NCBI GenBank assembly: GCA_014584695.1
Contig: JACTMI010000004.1
Coordinates: 62,001-126,000 of the forward strand
Direction of reading: 5' to 3'
DNA: 64,000 bases
Source of the DNA: Acidobacteriota bacterium
GTDB lineage: Bacteria > Acidobacteriota > Thermoanaerobaculia > Multivoradales > JAGPDF01
Below the pieces are notes generated by a model. It was not told the origin of the DNA and ran no database searches. It was given only the letters and a program-made list of their open reading frames with translations. Below are positions 1 to 64,000 of the stretch, piece after piece. Within the stretch, counting starts at the first letter, position 1, and each line of letters starts with the position of its first letter. A program made the translations under genes and the position numbers.

Positions 1-1751
1 AGCTCGACGAACTGGACCTCGAGCTCCTCCAGGTTCTCGGGCGCGTTGACGAACACCAGGTCCTCGGTCGAGTTGCCGTCGACCTGGTAGGCCACGGCGC
101 GGACGTAGGCGACCTGCTCGGCGGGCGGCAGCACGATCGGCTGGCTCCAGGGCTCCTGGTAGAGCGTCGCGAGCAGCGTCTCGTTGAGGTAGTACTCGAC
201 CCGCTCGACCGACGAGCCCTCGGGCACCTCGACCAGCGATTCCGCGCGCAGGCTGCGCTCGTAGTGCTTGCCCCGCCGCGGCTCGACCAGGCGGATCGAG
301 AAACGGTGCGAGCTGGCGTTGATCAGCATCTCGTCGTTCGCCAGCTCCTCGCCCGCGGCGTCGAAGGCGGTCGCCCGGAGCATCCGCGTGCTCGGGATCT
401 GCCCGAGATCGAGCTCGACCGAGAAGGGGGGCCGGCCCTTGCGCAGTACCGGCTTGCCGTCGAGCGCGAACTGCACCTCCTGGATCCCCTGGCCGGTGGT
501 CAGGGTATCGAAACGGACCAGCCCGGACTGCATCTCGCCGCGCGGCCGCACGATCTGGATCGTGGTCTCGAGCGCCGACAGCGCCGCGTTGGCCTCGGCC
601 AGCAGGCGCGCGGTCTCTTCGTCGGCGGGAGCAGGTGGTCCCATTTCGCCCTCGAGCGCCGGGACCTCGAGGGCGCGCTCGACGCGCAGGAAGTGCTTGC
701 CGTTCAGGTCCTCCAGCTTGAGGATGAGGGTGTAGTCGCCGGGCCGCAGGTAGCGCTCGAAGACCAGCGGAATCTCGGCCGTCTCGAGCGCGGCGACGGG
801 GAAGTCGAAGCGGTAGCGAAAGCTGTCGAACAGGCGACGACCGCGCAGGATCTCGCCGTTGAGGTAGAAGTTGTAGGAGCGCGCGCCGGCGAGGTCGGCG
901 ACCCCGACGTCGGCGGCGGCCACGGCCAGGGTGCCCTGCACGACGGTGCGGTTCTGGCGGCGTCCGGGGCAGTTGATGTCGAGGCTGCCCGGCAGCACCG
1001 CGGCGTCGGCCGGCAGGTCGGTGGTGTAGGAATTGAAGGTCGCGACCCACTCGCGCTGCGGCCCGGCGATGTTCTTCTGGGCGCGGCCGACCACGATCGA
1101 GTAATCGAACTGGCCGCGGCGCAGCACCGAGCCGATGGCGGCGGCGAAGTTCTCCTGGCGCATGCAGCGCGAAGTGATCTCGGCGATCAGCTGCTCGTTG
1201 CTGGCGTTCGGAAAGGGGGCCTGCATCAGCGCGGCGACCCCGTCGGAGGGGTACCAGAGCCGGAACTTGCCCTGGGAGAAGCGCTGGTAGAAGACCAGCA
1301 CCAACACCTCAGGCACCCGCTCGGAGGGGGGGTAGATCCAGACCTCGGTCGGCCACAGCAGCACGCCGCACTGGTCGGCCAGGCGCAGCGCCGGCGGGCC
1401 GTTGAGCAGGTAGAAGCGGGCCCGCTCCTCGTCGAGCGTGCCGAACAGCTGGCGGGCCTCGGCCAGCCGGATCTCCCAGGACTCGCGCAGCTCGTTGCGG
1501 GCGGTGTCCGGGAAGGGATCGCGCACCTGCCAGAAGCGCTCGATGAAGGCGTCGCGCTGGTAATCCCGCTCGAGCTTCAGGAACGCCGCCCGCTCCTCCT
1601 TGGTGATCAGGGGCTCGACCTCGTCGAGCCACTGCCGGTAGGCCTCCGGCAGCTCCGCCGGCGTGGCGGCGAGGAGCGGCGTGGCCGCGCCGGCGAGCAG
1701 CAGGAGCAGGAGCCAGGTCCGTGGGCGGGGAGCGGTGCGCAATCGGCTCAT
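1..1751 (-). CDS. GWxTD-type secreted protein, C-terminus beyond window edge
   Basis: The reading frame is open from the ATG at 1751 to base 1, so only the first ~583 residues are present. Residues 1-28 form a signal peptide with a Leu-rich core and an LLAA cleavage region. Residues ~38-120 match the start of the GWxTD family found in Acidobacteriota (WLDEVEPLIT, then FIERFWQVRDPFPDT at ~70-83, then the FYLLNGPP motif at ~113-120). The central part looks like a bacterial Ig/carbohydrate-type beta region (RATAFDAAGEE, EYYLNETLLATLY). The last visible residues (ENLEELEVQFVEL) resemble the lead-in to a VWFA-related domain, so the missing part may carry one; that is inference. The role is unknown, and export to the periplasm or surface is likely. 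It diverges from the cysteine desulfurase gene across a ~100 bp shared promoter region. Confidence 0.75.
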   Translation of the reverse strand, partial: MSRLRTAPRPRTWLLLLLLAGAATPLLAATPAELPEAYRQWLDEVEPLITKEERAAFLKLERDYQRDAFIERFWQVRDPFPDTARNELRESWEIRLAEARQLFGTLDEERARFYLLNGPPALRLADQCGVLLWPTEVWIYPPSERVPEVLVLVFYQRFSQGKFRLWYPSDGVAALMQAPFPNASNEQLIAEITSRCMRQENFAAAIGSVLRRGQFDYSIVVGRAQKNIAGPQREWVATFNSYTTDLPADAAVLPGSLDINCPGRRQNRTVVQGTLAVAAADVGVADLAGARSYNFYLNGEILRGRRLFDSFRYRFDFPVAALETAEIPLVFERYLRPGDYTLILKLEDLNGKHFLRVERALEVPALEGEMGPPAPADEETARLLAEANAALSALETTIQIVRPRGEMQSGLVRFDTLTTGQGIQEVQFALDGKPVLRKGRPPFSVELDLGQIPSTRMLRATAFDAAGEELANDEMLINASSHRFSIRLVEPRRGKHYERSLRAESLVEVPEGSSVERVEYYLNETLLATLYQEPWSQPIVLPPAEQVAYVRAVAYQVDGNSTEDLVFVNAPENLEELEVQFVE

Positions 1752-1840
1752 CGGCCAGGATCATTGCAGATCCGGTGCCGCCAGGAGCGGCGCCGGCGGC
1801 GATGCGAGCGGAGCGGCACGGCCGGCGCCAGCCGCTGGGG

Positions 1841-1846
1841 TAGCAT
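1841..1846 (+). promoter_or_regulatory. -10-like TAGCAT, leaderless spacing
   Basis: TAGCAT ends 7 nt before the ATG of the cysteine desulfurase gene, leaving no space for a Shine-Dalgarno site. The same arrangement recurs upstream of many genes here. Confidence 0.45.
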
Positions 1847-1853
1847 TTTCGAG

Positions 1854-3011
1854 ATGGCCGTCTATTTCGACCACAATGCCACCACTCCGCTCGACCCGCG
1901 GGTGCGCGAGGCGATGCTGCCCTGGCTCGGGGAGCGTTTTGGCAACCCCTCCTCGAATCACGCCTTCGGCCAGGCGGCGCGGGGCGCCGTCGAGACCGCG
2001 CGCGAGCAGGTGGCGGCGCTGCTCGGGGCGGCGAGCCCGCTGGAGGTGATCTTCACCGGCTCGGGCACCGAGGCCAACAACGCCGTCGTGCTCGACGCCC
2101 TCGGCCGCTCGGACGGCGCCGGACACCTGGTGATCTCGAGCCTCGAGCACCCGTCGGTCGCGGCACCGCTGGCGACGCCCTGGGGGGCGGCGGCGCGGGT
2201 CACCCGCGTGGCGCCGGACCGCCGCGGCGTGGTCGCCGCCGAGGAGGTCGCCGCCGCGCTCCGGCCCGACACGGTCTTGGCAGCCTTGATGCTGGCCAAC
2301 AACGAGATCGGTACGCTCCAGCCGGTCGAAGCGGTCGCCGCGGCCTGCCGGGCGCGTGGCGTGCCCCTGCTCTGCGATGCGGTCCAGGCGATCTCCAAAG
2401 TTCCGGTCGACGTCCAGGCGCTTGGAGCCGACTACGTGACCGTCGCCGCCCACAAGTTCCACGGCCCGCTCGGCGCCGCCGCGCTCTGGGTGCGCGGCGG
2501 CGCGCCGTTCTCGCCGCTGCTGGTGGGCGGCAGCCAGGAGCGGCGCCGTCGCGCTTCGACCGTGAACGTCCCGGCGGTGGTGGGATTCGGCGCCGCTTGC
2601 GAGCTGGCGCGCGCGGAGCTCGGCGCGCGAGCGCGCCGGCTGGCGGCGCTGCGGGACCGCTTCGAAACAGGCGCGCGGCGGCTGCTGCCGGGCGTCGTCG
2701 TCCACGGCGAGGGAGCGCCCCGGCTGCCGCACACTTCGAGCCTCGCCTTCCCCGGGGTGGTCAACCTCGATCTGATGATCCGACTCGACCTCGCAGGCTA
2801 CGCGGTGTCGATCGGCGCCGCCTGCGCGTCGGGGAAGGTCGAGGCCTCGCCGACCCTGCTGTCGCTCGGGGTGCCGCCGGAGGTCGCCACCGCGACGCTG
2901 CGGGTGTCGTTCGGCGCGCCCAACACCGAGGCGGAGGTCGACGCCTTCCTGCCGGTGCTGGCGCGGGCGGTCGCCGAGCTGGCGACGGCCACGGCTGGCG
3001 GACGCCGATGA
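1854..3011 (+). CDS. Cysteine desulfurase (NifS/IscS family, probably dedicated to MnmA)
   Basis: A 385-residue, full-length PLP enzyme that takes sulfur from cysteine to give an enzyme persulfide and alanine. The PLP Schiff-base lysine is Lys201 (AAHKFHGP), with His99 (SLEHPSV) stacking on the cofactor and Asp175 (CDAVQ). The persulfide cysteine is Cys324 in GAACASG, on a short loop. The start at 1854 is set by MAVYFDHNATTPLD, the canonical family N-terminus. Its stop overlaps the mnmA start by 4 bp (ATGA). No iscU, iscA or iscR is nearby, so the context favours sulfur delivery for tRNA thiolation, as in the Bacillus YrvO-MnmA pair, over general Fe-S assembly. That assignment is inference from gene order. 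A second role as a general sulfur donor is possible. Confidence 0.93.
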   Translation: MAVYFDHNATTPLDPRVREAMLPWLGERFGNPSSNHAFGQAARGAVETAREQVAALLGAASPLEVIFTGSGTEANNAVVLDALGRSDGAGHLVISSLEHPSVAAPLATPWGAAARVTRVAPDRRGVVAAEEVAAALRPDTVLAALMLANNEIGTLQPVEAVAAACRARGVPLLCDAVQAISKVPVDVQALGADYVTVAAHKFHGPLGAAALWVRGGAPFSPLLVGGSQERRRRASTVNVPAVVGFGAACELARAELGARARRLAALRDRFETGARRLLPGVVVHGEGAPRLPHTSSLAFPGVVNLDLMIRLDLAGYAVSIGAACASGKVEASPTLLSLGVPPEVATATLRVSFGAPNTEAEVDAFLPVLARAVAELATATAGGRR

Positions 3012-4114
3012 GCGACCGCGGGCTGGTCGCCGTGGCGATGAGCGGCGGGCTCGATTCGTCGGTGACGGCGTGGCTCCTGGCCGCGCGCGGGGAGCGCGTG
3101 GTCGGGCTGTCGATGCTGCTCTGGGAAGGCGGCGGCGAGCCGGCCCACGGCCGCTGCTGCGGCGCGCTCGATCTCGCGGACGCGCGCCGGGTGGCGGCGC
3201 AGGTGGGGATTCCGCACTACACGCTGGAGATGGCCGAGGAGTTCCGCCACGACGTGGTCGATCCGTTCGTCGACGACTACCTCGAGGGGCGCACGCCGAG
3301 CCCCTGCGTGCGCTGCAACACCTTCGTCAAGTTCGATCGGCTGCTCGAACGCGCGCGGCGGCTGGGCGCGGCACGCCTCGCCACCGGGCACTACGCGCGG
3401 ATCGTCGCCGGGCCCGAGGGGCCGGAGCTCCACGCCGCGGCGGATCCCGCGAAGGACCAGAGCTACTACCTGTTCGAGCTCTCGGCCGAGGTGCTGGCGC
3501 GGGTCGAGCTCCCACTGGGCGAGCTGACCAAGACCGAAGTGCGAGCGCTGGCGCGGCGGGCGGGGCTGGCGGTGGCCGGCAAGGGCGAGAGCATGGAGGT
3601 CTGCTTCGTCTCCGGCTCGGTGCGCGAGTTCGTCGAGCGCGAGGCGGTGCGGCGGCCGGGCGCGGCGGTGGCGCTCGGGCAGCCGGCCCGGTTGATCGAT
3701 CGCGCGGGCACGCCGCTCGGCGAGGGCGAGCCCTACTACCGCTACACGGTCGGGCAGCGGCGCGGTCTCGGGGTCGCGGCCGGTGAGCGGCGCTACGTCC
3801 TCGAGGTGTTGCCGGCGAGCGCCACCGTGGTCGTGGGCGACGCCGCGGCGCTCGCAGCGCCGGGCCTCGCCGGCGAGCGGCTCTCCTGGATCGGGACGCC
3901 GCCGCCGGGTCCGATCGAGGCGAGGGTCAAGATCCGCGCCCGTCACCCAGGGGTCGACGCGCTGATCCGGCCGCTCGACGACGGCCGCTTCGAGGTCGAC
4001 TTCGCGACCCCCCAGCGCGGGGTGGCGCCCGGCCAGGCGGCGGTCTTCTACCGCGGCACGCGGATCCTGGGCGGCGGGTGGATCACCGGCCGGCTCGGCG
4101 CCGCGCCCGCGTAG
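3008..4114 (+). CDS. mnmA: tRNA-specific 2-thiouridylase MnmA
   Basis: A 368-residue enzyme that adenylates U34 of Lys/Glu/Gln tRNAs and replaces O2 with sulfur from a persulfide. The PP-loop SGGLDSS lies at 12-18. The two catalytic cysteines are Cys100 in PSPCVRCN and Cys199 in ESMEVCFV. The tRNA-binding central part and the C-terminal beta-barrel (YTVGQRRGLG, then RARHPG) follow in family order. Translation appears coupled to the upstream cysteine desulfurase by a 4 bp overlap. The 3' end overlaps the convergent rsmI gene by 32 bp, which is unusual but both reading frames are well conserved there only in low-complexity C-terminal tails. Confidence 0.97.
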   Translation: MSDRGLVAVAMSGGLDSSVTAWLLAARGERVVGLSMLLWEGGGEPAHGRCCGALDLADARRVAAQVGIPHYTLEMAEEFRHDVVDPFVDDYLEGRTPSPCVRCNTFVKFDRLLERARRLGAARLATGHYARIVAGPEGPELHAAADPAKDQSYYLFELSAEVLARVELPLGELTKTEVRALARRAGLAVAGKGESMEVCFVSGSVREFVEREAVRRPGAAVALGQPARLIDRAGTPLGEGEPYYRYTVGQRRGLGVAAGERRYVLEVLPASATVVVGDAAALAAPGLAGERLSWIGTPPPGPIEARVKIRARHPGVDALIRPLDDGRFEVDFATPQRGVAPGQAAVFYRGTRILGGGWITGRLGAAPA

Positions 4115-4844
4115 GGCGGTTCCCTTCGAGCGCCGGCGCGCGAGGGTCGGGAGCGGCAGGGTCGCGCGACCCGGCACCGGCGACGACCAGCACGAACTCC
4201 CCGGGCAGCGCGGTGCGCCCGGCGAGCTCGACCTCGAGCTCGGAGAGGCGGCCGTAGAGCATCTCCTCGTGGAGCTTCGTCAGCTCGCGACCGAGCGCCG
4301 CCGGACGGTCCCCGAGCTCGGCCCGCGCGTCCGCCAGACTGGCGAGCAGCCGGTGCGGCGACTCGAACAGCACCAGGGTGTGCGGCAGCGCCGCCAGGCC
4401 GCGGTAGAAAGAGCGGCGCCGACCGGCCTTCGGGGGCGGAAAACCGGCGAAGGTGAACGGGTAGGGGGGGAGTCCCGAAGCCACCAGGCCGACCAGCAGG
4501 GCCGACGGGCCCGGAATCGCTTCCACCCGATGGCCGGCGGCGAGCGCCGCGCGGACGAGCGGAAAGCCTGGGTCCGACAGGAGCGGGGTTCCCGCGTCCG
4601 AGGCGACGGCGACGGTGCGGCCCTGTTCGAGCAGCTCGAGCAGCCGCGGCAGGCGTGTCCGCTCGTTGTGCTCGTGGAGCGAGACCATCGACTTGCGCAG
4701 GCCCAGGTGAAAGAGCAGGCGCCCGGTGTGGCGGGTGTCTTCGCAGGCGACGAGGTCCGCGTCCGCGAGCGCCCGGGCGGCGCGTGGCGAGAGGTCGTCG
4801 AGGTTGCCGATCGGCGTCGCGACCAGCAGCAGGCGGCCCGGCAT
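4083..4844 (-). CDS. rsmI: 16S rRNA (cytidine1402-2'-O)-methyltransferase RsmI
   Basis: 253 residues of the tetrapyrrole-methylase fold; it 2'-O-methylates C1402 in the decoding centre. The N-terminus LLLVATPIGNLDDLSPRA and the SAM-loop regions ASDAGTPLLSDPG and EAIPGPSALL are diagnostic of RsmI. FTFAGFPPPKAGRR and the FESPHRL motif follow. The C-terminal ~30 residues are a Pro/Arg-rich tail read through the end of mnmA, and are probably not part of the fold. A TAGGAT hexamer (4851-4856, minus strand) sits 6 nt before the ATG, so the mRNA may be leaderless. Usual partners such as yraN are not adjacent. Confidence 0.95.
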   Translation of the reverse strand: MPGRLLLVATPIGNLDDLSPRAARALADADLVACEDTRHTGRLLFHLGLRKSMVSLHEHNERTRLPRLLELLEQGRTVAVASDAGTPLLSDPGFPLVRAALAAGHRVEAIPGPSALLVGLVASGLPPYPFTFAGFPPPKAGRRRSFYRGLAALPHTLVLFESPHRLLASLADARAELGDRPAALGRELTKLHEEMLYGRLSELEVELAGRTALPGEFVLVVAGAGSRDPAAPDPRAPALEGNRPTRARRRAGR

Positions 4845-4924
4845 GGCGGGATCCTACCGTCGGTGGAGATTCAGCGTCCGGAAATCGGTGGCGGCCGGCC
4901 GCGGCCAGGAGTAGCGTAGCCGCC

Positions 4925-5995
4925 ATGATCTCGACCCTGCCCCCCCGATCCGAGCTCGAACGGGCCTCGCGCGAGCGCGACGCCGGCTATGACGGTCTCT
5001 TCTATCTCGCCGTCCGCACCACCGGGATCTTCTGCCGGCCCTCTTGCCCGGCGCGCAAGCCCCGGCCGGAGAACGTCGAGTACTTCGGCACGCCGCGCGA
5101 AGCGATGTTCGCCGGCTACCGCCCCTGCCTGCGCTGCCGCCCGCTCGAGGCGGTGGGCCGACCGCCGGCCTGGGCGACCGAGCTGCTCGGCGAGCTCGAG
5201 CGGGATCCGGCCGCGCGGCTGGACGACGCCGAGCTGCGGCGCCGTGGGCTCGAGCCGGCGCGGGTCCGGCGCCTCTTCCAGCGTCAGTTCGGCATGACCT
5301 TCCACGCCTTTCGCCGCGCGCGGCGGCTGGGCAGTGCCTTCGACGCAGTGCGCCGCGGCGAGCGCGCCGAGGACGCCGGTTGGGACTCCGGCTACGAGTC
5401 GGCGAGCGGCTTCCGTGAGGCTTTCGCGCGGCGTTTCGGCGCTTCACCGGCGCGCGCCGCGAGCGGCGACTGTGTCCGTCTGGCGTGGCTGGAGAGCCCG
5501 GTCGGTCCACTCCTCGCCGGCGCCACCGAGCAGGGCGTCGCGCTGCTCGAGTTCACCGACCGGCGCGCGCTCGAGCGCCAGCTGGAGACGCTCGAAAGGC
5601 GCCTCGGTCGGCCGCTGCTGCCCGGTGCCAGTCCGCACCTGGACGCGCTGCGCGAGCAGCTGGGCGAGTACTTCGCCGGCGACCGGAGCCGCTTCGAGCT
5701 GCCGCTCGACCTCGCCGGCACGCCGTTCGAGCTCGAGGTCTGGCGGCGCTTGCTCGAGATCCCCTACGGCGAGACCCGCTCCTACGAGGAGATGGCGAAC
5801 GGCGTCGGCCGGCCGGGAGCCCAGCGGGCCGTGGGGACGGCCAACGGCCGCAACCGGATCGCGATCGTCGTCCCCTGCCATCGGGTGGTCAACAAGGACG
5901 GCCGCCTCGGCGGCTACGGCGGCGGGCTCTGGCGCAAGCGGTTCCTGCTCGACCTGGAGCAGCGGCGCGCCGGGCTGTTCGCGCCCGGCAGCTGA
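4925..5995 (+). CDS. ada: Ada: methylphosphotriester-sensing activator and O6-alkylguanine-DNA alkyltransferase
   Basis: 356 residues, the same length and domain order as E. coli Ada. The N-terminal zinc domain (about 1-80) has the four ligands Cys37, Cys41, Cys68 and Cys71 (GIFCRPSCPARKP and CLRCRP); the first is the expected methyl acceptor from DNA phosphotriesters. An AraC-type helix-turn-helix (about 85-175; FGMTFHAFRRARRL, SGYESASGF) follows. The C-terminal suicide methyltransferase domain has Cys318 in IVVPCHRVV and the YEEMAN region. In this family methylation of the N-domain makes the protein an activator of its own gene. TAGCGT at 4912-4917 lies 7 nt before the ATG. No alkA or alkB neighbours are seen, so any regulon is elsewhere. 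Confidence 0.94.
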   Translation: MISTLPPRSELERASRERDAGYDGLFYLAVRTTGIFCRPSCPARKPRPENVEYFGTPREAMFAGYRPCLRCRPLEAVGRPPAWATELLGELERDPAARLDDAELRRRGLEPARVRRLFQRQFGMTFHAFRRARRLGSAFDAVRRGERAEDAGWDSGYESASGFREAFARRFGASPARAASGDCVRLAWLESPVGPLLAGATEQGVALLEFTDRRALERQLETLERRLGRPLLPGASPHLDALREQLGEYFAGDRSRFELPLDLAGTPFELEVWRRLLEIPYGETRSYEEMANGVGRPGAQRAVGTANGRNRIAIVVPCHRVVNKDGRLGGYGGGLWRKRFLLDLEQRRAGLFAPGS

Positions 5996-6028
5996 GCTTC
6001 CCGGACCGAGCGATCCGCGCTCGGGCGG

Positions 6029-6748
6029 TCAGCCGCCCGGCCGCCGCGGCAAACGCTCGACGAGCGGCGGCAGCGGGCGTTGCGGCCCGTCGAGCAGGTC
6101 GATGACGTCGGCCTCCCGCCGCAGCTCCTCGGTCCAGCGGCCGATCTCCTCGTTCATCTTCGCGGCGGTCAGGACATCCCGGATCTGCTCGCGCACCTGC
6201 TCGATCGGCGGCACCGGCGCGCCCGCGCGGGCGAGCTCCGGCAGCAGCGTGTCGTCGTAGTAGCGGCGGATCTCCTCGCTGCCGACGAAGATGCGCGGCC
6301 CGAGACGCTCTTCGACGAAAACCAGGGTGGCGAGCTGAGCGGCCAGGAGCTGGCGCAGGCCGTCGCGGTCGAGACCGAGCCGCGCCAGCTCGGCGTCGAG
6401 CTCGGCGTCGCTCGCGAAGCGGGCGCGGACGCTCGCGAGCTGGCGCTCGATCTGCTCGACCGGCAGGCTCTCGAAGCCGAAGCGGTCGAGCTCGTGGCGA
6501 CGGAGGCGCTGCGCCACCAGCTCGTCGAGGGCGCGTCGCCGGAAGGCGCCATCGCTCTCGGTTGCGCGGCGCTCGACCAGCCCGAGCGAGATGGCGCGCT
6601 CGAGGTCGGAGAGCAGGATCGGGTCCTCGTCGACCACCGCGACCACGCGGTCGAGCAAGAGCTCGTCCTGGGCCCGGGCACTGGCGGGGTGCGCCGCGGC
6701 CCAGAGCCCGGCGGCGAGGAGGGCCAGCGTCGGGAGTCGGCGGGGCAT
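6029..6748 (-). CDS. SurA N-terminal domain protein (periplasmic chaperone-like)
   Basis: 239 residues. The signal peptide (about 1-26) ends in ASARA|Q. Residues ~30-150 match the SurA/PpiD chaperone region: LLDRVVAVVDEDPILLSDLERA, then a helical arm with DELVAQRLRRHELDRFGFE, and the later SEEIRRYYDDTLLPEL segment. No parvulin prolyl isomerase domain is present, so the protein is about half the length of SurA and likely acts only as a chaperone for outer-membrane or secreted proteins. It is transcribed divergently from the NAD synthetase genes, and a 12 bp palindrome containing a TAGCAT box lies between them. Function beyond chaperoning is not resolved. Confidence 0.75.
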   Translation of the reverse strand: MPRRLPTLALLAAGLWAAAHPASARAQDELLLDRVVAVVDEDPILLSDLERAISLGLVERRATESDGAFRRRALDELVAQRLRRHELDRFGFESLPVEQIERQLASVRARFASDAELDAELARLGLDRDGLRQLLAAQLATLVFVEERLGPRIFVGSEEIRRYYDDTLLPELARAGAPVPPIEQVREQIRDVLTAAKMNEEIGRWTEELRREADVIDLLDGPQRPLPPLVERLPRRPGG

Positions 6749-6807
6749 CGGGTTCCGCGAGCGGCGGTCGCGGCGCGCGCTGGCGCGGGCGAGCGACGGC
6801 CGGCGGC

Positions 6808-6819
6808 GATGCTAGCATC
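6808..6819. promoter_or_regulatory. Palindrome GATGCTAGCATC with embedded -10 hexamers
   Basis: A perfect 12 bp palindrome between the divergent SurA-like and nitrilase-subunit genes. TAGCAT reads the same on both strands; on the plus strand it ends 10 nt before the ATG at 6829, on the minus strand it is ~65 nt from the ATG at 6748. It could serve as a -10 in both directions or as an operator. Confidence 0.35.
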
Positions 6820-6828
6820 GGCCCGGCG

Positions 6829-7665
6829 ATGAACGACCGCCGCTCCCGCCTCCGCGTCGGGCTCGCGCAGATCGACGCGCGGCTGGGCGACGTCGACGCG
6901 AACCTCGACAAGCACCTCGCCTGGATCGAGCGCGCGCGCGCCGAACGGGTCGACCTGCTGCTGTTCCCCGAGCTCTCGCTCACCGGCTACCGGCTGCTCC
7001 ACCTGACCTCCCGCGTCGCGCTGCGGCCCGCCGAATCGCCGGTCGTGGCGCGGCTGGCGGCGGCGGCGCCCGAGCTGGCGGTGGTGGTGGGGCTGGTCGA
7101 GGAGGACGAGCGCGGCTTCCTCTTCAACACCGCCCTGCTGCTGCACGGCGGTCGGATCGAGCACGTCCACCGCAAGCTCTACCTGCCCACCTACGGCATC
7201 TTCCAAGAGGGGCGCTTCTTCGGCGAGGGCAAGCGCCTGGAGCTCTGCCGGCTGTTCGGTAACCCGTTCGGCATCCTGGTCTGCGAGGACTTCTGGCACT
7301 CCGATCCGGCGGAGAAGCTGGTGCGGGCGGGAGCCAAGCTGCTGGCGGTCGTCTCGGCCGCGCCGGGGCGGATCGGCGCCGCGCCGATGCCGGTGTCGCA
7401 GGAGGCCTGGGAGTCGCTGACCCGCGCCTCGGCGCTGCTCAACACCTGCTGGGTCCTCTACTGCGGGCGGGTCGGCTGGGAAGAGGGGACGTTCTACACC
7501 GGCGGCAGCCACGTCGTCCGCCCGGGCGGCGAGCTGCTGGCCCGCGCGGCCTACCTCGAAGAGGAGCTGCTGGTGGCCGAGATCGACCTGCGCGAGGTCG
7601 ACCGTCTCCGCTGGCGGCTGCCGATCCTGGACGCCGAGCGAACCGACATCGAGGGACCGTCATGA
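6829..7665 (+). CDS. Nitrilase-superfamily amidase, probable glutaminase subunit of NAD synthetase
   Basis: 278 residues covering one complete carbon-nitrogen hydrolase domain. The catalytic triad is visible as Glu48 (LLFPELSLTG), Lys116 (VHRKLYLPTYG) and Cys152 (LVCEDFWHSD). The wording around the cysteine is that of the glutaminase domain of glutamine-dependent NAD synthetases. The stop overlaps the nadE start by 4 bp, so the two are co-translated. In many bacteria this domain and the synthetase are fused; here they are separate chains, which should form a complex that channels ammonia from glutamine to NadE. A free-standing role on another amide cannot be excluded from sequence alone. Confidence 0.85.
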   Translation: MNDRRSRLRVGLAQIDARLGDVDANLDKHLAWIERARAERVDLLLFPELSLTGYRLLHLTSRVALRPAESPVVARLAAAAPELAVVVGLVEEDERGFLFNTALLLHGGRIEHVHRKLYLPTYGIFQEGRFFGEGKRLELCRLFGNPFGILVCEDFWHSDPAEKLVRAGAKLLAVVSAAPGRIGAAPMPVSQEAWESLTRASALLNTCWVLYCGRVGWEEGTFYTGGSHVVRPGGELLARAAYLEEELLVAEIDLREVDRLRWRLPILDAERTDIEGPS

Positions 7666-8498
7666 TCCACCGCGAGAGCGTCGCCGCCCGCTTGGCGCTC
7701 CATCCCGAGCTGGCGACGGCCGCGCTCCAGGACTTCATCCGCGACGCGGTCGAGACCGTCGGCGCGCGGGGCGTCGTCGTCGGGCTCTCGGGCGGGGTCG
7801 ACTCGGCGCTCGCGGCCGCGCTCGCCGCGCGCGCTCTGGGCCCCGAGCGGGTGCACGCCTTCTTCCTCCCCTTCCGGGAGACCGATCCCCGCTCGCGCCA
7901 GGACGCCCGCGCGGTGGCGGCGGCCTTCGGCCTGGCGCTCGCCGAGATCGACATCACGGCGCAGATCGACGCTTACTTCGAGCGGGTGGAGCCGGCGGCC
8001 GACGCCACCCGCCGCGGCAACAAGATGGCGCGCGAGCGGATGTCGATCCTGTTCGACCAGTCGAAGAAGCTCGGCTGCCTGGTGCTCGGTACCTCGAACA
8101 AGACCGAAATCCTGCTCGGCTACTCGACCCTCTTCGGCGACAACGCGAGCTCGCTGAACCCGCTGGGTGACCTCTACAAGCAGCAGGTCTGGGGCCTCGC
8201 GCGCCACCTGGGCGTGCCGGAGGCGGTGGTCACCAAGGCCGCCTCGGCCGACCTCTTCCCGGGCCAGACCGACGAGGCCGACCTGGGTGTCGACTACCCG
8301 ACCGCGGACGAGGTCCTCTTCCTGCTGTTCGACCAGGGCCTGCTGCCGGACGAGGTGGTGGCGCGGGGCTACGCGGCCGAAGTCGTCGACCGGATCGTCC
8401 ACCTGGAGAAGACCAACCGCTTCAAGCGCCGCATGATGTTGATCGCCCGCCTGTCCGGCAGCGCGGTCAACCTCGACCGCGAGATCCCGCGCGACTGA
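7662..8498 (+). CDS. nadE: NAD+ synthetase NadE (ammonia-utilising domain)
   Basis: 278 residues. It converts nicotinate adenine dinucleotide, ATP and ammonia to NAD+ in the last step of NAD synthesis. The PP-loop SGGVDSA is at 43-49. LGTSNKTEILLGYSTLFGD, then LNPLGDLYKQQVW, then SADLFPGQTDE are the substrate-binding segments of the family. The C-terminus (NRFKRRMMLIAR) is the expected one for NadE chains without a fused glutaminase. It overlaps the upstream nitrilase-type gene by 4 bp, supporting a two-subunit glutamine-dependent enzyme. Confidence 0.95.
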   Translation: MIHRESVAARLALHPELATAALQDFIRDAVETVGARGVVVGLSGGVDSALAAALAARALGPERVHAFFLPFRETDPRSRQDARAVAAAFGLALAEIDITAQIDAYFERVEPAADATRRGNKMARERMSILFDQSKKLGCLVLGTSNKTEILLGYSTLFGDNASSLNPLGDLYKQQVWGLARHLGVPEAVVTKAASADLFPGQTDEADLGVDYPTADEVLFLLFDQGLLPDEVVARGYAAEVVDRIVHLEKTNRFKRRMMLIARLSGSAVNLDREIPRD

Positions 8499-8539
8499 CC
8501 CCCATCGCGCCGGGGCGCGGGAGGAGGCGCCGGCAGTGG

Positions 8540-8568
8540 TGGCATTTCGCCATCAGGGTAAAATGCCA
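8540..8568. promoter_or_regulatory. Operator-like inverted repeat upstream of VapBC-1
   Basis: TGGCATTT (8540-8547) and AAATGCCA (8561-8568) form a perfect 8 bp inverted repeat with a 13 bp spacer. TAAAAT (8559-8564) overlaps the right arm and ends 6 nt before the antitoxin ATG. This is the layout expected for autorepression by a ribbon-helix-helix antitoxin. Confidence 0.55.
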
Positions 8569-8570
8569 GC

Positions 8571-8867
8571 ATGGTCAAGACGCAGATTCAGATCCCGGAC
8601 CACCTCTATCGCGAGACGAAGCGGATCGCAGCGCAGTACGAGATGAGCTTCGCGGAGGTGGTGCGCCGGGGCCTCGAGCGGCTGGTTCCCAGCTATCCGC
8701 CGCGGGTCGGACCGGCCGGTGAGTGGCGGCTGCCCGAGCTCGACCTGGAGCTGCTCGCCGATCCCTTCGCGGATCCGGAATGGCGCTCCACGCTGTACTC
8801 GGCCGAGGAGGTGGCCGAGCCGACCGCAACGAACAGGAAGCGGCGCTCCACCGGAGCGCGACGGTGA
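8571..8867 (+). CDS. Ribbon-helix-helix antitoxin (VapB-like, module 1)
   Basis: 98 residues. The N-terminal ~45 residues form a MetJ/Arc ribbon-helix-helix: a beta strand (VKTQIQIPDHLYRE), a helix, and a second helix (SFAEVVRRGLERLV). The C-terminal half is Pro- and Glu-rich (WRLPELDLELLADPF), as expected of the disordered part that wraps a toxin. Its stop overlaps the toxin start as GTGA. It is preceded by an 8 bp inverted repeat and a -10-like TAAAAT, giving a self-regulated two-gene unit. Confidence 0.8.
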   Translation: MVKTQIQIPDHLYRETKRIAAQYEMSFAEVVRRGLERLVPSYPPRVGPAGEWRLPELDLELLADPFADPEWRSTLYSAEEVAEPTATNRKRRSTGARR

Positions 8868-9295
8868 TCTCCTTCGATACGAACCTGCTCTTCCCGGCCC
8901 TCGAACCGTCGCATCCGGATCACCTGCGGGCCCGTGCCTTCGTCGAGGCGCTGGACGGGGCGGTGGCGCTCTCCGAGCTGGTGCTGATGGAGCTCTATGT
9001 CCTGGTGCGCAACCCGGCGCTGGTCCGCCGCCCGCTCGACGGCGCGCGCGCGGTCGAGCTGGTCGAGCGCTTCCGGACCCACCCGCGCTGGCGCCTGCTC
9101 GACGCGCCCGAGGGGCTGATGGCGGAGGTCTGGAGTCGGGCCGCCCAGCCCGGCTTCGGTCGGCGGCGCATCTTCGACGCCCGCCTCGGCCTGTCGCTCG
9201 TCCGCCAGGGCGTCACCGATTTCGCCACCCGGAACGTCCGCGACTTCGAGGGTCTCGGTTTTTCCCGTATCTTCGACCCGTTGACCGGCCGGTGA
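8864..9295 (+). CDS. PIN-domain ribonuclease toxin (VapC-like, module 1)
   Basis: 143 residues from the GTG at 8864, chosen because VISFDTNLLF is the PIN N-terminus and GTGA couples it to the antitoxin. Acidic residues expected for the metal site are visible: Asp5 in FDTN, Glu in LSELVLMELY, Asp in RRRIFDARLG and the TDFATRNVRDFE C-terminal segment. Members of the family cleave tRNA or rRNA. No plasmid or phage genes are nearby. Confidence 0.85.
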   Translation: MISFDTNLLFPALEPSHPDHLRARAFVEALDGAVALSELVLMELYVLVRNPALVRRPLDGARAVELVERFRTHPRWRLLDAPEGLMAEVWSRAAQPGFGRRRIFDARLGLSLVRQGVTDFATRNVRDFEGLGFSRIFDPLTGR

Positions 9296-9317
9296 GACCG
9301 TCGGGTACCGCGGACCG

Positions 9318-10693
<1,376 letters not shown>

Positions 10694-10697
<4 letters not shown>

Positions 10698-12040
10698 GGC
10701 ACGCGCAGGCTCCAGCGGTCGGTGTTGCCGTCCTCGAACGTGTCGTGGAACATCGGCGCGAGCCCCAAGCCGCCAGTGTACGTGAAGCCGGGGAAGACCT
10801 GGCCCACGTGCGGATTGCCCAGCCGCTCGACCATCAGCTCCGAGAGCACCTGCCGGTAATCGGTGGTCACCGGCAGATCGGCGCCGTCGTAGAGCACCTC
10901 GTGCGCGAGGCCGTTCCAGGTGCCGTAGAGGCCACCGCGGACGCCGCCACCGATGACCGTCATGACGTTGCCGTGCCCGTGGTCGGTGCCGGCGTCGGCG
11001 TTCTCCCGCACCCGCCGGCCGAACTCCGATTGGACGACGACGAGCAGCTTCGAGGCGTAGTTCTGGCCGGCCGGGCCGTCGAGATCGGTATAGAGCGCGT
11101 GGATCCCCTGCGAGAGCTGGGCGAGCAGCGTGCGGAAGTAGGTACCGGCGCCCGCCGCGCCCTGACCGTTGTGGGTGTCCCACCCGCCCAGGTCGAGCGT
11201 CACCGCGCGCAGGCCGAGGCCGTGCTTGATGATCTGCGCGATCAGCTTCATCGAGCTGCCGAAGGTGCCGCTCGGGTAGACCGCGCCGTTGGCCGGAATG
11301 TAGCTGCTCGACGGGGCGATGTTCTGCTCCACCGTGATGCTGGCGTCGAGCGCCGAAAGGCCGGTCAGCTCGAGATAGCCGGTGCCGGTCTCGAGAATGG
11401 CGCGCAGCGCCGTCCGCTGGGCGTCGCGCCACGCCGAGGGGCCGGTGTTGAGCAGGAAGTCGTCGCGATTCGACATCGCGACCACGCTCGAGGAGCCCTG
11501 CCAGGCGGTCTGCTGGGTCGAGGAGATGGCGACCGAGGGCAGCACCGCCCCCGGGTCGAAGTTCGGATCCGTCATCAGGTGGCGGGCCATCCAGCCGGTC
11601 GGAGTCGTCCCCACGCCCGGGGTGCCGAGCTCGATCTGGGCCTGGGTGTCGAAGTGACTCCGGCTCGGCGTATCCATGCCGCAGGCATGGACGAAGGCGA
11701 CCCTGCCCTCCTGCCACAGCTCGTGGAGGTAGGCCCCGCCGGGATGGAGACCCCAGGTGTTGCCGGCCCAGCTGCCGAGGGGCAGCGCCTGGTCGGCGCC
11801 CGAGATCGGGATCCGGAGCGCGGTGCGGGCCGTCTCGTAGAGCGCCCGGTCGGGGCCCGCCACCGGCAGCACGAAGTTCAAGCCGTCCATGCCGCCGCGC
11901 AGGAAGAGCGTCACCAGGACGTCGTGCTCGGGGACGGTGTAGGGCGCGGCGAAGGCGAAGCTGGTGAAGCGGGCGCCGGCGAGGCTCGCGATCGCGGCCG
12001 AGCAGCCCATCAGGAATCCGCGGCGGGTGGTGTCGCACAT
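10694..12040 (-). CDS. DUF1501 family secreted protein
   Basis: 448 residues. The N-terminus has a twin-arginine-type signal (TTRRGFLMGCSAAIASLAG) ending near AFAAP. The body is DUF1501: VTLFLRGGMDGLNFVLPV near the start, VHACGMDTPSRSHFDTQ, LLVVVQSEFGRRVREN and GTDHGHGNVMTVIGGGVRGG, an alkaline-phosphatase/sulfatase-like fold with metal-binding His/Asp residues. The catalytic activity of the family is not established. It lies 22 bp downstream of the DUF1800 gene and overlaps the next gene by 4 bp. DUF1501 and DUF1800 are commonly adjacent in Acidobacteriota and Planctomycetota, which implies joint function at the cell envelope. Confidence 0.9.
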
Positions 12041-12062
12041 GGTCGAGTCTCCGATGGCCGCT

Positions 12063-13805
12063 TCAGCGGTAGAGGAACTCGGGGGTCAGGAAGAGCAGCG
12101 CGACCATCGAGCGGAGCCGGCTCTTGACCGAGGAGCTGGTCAGGTTGAGATCGGTGTTCGGGTTCGCCCCCTGGGCCAGAAAGGTGACGACCTGCTGGCG
12201 GACCGCGGGGTCGATCGTGCGGCCGAAGACACGCTCGATCCAGTAGTCGGCGATGGCGTTGGGGGAGCGGCCGCCGGGCGGCAGCGCCGAGGTCGCCTGC
12301 AGGACGTCGAGGCGGTAGACATCGGGGTCCGGGTTGCCTTCGTTGCGCTGGTCGACCAGCCAGCCGGCCAGCCGCCAGCACTGGACGCGCGTGTTCGAGC
12401 TGGTCCAGTCGCCCTTGCGATCGGGGTAGCCGTCCGGAGGAATGCGCGCGAACGGCATCTGGCCGGTGCGGGCGAGGCGGGTGAAGAAGCTCGAGGTGTC
12501 GGCTTCGACCTCGTAGCCGTCGCCGTCGTCGGGGTCCCAGTCGGTGAAGCCGAAGAACCAGTCCGCGCTCCCGAAGGCGCGCAAGGCCGAGAGCGCGAAC
12601 TCGACCGGCCGCTTCACCTTCTCGCCCCAGGTCGTCCGGAACGCGTCGGCAAGCAGGATCGTGCGCACCGCCTGTTCGAGCTGGTCGGGCGCTTGCCAGT
12701 TGGCGGTGAGCTGGGCCGCGACCTGGTCGACCAGCGCCTGCGGCGGATCGTCCGAGATCAGCCTGCGGCAGAGCTTGCGCGCCAGGTGGCGCCCGGTCCC
12801 CGGGTGGCTGGCGAGCAGGTCGAGGACGTAGAGACCGTCGACCAGGGGACCCTGGTCGGCCGGCACGTTGAGCTGCCCGAAGTGGAGCAAGGTCTTCGAG
12901 AAGCGGTCGTGGTTGCCGTCGGTGTAGAGGAAGAGGCCGGTGGTGGCGTCCACGCCCCAGCCGGTCAGGCAGCGCGAGGTCTCGTAGACGTCGTTGTCGC
13001 AGTATCCGGCCGGCGCCGGCAGGCCGGCGAGCGGCGAGCCGGCGGGCCAGGTTCCGAGGGCCGGCACGCTCGCCGGCTGGACGATGCCGAGGTAGCTCTC
13101 GGCGCCCAGGGTGTGGAGCTCGATCAGCTCGCGGGCGTAGTTCTCGTTCGGGCCCTGGCGGGTGTTGGTGTAGTTGTCGAGGTAGTAGAGCATCGTCGTG
13201 CTCTTGGCCGACGCCTCCAGCATCGCGCGGAAATTGCCGAAGACGTGGGCGCGGACGACGTCGCGGTTCCAGTGGATGAACGTCTCGCGGGTGTAGGTCT
13301 CGTAGCCGTAGACGTTGAGGTGGTTCATCCAGAAGTCGACCAGCACCTCCCGCAGCTGCCACTTCGAAGCCAGCATGCGCGTGAAGGTGTCGAGGCGAAC
13401 CTCCTCGGCCGGCCGCCCGGCCGAGTTCGGGTGGTTGCGGTAGGTCTGCCAGAGCTGCTGCAGCGACAGGTTCAGGTTGTCGAGGTGCGGGTGGGGCCAG
13501 CCCGCCAGGCCGTGGCGCCGATTCCAGTAGTCGGTGTCGGTGGCGTCGTCCGGATCCGGGGCGAGCTGCCAGTCGACCCAGGCCTCGAGCCGGCTCTCGT
13601 CGTCGCCGCCGAGCGCCTCGAACGCCGCGAGATCGCCGGGTCGGGGCCCGAAAGCGGCCCGGTTGTAGACGATCACGCCGAGCGGCGGCGGCACCAGCTC
13701 CGGGGCGAGCGCCGTCGGCGCCGCCGTCCCCGCGAGCTCGGGTTCTGCGGCCGCGCGGGCAGCGGCAGCGGTGCGGTAGCGCTGGATCGCCTGAGCCTCT
13801 GGCAT
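12063..13805 (-). CDS. DUF1800 family protein
   Basis: 580 residues. The ATG at 13805 follows an AGGAGG site at good spacing. Motifs of DUF1800 are clear: AAFGPRPGDLAAFEALGG, REVLVDFWMNHLNVYG, a central NYARELIELHTLGAE, DVYETSRCLTGWGVD, and the C-terminal LRSMVALLFLTPEFLYR. No classical signal peptide is visible, although the partner DUF1501 has a Tat-type signal and could carry it across; that is inference. First gene of the DUF1800-DUF1501-secreted protein operon, diverging from gcvT. Biochemical role unknown. Confidence 0.88.
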   Translation of the reverse strand: MPEAQAIQRYRTAAAARAAAEPELAGTAAPTALAPELVPPPLGVIVYNRAAFGPRPGDLAAFEALGGDDESRLEAWVDWQLAPDPDDATDTDYWNRRHGLAGWPHPHLDNLNLSLQQLWQTYRNHPNSAGRPAEEVRLDTFTRMLASKWQLREVLVDFWMNHLNVYGYETYTRETFIHWNRDVVRAHVFGNFRAMLEASAKSTTMLYYLDNYTNTRQGPNENYARELIELHTLGAESYLGIVQPASVPALGTWPAGSPLAGLPAPAGYCDNDVYETSRCLTGWGVDATTGLFLYTDGNHDRFSKTLLHFGQLNVPADQGPLVDGLYVLDLLASHPGTGRHLARKLCRRLISDDPPQALVDQVAAQLTANWQAPDQLEQAVRTILLADAFRTTWGEKVKRPVEFALSALRAFGSADWFFGFTDWDPDDGDGYEVEADTSSFFTRLARTGQMPFARIPPDGYPDRKGDWTSSNTRVQCWRLAGWLVDQRNEGNPDPDVYRLDVLQATSALPPGGRSPNAIADYWIERVFGRTIDPAVRQQVVTFLAQGANPNTDLNLTSSSVKSRLRSMVALLFLTPEFLYR

Positions 13806-14013
13806 CGCGTGATCCTCCTGTCGGTCGCGAAACGAGCCGAACCCTAGTCGCGACCGCAGGAACTCGGGATGGAGCGCTCCACACCCGGAATGCGAGGCCG
13901 CTGCAGCGGGGTGCGCCGCCGCCCCATCCCGACTCCGGCGAAGCGGGCAGTCGCCGCCCCGCCCACCCCGGCGGGGGGCCCCCTCGCCGGGGCCTGCGAT
14001 AGAGTTTGTGGCG

Positions 14014-15114
14014 ATGTCCACCACCTCGCCGCGCCGCACGCCGCTCTACGACCGCCACGTCGCCGCCGGCGCCCGGATCGTCGATTTCGCCGGCTGGGAG
14101 ATGCCCGTCCAGTACCGGGGCGTGATCGACGAGCACCGGGCGGTCCGCTCGGCGGCGGGGCTCTTCGACGTCTCGCACATGGGCGAGATCCGCGTCGCCG
14201 GAGCGGGCGCCGCGGACTTCGTCCAGCGCCTGACCCCGAACGACGTCTCCAAGCTCGTCCCCGGACGGATCCACTACAGCGCGCTGCTCGATCCCGACGG
14301 CACCTTCCACGACGACGTGCTCGTCTATCGCATCGCCGCCGACGAGCTGATGATCGTGGTCAACGCCGCCAACGCCGCCGCCGACTTCGCCTGGGTGAGC
14401 TCGTTCCCGCACCCGAACCTCGCGGTCGAGGACGCTTCCGATGGCTACGCCCTGCTCGCGCTGCAGGGGCCGAAGACGACCGCGATCCTGCAACCCCTGA
14501 CCGCGACCGAGCTGGCGCCGATCAAGTACTACGGCTTCGCGCGCGGCGAGGTGGCCGGGGTGCCGGCGATCCTGTCGCGCACCGGCTACACCGGCGAAGA
14601 CGGCTTCGAGCTCTACCTCGACCCCGCCGACGCCGCGGCGGTCTGGGACCGCCTGCTCGAGGCCGGCGCGCCGCACGGCCTCGTGCCGGCCGGCCTCGGC
14701 GCGCGCGACACGCTCCGGCTCGAGTCCGGCATGGCGCTCTACGGGCACGAGATCGACCGCACTACGACGCCCTGGGACGCCGGCCTCGACTGGATCGTGA
14801 AGCTCGACGCCGGCGATTTCGTGGGCCGCGACGCGCTGGTCGCGGCGCGGACGCGCGGTGCTTCCCGGAAGCTCGTCGGATTCGAGATCGAGGGCCGCGG
14901 CATCGCCCGCGAGGGGCACAAGGTCCTGGTGGGCGGCGCCGAGGTCGGCCACGTCACCAGCGGCACCTTCAGCCCCACTTTCGAGCGCGCGCTCGGCATG
15001 GCCTACGTCGCCGTCGAGCACGCCGAGCCGGGCAACGCCGTCGAGATCGACGTGCGCGGCCGCGCGGTCGCCGCGCGGTTGCGGCCGCTGCCGTTCTACA
15101 AGCGCGCGCGCTGA
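14014..15114 (+). CDS. gcvT: Glycine cleavage system T protein (aminomethyltransferase)
   Basis: 366 residues. It transfers the methylene group from the aminomethyl-lipoyl H protein to tetrahydrofolate and releases ammonia. Family motifs: [24 protein letters not shown] at the N-terminus, [29 protein letters not shown] in the folate-binding core and [18 protein letters not shown] chose the ATG at 14014 over the in-frame GTG at 14008 because TAGAGT (14000-14005) ends 8 nt before it. First gene of gcvT-gcvH-gcvP. I saw no glycine riboswitch in the ~200 bp upstream. Confidence 0.95.
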
Positions 15115-15183
15115 GCGCGCGGGAGCGACCCTTTCCACTGCCGTCACCGGATCCGGATCGAGACCGACCAAGGAGAGACGACG

Positions 15184-15567
15184 ATGTACCCGAGCGAGAA
15201 CCGCTACACGCGCGATCACGAGTGGGTGCGGATCGAAGACGACGTCTGCACGCTGGGCATCACCGACTTCGCGCAGAACGAGCTCGGCGAAGTGGTCTAC
15301 GTCGAGCTGCCCGAGATCGGGCACCTGTTCGACGCCCACGACGAGCTGGGCACGATCGAGTCGGTCAAGGCGGTGGCCGAGGTCTACACGCCGGTGGCCG
15401 GCGAGGTGGTCGAGGTCAACGAGAACCTCAAAGACGACCCGCAGGCGATCAACGAGGACCCGCACGGCGACGGCTGGCTGGTCAAGATCAAGTTCTCGGC
15501 CTCGACCGACTTCGACGAGCTGATGAGCGCCGAGGAATACGAGGCTTACGCCAAGGAAGGGAAGTAG
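15184..15567 (+). CDS. gcvH: Glycine cleavage system H protein (lipoyl carrier)
   Basis: 127 residues, normal length. The lipoylation site is Lys62 in TIESVKAVAEVYTP. NELGEVVYVELPEIG and GDGWLVKIKF flank it in the usual barrel. An AGGAGA Shine-Dalgarno sequence precedes the ATG, in contrast to the leaderless-looking gcvT start. It lies 69 bp after gcvT and 6 bp before gcvP. Confidence 0.97.
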   Translation: MYPSENRYTRDHEWVRIEDDVCTLGITDFAQNELGEVVYVELPEIGHLFDAHDELGTIESVKAVAEVYTPVAGEVVEVNENLKDDPQAINEDPHGDGWLVKIKFSASTDFDELMSAEEYEAYAKEGK

Positions 15568-15573
15568 CTCTCG

Positions 15574-18468
<2,895 letters not shown>

Positions 18469-18510
18469 GAGGTGCTGCCGGTCGCGCGCCGGCGGTGGAG
18501 GAAACGTTCC

Positions 18511-18882
18511 GTGCTGCGCACCGAGACGGTTCTCGGCGGCTTCTTCCTGGCCACCTGGGTGGTCGCGATCCTCTACGTCGCGGGCGCGGTCGACCTGCCG
18601 CGCCCGCTGCTGATCGACCTCTACGGCCTGTTCATCTTCTCGGCCGCCTTCGGCTGGGTGGTGGGCAACGTCTACGTCCTGCGCCGGCGCGCTCTCGAGC
18701 CGGGGCGCATTCGCCGCCGCTTCTTCGGCCTCTACCTGGCCGTACCGGCCGGCACGGTGGCGCTCGCGCGCGCGATGACCCCGGACGAGCTGCGCGCCGC
18801 GGCGCCACTCGGCGGCCTGCTGGCGCTCGCCGTCTACACCGTCTTCTTCTTCGTTCCGGTCGTCTTCGGCCGTCGCGGCTGA
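18511..18882 (+). CDS. Small integral membrane protein of unknown function
   Basis: 123 residues from the GTG at 18511, chosen because GGAGG lies 9 nt upstream; an upstream GTG at 18472 would add 13 basic residues. Four hydrophobic segments are visible: [39 protein letters not shown], a shorter [16 protein letters not shown], and [18 protein letters not shown]. No known family recognised. It starts 42 bp after gcvP and may be the last gene of that operon. Confidence 0.6.
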
Positions 18883-19001
18883 GCGGCGGGAGCGCCGACG
18901 ACCGTCACGGTTCCGCCGCTTCGCGCGGCGGGGCCGTCCGATAGACTCGGACGCCGCCCGCGGCTGGTCGCGGGCGTTCATCGACGGGGAGATTCGTGGT
19001 C

Positions 19002-19391
19002 ATGTACGAATACGGCGTGGTGATCCGGCGGCAGCGCCGGGGTGGGGCGGCGGTCTGGGAGCTCTGGGTGGGAGACGGCAAGGTGCACGAGGAGTCCGGC
19101 TTCCTGGCGGTGATGAACTGGGCCGGCGCGCGCGGATTCGAGGCGTTCGCGGCCGGCAACTTCGACGAGATCGGCGTCCCGGAGGTGCTGCTGAAGCGCT
19201 CGGTGGCGCTGCCGCCACCGCCGCCGCTGCCGGCGGCGAGCGGGCGCGCGGGGGGCGAGCTCGCGGCGCGAGGCGCCAGACCCGCGGGCAAGCGCGGTGG
19301 CGCGGCGGCCGGAGCGACCGCCCAGGGTGCTTCGAAGTCCGCGTCGAGATCCGCCTCGAAGCCCGCTGCCCGGCGGGAGCCCAAGCGCTGA
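19002..19391 (+). CDS. Hypothetical protein with basic Ala/Ser/Lys-rich tail
   Basis: 129 residues from the ATG at 19002; a GTG two codons earlier (18996) is better spaced from GGGGAG and may be the true start. Residues 1-65 look folded ([42 protein letters not shown]). The rest is low complexity: a proline run, then Ala/Gly/Ser/Lys/Arg repeats ([16 protein letters not shown]), a likely disordered nucleic-acid-binding or linker tail. Its stop overlaps the probable start of the LOG gene. No family recognised. Confidence 0.6.
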
Positions 19392-19984
19392 GCGGCAATC
19401 ACCTGGGCTCCGTCTGCGTCTTCTGCGGCTCGCGCCGCGGCGCCCGTCCGGAGTACGCGGGGGCGGCCGCGGCGCTCGGCCGCGCCCTGGCGGCCCGAGG
19501 CGCCACGTTGATCTACGGCGGCGGACGCGTCGGCCTGATGAAGGTGATCGCCGATGCCTGCCTCGCGGCCGGAGGAGAAGCGGTCGGCGTCATCCCGCGC
19601 TTCCTGCTCGAGCGCGAGGTGGGGCACGGCGCGCTCACCCGGCTGGAAGTGGTCGAGACCATGCACCAGCGCAAGGCGCGCATGGCCGAGCTCGCCGACG
19701 GCATCGTCGCCCTGCCCGGCGGTCTCGGCACGCTCGAGGAGCTGTTCGAGCTCTGGACCGGCGGCCTGCTCGGCCTGCACGACAAGCCGATCGGCCTGCT
19801 CGATACCGGCGGCTTCTATCGACCCCTGCTCGCTTTCCTCGACCGGTTGGTCGCCGAGGACTTCCTGACCCGCGAGCATCGCGAGCACCTGCGGGTCGAG
19901 AGCGATCCCGAGCGCCTGCTCGACCTCCTGGCCCAGCCGTCGCCGCGTCCGACGGCGAAGTGGACGCACGTCGAGCGCTTCTGA
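19388..19984 (+). CDS. LOG family protein (Rossmann fold, TIGR00730-like)
   Basis: About 198 residues. The family N-terminus [17 protein letters not shown] is encoded upstream of any ATG/GTG; the nearest candidate start is the CTG at 19388, which overlaps the previous stop as CTGA. The first in-frame TTG (19508) would delete the first Rossmann strand, so I reject it. Motifs [11 protein letters not shown] and [17 protein letters not shown] are those of nucleoside 5'-monophosphate phosphoribohydrolases (LONELY GUY). Activity on cytokinin-like or ordinary purine monophosphates is the family expectation; substrate here is not determined. Confidence 0.85.
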
Positions 19985-20031
19985 GGTCCGCGCTTGCGGC
20001 GACATCGGCTTTCGGCCAGACTGACCGGGCC

Positions 20032-20403
20032 ATGCGGGTGTCGCGCGAGGAGTTCGAGGCGCTGGTCGAGCAGGCGCTCGAGCAGCTGCCGGAGGAGTTC
20101 CGGGAGGCGCTCGACAACGTCGCCGTGATGGTCGAGGAGGAGCCCGACGAGGAGGACCTCGAAGGGGTCGGCATCGATCCCGACGACCCCGATCGCGACG
20201 AGCTGTTCGGCCTCTACCAGGGGACGCCGCTCACCGAGCGCGACGGCTTCTACTCGGCGCTGCCCGACCGGGTGCTGATCTACCGCGGTCCGATTCTGCG
20301 CGCCTGCGACACCCGCCGCGAGGTCATCCGCGAGATCCGCGACACCGTCCAACACGAGCTCGGCCACTACTTCGGGCTCGAGGAGCACGAGCTACCGTTC
20401 TGA
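20032..20403 (+). CDS. Small zincin-like metallopeptidase family protein
   Basis: 123 residues. HELGHYFGLEEHE near the C-terminus supplies His108, Glu109 and His112 as a zinc site. The acidic centre (VEEEPDEEDLEGVGIDPDDPD) and IYRGPILRACDTRREVIREI are typical of the short bacterial 'metallopeptidase family' proteins often found in actinobacteria and acidobacteria. Its stop and the next ATG share one base (TGATG), so it is translated with acetoacetyl-CoA synthetase. Substrate unknown. Confidence 0.8.
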   Translation: MRVSREEFEALVEQALEQLPEEFREALDNVAVMVEEEPDEEDLEGVGIDPDDPDRDELFGLYQGTPLTERDGFYSALPDRVLIYRGPILRACDTRREVIREIRDTVQHELGHYFGLEEHELPF

Positions 20404-22376
20404 TGCGGCGGATCGCCGAGGGCGAGGTGCTGTGGACCCCGCCGGCCGAGCTGGTCCGGCGCTCGCGCCTGCGGGCCTTCCTCGACCAGCTGGCGCGCCG
20501 GGGGGGGCCGGCGTTCGCCGGCTACGACGATGCCTGGCGCTGGTCGGTCGACGACCTCGAGGCCTTCTGGGGCGCGGTCTGGGACCACTTCGAGATCACC
20601 GGAGAGCGCGGCGAGCGGGTCCTCGGCCGGCGCGACATGCCGGGCGCCGAGTGGTTTCCCGGGGCCCGGCTCTCCTACGTCGAGAACCTCTTCCGCCAGC
20701 GCGGCGGCGACCGCCCGGCGCTGCTGGTGGCCGGCGAGGGCACGGAGACGGTCGCCGTCTCCTGGCGCGAGCTCGAGGACGAGGTCGCCGCGGCGGCCGC
20801 CGGCCTGGCCGCGCTCGGCATCGCCGCCGGCGACCGCGTCGCGGGCTACCTGCCCAACGGCCGCGAGGCGGTCGTGGCCTTTCTCGCCAGCGCCTCTCTC
20901 GGCGCGATCTGGACGTGCTGCTCGCCCGACTTCGGCGCCGCGAGCGCGATCGATCGCCTGCGGCAGGTCGAGCCCAAGGTGCTGGTCGCGGCCGGAGGTT
21001 ACCGGTACGGCGGCAGGTCGATCGACCGCGCTCCGGTGGTCGCGACGATCCGCGCCGCGCTGCCGCGCCTCGCGGCGACCGTCGGTGTCGGCATTCAGCG
21101 CGCGAGCGACGGCATGCTGCCCTGGGGCGAGCTCGTGGCGCGCGGCCGCGGCGCGCCGCTCGCGCCGCTCCGCGTGCCCTTCTCGCACCCGCTCTGGATC
21201 CTCTACTCCTCCGGCACGACCGGGCCGCCGAAGGCGATCGTGCAGAGCCACGGCGGCATCCTGCTCGAGCACCTGAAGTCGAACGCCCTTCACCTCGACC
21301 TGGGCCCCGCGGACCGCTTCTTCTGGTTCACGACCACCGGTTGGATGATGTGGAACAAGCTGGTCGGCGGGCTGCTGGTCGGCGCCACGGTGGTGACTTA
21401 CGACGGCAGCCCCGGCCACCCCGACCTCGGCGCGCTCTGGCGCCTCGCCGCCGAGCTCGACATCACCTGGTTCGGCACCAGCGCCGCCTTCCTCGACGCC
21501 TGCCGCCGCGCCGAGGTCGAGCCGGCGGCGCTCGGCTGCGAGCGGATCCGCGCCCTCGGGTCGACCGGCTCGCCGCTCTCTCCGGACGGGTTCGCCTGGG
21601 TCTACGAGCGGGTGTCGCCGGACGTCTGGCTGCAGTCGCTCTCCGGAGGCACCGACCTCTGCACGGCCTTCCTCGGCGGCTGCGCGCTGGCGCCGGTGCG
21701 CGCCGGCGAGCTGCAGCGCCGGGCGCTCGGCGCGCGAGTCGAGGCCTTCGACGACGCGGGGCGGTCGCTGGTCGGAGCGGTGGGGGAGCTGGTGCTGACG
21801 GCGCCGATGCCGTCGATGCCGGTCGAGCTCTGGAACGACCCCGAAGGCGCGCGCTATCGCGAGAGCTACTTCGATCTCTTTCCCGGGGTCTGGCGCCACG
21901 GCGACTGGATCAAGCTCACCCCGGAGGGGGGCGCCGTGCTCTACGGCCGCTCGGACGCCACGCTCAACCGCCACGGCGTGCGCATGGGTTCGGCCGAGAT
22001 CTACGCCGTGGTCGAGCGGCTGCCCGGGGTGGCCGACAGCCTGGTGGTCGACGTCGAGCGAGCGGAGCGTCCTTCTTGGATGGGGCTCTTCGTCGTTCCC
22101 GCTCCCGGCCGCGGGCTCGACTCTGCCCTCGAAGACGAGATTCGCGCCGCGCTCCGCTCCTCGCTCTCGCCACGCCACGTGCCCGACGCGATCCTCGCCG
22201 TGGCGGCGATCCCGCGCACGCTCAATGGCAAGAAGCTCGAGATTCCGGTCAAGCGGATTCTGGAAGGCAGAGCGCCCGAGCGGGCGGCCAACCTGGGCTC
22301 GGTCGCCGACCCCGCCGCGCTCGCGGCGTTCGTCGAGATCGGGGCGCGGCTCCGGCGCGGAGGTTTCGACGAGTAG
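20403..22376 (+). CDS. Acetoacetyl-CoA synthetase (acetoacetate-CoA ligase)
   Basis: 657 residues, ANL superfamily. It activates acetoacetate with ATP and CoA, linking ketone-body or polyhydroxybutyrate turnover to acetyl-CoA. The N-terminus has the AACS-specific FWGAVWDHFEI and PGAEWFPGARLSYVEN; the phosphate loop is ILYSSGTTGPPKAIVQSHGG, longer than the 20-residue core only by context; the FFWFTTTGWMMWN segment and the acyl-adenylate motif YRESYFDLFPGVWRHGDW follow. The catalytic lysine is in LNGKKLEIPVKR near the C-terminus. No PHB depolymerase or hydroxybutyrate dehydrogenase lies nearby. Confidence 0.92.
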   Translation: MRRIAEGEVLWTPPAELVRRSRLRAFLDQLARRGGPAFAGYDDAWRWSVDDLEAFWGAVWDHFEITGERGERVLGRRDMPGAEWFPGARLSYVENLFRQRGGDRPALLVAGEGTETVAVSWRELEDEVAAAAAGLAALGIAAGDRVAGYLPNGREAVVAFLASASLGAIWTCCSPDFGAASAIDRLRQVEPKVLVAAGGYRYGGRSIDRAPVVATIRAALPRLAATVGVGIQRASDGMLPWGELVARGRGAPLAPLRVPFSHPLWILYSSGTTGPPKAIVQSHGGILLEHLKSNALHLDLGPADRFFWFTTTGWMMWNKLVGGLLVGATVVTYDGSPGHPDLGALWRLAAELDITWFGTSAAFLDACRRAEVEPAALGCERIRALGSTGSPLSPDGFAWVYERVSPDVWLQSLSGGTDLCTAFLGGCALAPVRAGELQRRALGARVEAFDDAGRSLVGAVGELVLTAPMPSMPVELWNDPEGARYRESYFDLFPGVWRHGDWIKLTPEGGAVLYGRSDATLNRHGVRMGSAEIYAVVERLPGVADSLVVDVERAERPSWMGLFVVPAPGRGLDSALEDEIRAALRSSLSPRHVPDAILAVAAIPRTLNGKKLEIPVKRILEGRAPERAANLGSVADPAALAAFVEIGARLRRGGFDE

Positions 22377-22380
22377 CGGC

Positions 22381-22662
22381 TCAGCCGCTCCGGCGCAGCT
22401 TCTCGACGCTGGCCTCGCCCTCGCGCACGAGGCGGTCGCGCTCGCGGCGGTAGAACTCCTCCTGCTCCTGGCGCTTGCCGAAGTCGTCGAGCTTGGCCAT
22501 CTGGTCGCGGTGGAGGATCTCGAGCTCGGCCAGCTTGGCCTCGGTGACGCGGCGCGCCTCGGCGATCGCCCGCTTGACCTCGTCGGCGATCGCCTCCTCG
22601 CGCGGGCGCTCGATCCCCTGCGCCTCCATCCGCTCGAGCGCCAGCTCGTAAGCGGACTTCAT
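22381..22662 (-). CDS. Small helical (coiled-coil) protein of unknown function
   Basis: 93 residues from MKSAYELALERM, a start seen in a family of short uncharacterised bacterial proteins. The whole chain is charged and helical (AIADEVKRAIAEARRVTEAKLAELEILHRDQM, RRERDRLVREGEASVEKL), with heptad-like Leu/Ala spacing and no membrane segment. It diverges from the metalloenzyme gene at 22688. Upstream in-frame methionines would read into the neighbour's 5' end and are not favoured. Confidence 0.65.
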   Translation of the reverse strand: MKSAYELALERMEAQGIERPREEAIADEVKRAIAEARRVTEAKLAELEILHRDQMAKLDDFGKRQEQEEFYRRERDRLVREGEASVEKLRRSG

Positions 22663-22687
22663 CCCCGAAGCTCTATCCTTGGCGGCC

Positions 22688-23599
22688 ATGGCGAGAGGAG
22701 ATTCTATCGCGGGCCGCTTCCTCTTCCTGTTCATCGACGGCATCGGGCTCGCTCCCGCGAGCGAGACGAACCCGTTCGCGACCGTGCCGATGCCGGCGCT
22801 CGAAGGCCTGCTCGGCGGCCCGCTCACGCGCGAGCGGGTGGGTCGCGGGGCCGGCTGGACCTTGACCCCCCTCGACGCGACACTGGGCGTGCCCGGGCTG
22901 CCGCAGAGCGCGACCGGTCAGACGGCGCTCTTCACCGGTGTCAACGCGCCGGAGCGGCTGGGCCGCCACGTCGCGGCGCTGCCGGGGCCGCACCTGGCCG
23001 GGATCCTGGCCGAGCACAGTCTGTTCCGCGACGTGGCGCTGCGCGGGTACCGCTTCACCTTCGCCAACCCCTTCACGCCCGCCTACTTCGCCGCCGTCGC
23101 GGCGGGCGAGCGGCGCCACTCGGCGACCACGCTCGCGGCGCTCGCCGCCGGCGTTCCGCTGCGCGACGCGGCGGACCTCGCCGCCGGGCGCGCGTGCTCG
23201 TGGGACATCACGCGGAGCTTCTTCCACGCTCTCGATCCGGCGATCGAAGAGATCGCCCCGGACCGTGCCGGCCACCACCTCGCGGCCGTCGCCGCCGAGC
23301 ACGATCTGACGCTGTGGGAGACCTTTCTGACCGATCTCGCGGGCCACCGCCGCCGCGACCTCACGCCCGAGCTCGCGCTCGGCCGGCTCGATGGACTGCT
23401 CTCGGGCCTCCTCGAGCGCCGTCCGCGCGACCTCACCGTCCTGCTGACGTCGGACCACGGCAACCTCGAGGAGTCTCACCACCGCTCCCATACGCGCAAC
23501 CCGGTGCCACTGCTCGCCGTCGGCCCCGCCGCGCCCGCCTTCACCGACCTCACCCGCATCGACCAGCTCGCCCCCCGCCTGCGCGAGCTACTCGCCTGA
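22688..23599 (+). CDS. Metalloenzyme of the alkaline phosphatase / phosphoglycerate mutase superfamily
   Basis: 303 residues. The first metal-binding motif is FLFIDGIGLAP (Asp17); the nucleophile region is LPQSATGQTALFTG; the second metal motif is LLTSDHGNLEE with SHHRSHTRNPVPLL just after. It is shorter than iPGM or phosphopentomutase because the large insert domain is missing, so it likely is a phosphohydrolase or mutase on an unknown phosphorylated metabolite. TATCCT (22674-22679) ends 8 nt before the ATG. No other gene in the operon; downstream lies a repeat-rich non-coding zone. Confidence 0.75.
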   Translation: MARGDSIAGRFLFLFIDGIGLAPASETNPFATVPMPALEGLLGGPLTRERVGRGAGWTLTPLDATLGVPGLPQSATGQTALFTGVNAPERLGRHVAALPGPHLAGILAEHSLFRDVALRGYRFTFANPFTPAYFAAVAAGERRHSATTLAALAAGVPLRDAADLAAGRACSWDITRSFFHALDPAIEEIAPDRAGHHLAAVAAEHDLTLWETFLTDLAGHRRRDLTPELALGRLDGLLSGLLERRPRDLTVLLTSDHGNLEESHHRSHTRNPVPLLAVGPAAPAFTDLTRIDQLAPRLRELLA

Positions 23600-23694
23600 G
23601 GGCGACCAAGACCCAGAGCGCGAGCTGGATGGATCAGGGCCAGGGCCACCCGCGAGGTGCTGGATTCGAGCCGCAGGAAGCGGAGAGCGATGTG

Positions 23695-23780
23695 CGAAAA
23701 GCAAGAAACGAAAAGCAAGAAACGAAAAGCAAGAAACGAAAAGCGAAGAGCGAAAAGCGAAAGGCGAAAAGCGAAAAGCT
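23695..23780. repeat. A-rich short tandem repeats (GAAAAGCAAGAAAC and GAAAAGC units)
   Basis: About three copies of a 14 bp unit GAAAAGCAAGAAAC are followed by several copies of the 7 bp half-unit GAAAAGC with drift. The tract lies in the ~890 bp gap between the metalloenzyme gene and ychF (23600-24486), in which I find no credible gene. The strand bias is nearly all purine plus C. Confidence 0.85.
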
Positions 23781-23848
23781 CCATTGAAGGGGTGGGTAGT
23801 GGGGCGGGGGAGGCGAGATCCCTGCTCTGAGGTCGACGAGGCAGGGGC

Positions 23849-23939
23849 AGAAGAGAAGAAGGAGAGGGAGAGGGAGAAGGAGGAGGAGGAGAGAGAGGAG
23901 AAAGAGGAGAAGGAGGAGAAGGAAGAGAAGGGGGAGAAG
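23849..23939. repeat. Uninterrupted 91-nt homopurine tract
   Basis: Every base from 23849 to 23939 on the plus strand is A or G, mostly GGA/GAG/GAA steps. Such mirror-like purine tracts can form triplex (H-DNA) or stable R-loops. It is sharply unlike the ~70 % GC balanced sequence around it. Confidence 0.9.
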
Positions 23940-24068
23940 CGTAACGGTCGCTGATCGTTGCGCCGGAGCGCCGTCAGGGGCGGTCGCCCTCGGCCGCAGC
24001 GCCAGGCGCCAGCGGGGACTGGGCCGCCGCCGTCGGCCCGCCCTTGCCCCAGCCGCTTCATCCCGCAC

Positions 24069-24350
24069 CCCCTTCAACAGCAAGCTTCTTCAGCGTGTCG
24101 CCTGCCACCGCCGCCCCGCCCTCGCCGCGGAAGCGCCATCCACCACCCCCAGCAACAGCAAGCTTTTCAGCGCGTCGCCTGCCACCGCCGCCCCGTCCTC
24201 GCCGCGGGAGCGCCATCCACCACCCCCTTCAACAGCAAGCTTTTTCAGCGCGTCGCCTGCCACCGCCGCCCCGACCTCGCCGAGAGAGCGCCATTCACCA
24301 CCCCCATCAACAGCAAGCTTCTTCAGCGCGTCGCCTCCCACGGTCGCCCA
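24069..24350. repeat. Four tandem ~78 bp repeats, each with an AAGCTT core
   Basis: AAGCTT occurs at 24082, 24160, 24237 and 24315, giving periods of 78, 77 and 78 bp. Each unit reads roughly CACCCCCTTCAACAGCAAGC, then TTTTTCAGCGCGTCGCCTGC, then CACCGCCGCCCC, CCTCGCCG and GAGCGCCAT. A degenerate copy in the opposite orientation is visible at about 23772-23815 (complement of CCACCCCTTCAA next to AGCTTTT). The 77 bp step breaks any reading frame across the array, so the long open frames here are not coding. Confidence 0.85.
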
Positions 24351-24486
24351 GCCCTCGCCACCATCCCCCGTTGCCGGTTGACCGGGGCGTGCCGGAGCGG
24401 CTACCCTCGCAGGAGTTCATGGGGCCCGGCCGGACTGGCTGGCCCGGCTGGCTCGCGTTTCTCCTCGGCGAAAGGACAGCACGCTC

Positions 24487-25557
24487 ATGCAGTTCGGCAT
24501 CCTCGGCCTGCCCAAGGTCGGCAAGACGACTCTGTTCAACACCCTGACCGCCTCGCACGAGGCGACGGGCAAGTTCGACGCCGGGAGCAAGACCCACGTC
24601 GCGATCGCCAAGGTGCCCGATCCGCGGCTGGTCCGTCTGCGCGACCTGTTCCAGCCGCGGCGCTTCACGCCGGCGACGGTCGAGTACCTGGACATCCCGG
24701 GGATCGAGAAGGGCGAAGGGGCCGAGAGCCTCGATCTCGCCAAGCTCAAGACGGTCGACGCGCTGCTCCACGTCGTGCGCGCCTTCGCGGATCCCGAGAT
24801 CCCGCACGCCGGCGGCGCGATCGACCCGCGCTCGGACATCGCGACGCTCGATCTCGAGCTGATCCTCGCCGACCACTCGCTGGTCGAGCGCCGCCTCGAA
24901 CGGCTCGACAAGGCGGTCAAGCGCGGCTTGACGCCCCAGGAGCAGCACGAGAAGAAGCTCCTCGCCGAGACCATCCGCCCGGCGCTCGAGGCCGAGACGC
25001 CGCTGCGCCGGCTCGACCTCGGCGCCGACAACGAACGGCTGCTGCGCGGCTTCCAGCTGTTGTCGGCCAAGCCGATTCTGGTGGTCGTCAACGTCGGCGA
25101 GGGCGAGGTGGCCAACGCCAGGCCCGAAGACTTCGGTCTGGGCGGCGAGGGGCGACCGGCGGGAGTGGTGGTGAGCGCCCCGATCGAGCTCGAGATCTCG
25201 CGCCTGAGCGCCGACGAGCAGAAGGAGTTCCTGGCCGACCTCGGGCTCGCCGAGCCCTCGCTCGACCGGGTGATCCGGGCGAGCTACGGCCTGCTCGGGG
25301 TGATCTCCTTCTTCACCGTCGGCGAGGACGAGGTGCGCGCCTGGACGATCCGGCGGGGTACCGTGGCGCGCGAAGCGGCGGGTACCATCCACTCCGACAT
25401 CGAGCGCGGATTCATCCGCGCCGAAGTCGTCCGCTGGGACGATCTGCTGGCGCACGGCACCCTCGCGGCCTGCCGCGACAAAGCGCTGCTCCGCCTCGAA
25501 GGCAAGGAGTACCCGGTCGAAGACGGCGACGTCGTCCACTTCCGGTTCAACGTCTAG
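24487..25557 (+). CDS. ychF: YchF/Obg-like ATPase
   Basis: 356 residues. A ribosome- and redox-linked P-loop ATPase of the OLA1/YchF subfamily. G1 is GLPKVGKTTLFN (7-18). The switch region LDIPGIEKGEGAESL follows. The G4 position reads NVGEGE instead of NKxD, the change that gives YchF its ATP preference. The C-terminal TGS domain ends in KEYPVEDGDVVHFRFNV, the diagnostic last residues. It begins just after the repeat-rich zone. Confidence 0.96.
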   Translation: MQFGILGLPKVGKTTLFNTLTASHEATGKFDAGSKTHVAIAKVPDPRLVRLRDLFQPRRFTPATVEYLDIPGIEKGEGAESLDLAKLKTVDALLHVVRAFADPEIPHAGGAIDPRSDIATLDLELILADHSLVERRLERLDKAVKRGLTPQEQHEKKLLAETIRPALEAETPLRRLDLGADNERLLRGFQLLSAKPILVVVNVGEGEVANARPEDFGLGGEGRPAGVVVSAPIELEISRLSADEQKEFLADLGLAEPSLDRVIRASYGLLGVISFFTVGEDEVRAWTIRRGTVAREAAGTIHSDIERGFIRAEVVRWDDLLAHGTLAACRDKALLRLEGKEYPVEDGDVVHFRFNV

Positions 25558-25695
25558 GGCGGCGGCCCCCGTCAGAGCGGCGCTCCGGAGCCCGCCAAGC
25601 TGGCGCGCCGGCGCCGTCGCCGGGGCCGGCGGCTCGACCTAGGTGGGTTTCTTTTCATGCATTTCCGGGCATCGTTCTTGCTCGAGGAGCGAAGC

Positions 25696-26652
25696 ATGAT
25701 CGAAGCGATGAATTTGACCCGCCGGTTCGGCGGCTTCACGGCGGTCGCGGACGTCTCGTTCGCGGTGCCGGAGGGAGAGATCGTCGGCATCCTGGGACCG
25801 AACGGAGCCGGCAAGACGACGACCATCCGGATGATCACCGGATTCCTGCCGCCCTCGAGCGGCCGGGTCACCCTGGGCGGGCACGACCTGTTCGGCGGTG
25901 ACGTGGCGGTGCGGCGCCATCTCGGCTACCTGCCCGAGAACGTCTCGCTCTACCCGGAGATGCGGGTCGAGGAGTATCTCGACTACCGCGCGCGGCTCGA
26001 GGGGATGGATCGCGGCGCCGTGCGCCGCCGCCTGCCCGAGATCCTCGACCGCTGCCTGCTCGCCGACGTCCGCCGCCAGATCGTCGGCACGCTGTCGAAG
26101 GGCTACCGGCAGCGCGTCGGCCTGGCGGCGGCGATCTTCCACGATCCGAGGGTCCTGGTGCTCGACGAGCCGACCGTCGGTCTCGATCCGAAGCAGATCA
26201 TCGCCATCCGCGAGCTGATCCGCGAGCTGGGCAGGAAGCACACGCTGCTGCTGTCGACCCACATCCTGCCGGAGGTCGAGCTGCTCTGCCAGCGGGTGCT
26301 GATCTTCGACCGCGGCCGGATCGTCGCCGAGGGGAGCCCGGAGGCGCTGCGCGAACGCTGGCGCGGGCGCGGCTCGGTGACCGTCGAGCTGGCCGCGGCC
26401 GCGCCGGAGGCCGCCGCGGCGCTCGCCGGGGTGGCGGGCGTCGAGCAGGTCGCGGCCGAGGGCGACAGCGGCGCGCGCTTCCGGCTCGACTGCGCCGCGG
26501 GCGCCGACCCGCGCGCCGAGATCTTCCAGCTCGCGGTGGCGAAGGGGTGGACGCTGCTCGAGCTCGCCGCCGCGCGCGCCTCGCTCGAGGACGTCTTCGT
26601 CCGGCTGACCACGCGCGACGGCGAGGCCGACGCGGCCGAGGAGGCGGCATGA
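25696..26652 (+). CDS. ABC transporter ATP-binding protein, GldA-like
   Basis: 318 residues. Walker A GPNGAGKTTT, Q-loop, signature LSKGYRQRVGLAAA, Walker B VLVLDEPTVGLD and the H-loop STHILPEVE are all present. The ~100 residue C-terminal extension (VTVELAAAAPEAA to SLEDVFVRLT) is typical of ABC-2 exporters. The ATG at 25696 has GAGGAG upstream and gives the family start MIEAMNLTRRFGG; an earlier ATG at 25657 is not favoured. It starts a four-gene cluster (ATPase, permease, GldG-like, DUF4340), the layout of the Gld-type ABC complex. Confidence 0.92.
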   Translation: MIEAMNLTRRFGGFTAVADVSFAVPEGEIVGILGPNGAGKTTTIRMITGFLPPSSGRVTLGGHDLFGGDVAVRRHLGYLPENVSLYPEMRVEEYLDYRARLEGMDRGAVRRRLPEILDRCLLADVRRQIVGTLSKGYRQRVGLAAAIFHDPRVLVLDEPTVGLDPKQIIAIRELIRELGRKHTLLLSTHILPEVELLCQRVLIFDRGRIVAEGSPEALRERWRGRGSVTVELAAAAPEAAAALAGVAGVEQVAAEGDSGARFRLDCAAGADPRAEIFQLAVAKGWTLLELAAARASLEDVFVRLTTRDGEADAAEEAA

Positions 26653-27389
26653 GCGGCGCGCTGGCGGTCTTCCGGCGCGAGCTCAAGGCGTACTTCTACT
26701 CGCCGCTCGCCTACGTCATCCTGACTTTCTTCCTGCTCGTCCACGGCTACTACTTCTCGCTGATCGTCGCCTACCTGTCCGATCCCCGCTTCCCGGGTGG
26801 CAAGCCGCTCGAGCTCTTCTTCGGCCAGACCATCTTCACCTGGCTGGTGCTGATCTTCGCCGGCACCTTCCTGACCATGCGGTTGATCTCCGAGGAGCTG
26901 CGCCAGGGGACGATCGAGACGCTGATGACGGCGCCCGTCTCGGAGACCCAGGTCGTCCTCGGCAAGTACTTCGCCGCGCTCGGCTTCTACCTCTTCCTGT
27001 GGGCGCCGACGCTGGTCTACGTCGGCATCATCCGTTACTTCACGCCGGTCGACTGGGGGCCGATCGCCGCGAGTTACCTCGGGCTCTTCGGCATCGGGGC
27101 GCTCTTCCTGGCGGTCGGGTTGTTCGCCTCGTCGACCTCGAAGAACCAGATCGTCTCGGCGATCGTCACCTTCTTCTGCCTGCTGGTGCTGTTCAGCTGC
27201 GGGTTGATGGAGAACCTGGTCAACGGCGAGACGGCCAAGCGAGTCCTCGGCCACCTGAATCTCTGGCAGCACATGGACGATTTCGCGAAGGGGATCGTCG
27301 ACACGCGACGGCTGGTCTACTACGCCACCGTTTCGGGCCTGTTCCTCTTCCTCTCGACCCGCGCCCTCGCGGCGAAGAAGTGGCGGTGA
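26649..27389 (+). CDS. ABC-2 type permease, GldF-like
   Basis: 246 residues with six hydrophobic segments. FRRELKAYFYSPLAYVILTFFLLVHGYYFS at the N-terminus and SEELRQGTIETLMTAPVSETQVVLGKY after the second segment are the ABC-2/CcmB-like permease hallmarks. It overlaps the ATPase gene by 4 bp and is followed after 4 bp by the GldG-like gene, so the three form one transporter unit in the inner membrane. Confidence 0.9.
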   Translation: MSGALAVFRRELKAYFYSPLAYVILTFFLLVHGYYFSLIVAYLSDPRFPGGKPLELFFGQTIFTWLVLIFAGTFLTMRLISEELRQGTIETLMTAPVSETQVVLGKYFAALGFYLFLWAPTLVYVGIIRYFTPVDWGPIAASYLGLFGIGALFLAVGLFASSTSKNQIVSAIVTFFCLLVLFSCGLMENLVNGETAKRVLGHLNLWQHMDDFAKGIVDTRRLVYYATVSGLFLFLSTRALAAKKWR

Positions 27390-27393
27390 GCCG

Positions 27394-28926
27394 ATGAGCG
27401 GACGACGACTCGATCCGAGACTGATCCAGGGCTCGATGTGGAGCGCCGGCGTGCTCCTGGTGGCCGCTCTCGTCGGCATCCTCAACTACTTCGGCATGAA
27501 GTACTACCAGCGCCTGGACTGGACTTCGACGCGCCTCTACTCGCTGTCGGAGAAGACCGAGGGGGTGCTCGAGAGCCTCGATCAGCCGCTCGAGGTCACC
27601 CTCTTCCTGCAGCCGGGGTCGAGCCTCTACGACCCGGCGAAGGAGCTGCTGGAGCGCTACGCGGCCAAGTCGAAGCAGGTCAGCCTGCGGGTGGTCGACC
27701 CCGAGCGCAACCTGGTCGAGGCCCAGCGCCTGGTCGACCGCTACCAGATCCAGAGCCTGAACGTGGTGGTGATCGACGACGGCACCGACCGGCGGGTGAT
27801 CGAGGAGTCGCAGCTCGCCGACTACGACTACTCCGGCCTGCAGTTCGGGCAGAGCCCGACGCTCTCGGCCTTCAAGGGCGAGGAGGCGTTCACCGGCGCG
27901 ATCCTCGAGCTGGTCGAGCGGCGCAAGCCGAAGGTGGTGTGGCTGACCGGCCACGGCGAAGCGCCGCTCGAAGAGCTCGGCCCCGAGGGTGCCTCGAAGT
28001 TGCGCGACCTGCTCGGCCAGGAGAACCTGACGATCGAGCCCTGGGGCTCGCTCGGCCAGACCGAGGTGCCGCCGGGCACCGATCTCGTGGTCATCGCCGG
28101 ACCGCGCATCGCGTTCCTGCCGCCGGAGCTCGAGCTGTTCGACCGCTACCTCGACGGCGGCGGCCGCATGCTGGTGCTGCTCGATCCCGAGTTGGCGCCG
28201 GGCGGCGGGCTGGTTTCGACCCGCCTCGAGAGCTGGCTCGGCGAGCGCGGTGTCCGCGTCGGCGACGACCTGGTGGTCGATCCCTCGGCGACCGTCCCCT
28301 TCTTCGGCGCCGAGACGATCTTCGTGCGCGCCGTCGGCTCCTCGCCGGTCGTGCGCGCGCTCTCCCAGGCCGGCTATCCGGTGATCCTGGCTCTGGCCCG
28401 CTCGGTGGCCGTCGGCGAAGTGCCGGAGGGGCTGGTCGGCCAGGTGCTGCTCGAGACCTCGGCGGACGGCTGGGGCGAGCGGAACCTCGCGAACCTCCGG
28501 GGCGTGGAGAAAGACGCCGGTGACCTGCCCGGCCCGGTGCCGGTGGCGGTGGCGATCGCGCCCCGGCCGCCGGAAGCGCGGGAGCTCGACCAGGAAGAGC
28601 TGGACGAAGCGGGAGTCGAGGAATCGGCCGGCGACGGGGCGAAAGCCGGGACCGCGCCGAGCTGGCGGCTGGCCGTGATCGGCGACTCCGACTTCCTGCG
28701 CAACGGCCAGCTGGCGAGCGTCGGCAACCCGACGCTGGCGTCGAACGCCTTCAACTGGCTGCTGGAGCGCGAGAACCTGCTCGGCATCGGGCCCAAGAAG
28801 CCGGAACAGGCGCGGCTCGCGCTGACCCCCGGGCAGCTGTCGGCGATCACCTGGCTGTCGCTGCTGGGCCTGCCGGCGCTGGCGGTCGCCGCCGGCGTGA
28901 CCCTCCATTTCCGGCGTCGGCGGTGA
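27394..28926 (+). CDS. GldG-like ABC-associated membrane protein
   Basis: 510 residues. TM1 is at about 16-35 (MWSAGVLLVAALVGILNYFG), followed by the family mark DWTSTRLYSLSEKTEGVLESL. A large periplasmic domain of the 'ABC-type uncharacterised transport' fold follows (PKVVWLTGHGEAPLEELG, DGGGRMLVLLDPE, LAVIGDSDFLRNG). A second TM (ITWLSLLGLPALAVAAGVTL) is at the C-terminus. In gliding Bacteroidota the homologues take part in motility; outside them the complex has no settled substrate. Here no other gliding genes are seen. Confidence 0.88.
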   Translation: MSGRRLDPRLIQGSMWSAGVLLVAALVGILNYFGMKYYQRLDWTSTRLYSLSEKTEGVLESLDQPLEVTLFLQPGSSLYDPAKELLERYAAKSKQVSLRVVDPERNLVEAQRLVDRYQIQSLNVVVIDDGTDRRVIEESQLADYDYSGLQFGQSPTLSAFKGEEAFTGAILELVERRKPKVVWLTGHGEAPLEELGPEGASKLRDLLGQENLTIEPWGSLGQTEVPPGTDLVVIAGPRIAFLPPELELFDRYLDGGGRMLVLLDPELAPGGGLVSTRLESWLGERGVRVGDDLVVDPSATVPFFGAETIFVRAVGSSPVVRALSQAGYPVILALARSVAVGEVPEGLVGQVLLETSADGWGERNLANLRGVEKDAGDLPGPVPVAVAIAPRPPEARELDQEELDEAGVEESAGDGAKAGTAPSWRLAVIGDSDFLRNGQLASVGNPTLASNAFNWLLERENLLGIGPKKPEQARLALTPGQLSAITWLSLLGLPALAVAAGVTLHFRRRR

Positions 28927-28930
28927 GGCG

Positions 28931-30313
28931 ATGCGGCCGAAGACCCTCGCCCTGCTGACCCTGATCGTCGCCGCGCTGGCGGCGTTCATCTACTTCCACG
29001 AGCGGCGCCTGCCGTCGTCGGAGGAGCGGCGCGAGCGCGCCGGCCGGCTGGTGACGCTCGAGGCCAACGAGGTCACCGCGCTCGAGCTCGAGTGGCAGGG
29101 TGCCCGCACCCAGTTCGAGCGGCCGGCCGGGCAGCCGGCGAGCGCCTGGCGCCTGGTCGAGCCGCTCGCTGCGCGCGCCGACGGCGTCGCGGTCGAGCGC
29201 CTGCTCGGTGACCTCGCGCGGCTCGCCGTCTCCCGCACGCTCGAGGGAACCGAACGGTCCGAGGTCGGGCTCGAGCCCCCGCGCGGCCGGATCGCCTGGG
29301 AGGGCGAAGGCGGCGCCGGCGCGATCGAAGTCGGCGGCCAGGTCCCCGCCTCGCGCAACGTCGTCGTGGCGGCGACCGGCCGCACGGGGCTCCTGGTCGT
29401 CCCCGGGCACTTCGTCGCCGAGCTCGAGCGGCCGGCGGGCGACTGGCGCGCGCGCGAAGTGGTCGCCGTCGGGCGCGAGGCGATCGAGCGCATCACGCTG
29501 CTGCCGGCCGGCGGCGAGGCGGTCGTGCTCGCGCGGCGCAGCGACGGCTTCGCGGTCGAGGCGCCCTTCGCGGACGCGGCCGACCGCGACCGCGTCGAGT
29601 CGCTGCTCGGCGATCTGGTGTCGTTGCGCGTCGGCCGGTTCGTCGACCCACCCGTCCCGGAGTCGATCGAACGGACTCTCGCCGCCTCGGCCGGCGCGAT
29701 CGAGCTGGGCTCGGCGGCCGGCGAGCCGGTCCTCCGGCTGGACCTGGGCGGCGAGGTGACGCCGGGCGGGGACCGCGTGCTGCGCGCCGGCGAGACCGTC
29801 TTCGAGGCGCGCACCGCGCTCGCGAGCGCGCTCGCCCGGACTCCGGCCGAGTGGCGGTCGACGAGCTGGACCAGCTTCGAGAGCTACCGCGTCGAACGGA
29901 TCCGGATCGAGGATCGGGAAGGCGCGCTCGAGCTGACACGCGGCGGCGCCGACTGGCAGCGCGACGGCGTGCCGATTGCCTACCCGGAGGTCGGCGACCT
30001 GCTCTACGCCCTGACTTCCGCGCGCGCCGAGCGCGTCGTGCCGCTGGTCGTGGGGGCGCCGGTCGCGGCCCCGACGCTCACCGTGACCCTGCTCGACGGC
30101 GACGGCGCCGAACAGATCCTGACGCTCCACCCGGGGGGCCCCGACGGCGTGCCCGCGCGCCGCAGCGGTCGGGAAGCCGAGCTGCTCCTGCCGGGGCGGA
30201 TGGCCGACGAGATCAGCGCTCGGATCGCGGCGCTGCGCGCCGCGCGGGCGCTCGGGGCCGAGGTGACGGAGACCCGACCGGCGGAGACGGAGGCCGGCGA
30301 ACCGGAGGAGTGA
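28931..30313 (+). CDS. DUF4340 domain protein
   Basis: 460 residues. One N-terminal membrane anchor (TLALLTLIVAALAAFIYF), then repeated beta-rich DUF4340 blocks (WRLVEPLAARADGVAVERLLGDLARL, FAVEAPFADAADRDRVESLLGDLVSL, SYRVERIRIEDREGALELTR). The family regularly follows the GldA/F/G-like cluster and is thought to be a periplasmic part of it; its action is unknown. It starts 4 bp after the GldG-like gene. The 3' end meets the convergent esterase gene with a 3 bp gap. Confidence 0.85.
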   Translation: MRPKTLALLTLIVAALAAFIYFHERRLPSSEERRERAGRLVTLEANEVTALELEWQGARTQFERPAGQPASAWRLVEPLAARADGVAVERLLGDLARLAVSRTLEGTERSEVGLEPPRGRIAWEGEGGAGAIEVGGQVPASRNVVVAATGRTGLLVVPGHFVAELERPAGDWRAREVVAVGREAIERITLLPAGGEAVVLARRSDGFAVEAPFADAADRDRVESLLGDLVSLRVGRFVDPPVPESIERTLAASAGAIELGSAAGEPVLRLDLGGEVTPGGDRVLRAGETVFEARTALASALARTPAEWRSTSWTSFESYRVERIRIEDREGALELTRGGADWQRDGVPIAYPEVGDLLYALTSARAERVVPLVVGAPVAAPTLTVTLLDGDGAEQILTLHPGGPDGVPARRSGREAELLLPGRMADEISARIAALRAARALGAEVTETRPAETEAGEPEE

Positions 30314-30316
30314 GGT

Positions 30317-32110
30317 TCAGCGGGCCGCCGCAGGAGGCTGCAAGCGCTCGCCGGAGCGCCATCCCTCCGTCCGCCAGCCGCGGGGCGCGCTCGTCGCCAG
30401 CCGGCGCGCGATCCGGTCGAGATACATCGTGTGGTATCGCAGCCGGCTGATCGCGTTGGGCAGCGCCGGATCGCCGTTCCAGCAGTGCTCGAAGCGATCG
30501 CCGTAGGCGATTTCGAAGTCCGCCGGCGGATCGAGCTCCGCCGCCGTCTGCTCGAACAGATAGACGGCGTTGTTCAGGTAGTAGTTGTCCATGTCGCCGA
30601 CGAACAGATGGAGCTTGCCGCGCAGGTCGGCGGCGAGCCGCGGCCAGTCGCGTTCGATCCGGTGGCGCAGGTCGTAGCGCTCGCGCCAGTGGGCGGCGAC
30701 CGCGGGATCGATCGCCCCGGTCGACTTGTCGAAGATCGGCGCCGGGTAGCCGTCGTCGCCGACCGGTGAGTAGACCGCTTGCCAGCCGTCCCACTGCCCG
30801 CCCGAGCGGCCGCGCGAGCCGAGCGCCCGCTCGAGGCCATTCTCGTGCTCCATGGTGGCGCTGATCTGCCCCAGCCAGTCACGATGGGCCGGAATCGCGA
30901 TGGCGCCGAACGGCCCGCGGCGGACGTAGGCGTTCTCGTCCCGGTAGAGGTCGACCAGCATGGTGGCGCGGAAGTCGACCGGGTCGGGGCAGGCGCCGAA
31001 GGCGCCGTTGTACTCGCTGGGATAGAAGACCTGCGCCGCGAGCGCCTCCCAGCCGCCGGTCGAGCCGCCGTAGAGGAACCGCGCCCAGGGCGCCCCGACG
31101 CCGCGGAAGCGGCGCTCGATTTCGGGCACCAGCTCGTGGGTGATGGCGTCGCCGTAAGGACCCTGGTTGTCCGAGTCGACCGCGTAGGAGTCGTCGTAGA
31201 AGGGGGTCGGGTGCTGGATCTCGACCGCGAGAAAGCGCGGGAAGCCATCGCCGCTCCACTGGCGGTAGAAGCGGTGCGCCTCCTCCTGGACCACGCGGTT
31301 GTAACAGTCGAGGCCGAAGCGCTCGGAGCGGACGCAAGGCAGGTCGGGGTCCGGAGGCTCGACTCGGAAAGCGCCGAAGTCGGCGGGGAAGTGGCCGTGG
31401 AAGATCATCAGCGGGTAGCGCGCGTCCGGCTGCTCGTCGTAGCCGGCCGGCAGCAGGACATGGGCGCCCAATTCGACCTCCCGGCCCCAGAATTCCGACA
31501 GCCGCTCCGAGCGGATCCGGACGTGCTTCACCCAGGGCGTATCGGCCGGCGGGGCGATCGGAGGGATGACGCCGGCGAGCTCGATCTCGAGCTCTCGGCC
31601 CTCCCATCGGAGCCGACGCGGCTGCGACAGCAGGTTGCCGGGCGCGCGATTCCACTGCTGCCCTTCGCCGCGGTCCCAGGGGACCATGATCGTCCGGCCG
31701 TGGCTCGGCGTGACGCGCTCGTAGCGGTGCAGGAGCGCTTGCACCCAGTAGTCGCCGGGCGGCAGCTCGGCGAGGCGACGCACGGGGTGGCCCTCGGCCT
31801 CGGCGCCCAGCTCGACGCCCTCGGCCGGTTGCCAACCTTCGACGTCGAGGCCGAGAATCTGGGCCGGTGAGCGGAAGCTGGCCGCGACCTGGAAGCGCGG
31901 CTCGGGGCTCTCGGCGGTGGCGAAGATCACCAGCAGCCGGCCGTCGAGCGGGCCGAGAGCCTCTCGGGCCACGAGCTCGGGCGCGATGCGGACGCGGATC
32001 GACGCCGCCGGAGCCGTGGCATCGGCGAGCCCCCACGCGGTGGCGGAAGGTACGAACAGAGCGCAGAGCCCGAGGGCTCTGCCGACGGTCTGCGAGATGG
32101 GCCGCGACAT
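30317..32110 (-). CDS. Secreted alpha/beta-hydrolase (putative esterase superfamily)
   Basis: 597 residues with a signal peptide (ALGLCALFVPSATAWG). The N-terminal ~170 residues are beta-rich (SIRVRIAPELVAREALG, FRSPAQILGLD) and may bind substrate. The catalytic domain has the oxyanion segment YPLMIFHGHFPADFG, the nucleophile elbow in FLYGGSTGGWEALA, and the DRFEHCWNGD segment with the likely catalytic His. It resembles enterochelin-esterase-type enzymes, but the substrate is unknown. TAGACT (32117-32122, minus strand) is 6 nt before the ATG, with no Shine-Dalgarno. Confidence 0.78.
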   Translation of the reverse strand: MSRPISQTVGRALGLCALFVPSATAWGLADATAPAASIRVRIAPELVAREALGPLDGRLLVIFATAESPEPRFQVAASFRSPAQILGLDVEGWQPAEGVELGAEAEGHPVRRLAELPPGDYWVQALLHRYERVTPSHGRTIMVPWDRGEGQQWNRAPGNLLSQPRRLRWEGRELEIELAGVIPPIAPPADTPWVKHVRIRSERLSEFWGREVELGAHVLLPAGYDEQPDARYPLMIFHGHFPADFGAFRVEPPDPDLPCVRSERFGLDCYNRVVQEEAHRFYRQWSGDGFPRFLAVEIQHPTPFYDDSYAVDSDNQGPYGDAITHELVPEIERRFRGVGAPWARFLYGGSTGGWEALAAQVFYPSEYNGAFGACPDPVDFRATMLVDLYRDENAYVRRGPFGAIAIPAHRDWLGQISATMEHENGLERALGSRGRSGGQWDGWQAVYSPVGDDGYPAPIFDKSTGAIDPAVAAHWRERYDLRHRIERDWPRLAADLRGKLHLFVGDMDNYYLNNAVYLFEQTAAELDPPADFEIAYGDRFEHCWNGDPALPNAISRLRYHTMYLDRIARRLATSAPRGWRTEGWRSGERLQPPAAAR

Positions 32111-32192
32111 GCCCGGAGTCTATCCGGCGCTTCGAGCTGGACCGGGCGAATCCGGGGGGCCGCGTCGCTGGGGCGGCCAGCACCAGGGGCGT

Positions 32193-32876
32193 TCATCGCT
32201 TGCGCGGCGATGCGCCTCCCTGGTCGACGCTGATCAGGACACCAGCCGCCAGCTCCCGCACCCGCGCCGCGAGCTCGGGCGGCGACTCGACCCGCACGCC
32301 GCCGCCGAAGCCGACCACCCAGCGGGCGATCTGGTCCAGGCAGCTGGCCCGGACCCGGTACTCGATGGCGCCGTCCGCGATCCGCCGGAGCTCCTCGCCG
32401 GGGTGGTGACCGCCGCCTTCGATCAGCGGCGCGAGCTCGGCGGCGAAGCGGAGGACGACCTCCCGCGCGGCCGAGGACGGGTCGGCAGCACCCGCGGGCG
32501 ATTCGTGCTTCGTCGCTGGCAGCGAGGGCGGCTCGGGGCGCTGGCGAGCGTGGAGCGCGGCGTCGAGCTTCGACTTGAGCGTGGCCAGAGCGCGGCCCAG
32601 GGGTCCGCGGCGGCGCTCGATCGCCGGATTCGAGATCGCGAGCCGGACGATCTCGAGCTCGCCGGAGTCGAGCGCGACCGCCTGCGGCCGCCCCCCCATG
32701 CGCCGGTAGCGGCCGTCGGCCTGTTCGATGAGGACGCCCTTTTCCTGGAGCGAGCCGAGATCGCGGAACACCGTCCGCTCCGAGACGCCGAACCTGCGGG
32801 CGATCTCTTCGAGCGAGCGGCCGCTCTTGACGTCCAGGAAGTGGTAGAGCTCGAAGAGGCGCTCGGCGCGGCTCAT
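32193..32876 (-). CDS. YafY-like HTH regulator lacking the WYL core domain
   Basis: 227 residues from MSRAERLFELYHFL. The N-terminal ~60 residues are an HTH_11 winged helix (SLEEIARRFGVSERTVFRDLGSLQEKGVL). A linker helix (LGRALATLKSKLDAAL) follows. Residues ~150-220 match the WCX C-terminal extension of WYL regulators (EVVLRFAAELAPLI, CLDQIARWVVGFGGGVRVESP, RVRELAAG). The WYL domain that normally sits between them (~70 residues) is absent; instead there is a Pro/Ser-rich stretch. A 21 bp palindrome upstream may be its operator. The protein may act as a ligand-independent repressor or have lost effector binding. Confidence 0.82.
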   Translation of the reverse strand: MSRAERLFELYHFLDVKSGRSLEEIARRFGVSERTVFRDLGSLQEKGVLIEQADGRYRRMGGRPQAVALDSGELEIVRLAISNPAIERRRGPLGRALATLKSKLDAALHARQRPEPPSLPATKHESPAGAADPSSAAREVVLRFAAELAPLIEGGGHHPGEELRRIADGAIEYRVRASCLDQIARWVVGFGGGVRVESPPELAARVRELAAGVLISVDQGGASPRKR

Positions 32877-32982
32877 GGCCCCACCCCGAATCGGGTCCCG
32901 CGGACTGACATGTCGATCTCCGTCGGCGCCCCCCCGGGAGCGCCTCCCCCCACGCCGGATCTGAGCCGATTGAACCACGATC

Positions 32983-33003
32983 CACTGACAGCCGCTGTCA
33001 GTG
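32983..33003. promoter_or_regulatory. Perfect 21 bp palindrome, probable operator
   Basis: CACTGACAGC-C-GCTGTCAGTG: two perfect 10 bp arms around one base. It lies 107 bp upstream of the WYL-less HTH regulator, with no other start codon facing it, so autoregulation is likely. TGACA-type half sites are common operators of YafY/WYL regulators. Confidence 0.65.
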
Positions 33004-33100
33004 CGAGAAAGGTCACCTGCCGCCGGGATCGCGAGTGTCGGACCCTGGCTGGAGCCGTCGAAGGCCGAGACCGGACCTCGACGGCTGCATGGGGAAGCTC

Positions 33101-34204
33101 TCAGTTCGAGACGGGGCTTTCCGGCTTCGGAGCGACCGCCTCCGGGACGGCCGTCCAGTGCGGCCCGAGGGCTGACCAGTCGACTGACCAGAGACCGGAG
33201 GGCGCCCGGGCGGCGGCGAGAATCAGGCCGCTCTCGGTCGCAGCCATCGAGCGGATCAGCTCGGGTCGCTCGACCTGAATCGGGGCCCGGTCCAGGTCAC
33301 CGGTGGCGCTCTCGACGCGGTAGATGGAGAGCTCGCCGCTGGACGGCTCGGCGACGAGAAGGTAGGCGTCTCCCGACCAGACGGCGATCGCGCGCACGAC
33401 GGTCTCGGGAACGACGAGCACCGAGATCACCCGGTCCGCCCGAACCCCCTTCCTTTCCATCCCCTCGAGCAGCGCGGCCTCCTTCTCGGCGTCGACCTCA
33501 TCCGCCACGCGGAGATCCGGGCGCGAAACCGCGAGCAGCTCCTTGCCCGCCGGCGACAGCTTCTTCACCTCGAGCTCGAACTGCTTGGCGAGCCAGAGGC
33601 GACCGCTCTTCGTGTCGGGAGCCGCCAGGTAGCTGGTAGCGAGCAGGTCGGCTCGGTCGTCCCTCGCGGTCTCGTCAGAGGTGAGAACCGCGTCCCAGTC
33701 GCTGCCGGAGAGTCGCAGAAGGTAGGGCGTGGCGCTGCCGAATGTGCGCTCGAGCAGCGCGCGGCGCCTCGGGTCCAGCGCCGAGCCGAAGGCCGGCTCG
33801 GTGCCGAGGAAGGCCAGCAGCTGAGGCGGCATCGGCGGTGGGGGCAAGGGGACGCCCCTGGCGCCGTCGAAGAGAACTAGGCCGCCATCCCGCACCGCGA
33901 CGAGCCAGCTCGCCCCATCGGCGGAGAGCGCCGGTTGAAAGGGCCGGGTCGGTTGCGCGTCGGTCTCGAGCGCGACCTCTTGCCGCAGCGCGCCCGAAGC
34001 AGTCACCGAGTAGACGACGAGCTCTTCGGTGATCAGCCGGGCCCGGCCCTTGGCGTCGCTTCGGACGACCTGGAAGCCGGAACTCGGCGCCACGCTTTCG
34101 AGCTTGCGGAGGGGCACCCGGGTCTGCTTCTCGGGGCCGGAGCCGCCGAACACGACGCCCGACGCGAGACCTGCCGACAGGACCCACGAGACAAGAGCAC
34201 GCAT
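33101..34204 (-). CDS. Secreted protein of unknown function, coupled to a cysteine peptide
   Basis: 367 residues from MRALVSWVLSAGLASG, a short signal peptide. The rest is beta-rich with blocks that look like propeller blades (RARLITEELVVYSVTASGAL, GASWLVAVRDGGLVLFDGA, VRAIAVWSGDAYLLVAEPSSGELSIYRVESATG, MAATESGLILAAARAPSGLWSVDW). No catalytic motif seen. A PPPPMPP spacer lies near residue 125. Its ATG is 4 bp after the stop of the small peptide gene, indicating co-translation. No known family recognised. Confidence 0.65.
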   Translation of the reverse strand: MRALVSWVLSAGLASGVVFGGSGPEKQTRVPLRKLESVAPSSGFQVVRSDAKGRARLITEELVVYSVTASGALRQEVALETDAQPTRPFQPALSADGASWLVAVRDGGLVLFDGARGVPLPPPPMPPQLLAFLGTEPAFGSALDPRRRALLERTFGSATPYLLRLSGSDWDAVLTSDETARDDRADLLATSYLAAPDTKSGRLWLAKQFELEVKKLSPAGKELLAVSRPDLRVADEVDAEKEAALLEGMERKGVRADRVISVLVVPETVVRAIAVWSGDAYLLVAEPSSGELSIYRVESATGDLDRAPIQVERPELIRSMAATESGLILAAARAPSGLWSVDWSALGPHWTAVPEAVAPKPESPVSN

Positions 34205-34208
34205 CGGC

Positions 34209-34394
34209 CTAGCAGAGGTAGATGATCCGCCCCGTGACGGCTCCGGTTTGGTCGTCGTAGATCGTGCACTCGCCAAAGCAGGTGCCGTGGCCATCGGAAA
34301 TCTCGACGCAGGCGTAGGAGGCCTGGAGGGGATGGGCGAAGCCGAGCGCCATGACGAGACCCAGAGCGAGAACGGCGGTGACGAGTTTGCGCAC
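34209..34394 (-). CDS. Small secreted cysteine peptide
   Basis: 61 residues from the GTG at 34394, which has a GGGAGG site 6 nt upstream. Residues 1-25 are a clear signal peptide (KLVTAVLALGLVMALGFAHPLQA). The mature part is ~36 residues with four cysteines (SYACVEISDGHGTCFGECT and a final YLC), enough for two disulfides. It sits directly before the 367-residue secreted protein. The function is unknown; a precursor, inhibitor or structural peptide are all possible. Confidence 0.6.
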   Translation of the reverse strand: MRKLVTAVLALGLVMALGFAHPLQASYACVEISDGHGTCFGECTIYDDQTGAVTGRIIYLC

Positions 34395-34555
34395 TTCAAT
34401 CCTCCCAGCAAAGTTTGGCCAATTGTGGGCCTCGCGGACCGGCCCGTCAAGAAGGCAAGAGTGGACCAAAGCGAGCGGAAGGTGTCGCGGCGCGTGGGAG
34501 AAGGAGCGGGCGAGTGGCTAGCGGCGGCGCGGCCCATTCTCCGAGAATGGGAGCC

Positions 34556-35554
34556 ATGTCGAGAGTAGGGCTCTTCGCGCTCGTGGTGTTGTTGTCGACT
34601 CCTTCGGCCGCGGAGAACCCGACTCTCGACCGTGCCGTGACCAGCATCGGACGAATGGCCGGCGTGCGGACGGTGCACGTCTGGCGCGGCGAGGAGCGGC
34701 TGGCGGCGCGCGCTTTCCGCGGCGCCGGGTTCGGCCCGCACGACATCAAGTCGCTGTCGAAGAGTGTGCTCTCGGCGCTCGTCGGCATCGCGCTCGAGCG
34801 AGGGCACCTCGCCGGGCTGGACGCTCCGATCGCCGAGTTGCTGCCCGAGGAATCGAGCGGCCTCGAGGAGGAGCGGCGTCGCGGCATCACCTTGCGCCAC
34901 CTGCTGACCATGACGTCGGGGATCGGCTCGACCTCGGGGGAGCACTACGGCCGCTGGGTGGCGTCCAGGGACTGGGTCCGTGCCGCCCTCGGTCGCCCGC
35001 TCGAGGCGCCGCCGGGGGAGCGCTTCGTCTACTCGACCGGCAGCTCGCACCTGCTCGCGGCGGCGCTGACGCGCGCCGCCGGAGAGGACCTGCTGGCCTG
35101 GGGCCGGCGTGTCCTCTTCGACCCGCTCGGACTCGAGGTCGCCGGCTGGGACCGCGACCCACAGGGGATTCGCTTCGGCGGCAACTCCTTTCGCACCACC
35201 CCCGAGGCGCTCGGCCGCTTCGGCCGCCTCTACGCCCAGGCCGGCCGCCATCGCGGCGCGCAGCTGGTGCCGGCGCGCTGGATCGAGGAGTCCACCCGTG
35301 CCCACGCCGCGGGCTGGCCGGAGCGCTATGGCGCCTACGGCTACTTCTGGTGGGTGCCGCCGTTCCAGGCCGAGCGGGCGTTCCTCGCCGCCGGCTATGG
35401 CGGCCAGTTCCTCCTGGTGGTGCCGGAGCGGTCCCTGGTCGCCGTCGTCACCTCGACCCACGTCGGCAAGGGCGCCGCCTGGGACCGCGAGCTCCTCCGC
35501 CGCCTCGAGCACGAGCTCCTACCGGCGACCCGATCCGGCGGAGAGTCCGAGTAG
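34556..35554 (+). CDS. Serine hydrolase of the beta-lactamase / D-Ala-D-Ala carboxypeptidase family
   Basis: 332 residues from MSRVGLFALVVLLSTPSAAE, a signal peptide; an ATG three codons earlier (34547) is possible. The active-site SxxK motif is Ser66-Leu-Ser-Lys69 in DIKSLSKSVLSALVG. The tyrosine motif is VYSTGSSHLL, and the KTG-like element is probably AGYGGQFLL. LRHLLTMTSGIG and RWIEESTRAH fit the class-C-like esterase/peptidase group (PF00144). Role in peptidoglycan or ester hydrolysis is not fixed by sequence. Confidence 0.88.
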   Translation: MSRVGLFALVVLLSTPSAAENPTLDRAVTSIGRMAGVRTVHVWRGEERLAARAFRGAGFGPHDIKSLSKSVLSALVGIALERGHLAGLDAPIAELLPEESSGLEEERRRGITLRHLLTMTSGIGSTSGEHYGRWVASRDWVRAALGRPLEAPPGERFVYSTGSSHLLAAALTRAAGEDLLAWGRRVLFDPLGLEVAGWDRDPQGIRFGGNSFRTTPEALGRFGRLYAQAGRHRGAQLVPARWIEESTRAHAAGWPERYGAYGYFWWVPPFQAERAFLAAGYGGQFLLVVPERSLVAVVTSTHVGKGAAWDRELLRRLEHELLPATRSGGESE

Positions 35555-35602
35555 GGCGCTTCGAGCGATTTCGGCCCCGATCCTCCCGTTGGCCCGCGTC
35601 CG

Positions 35603-35740
35603 TCAGCCCCCCTGATCCAGTCGCTCCACGAACCGACGCGGCGAGAGGATCGAGATCTGCCCTCATCTCTCGAGGCAGAGGAGGACTTCGTCGCCGGGGA
35701 AGATCGTCGCGGCTCTCCCTGCGCGGACGACCCGGGCTCG
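35603..35740 (-). pseudogene. Remnant of a PIN-domain toxin C-terminus
   Basis: Read on the minus strand, FPGDEVLLCLER, an in-frame TGA, then GQISILSPRRFVERLDQ and a stop. The pattern matches the end of PIN toxins (GDxDLL..., ILTPREFLERL) with a nonsense codon between the two parts. No N-terminal PIN half is seen upstream, so this is a decayed fragment in the 263 bp gap before the GGDEF gene. Confidence 0.45.
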
Positions 35741-35817
35741 TGGCGCGGTGGGCACGGGTTGCTGGGCGAGCGGCCCGAGGCTGGCTAGAATCAGCGGATT
35801 CTCGCGACGGCTTCGAC

Positions 35818-37662
35818 ATGGGAGAGCTCACACCGGGGCAGCGCGACGGACGCGAGGGAGAGCGTGGGCTCGCCCTCCTCCGCGTGGTTCTCGCTGGGTT
35901 GATCGCGGCGAGTTTGTCCATCGGGGCCGTGAGGGCCGGCGGCGAGGTGGCGGCGATCCACCTGGAGCAGCAGGTCGAGCGCTGCTGGCGCGCAGCGGTC
36001 GAGGATCCGACCGCGGCGGCCGTCCAGGTGGCCAAAGACCTCGCCGCGGCGGAGGCTCTCGAGGTCGACGCCGCGGCGGCGCGGCAGCTCGCGCACTTGC
36101 GGCTCTGTCGCGGCTACGTCCAGGAACAGCTCGGACAGATCGATCTCGCCGGCGAGGATTACGAGCGGGCGGTCGAAGCGGGAGAGCGGTCAGGTGACCG
36201 GGAGTTGCTCGCCGTGGCGCTCGTGCTGCGCGGCGAGCTCGCCTACTACCGCGGAGCTTTCGACGCCGCCGTCGCCGACCTCGATCGCGGCTACCGGCTC
36301 GAGGTCGAGCTCGAGCGGCCCGGACGTCAGCGCTACGCGCTCAACGCCATGGCCAACCTCTATTCCGACCCCCGCGTCGGCGCCTACGACAAGGCGATCG
36401 AGTACTACCGGAAGATCCTGGCGGCGCACGAGGGGAGCGGCGCTCTGCGGGAACAGGCGACCGCCCACTTCAACCTCGGCAGCACGCTCGAGCGCAAGGG
36501 CGAGCTCGCCGCGGCGCTCGCAGCTTTCGACCGCGCGGCGGCGATCGACCGCTCGCGGGCCGACGCGGATGCCGTTGCCGTCGACGACCGCGCGGCCGCG
36601 GCGCTGCTGGTCAAGCTCGGAAGGTCCCGGGAAGCGCTGCTGCGGATCGATCCGGTGGTCGCACACTTCGCGCGCTCGGGCGACGAGGAGACGCTCGCGC
36701 AGGCGCGGCTGACACGGGGTATCGCCCGCCGCGCCCTGGGTGACATGGAGGGAGCCCTCCTCGACCTCGATGCTTCGGCGGAGCGATTTCGTCTGGGCAA
36801 CAACGACCGCTACCTGGCGCGGATCGAGGAGGAACGCGCCGAGGTGCTGGCGGCGAGCGGCAAGTTCGAGGACGCCTTCCGCGCCCGCAGCGCCCAGACC
36901 GCGCTCGAGCGACGCCTGGCCGAGATGGCCCGCGACGAGCAGACGTCGCGGCTGCGGATCCAGTTCGACACCGAGCGCAAAGAGGCGGAGAACCGCGCGC
37001 TCGAGCGCGAGAGCGAGCTCAAGGGCCGCGCGCTGGCCGACGCCGAGAGGATCCGCGGCCTGCAGCGCGCCGTGATCGCGCTGGGCGCCCTGCTGCTGGC
37101 GCTCGCGATCGGCCTGGCGGCGCGCCAGCTCCGGCGCGCGCGCCACCTGCACCTGCTCGCGATGACCGACGAGCTGACCCGGCTGCCGAACCGACGCGCC
37201 TTCTTCGCACGCGCCGGCGCGGAGCTCGCCGCGGCGCGGCGCGCCGGTGGCACGCTCTCGCTGCTGGCGCTCGACGTCGACCACTTCAAGCGGATCAACG
37301 ACCACCACGGTCACGACAGCGGCGATCGAGTGCTCCAACGCGTGGCCCACGCGGCGCGCGTGGCGTTACGGGAGGGCGACCTGGTGGGGCGCACCGGCGG
37401 CGAGGAGTTCCTGGCGTTGCTGCCGCGCGCTCCGATGGCGCTCGCCGCCGAGGTCGCCGAGCGCCTGCGTGCCGCCGTCGCGCTCCTCGACACGAGCGAC
37501 CTGGCGCCCGACCTGCGGGTGACGGTGAGCGTGGGAGTGGCCGAGCTCGGGGCAGGGGAGGCCGGCATCGAGTGCCTCGCCCGCCGAGCGGACGAGGCGC
37601 TCTATCGGGCCAAATCCGCTGGCCGGAACCGTGTCGAGCTGGCGTCCGCCGCGGCAAGCTGA
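35818..37662 (+). CDS. TPR-containing membrane diguanylate cyclase (GGDEF)
   Basis: 614 residues. A hydrophobic N-terminal segment (LLRVVLAGLIAASLSIGAVRA) exports ~380 residues of tetratricopeptide-type helical repeats (LAGEDYERAVEAGE, YDKAIEYYRKILAAHEG, TAHFNLGSTLERKGELAAALAAF). A coiled coil (ERKEAENRALERESELKGRAL), a TM helix (AVIALGALLLALAIGLAA) and a GGDEF domain follow. The active site reads GGEEF in VGRTGGEEFLALL, and REGD five residues before it is a canonical inhibitory I-site. It should make c-di-GMP in response to an extracytoplasmic protein cue. Start at 35818; TAGAAT at 35785-35790 may be its -10. Confidence 0.9.
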   Translation: MGELTPGQRDGREGERGLALLRVVLAGLIAASLSIGAVRAGGEVAAIHLEQQVERCWRAAVEDPTAAAVQVAKDLAAAEALEVDAAAARQLAHLRLCRGYVQEQLGQIDLAGEDYERAVEAGERSGDRELLAVALVLRGELAYYRGAFDAAVADLDRGYRLEVELERPGRQRYALNAMANLYSDPRVGAYDKAIEYYRKILAAHEGSGALREQATAHFNLGSTLERKGELAAALAAFDRAAAIDRSRADADAVAVDDRAAAALLVKLGRSREALLRIDPVVAHFARSGDEETLAQARLTRGIARRALGDMEGALLDLDASAERFRLGNNDRYLARIEEERAEVLAASGKFEDAFRARSAQTALERRLAEMARDEQTSRLRIQFDTERKEAENRALERESELKGRALADAERIRGLQRAVIALGALLLALAIGLAARQLRRARHLHLLAMTDELTRLPNRRAFFARAGAELAAARRAGGTLSLLALDVDHFKRINDHHGHDSGDRVLQRVAHAARVALREGDLVGRTGGEEFLALLPRAPMALAAEVAERLRAAVALLDTSDLAPDLRVTVSVGVAELGAGEAGIECLARRADEALYRAKSAGRNRVELASAAAS

Positions 37663-37765
37663 CCGCGCTGCCGTGCGAGAGCCGGGGCGAAAACAAGGCT
37701 CCGCCCCGGGGCGCCGGCGGCCGTTGGATTCGTCCTGGCCCTCGGAAATGTCGGCGCGAGCGCGC

Positions 37766-38320
37766 TCAACTCGAGGCGGCGCGGCGGCGGCGGAGCAGGA
37801 CGAGGGCTCCGAGGGCCGCGAGCAGTGCGACGAGCGTGCCGAGGCCGGCCGGCGAGAGTGTCGGTATGTCGACCCAGCCCTGGCTCGGATCGAATCCGCC
37901 GCTCGCCAGGACCGCGCCGGTGGTGCAGTCCCAGGTGATCCAGCTCACGTAGGCGACGCCACCTTGGTAGCTCGGCTGATGGTAGGTCGTCACCGAGAGC
38001 GTGAGCGGCGTGTTGTCGGGCAGCGCGTAGGGGTCCGTGAACACGTTGAACCCGAATTCGCCCACGCCCTGGAAGTTGCTGTCCTGGGTGTAGCCGAGGT
38101 CGGGGATCCCTGGCGCCGAGAGCACGCCCCGCTCCGAGGCGAACATCGGCGCCGGCACGTTGACGAAGACCCCGGGCAGGAAAACGTCGTCGTCGACGCA
38201 GGTCCCCGGCGCGCCCTGGGTCAGGACCCAGGACGGCGCCGGCCCGAACTGTGCCTGCGCGGGAGCGACGGCGAAAGCGGCGAGGATGCAGACGGCGAAG
38301 GCGGAGACCGTTCGCTTCAT
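37766..38320 (-). CDS. IPTL-CTERM sorting-signal protein
   Basis: 184 residues. Signal peptide at 1-23 (FAVCILAAFAVAPAQAQ). The body is a small beta-rich domain (VDDDVFLPGVFVNVPAPM, EFGFNVFTDPYALPDNTPLTLSVTTY, CTTGAVLASGGFDPSQG). The C-terminus is IPTLSPAGLGTLVALLAALG followed by ALVLLRRRR: the IPTL motif, a TM helix and an arginine cluster. This is the tripartite IPTL-CTERM signal, thought to be processed by an exosortase-type transpeptidase. No exosortase gene is in the window. Confidence 0.85.
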   Translation of the reverse strand: MKRTVSAFAVCILAAFAVAPAQAQFGPAPSWVLTQGAPGTCVDDDVFLPGVFVNVPAPMFASERGVLSAPGIPDLGYTQDSNFQGVGEFGFNVFTDPYALPDNTPLTLSVTTYHQPSYQGGVAYVSWITWDCTTGAVLASGGFDPSQGWVDIPTLSPAGLGTLVALLAALGALVLLRRRRAASS

Positions 38321-38526
38321 GGCGGATCCCTCTCGAATCGGCGCGACGCTCCGGGCGTCGAGGCACCGTGAATTCTCGATGGGCTCAAGGTGCGGCCTGA
38401 ACCGCATTCTAGGCCTCCGACGGCCGGCTCCAGTTGTGGAGAAAGTCACACCAGGGCAGCGCAGCGCGCCGATGAACTGGGCTGACGGTCGCCCCTCCGC
38501 AGGGCGGCAGGCCCGGCGGGACCGTC

Positions 38527-38572
38527 TCAGGCGCCGTCGAGCGCCGCCTCCCGGTGCTCGCCGTAGACGCGG
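38527..38572 (-). pseudogene. Fragment of an acyl-CoA mutase C-terminus
   Basis: On the minus strand this encodes [15 protein letters not shown] and a stop. The intact mutase 1.1 kb away ends [14 protein letters not shown]. The two 46 bp segments match at about 37 positions, in the same orientation. Nothing upstream resembles the rest of the mutase, so only the last ~15 codons remain. Confidence 0.75.
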
Positions 38573-38708
38573 CGCCCAAGAAGGTGCCAGCCACTTGGCA
38601 ACCTCTTCGTGGTGAACGATTTGCCAGGAGGGTGGCGACTGCCAGCACAAGCCCGGCCGAAACAGGGCGCGCTCTCGATCGCGGGTCTGCAGCAGCGCTG
38701 GACATCTT

Positions 38709-38728
38709 GATGCTCTAGGCATAGCATC
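38709..38728. promoter_or_regulatory. Operator-like inverted repeat upstream of VapBC-2
   Basis: GATGCT (38709-38714) and AGCATC (38723-38728) flank an 8 bp spacer. TAGCAT (38722-38727) overlaps the right arm and could be the -10; counted from it, the second ATG of the antitoxin (38735) has the usual 7 nt leaderless spacing. Confidence 0.45.
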
Positions 38729-38731
38729 GCG

Positions 38732-38980
38732 ATGATGCGGACGACCGTGACTCTCGACGACGACGTCGCGGCGCAGCTGGAGCGGGAAGCGCGCCGGACC
38801 GGGAAGGGCTTCAAGCAGGCGATCAACGAGACGCTGCGCGCGGGCTTCGCGGCCCAACGCCGGGCCGCTGCGATTCCTCCGTACGTGGTCGAGGCGCGTG
38901 CCCTCGGCGTGCGGCCGGAGCTCGACTACGCGAACGTCACGGAGCTGCTCGAGGTCGCCGAAGGGCCGGACCATCGGTGA
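38732..38980 (+). CDS. Ribbon-helix-helix antitoxin (module 2)
   Basis: 82 residues (81 if it starts at the second ATG, 38735). RTTVTLDDDVAAQLEREARRTG and GFKQAINETLRAGF give the strand-helix-helix of a CopG/VapB DNA-binding domain. The C-terminal part ends ELDYANVTELLEVAEG, expected to bind the toxin. It overlaps the toxin start by 4 bp (GTGA). The sequence is unrelated to the module 1 antitoxin except for fold. Confidence 0.82.
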   Translation: MMRTTVTLDDDVAAQLEREARRTGKGFKQAINETLRAGFAAQRRAAAIPPYVVEARALGVRPELDYANVTELLEVAEGPDHR

Positions 38981-39408
38981 TCCTCGCCGACGCGAATCTG
39001 CTTCTCTACGCCTACAACGCGAGCGCGCCGGAACACGCCGCGGCCAGGGCCTGGCTCGAGGCGAGCCTCTCGCGGCCGGAGCCGTTCGCGCTCTCCTGGA
39101 CGACGCTCGGCGCCTTCCTCCGTCTTTCGACGCACCGGGCGATCTTCCCCGAGCCCTACTCGATCGCGGAGGCCACGCGCATCGTCGACTCCTGGCTCGC
39201 TCGTCCGATGGTGGCGCTGCTCGAACCCGGGCCGCGCTACTGGCAGATCCTCCGACCGCTGCTCGAGGTTTCGGGCTCGCGCGGCCCGCTCGCCGCCGAC
39301 GCCCTCCTGGCCGCGCTCGCGCTCGAGAATGGCGCGACCCTCGCGACCCACGACCGAGACTTCCACCGCTTCCCGGGCCTCAGCCTGCACGACCCCATTG
39401 CGTCCTGA
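38977..39408 (+). CDS. PIN-domain ribonuclease toxin (VapC-like, module 2)
   Basis: 143 residues from a GTG. MILADANLLLYAYN with Asp5 and Asn7, a central Thr/Glu region, LAADALLAALALENGATLATHDRDFHRF with the later acidic residues, and the C-terminal LSLHDPIA are textbook VapC. The module lies between two broken gene ends, a mutase fragment on its left and a serine-hydrolase fragment on its right, suggesting it entered or survived in a decayed region. Confidence 0.9.
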   Translation: MILADANLLLYAYNASAPEHAAARAWLEASLSRPEPFALSWTTLGAFLRLSTHRAIFPEPYSIAEATRIVDSWLARPMVALLEPGPRYWQILRPLLEVSGSRGPLAADALLAALALENGATLATHDRDFHRFPGLSLHDPIAS

Positions 39409-39439
39409 CGGAGTCTCCTGGGTCGCGAGCGGCGCGCTC

Positions 39440-39615
39440 TCACTCCACCCGACGGAGCAGGTCGCGGATGAGCAGAATCAGGCTCTCGGCCGAGGAGGGG
39501 CGAGATTCGAGAGCACGACGATCGTCCGCTCTTACGGTCCGCCGATCTCGAGGACCGCGTTGACGCCGTCGCTGCCGCCCGCGATGCCGATCTCGGCGCC
39601 CGGCCTCGGCTGAGC
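39440..39615 (-). pseudogene. Frameshifted remnant of a serine hydrolase C-terminus
   Basis: The minus strand reads GAEIGIAGGSDGVNAVLEIG, GP, an in-frame TAA, ERTIVVLSNLAPP, a frameshift, then SSAESLILLIRDLLRRVE and a stop. This is the end of the PF00144 serine-hydrolase family (GGxxGVNAxL, then TVVVLSNxDPPAA, then IRDLL). Two inactivating changes and no N-terminal part make it a pseudogene. It fills most of the 266 bp between VapC-2 and the mutase gene. Confidence 0.65.
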
Positions 39616-39674
39616 CCCTTTCGATCGCCGCTCGAGATGGCTCGGCCCAGGACGAGGTCACCGATCCGGGGCGC

Positions 39675-41291
39675 TCACGCCTCCTCGAACGCCGCCTCGC
39701 GGTGTTCGCCGTAGACGTTGCGGAGGGCGTTGGCGATTTCGCCCAGGGTGGCCTGGGCGCGGACGGCGGCGAGGACTTCGGGGAGGACGTTGCGGTCTTC
39801 CCGGGCCGCGGTCTCGAGCGATTGGCAGGCGGCGGCGGCGAGTCGTGAGTCGCGCGCGGCTCGGAAGGCCGCGAGGCGGTCGCACTGGTCGCGCTCGGCG
39901 GCGGGGTCGATCGAGAGCAGTTCGGTCGGCGCCACGGCCTCGGTCTCGAAGCAGTTCATGCCGACGACCTTCTGGCGACCCTCCTCGATCGCGCGCTGGG
40001 TGTCGTAGGCGGCGTCGGCGATCTCCCTGGGCTGGAAGCCGCGCTCGAGGGCGGCGAGCGCGCCGCCCATCTCGTCGATCTTCGCGATGTAGGCGCGGGC
40101 GCCGCGGGCGATCTCGTCGGTCAGCGCCTCGATCGCCCAGGCGCCTCCCAGCGGGTCGGCGACGTCGGCGACGCCGCTCTCGAGCGAGACGATCTGCTGC
40201 GTGCGCAGGGCGACCCGCGCCGAAGCCTCGGTCGGCAGCCCCAGGGCCTCGTCGAGCGAGTTCGTGTGCAGCGACTGGGTGCCGCCGCAGACGGCGGCCA
40301 GCGCCTGGATGGCCACCCGCACGACGTTGTTTTCCGGCTGCTGCGCGGTGAGCGTCGAGCCCGCCGTCTGGGTGTGGAAGCGCAGCCAGAGCGAGCGTTC
40401 GTCCCGCGGCCGGTAGCGCTCCCGCAGCAGCTCGGCCCAGAGCCGCCGCGCGGCGCGGAACTTCGCCACCTCTTCGAGAAAGTGGTTGTGGGCGTTGAAG
40501 AAGAAGGACAGGCGTCCGGCGAAGGCGTCGATGTCGAGACCGCGCGCGAGCGCCGCGTCGACGTAGGCCAAGCCGTGGGCGAGCGTGAAGGCGACCTCTT
40601 GCACCGCGGTCGAGCCCGCCTCGCGCATGTGGTAGCCCGAGATCGAGATCGGGTTCCAGCGCGGCACTTCGCCGGCGCAGAACTCGATCAGGTCGGTGGT
40701 CAGCTTGAGCGAAGCCTTGGGCGGGAAGATGTAGGTGCCGCGGGCGGCATACTCCTTGAGCAGGTCGTTTTGCACCGTGCCGCCGACGCGGTCCCAGGCG
40801 ACCCCCTGCTCCTCGGCCAGCACCAGGTAGAAGGCGAGCAGGATTGGCGCCGTGGCATTGATGGTCATCGACGTGGTCACGCGGTCGAGTGGAATGCCGT
40901 CGAACAGACGCCGCAGGTCGGCGAGGGAGGCCACCGGCACGCCGACCCGGCCGACCTCGCCGCGCGCCAGCGGGTGATCGGAGTCGTAGCCGATCTGGGT
41001 CGGCAGGTCGAAGGCGACCGAGAGACCGGTCGTCCCCTGCTCGAGCAGGAAGCGGTAGCGCCTGTTCGACTCGGCGGCGTCCGAGAAGCCGGCGTACTGC
41101 CGCATGGTCCAGCGCCGGCGGCGGTAGCCGTCCGGATAGAGGCCGCGGGTGAAGGGAAAGGCGCCCGGCGAGCCGATCGCCCCGGGGGGCACCCCGGCGA
41201 GCGTTTCCGGCCCGTAGGCCGGGGCCAGCTCGAGCCCACTCGGCGTGGTCACCGTCGCGGCGGCGGCGGGTCGCGTCTTGACGTCGCTCAT
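39675..41291 (-). CDS. B12-dependent acyl-CoA mutase, large subunit (methylmalonyl-CoA mutase type)
   Basis: 538 residues comprising the TIM-barrel substrate domain. [69 protein letters not shown], and FGGTQ-like [20 protein letters not shown] are MCM-family motifs. The C-terminal cobalamin-binding domain (DxHxxG) is missing, so a separate small subunit must exist elsewhere; archaeal and many bacterial enzymes are built this way. The exact substrate (methylmalonyl-, isobutyryl- or ethylmalonyl-type) is not settled. TAGAAT lies 6 nt before the ATG, a clear leaderless layout. Confidence 0.9.
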
Positions 41292-41297
41292 GGCTGG

Positions 41298-41303
41298 ATT
41301 CTA
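41298..41303 (-). promoter_or_regulatory. -10-like TAGAAT of the mutase gene
   Basis: TAGAAT on the minus strand ends 6 nt before the mutase ATG at 41291; with only CCAGCC between, no Shine-Dalgarno site is possible. Confidence 0.5.
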
Positions 41304-41393
41304 GGGCCCGCGAGCCCGTGCCCCGCCGCCCCCGGGGGCGGCCCCGCGGGGTATTCGGCCGGGGCCATTCCTAGTAGTCTCGTGGAGTGACGA

Positions 41394-41409
41394 ACACAAC
41401 ATCTGGGGG
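41394..41409 (+). promoter_or_regulatory. Possible NrdR box upstream of nrdJ
   Basis: ACACAACATCTGGGGG resembles the left part of the NrdR consensus (ACACwAyATxTxGTGT) and lies just upstream of the nrdJ -35. The right half is poor and I do not see a clear second box at helical spacing, so this is tentative. Confidence 0.3.
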
Positions 41410-41417
41410 TCAGCCCC

Positions 41418-41446
41418 TTGACAGGCGCCCTCAGGGGGTTTACCTT
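41418..41446 (+). promoter_or_regulatory. Sigma-70-type promoter of nrdJ
   Basis: TTGACA (41418-41423), a 17 bp spacer and TACCTT (41441-41446). Transcription would start about 130 nt before the nrdJ ATG, so this gene, unlike many here, has a long 5' leader. No cobalamin-riboswitch B12 box was found in that leader. Confidence 0.6.
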
Positions 41447-41580
41447 TCCTGACCCAGACAACTGCACAAGTTCCTGGGCACAGCCCGCGGGGGAGTCGGG
41501 GGGGGTCTGGATCCGAGGGGCGGCGCCGGAGCGGTTGGAAGTGGCGGGGCGAGAACGGTCTTCTTCGATGGGAGAGAAGC

Positions 41581-44361
<2,781 letters not shown>

Positions 44362-44420
44362 GCGGCATCCGAACGAGCGCAGCGGGCAATTGAGCCCGAC
44401 GCCATAGAGGAGGCTCACCG

Positions 44421-44492
44421 ATGGCCACCAAGAAGGCGGCGAAGAAGCCCGCCAAGAAGGCGGCGAAGAAGGCGGCCAAGAAGAAGAAGTAA
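44421..44492 (+). CDS. 23-residue Lys/Ala-rich histone H1-like peptide
   Basis: The frame ATG to TAA encodes MATKKAAKKPAKKAAKKAAK followed by KKK: 14 lysines, 7 alanines and one proline. A strong GAGGAGG site lies 7 nt before the ATG, so translation is likely in spite of the length. The AAKK/PAKK repeats are those of H1/HC1-type C-terminal tails that neutralise DNA. It follows nrdJ by 59 bp and precedes a GC-rich hairpin. A role in compacting DNA or RNA is inferred from composition only. Confidence 0.65.
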   Translation: MATKKAAKKPAKKAAKKAAKKKK

Positions 44493-44519
44493 AGCCCCCG
44501 CCGGCGTCAAAAGACCTCC

Positions 44520-44540
44520 GGGGCCGCCCCGTGCGGCCCC
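44520..44540 (+). terminator. GC-rich hairpin after the nrdJ-peptide unit
   Basis: GGGGCCGC-CCCGT-GCGGCCCC gives an 8 bp perfect stem, 28 nt after the peptide stop codon. There is no T-tract after it, so termination may be incomplete or Rho-assisted. Confidence 0.45.
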
Positions 44541-44656
44541 CCGTATCCTGTCGTCGCAGCACCGGAGCCTGGCCGGGAGGCCCGGCTCGTTTTCTTTCTG
44601 GGCGCAAGCGCGCGGGGGCTGCGCGGCGGGGCCGCGGTCGGCTAAGCTCCGACTCC

Positions 44657-45205
44657 ATGGTCGCACCCGCCGATCCCTCCCCGTCGAGCGCCAAACTCTG
44701 GTGGGTGCTGGCCGGCCTGCTGGGCGCGGGGATCGCCGCCTGGGCCTGGCTGGCCTTCCTGGCGCCGGGCGAGGCCGCTGGGCGCGCCGAGGACGGCACC
44801 ATGCCCGCATTCGAGCTGCCGGCGCTCGACGGCCGCGCCGTGACCGCGGCGGACCTGCGCGGCCGCGTCGTGCTGATCGACTTCTGGGCGACCTGGTGCG
44901 GCCCCTGCCACATCCAGGCGGAGATCCTGGCGAAGATCTACCCGGCCGCGCGCGGACGGGGCGCGGAGTTCTTCGGACTCGCGACCGGCGAGCCGGAAGA
45001 GATCGTCCGGGAGTTCCTGGCCGGCAAGCCGCTGCCCTATCCGGTTCTGCTCGATCCCGCGAGCCGGGTCGAGGCGGCGCTGGAGGTGGTCGGTCTGCCG
45101 ACCCTGGTGGTGCTCGATCGCCAGGGTCGAATCGTCTTCCGGCATACCGGCCTGATCGACGGCAACACCCTGGAGCGCGTGCTGGCGGAGGCCGAGCGGT
45201 CCTGA
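44657..45205 (+). CDS. TlpA-like membrane-anchored thioredoxin
   Basis: 182 residues. An N-terminal TM anchor (LWWVLAGLLGAGIAAWAWLAFL) puts the domain in the periplasm. FELPALDGRAVTAADLRGRVVLIDFWATW precedes the active site WCGPCH, and VGLPTLVVLDRQGRI has the cis-proline. It likely reduces or exchanges disulfides of exported proteins or of cytochrome c. TAAGCT lies 8 nt before the ATG. Confidence 0.9.
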   Translation: MVAPADPSPSSAKLWWVLAGLLGAGIAAWAWLAFLAPGEAAGRAEDGTMPAFELPALDGRAVTAADLRGRVVLIDFWATWCGPCHIQAEILAKIYPAARGRGAEFFGLATGEPEEIVREFLAGKPLPYPVLLDPASRVEAALEVVGLPTLVVLDRQGRIVFRHTGLIDGNTLERVLAEAERS

Positions 45206-45213
45206 CCCTGCCG

Positions 45214-45747
45214 GTGCAGCTCGAGCTGCCGTTCGACCGGCCCCGGCCCCGGCGACCGGCGCGGCGCCCCCCTTCGCGCCGGAACCTCGCCGCCCTGGCG
45301 CGCTTGGCGCGCTGGCTGCTCGCGCGTCTCGGGGCCGGTGGGCGCCTCCAGGCGCGGCTCGCGGTCGAATGGAACCCCCGGTTGCGCACCGCGCTCGGCC
45401 GCGCTGACGGCGCCCGGCGCGCGCTCGAGCTCAACCCCCGCCTGCTCGACCGTCACCCGGACGAGCTCGTGCCGACGCTGATCCACGAGCTCTGTCACCT
45501 GGCCGTCGGGGTGCGCGAGGGCCACGGGCCGAGCTGGCGGGCCGCCATGGCCGCTCTCGGCCAGCCACCCACCGCTTGCCACCGGCTCGACGTCAGCGGC
45601 CTCGAGTTGCGCCGGCGCCGCCGGTGGCGCTGGCGCTGCCGCGACTGCGGCGATCTCTACGAGCGCAGCCATCGCGGCGCGCGCCGATTCCGCTGTGGCG
45701 CCTGCGGCGGGCCGCTGCGGGTGGACGGCGAGATCGCGTCCCCCTGA
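45214..45747 (+). CDS. SprT-like zinc metalloprotease with C-terminal zinc ribbon
   Basis: 177 residues from the GTG at 45214; the earlier CTG at 45202 overlapping the tlpA stop is an alternative. The catalytic motif is HELCHLAVGVREGHGPSW with a downstream His, the SprT arrangement. A C-terminal zinc ribbon has CRDCG and CGACG pairs (WRCRDCGDLYERSHRGARRF). The eukaryotic relative Spartan removes DNA-protein crosslinks; the bacterial role is not established. The N-terminal 30 residues are Arg/Pro-rich. Confidence 0.82.
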   Translation: MQLELPFDRPRPRRPARRPPSRRNLAALARLARWLLARLGAGGRLQARLAVEWNPRLRTALGRADGARRALELNPRLLDRHPDELVPTLIHELCHLAVGVREGHGPSWRAAMAALGQPPTACHRLDVSGLELRRRRRWRWRCRDCGDLYERSHRGARRFRCGACGGPLRVDGEIASP

Positions 45748-45800
45748 ACCGCGACCCCTCCCCACCTCCGCGACCACCCCCCACCCCCACAAAGAAGAGA

Positions 45801-45995
45801 CCAGCGGAGCGAGCCGCCAGGCGAGCGACCGCGGCGGGGTGAGGCCAGCGGATTCACTCCGCTGGCCGAGGGGAGGGCGCGTGCCCTCCCCTGCGAGACT
45901 GAACCAGCGGAGCGAGCCGTGAGGCTCGCGACCGCGGCGGGGTGAGGCCAGCGGATTCACTCCGCTGGCCGAGGGGAGGGCGCGTGCCCTCCCCT
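45801..45995. repeat. Two tandem copies of a double-hairpin palindromic element
   Basis: Copies start at 45801 and 45904 (period 103 bp) and are nearly identical. Each holds GGCCAGCGGA-TTCAC-TCCGCTGGCC (10 bp stem; 45843-45867 and 45946-45970) and GGGGAGGGC-GCGT-GCCCTCCCC (9 bp stem; 45870-45891 in copy 1). Copy 2 adds CGAGCC-GTGA-GGCTCG. A partial third piece (GCGTGCCCTCCCCTT) follows at 46010-46024. The zone fills the 340 bp between convergent sprT-like and OmpA-type genes, and resembles REP/BIME-type elements. Confidence 0.85.
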
Positions 45996-46021
45996 TTCAG
46001 ATGAGACCCGCGTGCCCTCCC

Positions 46022-46058
46022 CTTGAAATGAAACCGGGCGGCCCCGAAAGGCCGCCCG
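46022..46058 (-). terminator. Rho-independent terminator of the OmpA-type gene
   Basis: On the minus strand, CGGGCGGCC-TTTCGG-GGCCGCCCG (9 bp stem, 46035-46058) is followed by GTTTCATTTC. It lies 30 nt beyond the stop codon at 46089. Confidence 0.8.
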
Positions 46059-46088
46059 CGAGTGGTGCGCCTCGACTGCTCTCGACGG

Positions 46089-46712
46089 CTACTGCAAGAC
46101 CACGACCACGACCCGGCGATTGGCCGAGCGCCCTTCGCGGGTCTTGTTGTCGGCGACCGGCTCGGTCTCGCCGTAGGAGATGACCGAGATCCGGTGCAGC
46201 GGGACCCCCTGCTGGGAGAGGAAGCGGCGGGCCGCCTCGGCGCGGCGCTCGCCCAGCCGGTAGTTGTACTCCTCGCTGCCGACGTTGTCGGTGTGCCCCT
46301 GGATCTCGAGGAATACGTTCTTGTTGTCGCCCTTGAGCTGCTCGGCGAGCGCGCTGAGCGCCGACTTGGCCTCGTCGGACAGCTCCGCCTTGTCGACGCC
46401 AAACTTGACCTTGTCGTCGGAGAGGACCGTCTCGTAGAGGAACTTGCCCTCGGCGAGCTTGCCCGCGGCGAGCGCGCGGTCGAGCGCCTCCTGGGCGGTC
46501 TTCGAGGCGGCGGCGGCGGTGGAGGCGTTGTGCGAGATCCGCCCGTCGTGCCCCTTGAGCTGGGTCTGGGCGTCTTCGACCTGGGCCTGGACCCCGTCGA
46601 CTCGCTGGTTGACGGATGCGACCTCGCCGCTGACGTACTTCTTGGTCGCGCAACCGGTGGTGCCGACCGCCACGATGGCGGCCGCGGCGACTGCGATGAT
46701 GCGATGGTTCAT
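46089..46712 (-). CDS. OmpA-family peptidoglycan-associated lipoprotein
   Basis: 207 residues. AGGGAGG precedes the ATG at 46712. A signal peptide ends in a lipobox (VGTTGC), so the mature protein is lipid-anchored at Cys20. Residues ~25-95 form a coiled coil (VASVNQRVDGVQAQVEDAQTQL). The C-terminal OmpA domain has FLEIQGHTDNVGSEEYNYRLG, ERRAEAARRFL and SYGETEPV, the peptidoglycan-binding site. It tethers outer membrane and wall. Its terminator follows directly. Confidence 0.93.
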   Translation of the reverse strand: MNHRIIAVAAAAIVAVGTTGCATKKYVSGEVASVNQRVDGVQAQVEDAQTQLKGHDGRISHNASTAAAASKTAQEALDRALAAGKLAEGKFLYETVLSDDKVKFGVDKAELSDEAKSALSALAEQLKGDNKNVFLEIQGHTDNVGSEEYNYRLGERRAEAARRFLSQQGVPLHRISVISYGETEPVADNKTREGRSANRRVVVVVLQ

Positions 46713-46797
46713 GGCGAAACCTCCCTTGGGTTTCCGTTGGACCTCCACGAATCCTGCAAACAAGGCATCTGAGCAATCCCGATGCAGGCTTCGTGCC

Positions 46798-47790
46798 TCA
46801 TCGGGCGGGAGCCGTCCCCCGGTATCCCTGCCGGGTCCGGATCTGGTACCCCTTGTTCTTGGTCACCTCGACCGAGATGCGCCGGAATCTGGACTCCCCC
46901 CGGCCGGAGGTGTCGAAGCCCAATACGTACTGCAGGCGGAGCTCTTCGGCGATGGCGGCGCAAGCCTCCTTGACGTCGTTCGGGCCGGCGACCGGAAAAT
47001 ACCTGCCCCCGGTGAGGGTCGCGAGCAGGTTGAGCACGTCGGCGTACCGGTAGATCTTCTCGCCCCTGCGGTCGATCGTGAATGGACTGCCTGATTCTAT
47101 CCCGAGCACGTAGACCGGCAGCTCAGCCTGCTGTACCAGCTCCCGCGCCTCGCGCGCCGAGATCGCGCTGGCGTTGTCGACACCGTCCGTGATCAGGATC
47201 GCCGCGCGCTTGACGTTGCGACTGTCGCCGGAGATCTCGGGCAGCCAGGCGACCGCGTCGTGGAGCGCCGTGGTGCCGTAGGCCTCCCAGGTCCCGACCG
47301 CTTCGCGCAGGGCCTGCAAATCCTCGGTGAACGGGACGTCGACGCTGGTGGTGCCGCTGGCGAAGGTCGCGATGGCGAACTCGTCGCCCGGGCGCGCCTG
47401 GTCGAAGAAGAACCGCGCCACCTCCTGGCTCGCCTCCAGCCGGCCGCCCACGCCCATGCTCCCCGACAGGTCCTGGAGCAAGACCACGCTCCAGGGGGCC
47501 TCGCCCCGGCGCTCGAAGTCCTGAAAGGCGACCTGGCGGCCGTCGACCGCGAGGCGGAAGTCCTCGCGGTTCAGGCGGTCGACGAACCCCCGCCGCGAGC
47601 GCACGACCACCGGGACGAGGATCCAGGCCACCGAGACCTCGTCCTCGAAGGTCGCCGGCGCGGCGGGCGGCTGGGCCGCGCCGGCGTCGGCTCGCGCCCC
47701 GGGGGGCGCCGCGAGCCCGGGGAGAATCCCCAGAGCGGCCAGGACGGCCGGCGCGAAGCGGGGCCGCCGTTTGCTAGCGTCGCGAGCCAT
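46798..47790 (-). CDS. VWFA-related (Acidobacteria-type) secreted protein
   Basis: 330 residues from the ATG at 47790. Signal-peptide-like core AVLAALGILPGLAAPPGARA. An N-terminal lead VVVRSRRGFVDRLNREDFRLAVDG is the usual entry to VWFA-related domains. The metal-ion site DLSGSMGVGG (DxSxS) and the acidic ITDGVDNAS are intact. The C-terminal LQYVLGFDTSGRGESRFRRISVEV closes the domain. Partners are unknown; the family is abundant in acidobacteria. The start codon overlaps that of the divergent zinc-ribbon gene, so its true 5' end may differ. Confidence 0.82.
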   Translation of the reverse strand: MARDASKRRPRFAPAVLAALGILPGLAAPPGARADAGAAQPPAAPATFEDEVSVAWILVPVVVRSRRGFVDRLNREDFRLAVDGRQVAFQDFERRGEAPWSVVLLQDLSGSMGVGGRLEASQEVARFFFDQARPGDEFAIATFASGTTSVDVPFTEDLQALREAVGTWEAYGTTALHDAVAWLPEISGDSRNVKRAAILITDGVDNASAISAREARELVQQAELPVYVLGIESGSPFTIDRRGEKIYRYADVLNLLATLTGGRYFPVAGPNDVKEACAAIAEELRLQYVLGFDTSGRGESRFRRISVEVTKNKGYQIRTRQGYRGTAPAR

Positions 47791-48037
47791 GATCAACATC
47801 CGCGTCATCTCGATCAAGTGCGGCCATTGCGGGACCTATCAGACGCTGACCTCGTTCTCCCGTCGCGACGAGTGGAACGTCTACACTTACGAGTGCGAGA
47901 ACGACCGCTGCGATCCCGAGGTCACCCGCACCCTGCTCGAAGTTCCCCGCGAGCTCGACGAATTCGCCCGCCGCGATCCGCAGTGGCGCGGCGGCGGCCG
48001 CCACGGCGCCCAGGGCACGGGCGGCGAGGAGCCGTGA
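47789..48037 (+). CDS. Small zinc-ribbon-like protein
   Basis: 82 residues. Cysteine pairs CGHC (about residues 11-14) and CENDRC (34-39) make a probable zinc ribbon; the C-terminal 20 residues are Gly-rich. TAGCGT (47775-47780) ends 8 nt before the ATG. The ATG overlaps the ATG of the divergent VWFA-related gene in the tetramer CATG. No family assigned. Confidence 0.7.
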   Translation: MINIRVISIKCGHCGTYQTLTSFSRRDEWNVYTYECENDRCDPEVTRTLLEVPRELDEFARRDPQWRGGGRHGAQGTGGEEP

Positions 48038-48152
48038 GAACCGGGAGCAAGACGCGTGCCCCGATTCCCCCGGGGCGCCCTATGCTACGCTTTCGCCCAT
48101 CGTTTCGCGACCGCCCGGCGTGCTCGCGGCGGCACCCCATCCGGAGGCCAGC

Positions 48153-49220
48153 ATGAAGAAGACGATCGTCCACATCGTCGGCACCGGCACGATCGGCGAG
48201 CCGCTGATCGGGCTGTTCACCGACTTCCGCGACAAGCTGGGGATCGACGAGGTCACCTTCCACAAGCGCACGCCGCTCGCCTCCGACCGCTCGAAGATCG
48301 ACCACCTGATGACCCGTGGCGCACGTCTCGCGACCGACGACGACCAGCGCGACGCCTTCGAGAAGCTCGGCCACAAGGTCTCCTACGAAGCCGAAGAGGC
48401 GATCGCGCGCGCCACCGTGGTGGTCGACTGCACCCCCGCGGGCAACGACATGAAGGCGCGTTACTACGACCACGTCCAGGGCCCGAAGGGCTTCCTCGCC
48501 CAGGGCAGCGAGTTCGGCTTCGGCGTGCCTTACGCGCGAGGGGTCAACGACGAGGTGCTGCGTCCGGGCGAGCACCGCTTCATCCAGGTGGTCTCGTGCA
48601 ACACGCACAACATCACGACCCTGATCAAGACCCTCTGCCACGAGGGCGGAAACCGCTATTCGCTGCAGCGAGGTACCTTCGTCTGCATGCGGCGGGCCAA
48701 CGACATCTCGCAGGTCAAGGACTTCATCCCCTCGCCGCAGGTGGGCAAGCACGACGATCCCGAGTTCGGCACCCACCACGCCCACGACGCCTTCCACGTC
48801 TTCGAGACGCTGGGGCAGAAGCTCGACCTGTTCTCCTCGGCGGTCAAGATCAACACGCAGTACATGCACTCGATCTGGTTCAGCCTGGCGTTCGATCGGG
48901 CGATCACGCGCGACGAGATGATCGAGCGGCTGCGCGCCAACGTGCGCGTGGCGATCACCGACAAGCGCCACTGCAGCGAGATCTTCAGCTTCGGGCGCGA
49001 CCACGGCTACTACGGCCGCATCCTGTCGCAGACCGTGGTCGTGGTGCCGACGCTCGCAGTGCACCGCGAGCGCGAGCTCTACGGCTTCTGCTTCACGCCG
49101 CAGGACGGCAACTCGCTGGTCTCCTCGGTGGCGGCGGCGCTGTGGTTCATCGATCCCGACCCGGAGAGCGTGAGCCGCCGCCTGGAGCCGATCCGGCGCT
49201 GGGTCTACACCGAGATTTGA
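48153..49220 (+). CDS. Archaeal-type (type II) glyceraldehyde-3-phosphate dehydrogenase homologue
   Basis: 355 residues; GGAGG precedes the ATG. The N-terminal Rossmann motif is IVGTGTIGEPL, then VVDCTPAGND at the cofactor edge. The catalytic cysteine is Cys149 in IQVVSCNTHNITTLIKTL; archaeal GapDH has SCNTTGL at the same place. Later blocks align in order with type II enzymes (HHAHDAFHVF, SSAVKINTQYMHSIW, ITRDEMIERLRANVRV, GRDHGYYGRI, DGNSLVSSVAAAL). Bacterial type I GAPDH motifs are absent. It may act on glyceraldehyde-3-phosphate or on a related aldehyde. It heads an operon with an MBL hydrolase and an RNA methyltransferase. Confidence 0.72.
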   Translation: MKKTIVHIVGTGTIGEPLIGLFTDFRDKLGIDEVTFHKRTPLASDRSKIDHLMTRGARLATDDDQRDAFEKLGHKVSYEAEEAIARATVVVDCTPAGNDMKARYYDHVQGPKGFLAQGSEFGFGVPYARGVNDEVLRPGEHRFIQVVSCNTHNITTLIKTLCHEGGNRYSLQRGTFVCMRRANDISQVKDFIPSPQVGKHDDPEFGTHHAHDAFHVFETLGQKLDLFSSAVKINTQYMHSIWFSLAFDRAITRDEMIERLRANVRVAITDKRHCSEIFSFGRDHGYYGRILSQTVVVVPTLAVHRERELYGFCFTPQDGNSLVSSVAAALWFIDPDPESVSRRLEPIRRWVYTEI

Positions 49221-50083
49221 GCGCCCCGGGCGGCGGCCGCCTCGAACGCGCGGCGCTCCGGTTCGGCGAGCTCGCGATCGAAGGCTGGTCGCGCGCGGGC
49301 GAGGAGACCTGGTTCCGGGTCCATCCTCCCGGATTGGCGTTCGACTGCGGCCGTGGCGCGCCGGAGCTCGCGGGGGCGCGCGATCTCTTCCTCACCCACG
49401 GTCACCTCGATCACGCGCTCGGCGTCCCCTGGGTCCTCTCCCAGCGGACGCTCCACCACCGGGAACCGACCCGCGTGGTCTGCCCGCTGCCGACGGTCGA
49501 ACCGCTGCGCGACCTGATCCTGGCCGCCTCGCGGCTCGAGGGGGTCGACTACCGCTACGAGCTGGTGGGCGTCGTCCCGGGGGAACGCCTGATCGCGGGG
49601 CGAGAGCTGGCGGTCGAGGCCTTCGCCACCGACCACGTGATCCCGAGCGTCGGCTATCACCTGCTGCGCCGCCGTCGCCATCTGCGGCCCGAGTACCTGG
49701 GGCGGCCGGGACGCGAGCTGGCCGAGCTGCGGGGTCGCGGCGTCGCGATCGAGGTCGAGAGCGAGGAGGTCTGGCTCTCCTACTGCGGCGACACCGGCGC
49801 CGGCGTCTTCGAGCTTTCGCCGCGGATCGCCGAGAGTCGGGTCTTGTTGATCGAGTGCACCTTTCTCGGCGCGGCGATGCGCGACCGGGGATCCGCCTAC
49901 GGGCACCTCCACCTCGAGGAGCTGGCCGCGGCGGCTCCCCGGCTCGAGGGTTGCGAGGCGATCGTGCTGCACCATCTCTCGCGGCGGCACGGCGAGCGCG
50001 AGCTGCGTGCCGAGGTCGAACGGGCGTTGCCCACCCTGGCGGCGCGGATCCGGATCCTCTTCGAGGAGACCCTGGGGTCATGA
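49217..50083 (+). CDS. MBL-fold hydrolase, RNase Z-like
   Basis: 288 residues from the TTG at 49217, which overlaps the previous stop as TTGA. The metal motif LTHGHLDHALG (HxHxDH) is at about residue 60. FATDHVIPSVGYHLLRRRR, the YCGDTG segment and VLLIECTFLG with HLHLEELAAAAP follow the order of RNase Z/ElaC-type enzymes; the final His is in IVLHHLSRRHGE. tRNA 3' processing or another phosphodiester substrate is likely. Flanked by GAPDH-like and RlmD-like genes with 4 bp overlaps on both sides. Confidence 0.8.
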   Translation: MSAPGGGRLERAALRFGELAIEGWSRAGEETWFRVHPPGLAFDCGRGAPELAGARDLFLTHGHLDHALGVPWVLSQRTLHHREPTRVVCPLPTVEPLRDLILAASRLEGVDYRYELVGVVPGERLIAGRELAVEAFATDHVIPSVGYHLLRRRRHLRPEYLGRPGRELAELRGRGVAIEVESEEVWLSYCGDTGAGVFELSPRIAESRVLLIECTFLGAAMRDRGSAYGHLHLEELAAAAPRLEGCEAIVLHHLSRRHGERELRAEVERALPTLAARIRILFEETLGS

Positions 50084-51591
50084 GCGGGGGCGCGGGCGGG
50101 TGGGGCGGCAAGAAGTCGGGTGGCGGCAGCGGCAGGGGGCGGCCGCCGGGCGCGGGCGGTCCGGGCCGGGGCGGGCGCGGCGGTGGGCGAGGGGGCGGCG
50201 AGCGGGGAAGGGGTGCGGCGGGTGGAAGCGGCGCCCGCGGCTCGCGACGCGGTGAGCGTGGGCCGGGGCCGGGTGCTCGGCCCCGGCGCGGCGAGTCCGG
50301 AAGTCGCCCCGCCACCCCGAGGGGAACGCGAGGACGCCCCACCGGCGCGGACGGGCGAGTTGCGCCGAAGCCTCGGAAGCCGCTCGGGCCGCAGAAGCCG
50401 CCCCAGCCCCCGCCGGGCTTGGTGCTCGCCGAAGTCGAGCAGCTCGAGCTGACGATCGAAAAGCTGGTGGCGGGGGGCGACGGCCTCGGCAGGTATCTTG
50501 GCGTGCCGCTGTTCGTCCCCCGCACCGCGGCCGGAGATCGGGTGCGAGTTCGCATCGTCGAACGGCGTCCGGACTTCGGTCGGGCCGAAGTGATCGAGCT
50601 CCTGTCGCCCGGGCCGGGGCGGCGCGAACCGCCCTGTCCCCACTTCGCCGAATGCGGTGGCTGCGACCTCCAGCACCTGGACGAGCGCACCCAGCTGCGG
50701 GTCAAGGTCGAGGCGGCGGTGGAGACGCTCCGTCGCATCGCCCGGGTCGAGCTGCCCCCTCCCGCCGAAGTGCTCGCCGGCGAGCCCTGGGGTTATCGGC
50801 TGCGCACCCAGGTCCACACGGCCACGCTGGGCGCCGGTGTCGTGGTCGGCTACCACGCCCGCGGCTCGCGCCGAGTGGTGCCGGTCCACGCGTGCGCGGT
50901 GCTCGACCCCCGCTTGGAGCACGAGCTGCTCCGGCTGGGCCGGGCGCTGAAGTCGCCGGCTCCGGCGCGGATCGACCTGGCATTGGGCGACGACGGCACG
51001 GTCGCCGCGGCGCCGCCGGTCGAGGGTCTCGCGACGGGTGAGCTGCGCCGGCGGGTGGGTGATTTCGACTACGCGTTCGACGCCCGCTGCTTCTTCCAGG
51101 GTCACTCCGGACTCCTGCCGACGCTGGTGGATCGGGCCGTCGGGTCGGCCACCGGCGAGCTCGCCTTCGATCTCTACGGCGGCGTCGGCCTGTTCGCGCT
51201 GCCGCTCGCGCGGCGCTATCGCCGCGTGGTGCTGGTCGAGGGGGATCGCGGGGCGGCGCGCTACGCCCGGCGCAACGCCCGCGCGGTGGCGGCGGACGCG
51301 CTCGAGGTCGTGGCGCAGGCGGTCGAGAGCTGGATCGGCGAAGGGCTGCCCGAGAACGCGGACCGGGTGCTCGTCGATCCGCCGCGCGACGGTCTCGCGG
51401 TGCCGGTTCGCGCGGCGCTCCTGGTGCGGCCGCCGCGCCGCCTGACCTATGTCTCCTGTCACCCCGCGGCCCTGGCGCGCGACCTGAACGTCCTCGGCGG
51501 AGTGTTCGCCGTCGAGTCGCTCCGTTTCGTCGATCTGTTCCCGCAGACCGGGCACCTCGAGACCCTGGTCGAGCTGGTCCGGCGTGGCTAG
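50080..51591 (+). CDS. RlmD/TrmA-family RNA (uracil-5-)-methyltransferase with Gly/Arg-rich extension
   Basis: 503 residues. Residues 1-112 are disordered, Gly/Arg/Pro-rich (PGRGGRGGGRGGGERGRG), like eukaryotic RGG boxes. A TRAM domain (about 115-175; IEKLVAGGDGLGRYLGVPLF) follows. The 4Fe-4S ligands are Cys186, Cys192 and Cys195 in CPHFAECGGC, and the HACAVLDP cysteine. The SAM site is FDLYGGVGLFALPL; the release motif DRVLVDPPRDGL and the nucleophile in YVSCHP complete the enzyme. It methylates U in 23S rRNA or tRNA; which position is not resolved. The long tail is unusual and may aid RNA binding. Confidence 0.9.
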   Translation: MSGGAGGWGGKKSGGGSGRGRPPGAGGPGRGGRGGGRGGGERGRGAAGGSGARGSRRGERGPGPGARPRRGESGSRPATPRGTRGRPTGADGRVAPKPRKPLGPQKPPQPPPGLVLAEVEQLELTIEKLVAGGDGLGRYLGVPLFVPRTAAGDRVRVRIVERRPDFGRAEVIELLSPGPGRREPPCPHFAECGGCDLQHLDERTQLRVKVEAAVETLRRIARVELPPPAEVLAGEPWGYRLRTQVHTATLGAGVVVGYHARGSRRVVPVHACAVLDPRLEHELLRLGRALKSPAPARIDLALGDDGTVAAAPPVEGLATGELRRRVGDFDYAFDARCFFQGHSGLLPTLVDRAVGSATGELAFDLYGGVGLFALPLARRYRRVVLVEGDRGAARYARRNARAVAADALEVVAQAVESWIGEGLPENADRVLVDPPRDGLAVPVRAALLVRPPRRLTYVSCHPAALARDLNVLGGVFAVESLRFVDLFPQTGHLETLVELVRRG

Positions 51592-51613
51592 ACCGTTCTA
51601 CGATTCGGGAGCG

Positions 51614-51649
51614 ATGGCCGGCTTCGATCGAAAGGAGGAGCTCGCATGA
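51614..51649 (+). CDS. Putative 11-residue leader ORF before the haem-binding gene
   Basis: ATG GCC GGC to GCA TGA encodes [17 protein letters not shown] (51599-51604) ends 9 nt before it, in the leaderless spacing used elsewhere here. Its TGA overlaps the ATG of the next gene (CATGATG), and the Shine-Dalgarno AAGGAGGAG of that gene lies inside it. Translational coupling is possible; chance is not excluded. Confidence 0.35.
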
Positions 51650-52113
51650 TGCGACGGGGTCTGTTGCGTGCGGGCCTGGTGCTGCTCGGCTTCTTCGTGG
51701 CCATCCAGGCGGTGCCCTACGGTTGGCGGCGGACCAATCCCCCGGTGGTGGCCGAGCCCGAATGGAGCTCACCCCGGGGGCGCGAGCTGTTCTATCGCGC
51801 CTGCGCCGACTGCCACAGCAACGAGACGCGCTGGCCCTGGTACTCGCGCGTCGCGCCGGTCTCCTGGCTGGTGGTCAAGGACGTCGAGGAGGGGCGGTCG
51901 CACTTCAACGTTTCCGAGTGGCACCGCGAGCAGAAGGACGCCCGCAAGGCGGCCGAGGAGGTGCGCGAGGGGGAGATGCCACTGCCCATCTACCTGCCGA
52001 CCCACCCGGAGGCGCGGCTGACAGCGGCGGAGAAGGCCGAGCTGATCGCCGCGCTCGAAGCGACATTCGGCACGCGGGAGCGGGCGCGCGGCCGCGACCG
52101 CCAGCGCGAGTAA
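51646..52113 (+). CDS. Haem-binding domain protein (cytochrome c-like)
   Basis: 155 residues. An N-terminal anchor or signal ([22 protein letters not shown]) precedes the Haem_bd domain: [19 protein letters not shown] carries the CxxCH haem site, then [20 protein letters not shown], and [18 protein letters not shown] with a methionine that may be the axial ligand. An AAGGAGGAG site is 5 nt before the ATG. It likely works in periplasmic electron transfer; partner unknown. Confidence 0.85.
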
Positions 52114-52182
52114 ACCGCGTCGCCGTCCCGCCTCGCGCCCGCGGGTGGGGCCCCACGGGGCGCGATCTCATAGAGTCGAGTC

Positions 52183-53339
52183 GTGAGCTCACGTACGCTG
52201 CGCCGTCTCGCCACCCTCGTCCTCGTCACCGCGGCCGTCGCCCTGCTCGCCTACCTGCGCTGGCGGCCGGAAATCGTGCCGGTGCGGGTCGTGGCGGTCG
52301 AGCGGGGCGCCGTCGAGCGGACGGCGACCAACAGCCGGGCCGGCACGGTCGAGGCGCGGCGCCGGGCCAAGATCTCGCCCGACCAAGGCGGCCGGGTGGC
52401 CGAGGTGCCGCGGCGGCGGGGCGATCGCGTGCGTGCCGGTGACGTGCTGCTCCGCCTCGACAGCTCGCTCGAGGCGGGCCAGGTGGAGGTGACGCGCCGC
52501 GAGGTGGCCACCGCGGCCGCGGAACGCGAGCGCGCTTGCCTGGCGGCCGAGCGGGCGCAGCAGGAGCTCGAGCGGCACCGCCGACTCGCCGAGCAGCGGA
52601 TCGTGGCGGCGGATCTGCTCGATCGGCTGGAGTTCGCCGCCCGGGAAGCCGCCGCGGCCTGCGCAGCGGGCCGCGCGGTCGAGGCGCGCGCGAGCTCCGC
52701 CCTCGCGCTCGCGCGCACGGCGCTCGACAAGCGGACGATCTACGCCCCCTTCGATGGCATCGTCGCGGAGCTCTCGACCGAGGTCGGAGAATGGGTCACG
52801 CCGGCGCCGCCGGCGGTGCCGGTGCCGCCGGTGATCGACTTGCTCGACCCGACCTCGATCTACCTGGCGCTGCCCATGGACGAGGTCGACGCCGCTCGCC
52901 TGGTCCCCGGCCTCGAGGCGCGCGCCACGATCGATTCGCACCCGGAGCGGACGTTCGCCGGCAGCGTGGTGAGGGTGGCGCCTTACGTGCTGGACCTCGA
53001 AGCCCAGAACCGGACGGTCGAGATCGAGGTCGAGCTCGAAGACACGGCGCTCGCCGCGCAGCTCCTGCGCGGGACCTCCGCCGACGTCGAGGTGGTGCTC
53101 GAGCGGCGCCCGGGCGTGCTGCGTCTGCCGACGGCGACCATCCTCGGCGGCAACCGGGTCCTGGTGGTCGAGGGGGACCGGTTGGTCGAGCGCGGAATCG
53201 AGCGCGGGATCGCGAACTGGGACTTCACCGAGATCACCTCCGGTCTCGAGGAAGGGGATCGGGTGGTGGCCGCGATCGACCGCCCGGAGATCGCCGCCGG
53301 CGCCCGCGTCCGGGTGGTCGAGGGGCCGCCGCAGACTCC

Positions 53340-53343
<4 letters not shown>
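52183..53343 (+). CDS. Efflux periplasmic adaptor (HlyD/MacA family)
   Basis: 386 residues from the GTG at 52183 (TAGAGT 6 nt upstream). One N-terminal TM (LATLVLVTAAVALLAYL) precedes barrel-sandwich and alpha-hairpin regions: GTVEARRRAKISPDQGGRVAEV, a coiled coil (EVATAAAERERACLAAERAQQELERHRRLA), TIYAPFDGIVAELSTEVGEWV and a C-terminal beta barrel. It bridges inner-membrane permeases and an outer-membrane channel. Overlaps the ATPase gene by 4 bp. Confidence 0.9.
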
Positions 53344-54064
<721 letters not shown>

Positions 54065-54068
<4 letters not shown>

Positions 54069-55267
54069 GCGGCCGAGATCTCCTCGCCTACGCCGGGCGG
54101 GCGCTCGCCGGCCACCGGCTGCGCAGCGCGCTGTCGCTGCTCGGCGTCGCGGTCGGCATCGCGGCCGTGGTGCTGCTCACCGCGCTCGGCGAGGGCGCCC
54201 GCCGCTATGTCGTCGACCAATTCGCGCAGATCGGCTCGAGCTTCGTCGCCGTGGTGCCGGGCAAGACCGACACCGTCGGCGGCATCCCCGGCATCGGCGG
54301 CGTGCCGAACGACCTGACGCTCGCCGACGCCCGAGCGCTCGAGCGCGCGATTCCCGAGGCGCTCTACGTGGCGCCGTTCGTGGTCGCCACCGATACGGTG
54401 GCGCGGGGGGAGAAGCGGCGCCGGGTCATGGTCGCCGGAGTCACCCCCGAGTTCCAGGACCTGCGCCGCTTGCGCGTCGCCAGCGGACGCTTCCTGCCGG
54501 CGGGCGACCTCGAGCGGGGAGCGTCGGTCGCGGTGCTGGGCGCGGGTCTGGCGCGCGAGCTGTTCGGATCCGACGATCCGGTCGGCGACGTGGTGCGCAT
54601 CGGCGGCCGGCGGTGCCGCGTGGTCGGTGTGCTGGCGGCGCGCGGCCAGCAGATGGGTCTCGACATCGACGACATCGCGCTGGTGCCGGTGGCGACCGGG
54701 ATGCGAATGTTCAACCGTTCGACGCTGTTCCGGATCGTCATCGACGTCGGTCCGGGAGCCGACCTCGACCAGGTCGTCGAGCGCGCCCGCGCGGTGCTGA
54801 TCGAGCGGCACGGTGAAGAGGACGTCACCTTGATCACCGAGGCGGCGGTGGTCGCCTCGCTGTCGGGGATCCTCGGCGCGCTGACTCTCGCGGTCGGCGC
54901 CATCGCGGCGATCTCGCTCGCGGTGGCGGGGATCGGCATCCTCAACGTTCTGCTCGTGGCGGTGGCCGAGCGCACGGCGGAGATCGGGCTGCTGCGCGCG
55001 GTCGGCGCCTCGCGGCGGCAGATCCTCGGCTGCTTCCTGGCCGAGGCGGTGATGCTGTCGGGCACCGGCGGCGCGCTCGGGCTGGCCGGCGGAGCGGTCG
55101 CGGTGCGCGTTCTGGTCGGCCTCTGGCCGGCGCTGCCGGCGGCGCCGCCGCCCTGGGCGATCGCCGCCTCGGTGGCGCTCTCCCTGGTGGTCGGCGCGGT
55201 ATTCGGCTGGCTGCCGGCGCGCCGCGCGGCGGCGCTCGACCCGGTCGAGGCGCTGGCGGGGCACTGA
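54065..55267 (+). CDS. MacB/FtsX-type ABC permease 1
   Basis: 400 residues from the GTG at 54065. An N-terminal TM (ALSLLGVAVGIAAVVLLTALGEGARRYV), a ~210 residue periplasmic MacB-PCD domain, and three C-terminal TMs (LTLAVGAIAAISLAVAGIGILNVLLV, the ERTAEIGLLRAVGASRRQI coupling helix, then two more) form a complete FtsX-fold permease. A second, related permease follows with a one-base overlap, so the transporter is probably a heterodimer. Confidence 0.92.
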
Positions 55268-56466
55268 TGCGCGATCTGCTCCTGCTGTCGTTGCGCACGC
55301 TGGTGGCGCTGAAGCTGCGCTCCTTGCTGTCGATGGGGGGGATCGGAATCGGCGTCGCGTCGGTGATCCTGCTGACCTCGATCGGCGAGGGGACCCGCCG
55401 CTACATCCTCGGCCAGTTCTCCCAATTCGGCACCAACCTGATGGCGATCAACCCGGGGCGGACCGAAACCACGGGACTGCCAGGGGTCTTCGGCGGCACC
55501 ACCCGGCCGCTCACGATCGACGACGCCGAGGCGCTCGCCCGCATCCCGGGAGTCGAGGCGGTGGTGCCGTCGGCGATCGGCACCGCGGCGGTCAAGGGGG
55601 GGCCGGACGGGCGCAGCCGGCGGGTGATGATCTACGGTGTCACGCCGGCGATCGAGCAGGCCTGGAAGTTCCGCATCTCGCAGGGCAGCTTCTGGCCGGC
55701 GGGCGATCCCCGGCGCGGCGGCCAGGTCTGCGTCCTGGGCCAAGGCCTGGCGCGCGAGCTGTTCGGCACCACGAGCCCGCTCGGCGAGATCGTCCGCGTC
55801 GCGGGCGCCCGCTTCCGGGTGATCGGCCTGATGGAGGCGAAGGGGACGATGCTCGGCATCGACATCGACGATGTCGCCTACATCCCGGTCGCGACGGCGC
55901 TGTCGCTGTTCAACCTGCCCGAGCTGCACGAGATCAACGTGCTCTACGCGCACGGCGGCCTGGCGGCGCCGGTCGAGCGCGCGGTGCGCGAGATCCTGAC
56001 CGCGCGCCACGGCGACGAAGACTTCACCCTCACCACCCAGGCGGCGATGCTCGAAGTGTTCGGCAACGTCATGGACGTCGTCACGCTGGCGGTCGGCGCG
56101 ATCGCCGGCGTGTCGCTGTTCGTCGGCGCGATCGGCGTGCTGACCATGATGTGGATCGCGGTCGGCGAGCGCACCGCCGAGATCGGCCTGGTGCGCGCTT
56201 TCGGCGCCAGCCGCCGCCAGGTGCGCGCGCTCTTCCTCGCCGAGGCGGGCGCGCTCGGCCTGGCCGGCGGCGCCGCCGGCCTGAGCGCCGGCCTGGCGCT
56301 CTGCGCGCTGCTGCGCGCGGCCGTGCCGGGACTGCCGGTCGCGACGCCGATCGAGTTCGCGCTGGCGGCGCTCGCGGTCAGTCTGGCGACCGGGCTGGTC
56401 TCGGGGGTCGCGCCGGCGGGCCGCGCCGCGGCGCTCGATCCGATCGAAGCGCTGCGCGCCGAGTGA
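55267..56466 (+). CDS. MacB/FtsX-type ABC permease 2
   Basis: 399 residues; the ATG shares one base with the preceding stop (TGATG). Same topology as permease 1: SLLSMGGIGIGVASVILLTSIGEGTRRYI, then the periplasmic domain (RVAGARFRVIGLMEAKGTML), then MDVVTLAVGAIAGVSLFVGAIGVL and ERTAEIGLVRAFGASRRQVRA. The two permeases look like an ancient tandem duplication. It is the last gene of the four-gene efflux operon and meets queA tail to tail 30 bp on. Confidence 0.92.
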   Translation: MRDLLLLSLRTLVALKLRSLLSMGGIGIGVASVILLTSIGEGTRRYILGQFSQFGTNLMAINPGRTETTGLPGVFGGTTRPLTIDDAEALARIPGVEAVVPSAIGTAAVKGGPDGRSRRVMIYGVTPAIEQAWKFRISQGSFWPAGDPRRGGQVCVLGQGLARELFGTTSPLGEIVRVAGARFRVIGLMEAKGTMLGIDIDDVAYIPVATALSLFNLPELHEINVLYAHGGLAAPVERAVREILTARHGDEDFTLTTQAAMLEVFGNVMDVVTLAVGAIAGVSLFVGAIGVLTMMWIAVGERTAEIGLVRAFGASRRQVRALFLAEAGALGLAGGAAGLSAGLALCALLRAAVPGLPVATPIEFALAALAVSLATGLVSGVAPAGRAAALDPIEALRAE

Positions 56467-56496
56467 ACCGCGGTGGCCGCCGCCGCGGCGTCCTGG

Positions 56497-57534
56497 TCAA
56501 TCCGATGCCACGCGGCGCTCGGCGAACATGGCGTCGCCGTAGCTGTAGAAGCGGTAGCCCGCAGCGATCGCCTCGCCGTACGCGGCGAGGACCCGTTGCC
56601 GTCCGGCGAAAGCGCTCACCAGCATGAGTAGCGTCGAGCGCGGCAGGTGGAAGTTGGTCAGCAGGGCGTCGACGACCTGGAAGCGGAATCCCGGGGTGAC
56701 GAACAGGCGGGTCTCGGCGGCGCCGGCGCGAACCGTGCCCTCGCCCGCCGCGGCGGCGCTCTCGAGCGTGCGCACGACGGTGGTGCCGACCGCCACCACG
56801 CGGCGGCCCTCCCCGCGCGCGGCGGCGATCGCCCGGGCCGCCTCGGCGCCGATCTCGTAACGCTCGCGCTCCATCACGTGCTCGTGGACGAGCGGGGCGG
56901 TCACCGGCTTGAAGGTCCCGATGCCGACGTGGAGCGTCACCGCGGTGAGCTCGACGCCGCGGGCGCGGAGCTCGGCGAGCAGCTCGGCGGAGAAATGGAG
57001 GCCGGCCGTCGGGGCGGCGATCGCGCCGGCGGCCCGCGCGTAGACTGTCTGATAGGTCTCGCGATCCTCGGCGCCGTCGGGGCGGTCGATGTAGGGCGGC
57101 AGCGGCACGTGCCCCAGCTCCTCGAGCCGCGGCTCGACCTCGGCATCGAACTCGAGACGGTACCGGCCGTCCTCCCGCTTGCCGGTCACCCGGGCCGTCA
57201 GGTCGGCGGCGAAGCGAAGCACCGTTCCCGGGCGGGCGCGACGCCCGGGGCGGGCGAGAGCTTCCCACGCGCCGGGACCGGTCCGCTCGACCAGGAGAAT
57301 CTCGACCCGGCCGCCTCCCGGCTCGCGCCGGGCGAACAGTCGGGCGGGGATCACCCGCGTGTCGTTGACCACCAGCAGGTCCCCCGGGCGCAGGATGGCG
57401 GGCAGGTCGCGAACCTTCAGGTGGCGATCCGCGCCCTCGCGGTCGAGGCAGAGGAGACGGGCTTCGCCGCGTGGCGCGGGCCGCTGCGCGATCCGTCCAC
57501 TGGGGAGGTCGAAGTCGAAGTCGGAGACCAGCAT
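56497..57534 (-). CDS. queA: S-adenosylmethionine:tRNA ribosyltransferase-isomerase QueA
   Basis: 345 residues, normal length. It makes epoxyqueuosine at position 34 of tRNAs from preQ1 and SAM. DFDFDLPSGRIAQRPAPRGEARLL at the N-terminus, VVNDTRVIPARLFARR, the highly conserved PTAGLHFSAELLAEL and THVGIGTFKPV-like LHVGIGTFKPV, and TNFHLPRSTLLMLVSAFAG are diagnostic. It follows the oppC-like gene by 29 bp and may share its mRNA. tgt is not adjacent. Confidence 0.96.
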   Translation of the reverse strand: MLVSDFDFDLPSGRIAQRPAPRGEARLLCLDREGADRHLKVRDLPAILRPGDLLVVNDTRVIPARLFARREPGGGRVEILLVERTGPGAWEALARPGRRARPGTVLRFAADLTARVTGKREDGRYRLEFDAEVEPRLEELGHVPLPPYIDRPDGAEDRETYQTVYARAAGAIAAPTAGLHFSAELLAELRARGVELTAVTLHVGIGTFKPVTAPLVHEHVMERERYEIGAEAARAIAAARGEGRRVVAVGTTVVRTLESAAAAGEGTVRAGAAETRLFVTPGFRFQVVDALLTNFHLPRSTLLMLVSAFAGRQRVLAAYGEAIAAGYRFYSYGDAMFAERRVASD

Positions 57535-57563
57535 CGGGACGCGGTGAGGGATGGGCGGCGGGC

Positions 57564-58568
57564 TCAGCCGGCCAAGCGCCGCGCGCGCGGGTCGAGGCGA
57601 TCCCGCACGCCCTCGCCGATCAGGTTGAAAGCGAGGGCGGCGGCGGCGAGGGCGAGCCCCGGCAGGACCGAGACCCACCAGCACGAGGCCAGCACGTCGC
57701 GACCCTCGGCGATCATGCCGCCCCAGCTCGCGCTGGGCGGCGGCAGCCCGAGGCCGAGGAAGGAGAGCGTCGATTCGGCGACGATCGCCGAGGCGACGCC
57801 GAGGGAGCCTTCGATCGCCACCGGGGTCAGAGCGTTGGGCAACAGGTGGCGCAGCGCCAGCCGCAGCGGTCCGACACCGATCGCGCGCGCGGCGAGGATG
57901 TACTCGCGCTCGGTGAGTGCGCGCACCTCGGCCCGCACCAGCCGGGCCACCGGCATCCAGCCGGTCAGGCCGAGCAGGAGCACCACCGGCAGCACGCCGG
58001 CCGGGATCGCCGCCGCCAGGACGACGAGCAGGAAGAGGCGCGGAAAGGCCTGGGCCCCTTCGATCAGGGCCAACGCGAGGCGGTCGACGCGCGGCCCAGC
58101 CAACCCGGTCATTAGCCCGATCGGCACGCCGACGAGCAGCGTCACCGTCACCGCGAGCAGCGCGATGCTGAGCGAGACGCGGCCGCCGGCGAGCAACCGC
58201 GCGCCGAGGTCGCGTCCGAAGCGATCGGTGCCGAGCCAGAAAGCGACGCTGCGCACGGCGCTGGCGGGATCGCCGGCCACTTGGTCGAGCGGCAGCTCCA
58301 GCGGCTCGGGACGGCCCAGGAGCCGGAGCGCGTCGCCCTCGCGGACGATCCGCTCGGCGGCCAGAGTGCGCCCGTCGGCGAGCTCGACCACCTGGAAGCG
58401 GGAGCCGGGCGGGCGGTGGCCAGCGAACGCGGGATCGATCTGGCGGCGCGGGTCGGCGCGTTGGAGCAGCGGTCCGGCGAGCGACACCAGAGCGAGGAGC
58501 GCGGCGAGCGTCAGGCCCGCGGCGAGCCCGCGGCCGAGCGGCAGGCGCGGGGTGGCGCGCTCAGCCAC
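57564..58568 (-). CDS. Peptide ABC transporter permease, OppC/DppC-like
   Basis: 334 residues from the GTG at 58568, overlapping the OppB-like gene by 8 bp. An N-terminal TM, a periplasmic loop that reads RQIDPAFAGHRPPGSRFQV (longer than usual, ~85 residues), then the permease core with GTDRFGRDLGARLL, EGAQAFPRLFLLVVLAA, the EAA loop AARAIGVGPLRLALRHLLPN and STLSFLGLGLPPPSASWG. Works with the OppB-like and substrate-binding proteins encoded upstream; ATPase genes are not in the window. Confidence 0.9.
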   Translation of the reverse strand: MAERATPRLPLGRGLAAGLTLAALLALVSLAGPLLQRADPRRQIDPAFAGHRPPGSRFQVVELADGRTLAAERIVREGDALRLLGRPEPLELPLDQVAGDPASAVRSVAFWLGTDRFGRDLGARLLAGGRVSLSIALLAVTVTLLVGVPIGLMTGLAGPRVDRLALALIEGAQAFPRLFLLVVLAAAIPAGVLPVVLLLGLTGWMPVARLVRAEVRALTEREYILAARAIGVGPLRLALRHLLPNALTPVAIEGSLGVASAIVAESTLSFLGLGLPPPSASWGGMIAEGRDVLASCWWVSVLPGLALAAAALAFNLIGEGVRDRLDPRARRLAG

Positions 58569-59526
58569 GCCGCACCCTGGGGTCGAGCGCGGCGTGGAGC
58601 AGCTCGGCCAGGAAGCTGCCGGCGAGCACGGTGGCGGCCGACAGGGTGGCGCCGGCGAGCAGCACCGGATAGTCCCGCGCCGCGAGCGCATCGTAGGTGA
58701 CGCGTCCCAGACCCGGCCAGGCGAACACCACTTCGACCGCCAGCGCCCCCGAGAGCAGGCCGGCGAGGGTGAGGCCGAACAGCTGGACGATCGGTGCGGC
58801 GGCGGCGCGCAGCGCGTGCCCCCAGAGGATGCGGCTCTCCGAGAGCCCGCGGGCCCGGGCGGCGGCCAAGTAGGGCTCGCCCGCGACCTCCAGCAGGCCG
58901 GCGCGCACGAAGCGCGCGGTGGTGGCGGCGGCCGGCAGCCCCAGCGCCAGGGCCGGCAGGGCCAGGTGGCGCAGCAAGTCGAGCGCGCGAGGAAGCGGCG
59001 ACCACAGATCGGCGCCCGCGGTCGAGACACCGCCCGCCGGCAGGGCTCCCAGACCGAACGAGAACAGCAGGAGCAGCAGCAGGCCGAGCCAGAACGAGGG
59101 CATGGCCCAGATCGCGAGCGTCGTCGCGCGCACCAGATGATCGGCGGCCGAGCCGGCGCGCCGCGCCGCCCACAGGCCGAGGGGGATGCCGAGCCCGAAC
59201 TCGAGCGCGAGAGCCGCGCCGCCCAGCAGCAAGGTCCAGGGGAGCGCGGCGCCCAGGACCGCGGTCACCGGACGGTGGTGGCTGAAGGAGTAGCCCCACT
59301 CGAACCGGAGCGCCGCGCCGACGAAGCGAAGGAACCGCTCGGGCGCCGGGCGATCGAGCCCGTAGAGCGCGCGGATGCGGTCGCGCTGATCGGGTGGCAC
59401 GCGCGCGTCCTCGAACGCCGCTCCGGGCTCGCCCGGCATCGCCTCGAGCAGCGCGAAGGCGCCGGCGAGGATGACCAGCAGGAGCGCCAAGGCGCCGGAG
59501 AGGCGGCGCAGAACCGCCAGCGCCAT
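58561..59526 (-). CDS. Peptide ABC transporter permease, OppB/DppB-like
   Basis: 321 residues. ALLLVILAGAFALLEAMPGEPG at the N-terminus, DQRDRIRALYGLDRP and FEWGYSFSHHRPV are OppB-type; the EAA loop reads AARARGLSESRILWGHALRAA and the end LAGSFLAELLHAALDPRVRRG. It begins 6 bp after the substrate-binding protein gene and overlaps the OppC-like gene by 8 bp. Confidence 0.92.
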   Translation of the reverse strand: MALAVLRRLSGALALLLVILAGAFALLEAMPGEPGAAFEDARVPPDQRDRIRALYGLDRPAPERFLRFVGAALRFEWGYSFSHHRPVTAVLGAALPWTLLLGGAALALEFGLGIPLGLWAARRAGSAADHLVRATTLAIWAMPSFWLGLLLLLLFSFGLGALPAGGVSTAGADLWSPLPRALDLLRHLALPALALGLPAAATTARFVRAGLLEVAGEPYLAAARARGLSESRILWGHALRAAAAPIVQLFGLTLAGLLSGALAVEVVFAWPGLGRVTYDALAARDYPVLLAGATLSAATVLAGSFLAELLHAALDPRVRRG

Positions 59527-59532
59527 CGCGAA

Positions 59533-61179
59533 TCAGGGCCGCACTGGAGGCGGCCGTCGCCACCACCGCGACAGGTTGAACAGCGCCGACAGCGCGTTGG
59601 GTTCGACGTCGGCCAGCTCGCGCCGCGCCGCGGCCAGACGGCGGGGCTCCCAGAGGAAGGTGTAGGGCTGCTGTTCGTGGAGGATCTCCTGGATCCGCTT
59701 GAACAGCGGCTTGGCGGCCGCGAGGTCGGGCTCCCGCCGGACCGCGTCGATCAGGCGGTCGAGCTCGGCGTCGGCGATCGCGCCGAAGTTGTAGCCGCCA
59801 TCGGCCTGGCTCGAATGGAAATAGGGGCGGAGATCGAGCGTCGTGTCGATCGCCCAGCCGGAGAGGGTGGCGTCGAAATCGTGCGCGATGTTGCGCTCGG
59901 TCAGGGTGTGGATCTCGAGCGTGCGCGGTATCGCCTCGATGCCGATCCGGCGCAGCTGTTCCTGGATCAGGACCAGGGCATCGGTGCGCACCCGGTTCGA
60001 GGTGTTGGTGGAGAGCTCGAAGCGGAAGGGCTTGCCCTCTCGCTCGAGCACGCCGCCGGCGCCGGCGCGGAAGCCGCGCGATTCGAGCAACCGCTTCGCT
60101 TCGCGCGGGTCGTAGGGCCAGGGAGCGAGACCGCGATGATGCGCCCAGATGTGAGCCGGGATCGGCCCCAGGGCGACCCGGGCGCGCCCCTTCCAGAGGG
60201 TGTCGACGAGCTGCTGGCGGTCGATCGCCAGGGTCAGCGCGCGCCGGACGACCGGATCGTCGAACGGCGGCCGCAGGGTGTTCCAGCAGATGTAGTCGTA
60301 CTGACGCCCGTCGTAGACGATCAGCTCGAGGGCGGGTGAGGCGGTGACCCGGTCGGCCTGGTCGGCGGCGACCATCGGCAGGAAATCGAGCGCGCCGGCC
60401 ACGAGCTGCTCGACTTGCGAGACGGGGTCCGGCACGATCCGGAAGCGGACGCGATCGAGCCGCGGCAGCTCCGGGTCGAAATAGCTGTCGTTGCGCGCCA
60501 GCAGGACCTCCTGCCCCGGCCGCCACTCGGCGAGGGTGAACGGCCCCGAGACGACGAGGTTGCGCCGGAACCAGTCGGGGTCCTCGCGCCAGCGCTCGAA
60601 CGGCAGCTCCGACCAGCGGTGCCGCGGCAGGATCTTGCCGTCGTTGGCGTCCACGACCTGATAGGGATAGACCTCGGTGAAATGGAAGCGAACGGTGTGG
60701 GGATCCACCACCTCGACGTCGCGGATGGCGTCCTTGGAATCGGCGTAGGCCCAGCCGATGGCGGGGTGGACTTGCGCCTGCCAGGTGAAGCGGACGTCCT
60801 CGGCGGTGATGGCAACGCCGTCGCTCCAGCGGGCTTCGGGGCGCAGGTGAAACGTCAGCGTGCGCCGGTCCTCGGAGAGTTCCCATCGCTGGGCGAGCGC
60901 CGGGGCGAAAGTGGGCGGGTGGTCCTGGAAGTCCGCCTGCTCCCGCAGCAATTCCAGGAAGAGCTGGTCGAGGACGTCGGTGGTGAATCCCACCCGGGAG
61001 GAGACGAGCTCGTTGACGCCGGCCAGATCGGCGGTCGTCGCCACGGTCACCTCGCCGCCGCGGCGCGGCGTCTCCGCCGTCGGCCGCGGCGCGGCGGGGA
61101 CGGCGCTCTCCCGTCCGCAGCCGGCCGTGAGGGCCAGCGCGAGCGCGAGCATCGCGGCCGGGCGGAGGCGTTGCGGCAT
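59533..61179 (-). CDS. Peptide-binding lipoprotein of an ABC transporter (SBP family 5)
   Basis: 548 residues from MPQRLRPAAMLALALALTAGC; the lipobox LTAGC anchors it. The family-5 fold shows in LAQRWELSEDRRTLTFHLRPEARWSDG, DVRFTWQAQVHPA, AIDRQQLVDTLWKG and LRRIGIEAIPRTLEI. It captures oligopeptides or other solutes for the OppB/OppC-like permeases. A TAGCAT box (61194-61199, minus strand) lies 14 nt before the ATG, directly after the hsp20 terminator. Confidence 0.9.
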   Translation of the reverse strand: MPQRLRPAAMLALALALTAGCGRESAVPAAPRPTAETPRRGGEVTVATTADLAGVNELVSSRVGFTTDVLDQLFLELLREQADFQDHPPTFAPALAQRWELSEDRRTLTFHLRPEARWSDGVAITAEDVRFTWQAQVHPAIGWAYADSKDAIRDVEVVDPHTVRFHFTEVYPYQVVDANDGKILPRHRWSELPFERWREDPDWFRRNLVVSGPFTLAEWRPGQEVLLARNDSYFDPELPRLDRVRFRIVPDPVSQVEQLVAGALDFLPMVAADQADRVTASPALELIVYDGRQYDYICWNTLRPPFDDPVVRRALTLAIDRQQLVDTLWKGRARVALGPIPAHIWAHHRGLAPWPYDPREAKRLLESRGFRAGAGGVLEREGKPFRFELSTNTSNRVRTDALVLIQEQLRRIGIEAIPRTLEIHTLTERNIAHDFDATLSGWAIDTTLDLRPYFHSSQADGGYNFGAIADAELDRLIDAVRREPDLAAAKPLFKRIQEILHEQQPYTFLWEPRRLAAARRELADVEPNALSALFNLSRWWRRPPPVRP

Positions 61180-61212
61180 GGGATCTCTCGCCCATGCTAG
61201 GGAAATGGGCCG

Positions 61213-61244
61213 CAAAAGAAAAGCGGGAGCCCGCGGGCTCCCGC
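61213..61244 (-). terminator. Rho-independent terminator of hsp20
   Basis: On the minus strand GCGGGAGCCC-GC-GGGCTCCCGC (perfect 10 bp arms) is followed by TTTTCTTTTG. It begins 38 nt after the hsp20 stop. Confidence 0.9.
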
Positions 61245-61282
61245 CGTTCGACTGCCGCCGCGCGCGCGGCGGCGCCACCGCC

Positions 61283-61735
61283 TCAGCGGATGGCGATCTT
61301 GCGCGGCTTCGACTCCTCGACCTTCGGCAGCGTGATGGTCAGCACGCCGTCGGTGAAGCTCGCCTCGACCTTGTCGGTGCGCACGTTGGCGGGCAGCGTG
61401 AAGGAGCGGGTGAACTCGCCGTAGCTGCGCTCCATGCGGTGGAAGGTCTCCTCCTTGACCTCTTTCTCGAAGCGCCGCTCGCCCGACAGGCTCAGCACGT
61501 TGTTCTCGAGCGTGATGTTCACGTTGTCCTTGGTCAGTCCGGGCAACTCCGCCGAGAGCACCAGGGCGTCGGCGGTCTCGCGGATGTCGACCGCGGGCAT
61601 CCAGCGCCGCGCGGAAACTTCCTCGGTGGTCTGGGGCACGCCCCAGAGGTCGCCCAGCATCTGGTTGAAGAGCCGGTCGACCCGGCCACGCAGGAGGTCG
61701 GTCTCGGGGTTCCAACGAATCAATCCGGTGGTCAT
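61283..61735 (-). CDS. Hsp20 / alpha-crystallin small heat-shock protein
   Basis: 150 residues; AAGGAGGAG precedes the ATG. The alpha-crystallin domain (about 42-140) has WMPAVDIRETADALVLSAEL, PGLTKDNVNITLENNVLSLSG, and YGEFTRSFTLPANVRTDKVEA with DGVLTITLPK. The C-terminal IxI-like motif is IAI in PRKIAIR. An ATP-independent holdase. It is divergent from a histidine kinase; its own promoter lies in an AT-rich stretch (see below). Confidence 0.96.
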   Translation of the reverse strand: MTTGLIRWNPETDLLRGRVDRLFNQMLGDLWGVPQTTEEVSARRWMPAVDIRETADALVLSAELPGLTKDNVNITLENNVLSLSGERRFEKEVKEETFHRMERSYGEFTRSFTLPANVRTDKVEASFTDGVLTITLPKVEESKPRKIAIR

Positions 61736-61926
61736 GGCTTCGCTCCTCCTTGAGGGATCCTCGGCCGCCGGCCCGTCCGGCGCCGTCATGAGTGGATAAC
61801 GCTAAGGGTTCGACGGCTATTCCCAGATTCGGAGTAAATCTTAGTGTATTAATGTCAGATATTGTAAAGCACTGACCAGGAACGCTTTGTGCTGGCCCGA
61901 GAGACGGAGGTGCTATTCTGACGGCC
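61736..61926. promoter_or_regulatory. AT-rich divergent promoter region (hsp20 / histidine kinase)
   Basis: The stretch 61800-61870 is markedly AT-richer than the window. On the minus strand TTTACA ... TAAGAT (19 bp apart) could promote hsp20; on the plus strand TATTCT (61914-61919) ends 7 nt before the kinase ATG. I saw no CIRCE repeat and no sigma-32 promoter. Confidence 0.4.
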
Positions 61927-63312
61927 ATGCCGCTCGCCCGGACGCGACCGAGATCCCGGCGGTTCTGGATCTGGGCCGTCCTGTTCGGGCTCTTCGTCCT
62001 CTGTGACATCGCGCTGTTCGCGTGGTTGATCTTCCGCTCCCTGTCGCAACGGGAGCTCGATCGCGTGCTGCTCGAGACGCAGCAGGAGGCGCACGACCTC
62101 GCCGGGCAGATCGAGCGCGGCGCCCTGCGCTCCGGCGGCGACCTCTACACCGCCGTCTCGCTCGAGCAGGAGACGCTGACCTACATCGACTCGGTCCTGC
62201 GCCAGCGCCAGGTCGTGCACACCCTCGAGGTCACCGACCGCGACGGCGCGTTGGTCATGAAGCGGCGGACCGAGGGGGAGATGGCCGAACCGGGCGTGGC
62301 CACGATGCGTCCGACGGAGCTGCGACCGTCGGCGCCGCGGGTCGAAACCCGGACCATCGAACGCCAGGAGAGCCGTCAGATCGCGCTCCCTGACGAGGCT
62401 CTGACCTCGCTCGACGTGACGGTGCCGATCGGCGAGCTGGGCTCGCTCCGGATCGGCCTGTCGGCGTTCGAGCTGGAGCGCCGAATCGAGCTGCTGCGCC
62501 TCGACCTGGTCCGGCAGGCGGGTCTGCTGGGCGGCATCACCATGGGATTGATCGCGGCCGCGGTGCTGCTCATCTCGGTTCTGGTCCGACGGGCCGAGAG
62601 GTTCGAGGCGCAGGCGGCCGAGGCCGAGCGGCTGGCCTACCTGGGCACCCTGGCGGCCGGGCTGGCGCACGAGATCCGCAATCCCCTGAACTCGCTGTCG
62701 CTCAACATGCAGATGCTCGAGGAGGACCTGGCGAGCCCGGCGAGCCAGGCCACGAACCAGCGGCTGCTGGCGATCACCCACGCCGAGCTGTCGCGGCTCG
62801 AGCGGCTGGTGAGCGATTTTCTCGCCTACGCGCGCCCCCGGCCGCTCCGGCCCAAGCCCCTGCCCGCGGCCGCGATGCTGCAATCGGTGCGCGAGGTCCT
62901 GGCCGGGCAAGTGGCGTCGCGCCGCGCCGAGCTGACGCTCGACGACCAGAGCGGCGGCGCCTGCGTCCAGGTCGACGCCGAGCAGATGCAGCAGGTGCTG
63001 ATCAACCTGGTCCAGAACGCGCTCGCGGCGACGGAGGGGACCGGGCGGCCACCCCGCGTCGACCTGCGCGTGCGCCGAGCCGGTCCGCGCGTCGAGATCG
63101 AAGTCGAGGACAACGGCGGCGGTATCGCGGAAAGTGACCGGCCGCGGGTCTTCGAGCTCTTCTTCTCCACGCGCAAGGGGGGCACGGGCCTCGGGCTGGC
63201 GATCGCCGAGCGGATCGTCACCGCCCACGGCGGGCACCTCGAGCTCGAGAGTGAGGTCGGCTACGGCACCCGCTTCAAGGTCTCGCTGCCGCTGGCGGTG
63301 CCGGCGCCGTAG
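61927..63312 (+). CDS. Membrane sensor histidine kinase, NtrB-like
   Basis: 461 residues. TM1 (FWIWAVLFGLFVLCDIALFAWLIF), a ~150 residue periplasmic sensor, TM2 (GLLGGITMGLIAAAVLLISVLV), then the H-box LAAGLAHEIRNPLNSLSLN and the ATPase domain with INLVQNALAA (N), VEDNGGGI (G1), and GGTGLGLAIAERIV (G2). The wording is that of the NtrB/ZraS group that pairs with sigma-54 activators. No response regulator follows; the next gene is convergent and overlaps it by 52 bp, so this is an orphan kinase in the window. Confidence 0.92.
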   Translation: MPLARTRPRSRRFWIWAVLFGLFVLCDIALFAWLIFRSLSQRELDRVLLETQQEAHDLAGQIERGALRSGGDLYTAVSLEQETLTYIDSVLRQRQVVHTLEVTDRDGALVMKRRTEGEMAEPGVATMRPTELRPSAPRVETRTIERQESRQIALPDEALTSLDVTVPIGELGSLRIGLSAFELERRIELLRLDLVRQAGLLGGITMGLIAAAVLLISVLVRRAERFEAQAAEAERLAYLGTLAAGLAHEIRNPLNSLSLNMQMLEEDLASPASQATNQRLLAITHAELSRLERLVSDFLAYARPRPLRPKPLPAAAMLQSVREVLAGQVASRRAELTLDDQSGGACVQVDAEQMQQVLINLVQNALAATEGTGRPPRVDLRVRRAGPRVEIEVEDNGGGIAESDRPRVFELFFSTRKGGTGLGLAIAERIVTAHGGHLELESEVGYGTRFKVSLPLAVPAP

Positions 63313-63737
63313 GCGCGCATGCCCGCGACCAGCGCGGCGAGGTCGGCGGGCCAACCGAGCAGCAGCCGGCCGTCCGCGCCCTGCACCACCTGCGCGGTGC
63401 GGGCGGTGGCCACCAGGCGGCCGTCCGCGACGCGAGTCAGTCGGTACCGGAAGGCCAGCACCTTGCGGGGATCCGGCGCGGGCAGCACCTCGACCTCGAC
63501 CAGGTCGCCGAAGCGGAGCGCCTGGCGAAAGTCGAGCGCCAGCTCGAGCATCGGCAGGCGGATGCCGCGGGCCAGGAACGCCTCGGTGTCGAAATCGAAG
63601 TGCGCAGCGAAGCGATGCCGCGCCACCTCCAGCCAGTCGACATAGTGGCCGTGCCAGGCCACGCCGTAGGCATCGACCTCCCGGAAGCGAACCTCGATCC
63701 GGACGCGGTGCGGTGGCAGAAGGCCATCGGCGGGCAT
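63261..63737 (-). CDS. Acyl-CoA thioesterase, YbgC/FadM-type (4HBT hot-dog fold)
   Basis: 158 residues. The active-site segment is EVDAYGVAWHGHYVDWLEVARHRF with Asp22. LARGIRLPMLELALDFRQALRFGDLVEVE and YRLTRVADGRLVATARTAQV complete the fold. Substrate likely a short acyl- or hydroxybenzoyl-type CoA. Its last ~17 codons overlap the kinase gene by 52 bp. It starts 3 bp after the zinc-ribbon gene stop and shares its mRNA. Confidence 0.88.
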   Translation of the reverse strand: MPADGLLPPHRVRIEVRFREVDAYGVAWHGHYVDWLEVARHRFAAHFDFDTEAFLARGIRLPMLELALDFRQALRFGDLVEVEVLPAPDPRKVLAFRYRLTRVADGRLVATARTAQVVQGADGRLLLGWPADLAALVAGMRAYGAGTASGSETLKRVP

Positions 63738-63740
63738 CCG

Positions 63741-63911
63741 TCAATCCCGCTCGGCGGTGATGGCGTCGAAATCTTCCTCGGTGACGAACTGGTCGGGCTC
63801 GTCGTTGCCGCACACGTTGCAGAAGGCCTCCTCGACCCCTTCGTCCCCCCACTCGAACGTGTAGCAGGGCGACTCGCAGTTGAGGCAGATCAGGAAGTCC
63901 GGCGTCGCCAT
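63741..63911 (-). CDS. CPXCG-type small cysteine-rich zinc-ribbon protein
   Basis: 56 residues (MATPDFLICLNCESPCYTF to ITAERD); a GAGGAGGT site is 4 nt before the ATG. Cys pairs CLNC and CNVC with an intervening acidic loop form a zinc ribbon; an acidic C-terminus (DQFVTEEDFDA) follows. Similar short proteins occur widely in Proteobacteria and Acidobacteriota and have no known role. Confidence 0.7.
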   Translation of the reverse strand: MATPDFLICLNCESPCYTFEWGDEGVEEAFCNVCGNDEPDQFVTEEDFDAITAERD

Positions 63912-63914
63912 CGT

Positions 63915-64000
63915 TCACCTCCTCGAGCGGCTGCCACGGTCGCGATCCTGCGCCGGTCGGGGCTCCTCGGGCAAGGGGAAGGCGGCGCGGAACTGGTCGA
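63915..64000 (-). CDS. C-terminal end of a gene reaching beyond the window
   Basis: The minus strand ends DQFRAAFPLPEEPRPAQDRD then RGSRSRR and TGA at 63915, 4 bp before the zinc-ribbon ATG. Only ~28 residues are visible, Arg/Pro-rich; no family can be named. It might belong to the same operon. Confidence 0.35.
   Translation of the reverse strand, partial: DQFRAAFPLPEEPRPAQDRDRGSRSRR

What the first reader, a model, noticed from the sequence alone, without database searches (positions are those of the whole stretch)
44421..44492. 23-residue Lys/Ala histone-tail peptide gene after nrdJ
The peptide is a bare H1-like tail with 14 lysines, preceded by GAGGAGG and followed by a hairpin. Free-standing proteins this short and basic are rarely annotated. 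Location after ribonucleotide reductase hints at a link with DNA synthesis.
Basis: partly seen in the sequence, partly recalled or inferred. Interest (0 to 1): 0.6.

Follow-up and report, generated by a model that had tools for sequence, protein, structure and literature searches.

The report
Tiny conserved lysine-alanine peptide gene
A 23-amino-acid, half-lysine peptide resembling the tail of histone H1 is a real gene kept by selection, and it belongs to what looks like an uncatalogued family of 13-37-residue peptides found in many lineages of one bacterial phylum (Acidobacteriota), probably working as a minimal coat for DNA, RNA or another polyanion.

Summary
The ORF at 44421-44492 is real: MATKKAAKKPAKKAAKKAAKKKK, with 12 lysines (not 14), SD GAGGAGG, 59 nt after nrdJ and followed by an intrinsic terminator. 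Every readable sister genome of two genera (5 of 5) has it at the same place, 23-33 aa long, with in-frame length changes, a near-invariant hairpin+SD leader, the same terminator and a TlpA-like gene downstream. Longer H1-like K/A proteins (about 58-170 aa) sit after nrdJ in several other members of the order. More important, the same kind of micro-gene occurs across the Acidobacteriota far from nrdJ. In one large family 111 of 150 genomes carry its leader, and 29 of 30 loci read encode a 13-37 aa peptide, about half lysine. Codon differences there are 147 synonymous to 23 non-synonymous, and every complete locus tested has a terminator. So this is a selected, apparently uncatalogued micro-protein family. 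Its nrdJ position is peculiar to part of one order, so a link with DNA synthesis is not generally supported. Function (polyanion binding, most likely nucleoid) is inferred. The own genome also has a 107-aa H1-like protein elsewhere. Closest known kinds: chlamydial Hc2, the AlgP/PhaF KPAA tail, the HupB tail.

The parts
44421..44492 (+). micro-gene: MATKKAAKKPAKKAAKKAAKKKK, 23 aa, 12 Lys, all Lys codons AAG
   Evidence: frame conserved in G000-G004 with in-frame indels
44407..44413 (+). Shine-Dalgarno GAGGAGG, 7 nt before ATG
   Evidence: invariant in five genomes
44383..44413 (+). conserved leader: 5-bp hairpin CGGGC-AATTGA-GCCCG (44383-44398), then ACGCCATA and the SD
   Evidence: alignment of five genomes; found at this locus only, in 5 of 72 genomes of the order, control 0; fold
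44565..44598 (+). intrinsic terminator GAGCC-t-GGCC-GGGA-GGCC-c-GGCTC followed by GTTTTCTTT
   Evidence: stem kept in all five genomes, loop varies
41581..44361 (+). nrdJ, class II (B12-dependent) ribonucleotide reductase, gene directly upstream
   Evidence: PF08471, PF02867, PF12637
44657..45205 (+). TlpA-like (Redoxin/AhpC-TSA) thioredoxin gene after the terminator; homologue at the same place in G001-G004
45205..45747 (+). SprT-like gene (start uncertain), syntenic in sister genomes where the stretch read reaches it

Best explanation
A real, translated micro-gene. It makes a bare, disordered polycation equivalent to a short piece of a histone-H1 C-terminal tail, and it belongs to an Acidobacteriota micro-protein family of 13-37 residues with the layout leader/SD, (K/A)n peptide, intrinsic terminator. 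In this lineage it lies at the end of the nrdJ transcript (co-transcription inferred from spacing and terminator). Most likely the peptide is made in quantity and binds polyanions electrostatically, chiefly nucleoid DNA and perhaps RNA, neutralising charge and aiding compaction; hence selection keeps lysine density but tolerates changes of length and spacer residues. Shown here: existence, conservation, coding selection, expression signals. Inferred: abundance, binding target, function.
For: Conserved frame, SD, leader and terminator in all five assessable genomes of two genera, while the rest of the intergenic DNA has diverged. Codon differences in that set: 29/12/58 at positions 1/2/3. Copies in another family: 147 synonymous against 23 non-synonymous, 164 of 194 differences at position 3. 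A terminator-like hairpin within 110 nt of the stop in 43 of 43 loci, against 45 of 860 shuffles and 4 of 43 random stretches. Found in about eleven families of the phylum by an exact pattern, reversed control 1. Long H1-like K/A proteins at the same nrdJ position and a long paralog elsewhere in family-f1 genomes. KPAA-repeat peptides of AlgP bind DNA in vitro, and Hc2 varies in number of lysine-rich repeats (PMC9239181, PMC2848022).
Against: No direct evidence of translation, abundance or DNA binding. Composition alone cannot separate DNA from RNA, ribosome or polyphosphate as target. No Pfam or NCBIfam model reaches its cut-off even for the long forms. The nrdJ linkage is patchy and absent in the copies read outside the order. 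Some of the conservation could reflect an RNA function of the transcript.
Confidence: 0.5

Rival explanations
1. It is a tiny ribosomal or RNA-binding structural protein, working like bTHX or eL41: a short basic peptide that fills rRNA and helps ribosome assembly or stability.
For: Size and charge suit such peptides (own knowledge). Strong SD, short transcript with its own terminator, wide occurrence in the phylum. In one family the gene often lies next to an RsmE-like gene (16S rRNA methyltransferase by motif).
Against: Length varies almost threefold (13-37 aa) and the sequence is a near-repeat without fixed positions, unlike bTHX or eL41. The RsmE neighbourhood is not universal.
Confidence: 0.15
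2. It is a polyphosphate- or other polyanion-granule binding peptide, as the AlgP KPAA tail is needed for spacing polyphosphate granules.
For: The AlgP C-terminal tail has a similar composition and AlgP sits on polyphosphate granules (PMC9239181).
Against: No polyphosphate gene was recognised beside the copies read (not searched systematically); AlgP also has an N-terminal domain, absent here.
Confidence: 0.12
3. It is a regulatory leader ORF: 12 lysine codons followed by a terminator could sense lysyl-tRNA and control read-through into the TlpA-like gene.
For: Lys-rich short ORF before a conserved terminator.
Against: The stretch between stop codon and terminator is not conserved, so no shared antiterminator is seen. 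The downstream genes are not lysine genes. In many relatives the micro-gene ends at its terminator facing a convergent gene. Forms of 58-170 aa sit at the same place in other genomes.
Confidence: 0.06
4. It is a degenerate remnant of a longer H1-like gene without function.
For: Longer K/A genes stand at the same position in other families of the order.
Against: Conserved start, SD, C-terminal KKK-stop and terminator in five species, third-position excess and the same short form kept in other families under strong synonymous bias.
Confidence: 0.04
5. The conserved product is mainly a small RNA; the AAG-rich ORF is incidental or secondary.
For: A short unit bounded by hairpins; the leader hairpin in family f24 shows compensatory stems (TCCAT/ATGGA, TCGAT/ATCGA, TCCGT/ACGGA), 24 of 39 leaders against 17% in shuffles.
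Against: Differences fall at third codon positions (164 of 194) and indels keep frame. No Rfam family overlaps the micro-gene above its gathering score.
Confidence: 0.08

Closest known systems
Hc2 (hctB), histone H1-like protein of Chlamydia (Pfam PF07382)
   Same: Lysine-rich repeats with variable repeat number and hence size (PMC2848022); H1-tail-like composition
   Different: 165-237 aa against 13-37 aa; the 23-mer has no Pfam match, and a 146-aa relative scores 15.3 bits against a cut-off of 40
AlgP / PhaF KPAA C-terminal tail, Pseudomonas
   Same: Disordered K/A/P repeats; peptides of this kind bind DNA in vitro (PMC9239181)
   Different: There it is the tail of a protein with an N-terminal domain; here the tail stands alone, with KKAA rather than KPAA spacing
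HupB eukaryote-like tail, mycobacteria
   Same: Eukaryote-like lysine-rich tail of a nucleoid-associated protein (PMC5676037, title and abstract start; composition from own knowledge)
   Different: Fused to an HU domain, absent here
hist_H1_lk_Burk (NCBIfam NF038053)
   Same: Histone H1-like DNA-binding protein model; weak match to a 146-aa nrdJ-adjacent relative
   Different: 17.6 bits against a cut-off of 80, and no match to the 23-mer
bTHX and eL41 (tiny basic ribosomal proteins; own knowledge)
   Same: About 25 residues, very basic, free-standing
   Different: Fixed sequences rich in Arg; this family is a Lys/Ala near-repeat of variable length

Membership tests
Hc2 / histone H1-like nucleoprotein (PF07382) | score above Pfam gathering cut-off | tested here: not met
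   no hit for the 23-mer and 33-mer; 15.3 bits against 40 for a 146-aa relative; none for the 107-aa paralog
Hc2 / histone H1-like nucleoprotein (PF07382) | length-variable Lys/Ala repeat composition | tested here: met
   13-37 aa short forms and about 58-170 aa long forms, K/A near-repeats
NCBIfam hist_H1_lk_Burk (NF038053) | score above curated cut-off | tested here: not met
   17.6 against 80 for a relative, none for the 23-mer
AlgP/PhaF | N-terminal domain plus KPAA tail | tested here: not met
   the whole ORF is 23 aa of K/A/P/T; tail-like composition only
H1-type nucleoid protein (works like) | binds and compacts DNA | not testable with these tools
   needs biochemistry; only composition and the analogy to KPAA peptides (PMC9239181)
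Acidobacteriota mini H1-tail micro-genes (defined here) | SD, 13-37 aa ORF at about 43-69% Lys, coding selection, intrinsic terminator close after the stop | tested here: met
amino-acid attenuation leader peptide | conserved antiterminator/terminator switch before a lysine-related gene | tested here: not met
   region between stop and terminator diverged; downstream TlpA-like and SprT-like genes, or a convergent gene in relatives
known structured RNA (Rfam 15) | match at gathering score over the element | tested here: not met
   none in the window; none overlapping the micro-gene at gathering score

The most novel reading that the evidence does not exclude
A conserved family of 13-37-residue all-tail 'mini-histone' peptides, occurring across many Acidobacteriota lineages and missing from the family libraries searched, that serves as an abundant nucleoid or ribosome polycation: among the smallest conserved structural chromatin-type proteins known, with evolution preserving charge density rather than sequence or length.
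Probability: 0.35. Interest if true: 0.8.

Novelty: new variant of a known kind. Interest (0 to 1): 0.62.

Why it matters
H1-like lysine/alanine tails are known in bacteria as parts of larger proteins (AlgP, HupB) or as proteins of roughly 165-240 aa (Hc2). A selected gene that makes nothing but 13-37 residues of such tail, found in many genera of a large environmental phylum, would be a minimal natural test of what an unstructured polycation does in a cell. Genes this short fall below usual annotation lengths and match no Pfam or NCBIfam model, so they may be missed routinely. The 13-mers (for example MAAKKKAKKKKKH) make the sequence-independent, charge-only hypothesis directly testable with synthetic peptides and deletions.

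Tried and rejected
OX638294 is not in the annotated collections. A first script to find the nrdJ ends failed on most loci and was replaced. Protein search with the short peptide is weak through low complexity (E 0.085 to itself); DNA patterns worked. Pfam and NCBIfam gave nothing for the peptide. Rfam: nothing at gathering score in the window and nothing over the micro-genes. A conserved upstream ORF inside the leader (frame reading RAIEPDAIEEA) was considered and dropped: its frame relative to nrdJ and to the peptide differs between genomes, and the changes sit mostly in the hairpin loop (read by eye). nrdJ read-through into the peptide was dropped for the same reason. A tree of NrdJ with K/A presence marked needs 8 changes, at least 6 forced (G060, whose NrdJ row is identical to L041, was left unmarked by mistake although its K/A ORF was printed in the same call, so the true count is slightly lower). 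This means several gains or losses; no single origin is claimed. A search centred on another phylum was not possible. Literature: nothing found linking nrdJ and histone-like peptides or describing the family.

Full report
OBSERVATION. The reported ORF is present exactly as stated: 44421-44492 +, MATKKAAKKPAKKAAKKAAKKKK, with GAGGAGG at 44407-44413. It has 12 lysines, not 14. It follows nrdJ (41581-44361; class II by Pfam) by 59 nt. A terminator-like hairpin, GAGCC-t-GGCC-GGGA-GGCC-c-GGCTC plus GTTTTCTTT, lies at 44565-44598. No other ORF of 20 aa or more in the 64-kb window reaches 25% Lys, and 60 Markov-1 resamplings of the window gave none.

CLOSE RELATIVES. NrdJ was found in 57 of 59 related genomes and the DNA after it was read in those fetched. 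In the window's own family the peptide gene follows nrdJ in all five genomes of genera g1 and g2 where the place can be read: G000 23 aa, G001 33 aa (MATKKAAKKATKKAAKKPAKKAAKKATKKAKKK), G002 26 aa, G003 24 aa, G004 23 aa (MATKKAAKKPAKKTAKKTVKKKK). In G006 the contig ends inside nrdJ, in G005 nrdJ was not found, and in G007 (genus g3) the gene is absent after nrdJ. The alignment shows islands of conservation in otherwise diverged intergenic DNA: a leader CGGGCAATnnnGCCCG-acGCCATAGAGGAGG (hairpin with a variable loop, then the SD), the ORF with in-frame indels, and the terminator. The leader occurs at this place only, in 5 of 72 genomes of the order, reversed control 0. Codon differences in the five ORFs are 29/12/58 by position, 38 synonymous and 32 non-synonymous codon differences, and all 68 Lys codons are AAG (nrdJ itself uses 46 AAG to 2 AAA). 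A TlpA-like thioredoxin gene follows in all five, with an SprT-like gene behind it where the stretch reaches.

LONGER RELATIVES. In other members of the order (family f3 and some named Thermoanaerobaculia/Acidobacteria contigs) a longer K/A protein stands after nrdJ: 104 aa (L011/L095), about 58 aa from its likely internal start (L018), 146 aa (L097), about 148 aa (L090), about 160 aa (L041/G060), about 140-167 aa (L118, L119) and an Arg/Lys-rich frame in L101. On a NrdJ tree the trait is scattered (8 changes, at least 6 forced), so repeated gain or loss is needed and common ancestry of the short and long forms is not shown. Independently, genomes of the window's family carry a separate long H1-like protein elsewhere, in G000 107 aa with an Ala/Pro/Met tail (G000:C3:14267-14587 -), with relatives in G001, G002, G004, G006, G007 and a fragment in G003.

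THE FAMILY IS WIDER THAN THE LOCUS. A pattern for a short K-rich ORF closed by KKK-stop was run over 396 genomes of the phylum. It hit 33 genomes, with 1 hit to the reversed control; 4 hits are not K/A peptides (L223-L225) or are doubtful (L244). The rest are 17-26 aa peptides such as MATKKAAKKAPAKKAAKKAAKKK in families f1, f10, f14, f17, f24, f42, f60, f61, f74, f75 and f79 (for the loci read). Most carry a purine-rich SD. Outside the window's family none of those read is next to nrdJ.

In family f24 the leader AGGGAGAAYAG before ATGGCA, first seen in loci found by the peptide pattern, was searched on its own: 111 of 150 genomes (62 of 79 genera), reversed control 0. Of 30 loci read, 29 encode a peptide of 13-37 aa with about 43-69% Lys (one is an unrelated 78-aa ORF); the shortest are 13 aa, for example MAAKKKAKKKKKH. 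Among pairs of equal length and at most 2 differing residues there are 147 synonymous to 23 non-synonymous codon differences, and differences by codon position are 16/14/164 (pairs are not independent, and the limit of 2 residues itself favours synonymous change, but the pairs were not chosen by DNA identity). That is strong evidence for selection on the peptide. A terminator-like hairpin of at least 8 bp lies within 110 nt of the stop in 43 of 43 loci, against 45 of 860 shuffles and 4 of 43 random stretches. A hairpin just before the SD has compensatory stems (TCCAT/ATGGA, TCGAT/ATCGA, TCCGT/ACGGA) in 24 of 39 leaders against 17% in mononucleotide shuffles; relatedness was not corrected for. 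Neighbours in f24 are often a divergent thiolase gene and an RsmE-like gene or a convergent gene (by sequence motif only).

MECHANISM. What is shown: a selected, translated-looking micro-gene with its own expression signals, repeated across the phylum. What is inferred: the product is an unstructured polycation that binds nucleic acid or another polyanion. Support is by analogy: AlgP's KPAA tail resembles H1 and derived peptides bind DNA (PMC9239181), and Hc2 varies in number of lysine-rich repeats (PMC2848022). Free tolerance of length and spacer residues with retention of lysine density fits a charge-based role better than a docking peptide, which is why a ribosomal role is rated lower. Attenuation is disfavoured because no antiterminator region is conserved and many copies are monocistronic. 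The nrdJ location probably reflects shared transcription in this lineage and is not a defining feature of the family.

LIMITS. Family identities f1 to f79 are unnamed in the tool. Prevalence outside Acidobacteriota was not testable, although a 30-aa example stands in a contig labelled Deltaproteobacteria (L068). The exact-pattern searches underestimate numbers. Absence of literature rests on an open-access library only, and whether some copies are already annotated in public records was not tested.

Noticed in passing
L027 just after nrdJ (stop near 6916) and L046 (near 6859): A different small basic protein, MARNEVTSKKAGTAASKTLRSANASKNAKTAAGSALTQRPNRKR (44 aa; similar in L046), stands directly after nrdJ in two Acidobacteriota genomes; no Pfam match.
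   Followed up: partly
G000:C3:14267-14587 - (L182, L213): Own genome encodes a separate 107-aa H1-like K/A protein with an Ala/Pro/Met-rich C-terminal end; relatives in sister genomes; no Pfam match.
   Followed up: partly
L068 7965-8057 +: 30-aa peptide MAAKKKAKKAKKKSKAKKKAPSKKKGSKKK with AGGAGG SD in a contig labelled Deltaproteobacteria: mini H1-tail genes may extend beyond Acidobacteriota.
   Followed up: partly
L264 1152-1198: Acido-Lenti-1 RNA (Rfam RF01687, above gathering score), a few hundred nt from a 14-aa micro-gene.
   Followed up: no
window 45800-46000: Two near-identical stretches (ccagcggattcactccgctggccgaggggagggcgcgtgccctcccct) in the intergenic region after the SprT-like gene (read).
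   Followed up: no
window 1-64000: No Rfam family at gathering score, so no cobalamin riboswitch is recognised before this B12-dependent nrdJ.
   Followed up: no
f10 loci L245-L248: The f10 copies share a distinct leader, CCCGTACGGCATGAAAGG then a GGTGAGC-type SD, unlike f1 and f24: each family has its own conserved leader.
   Followed up: no
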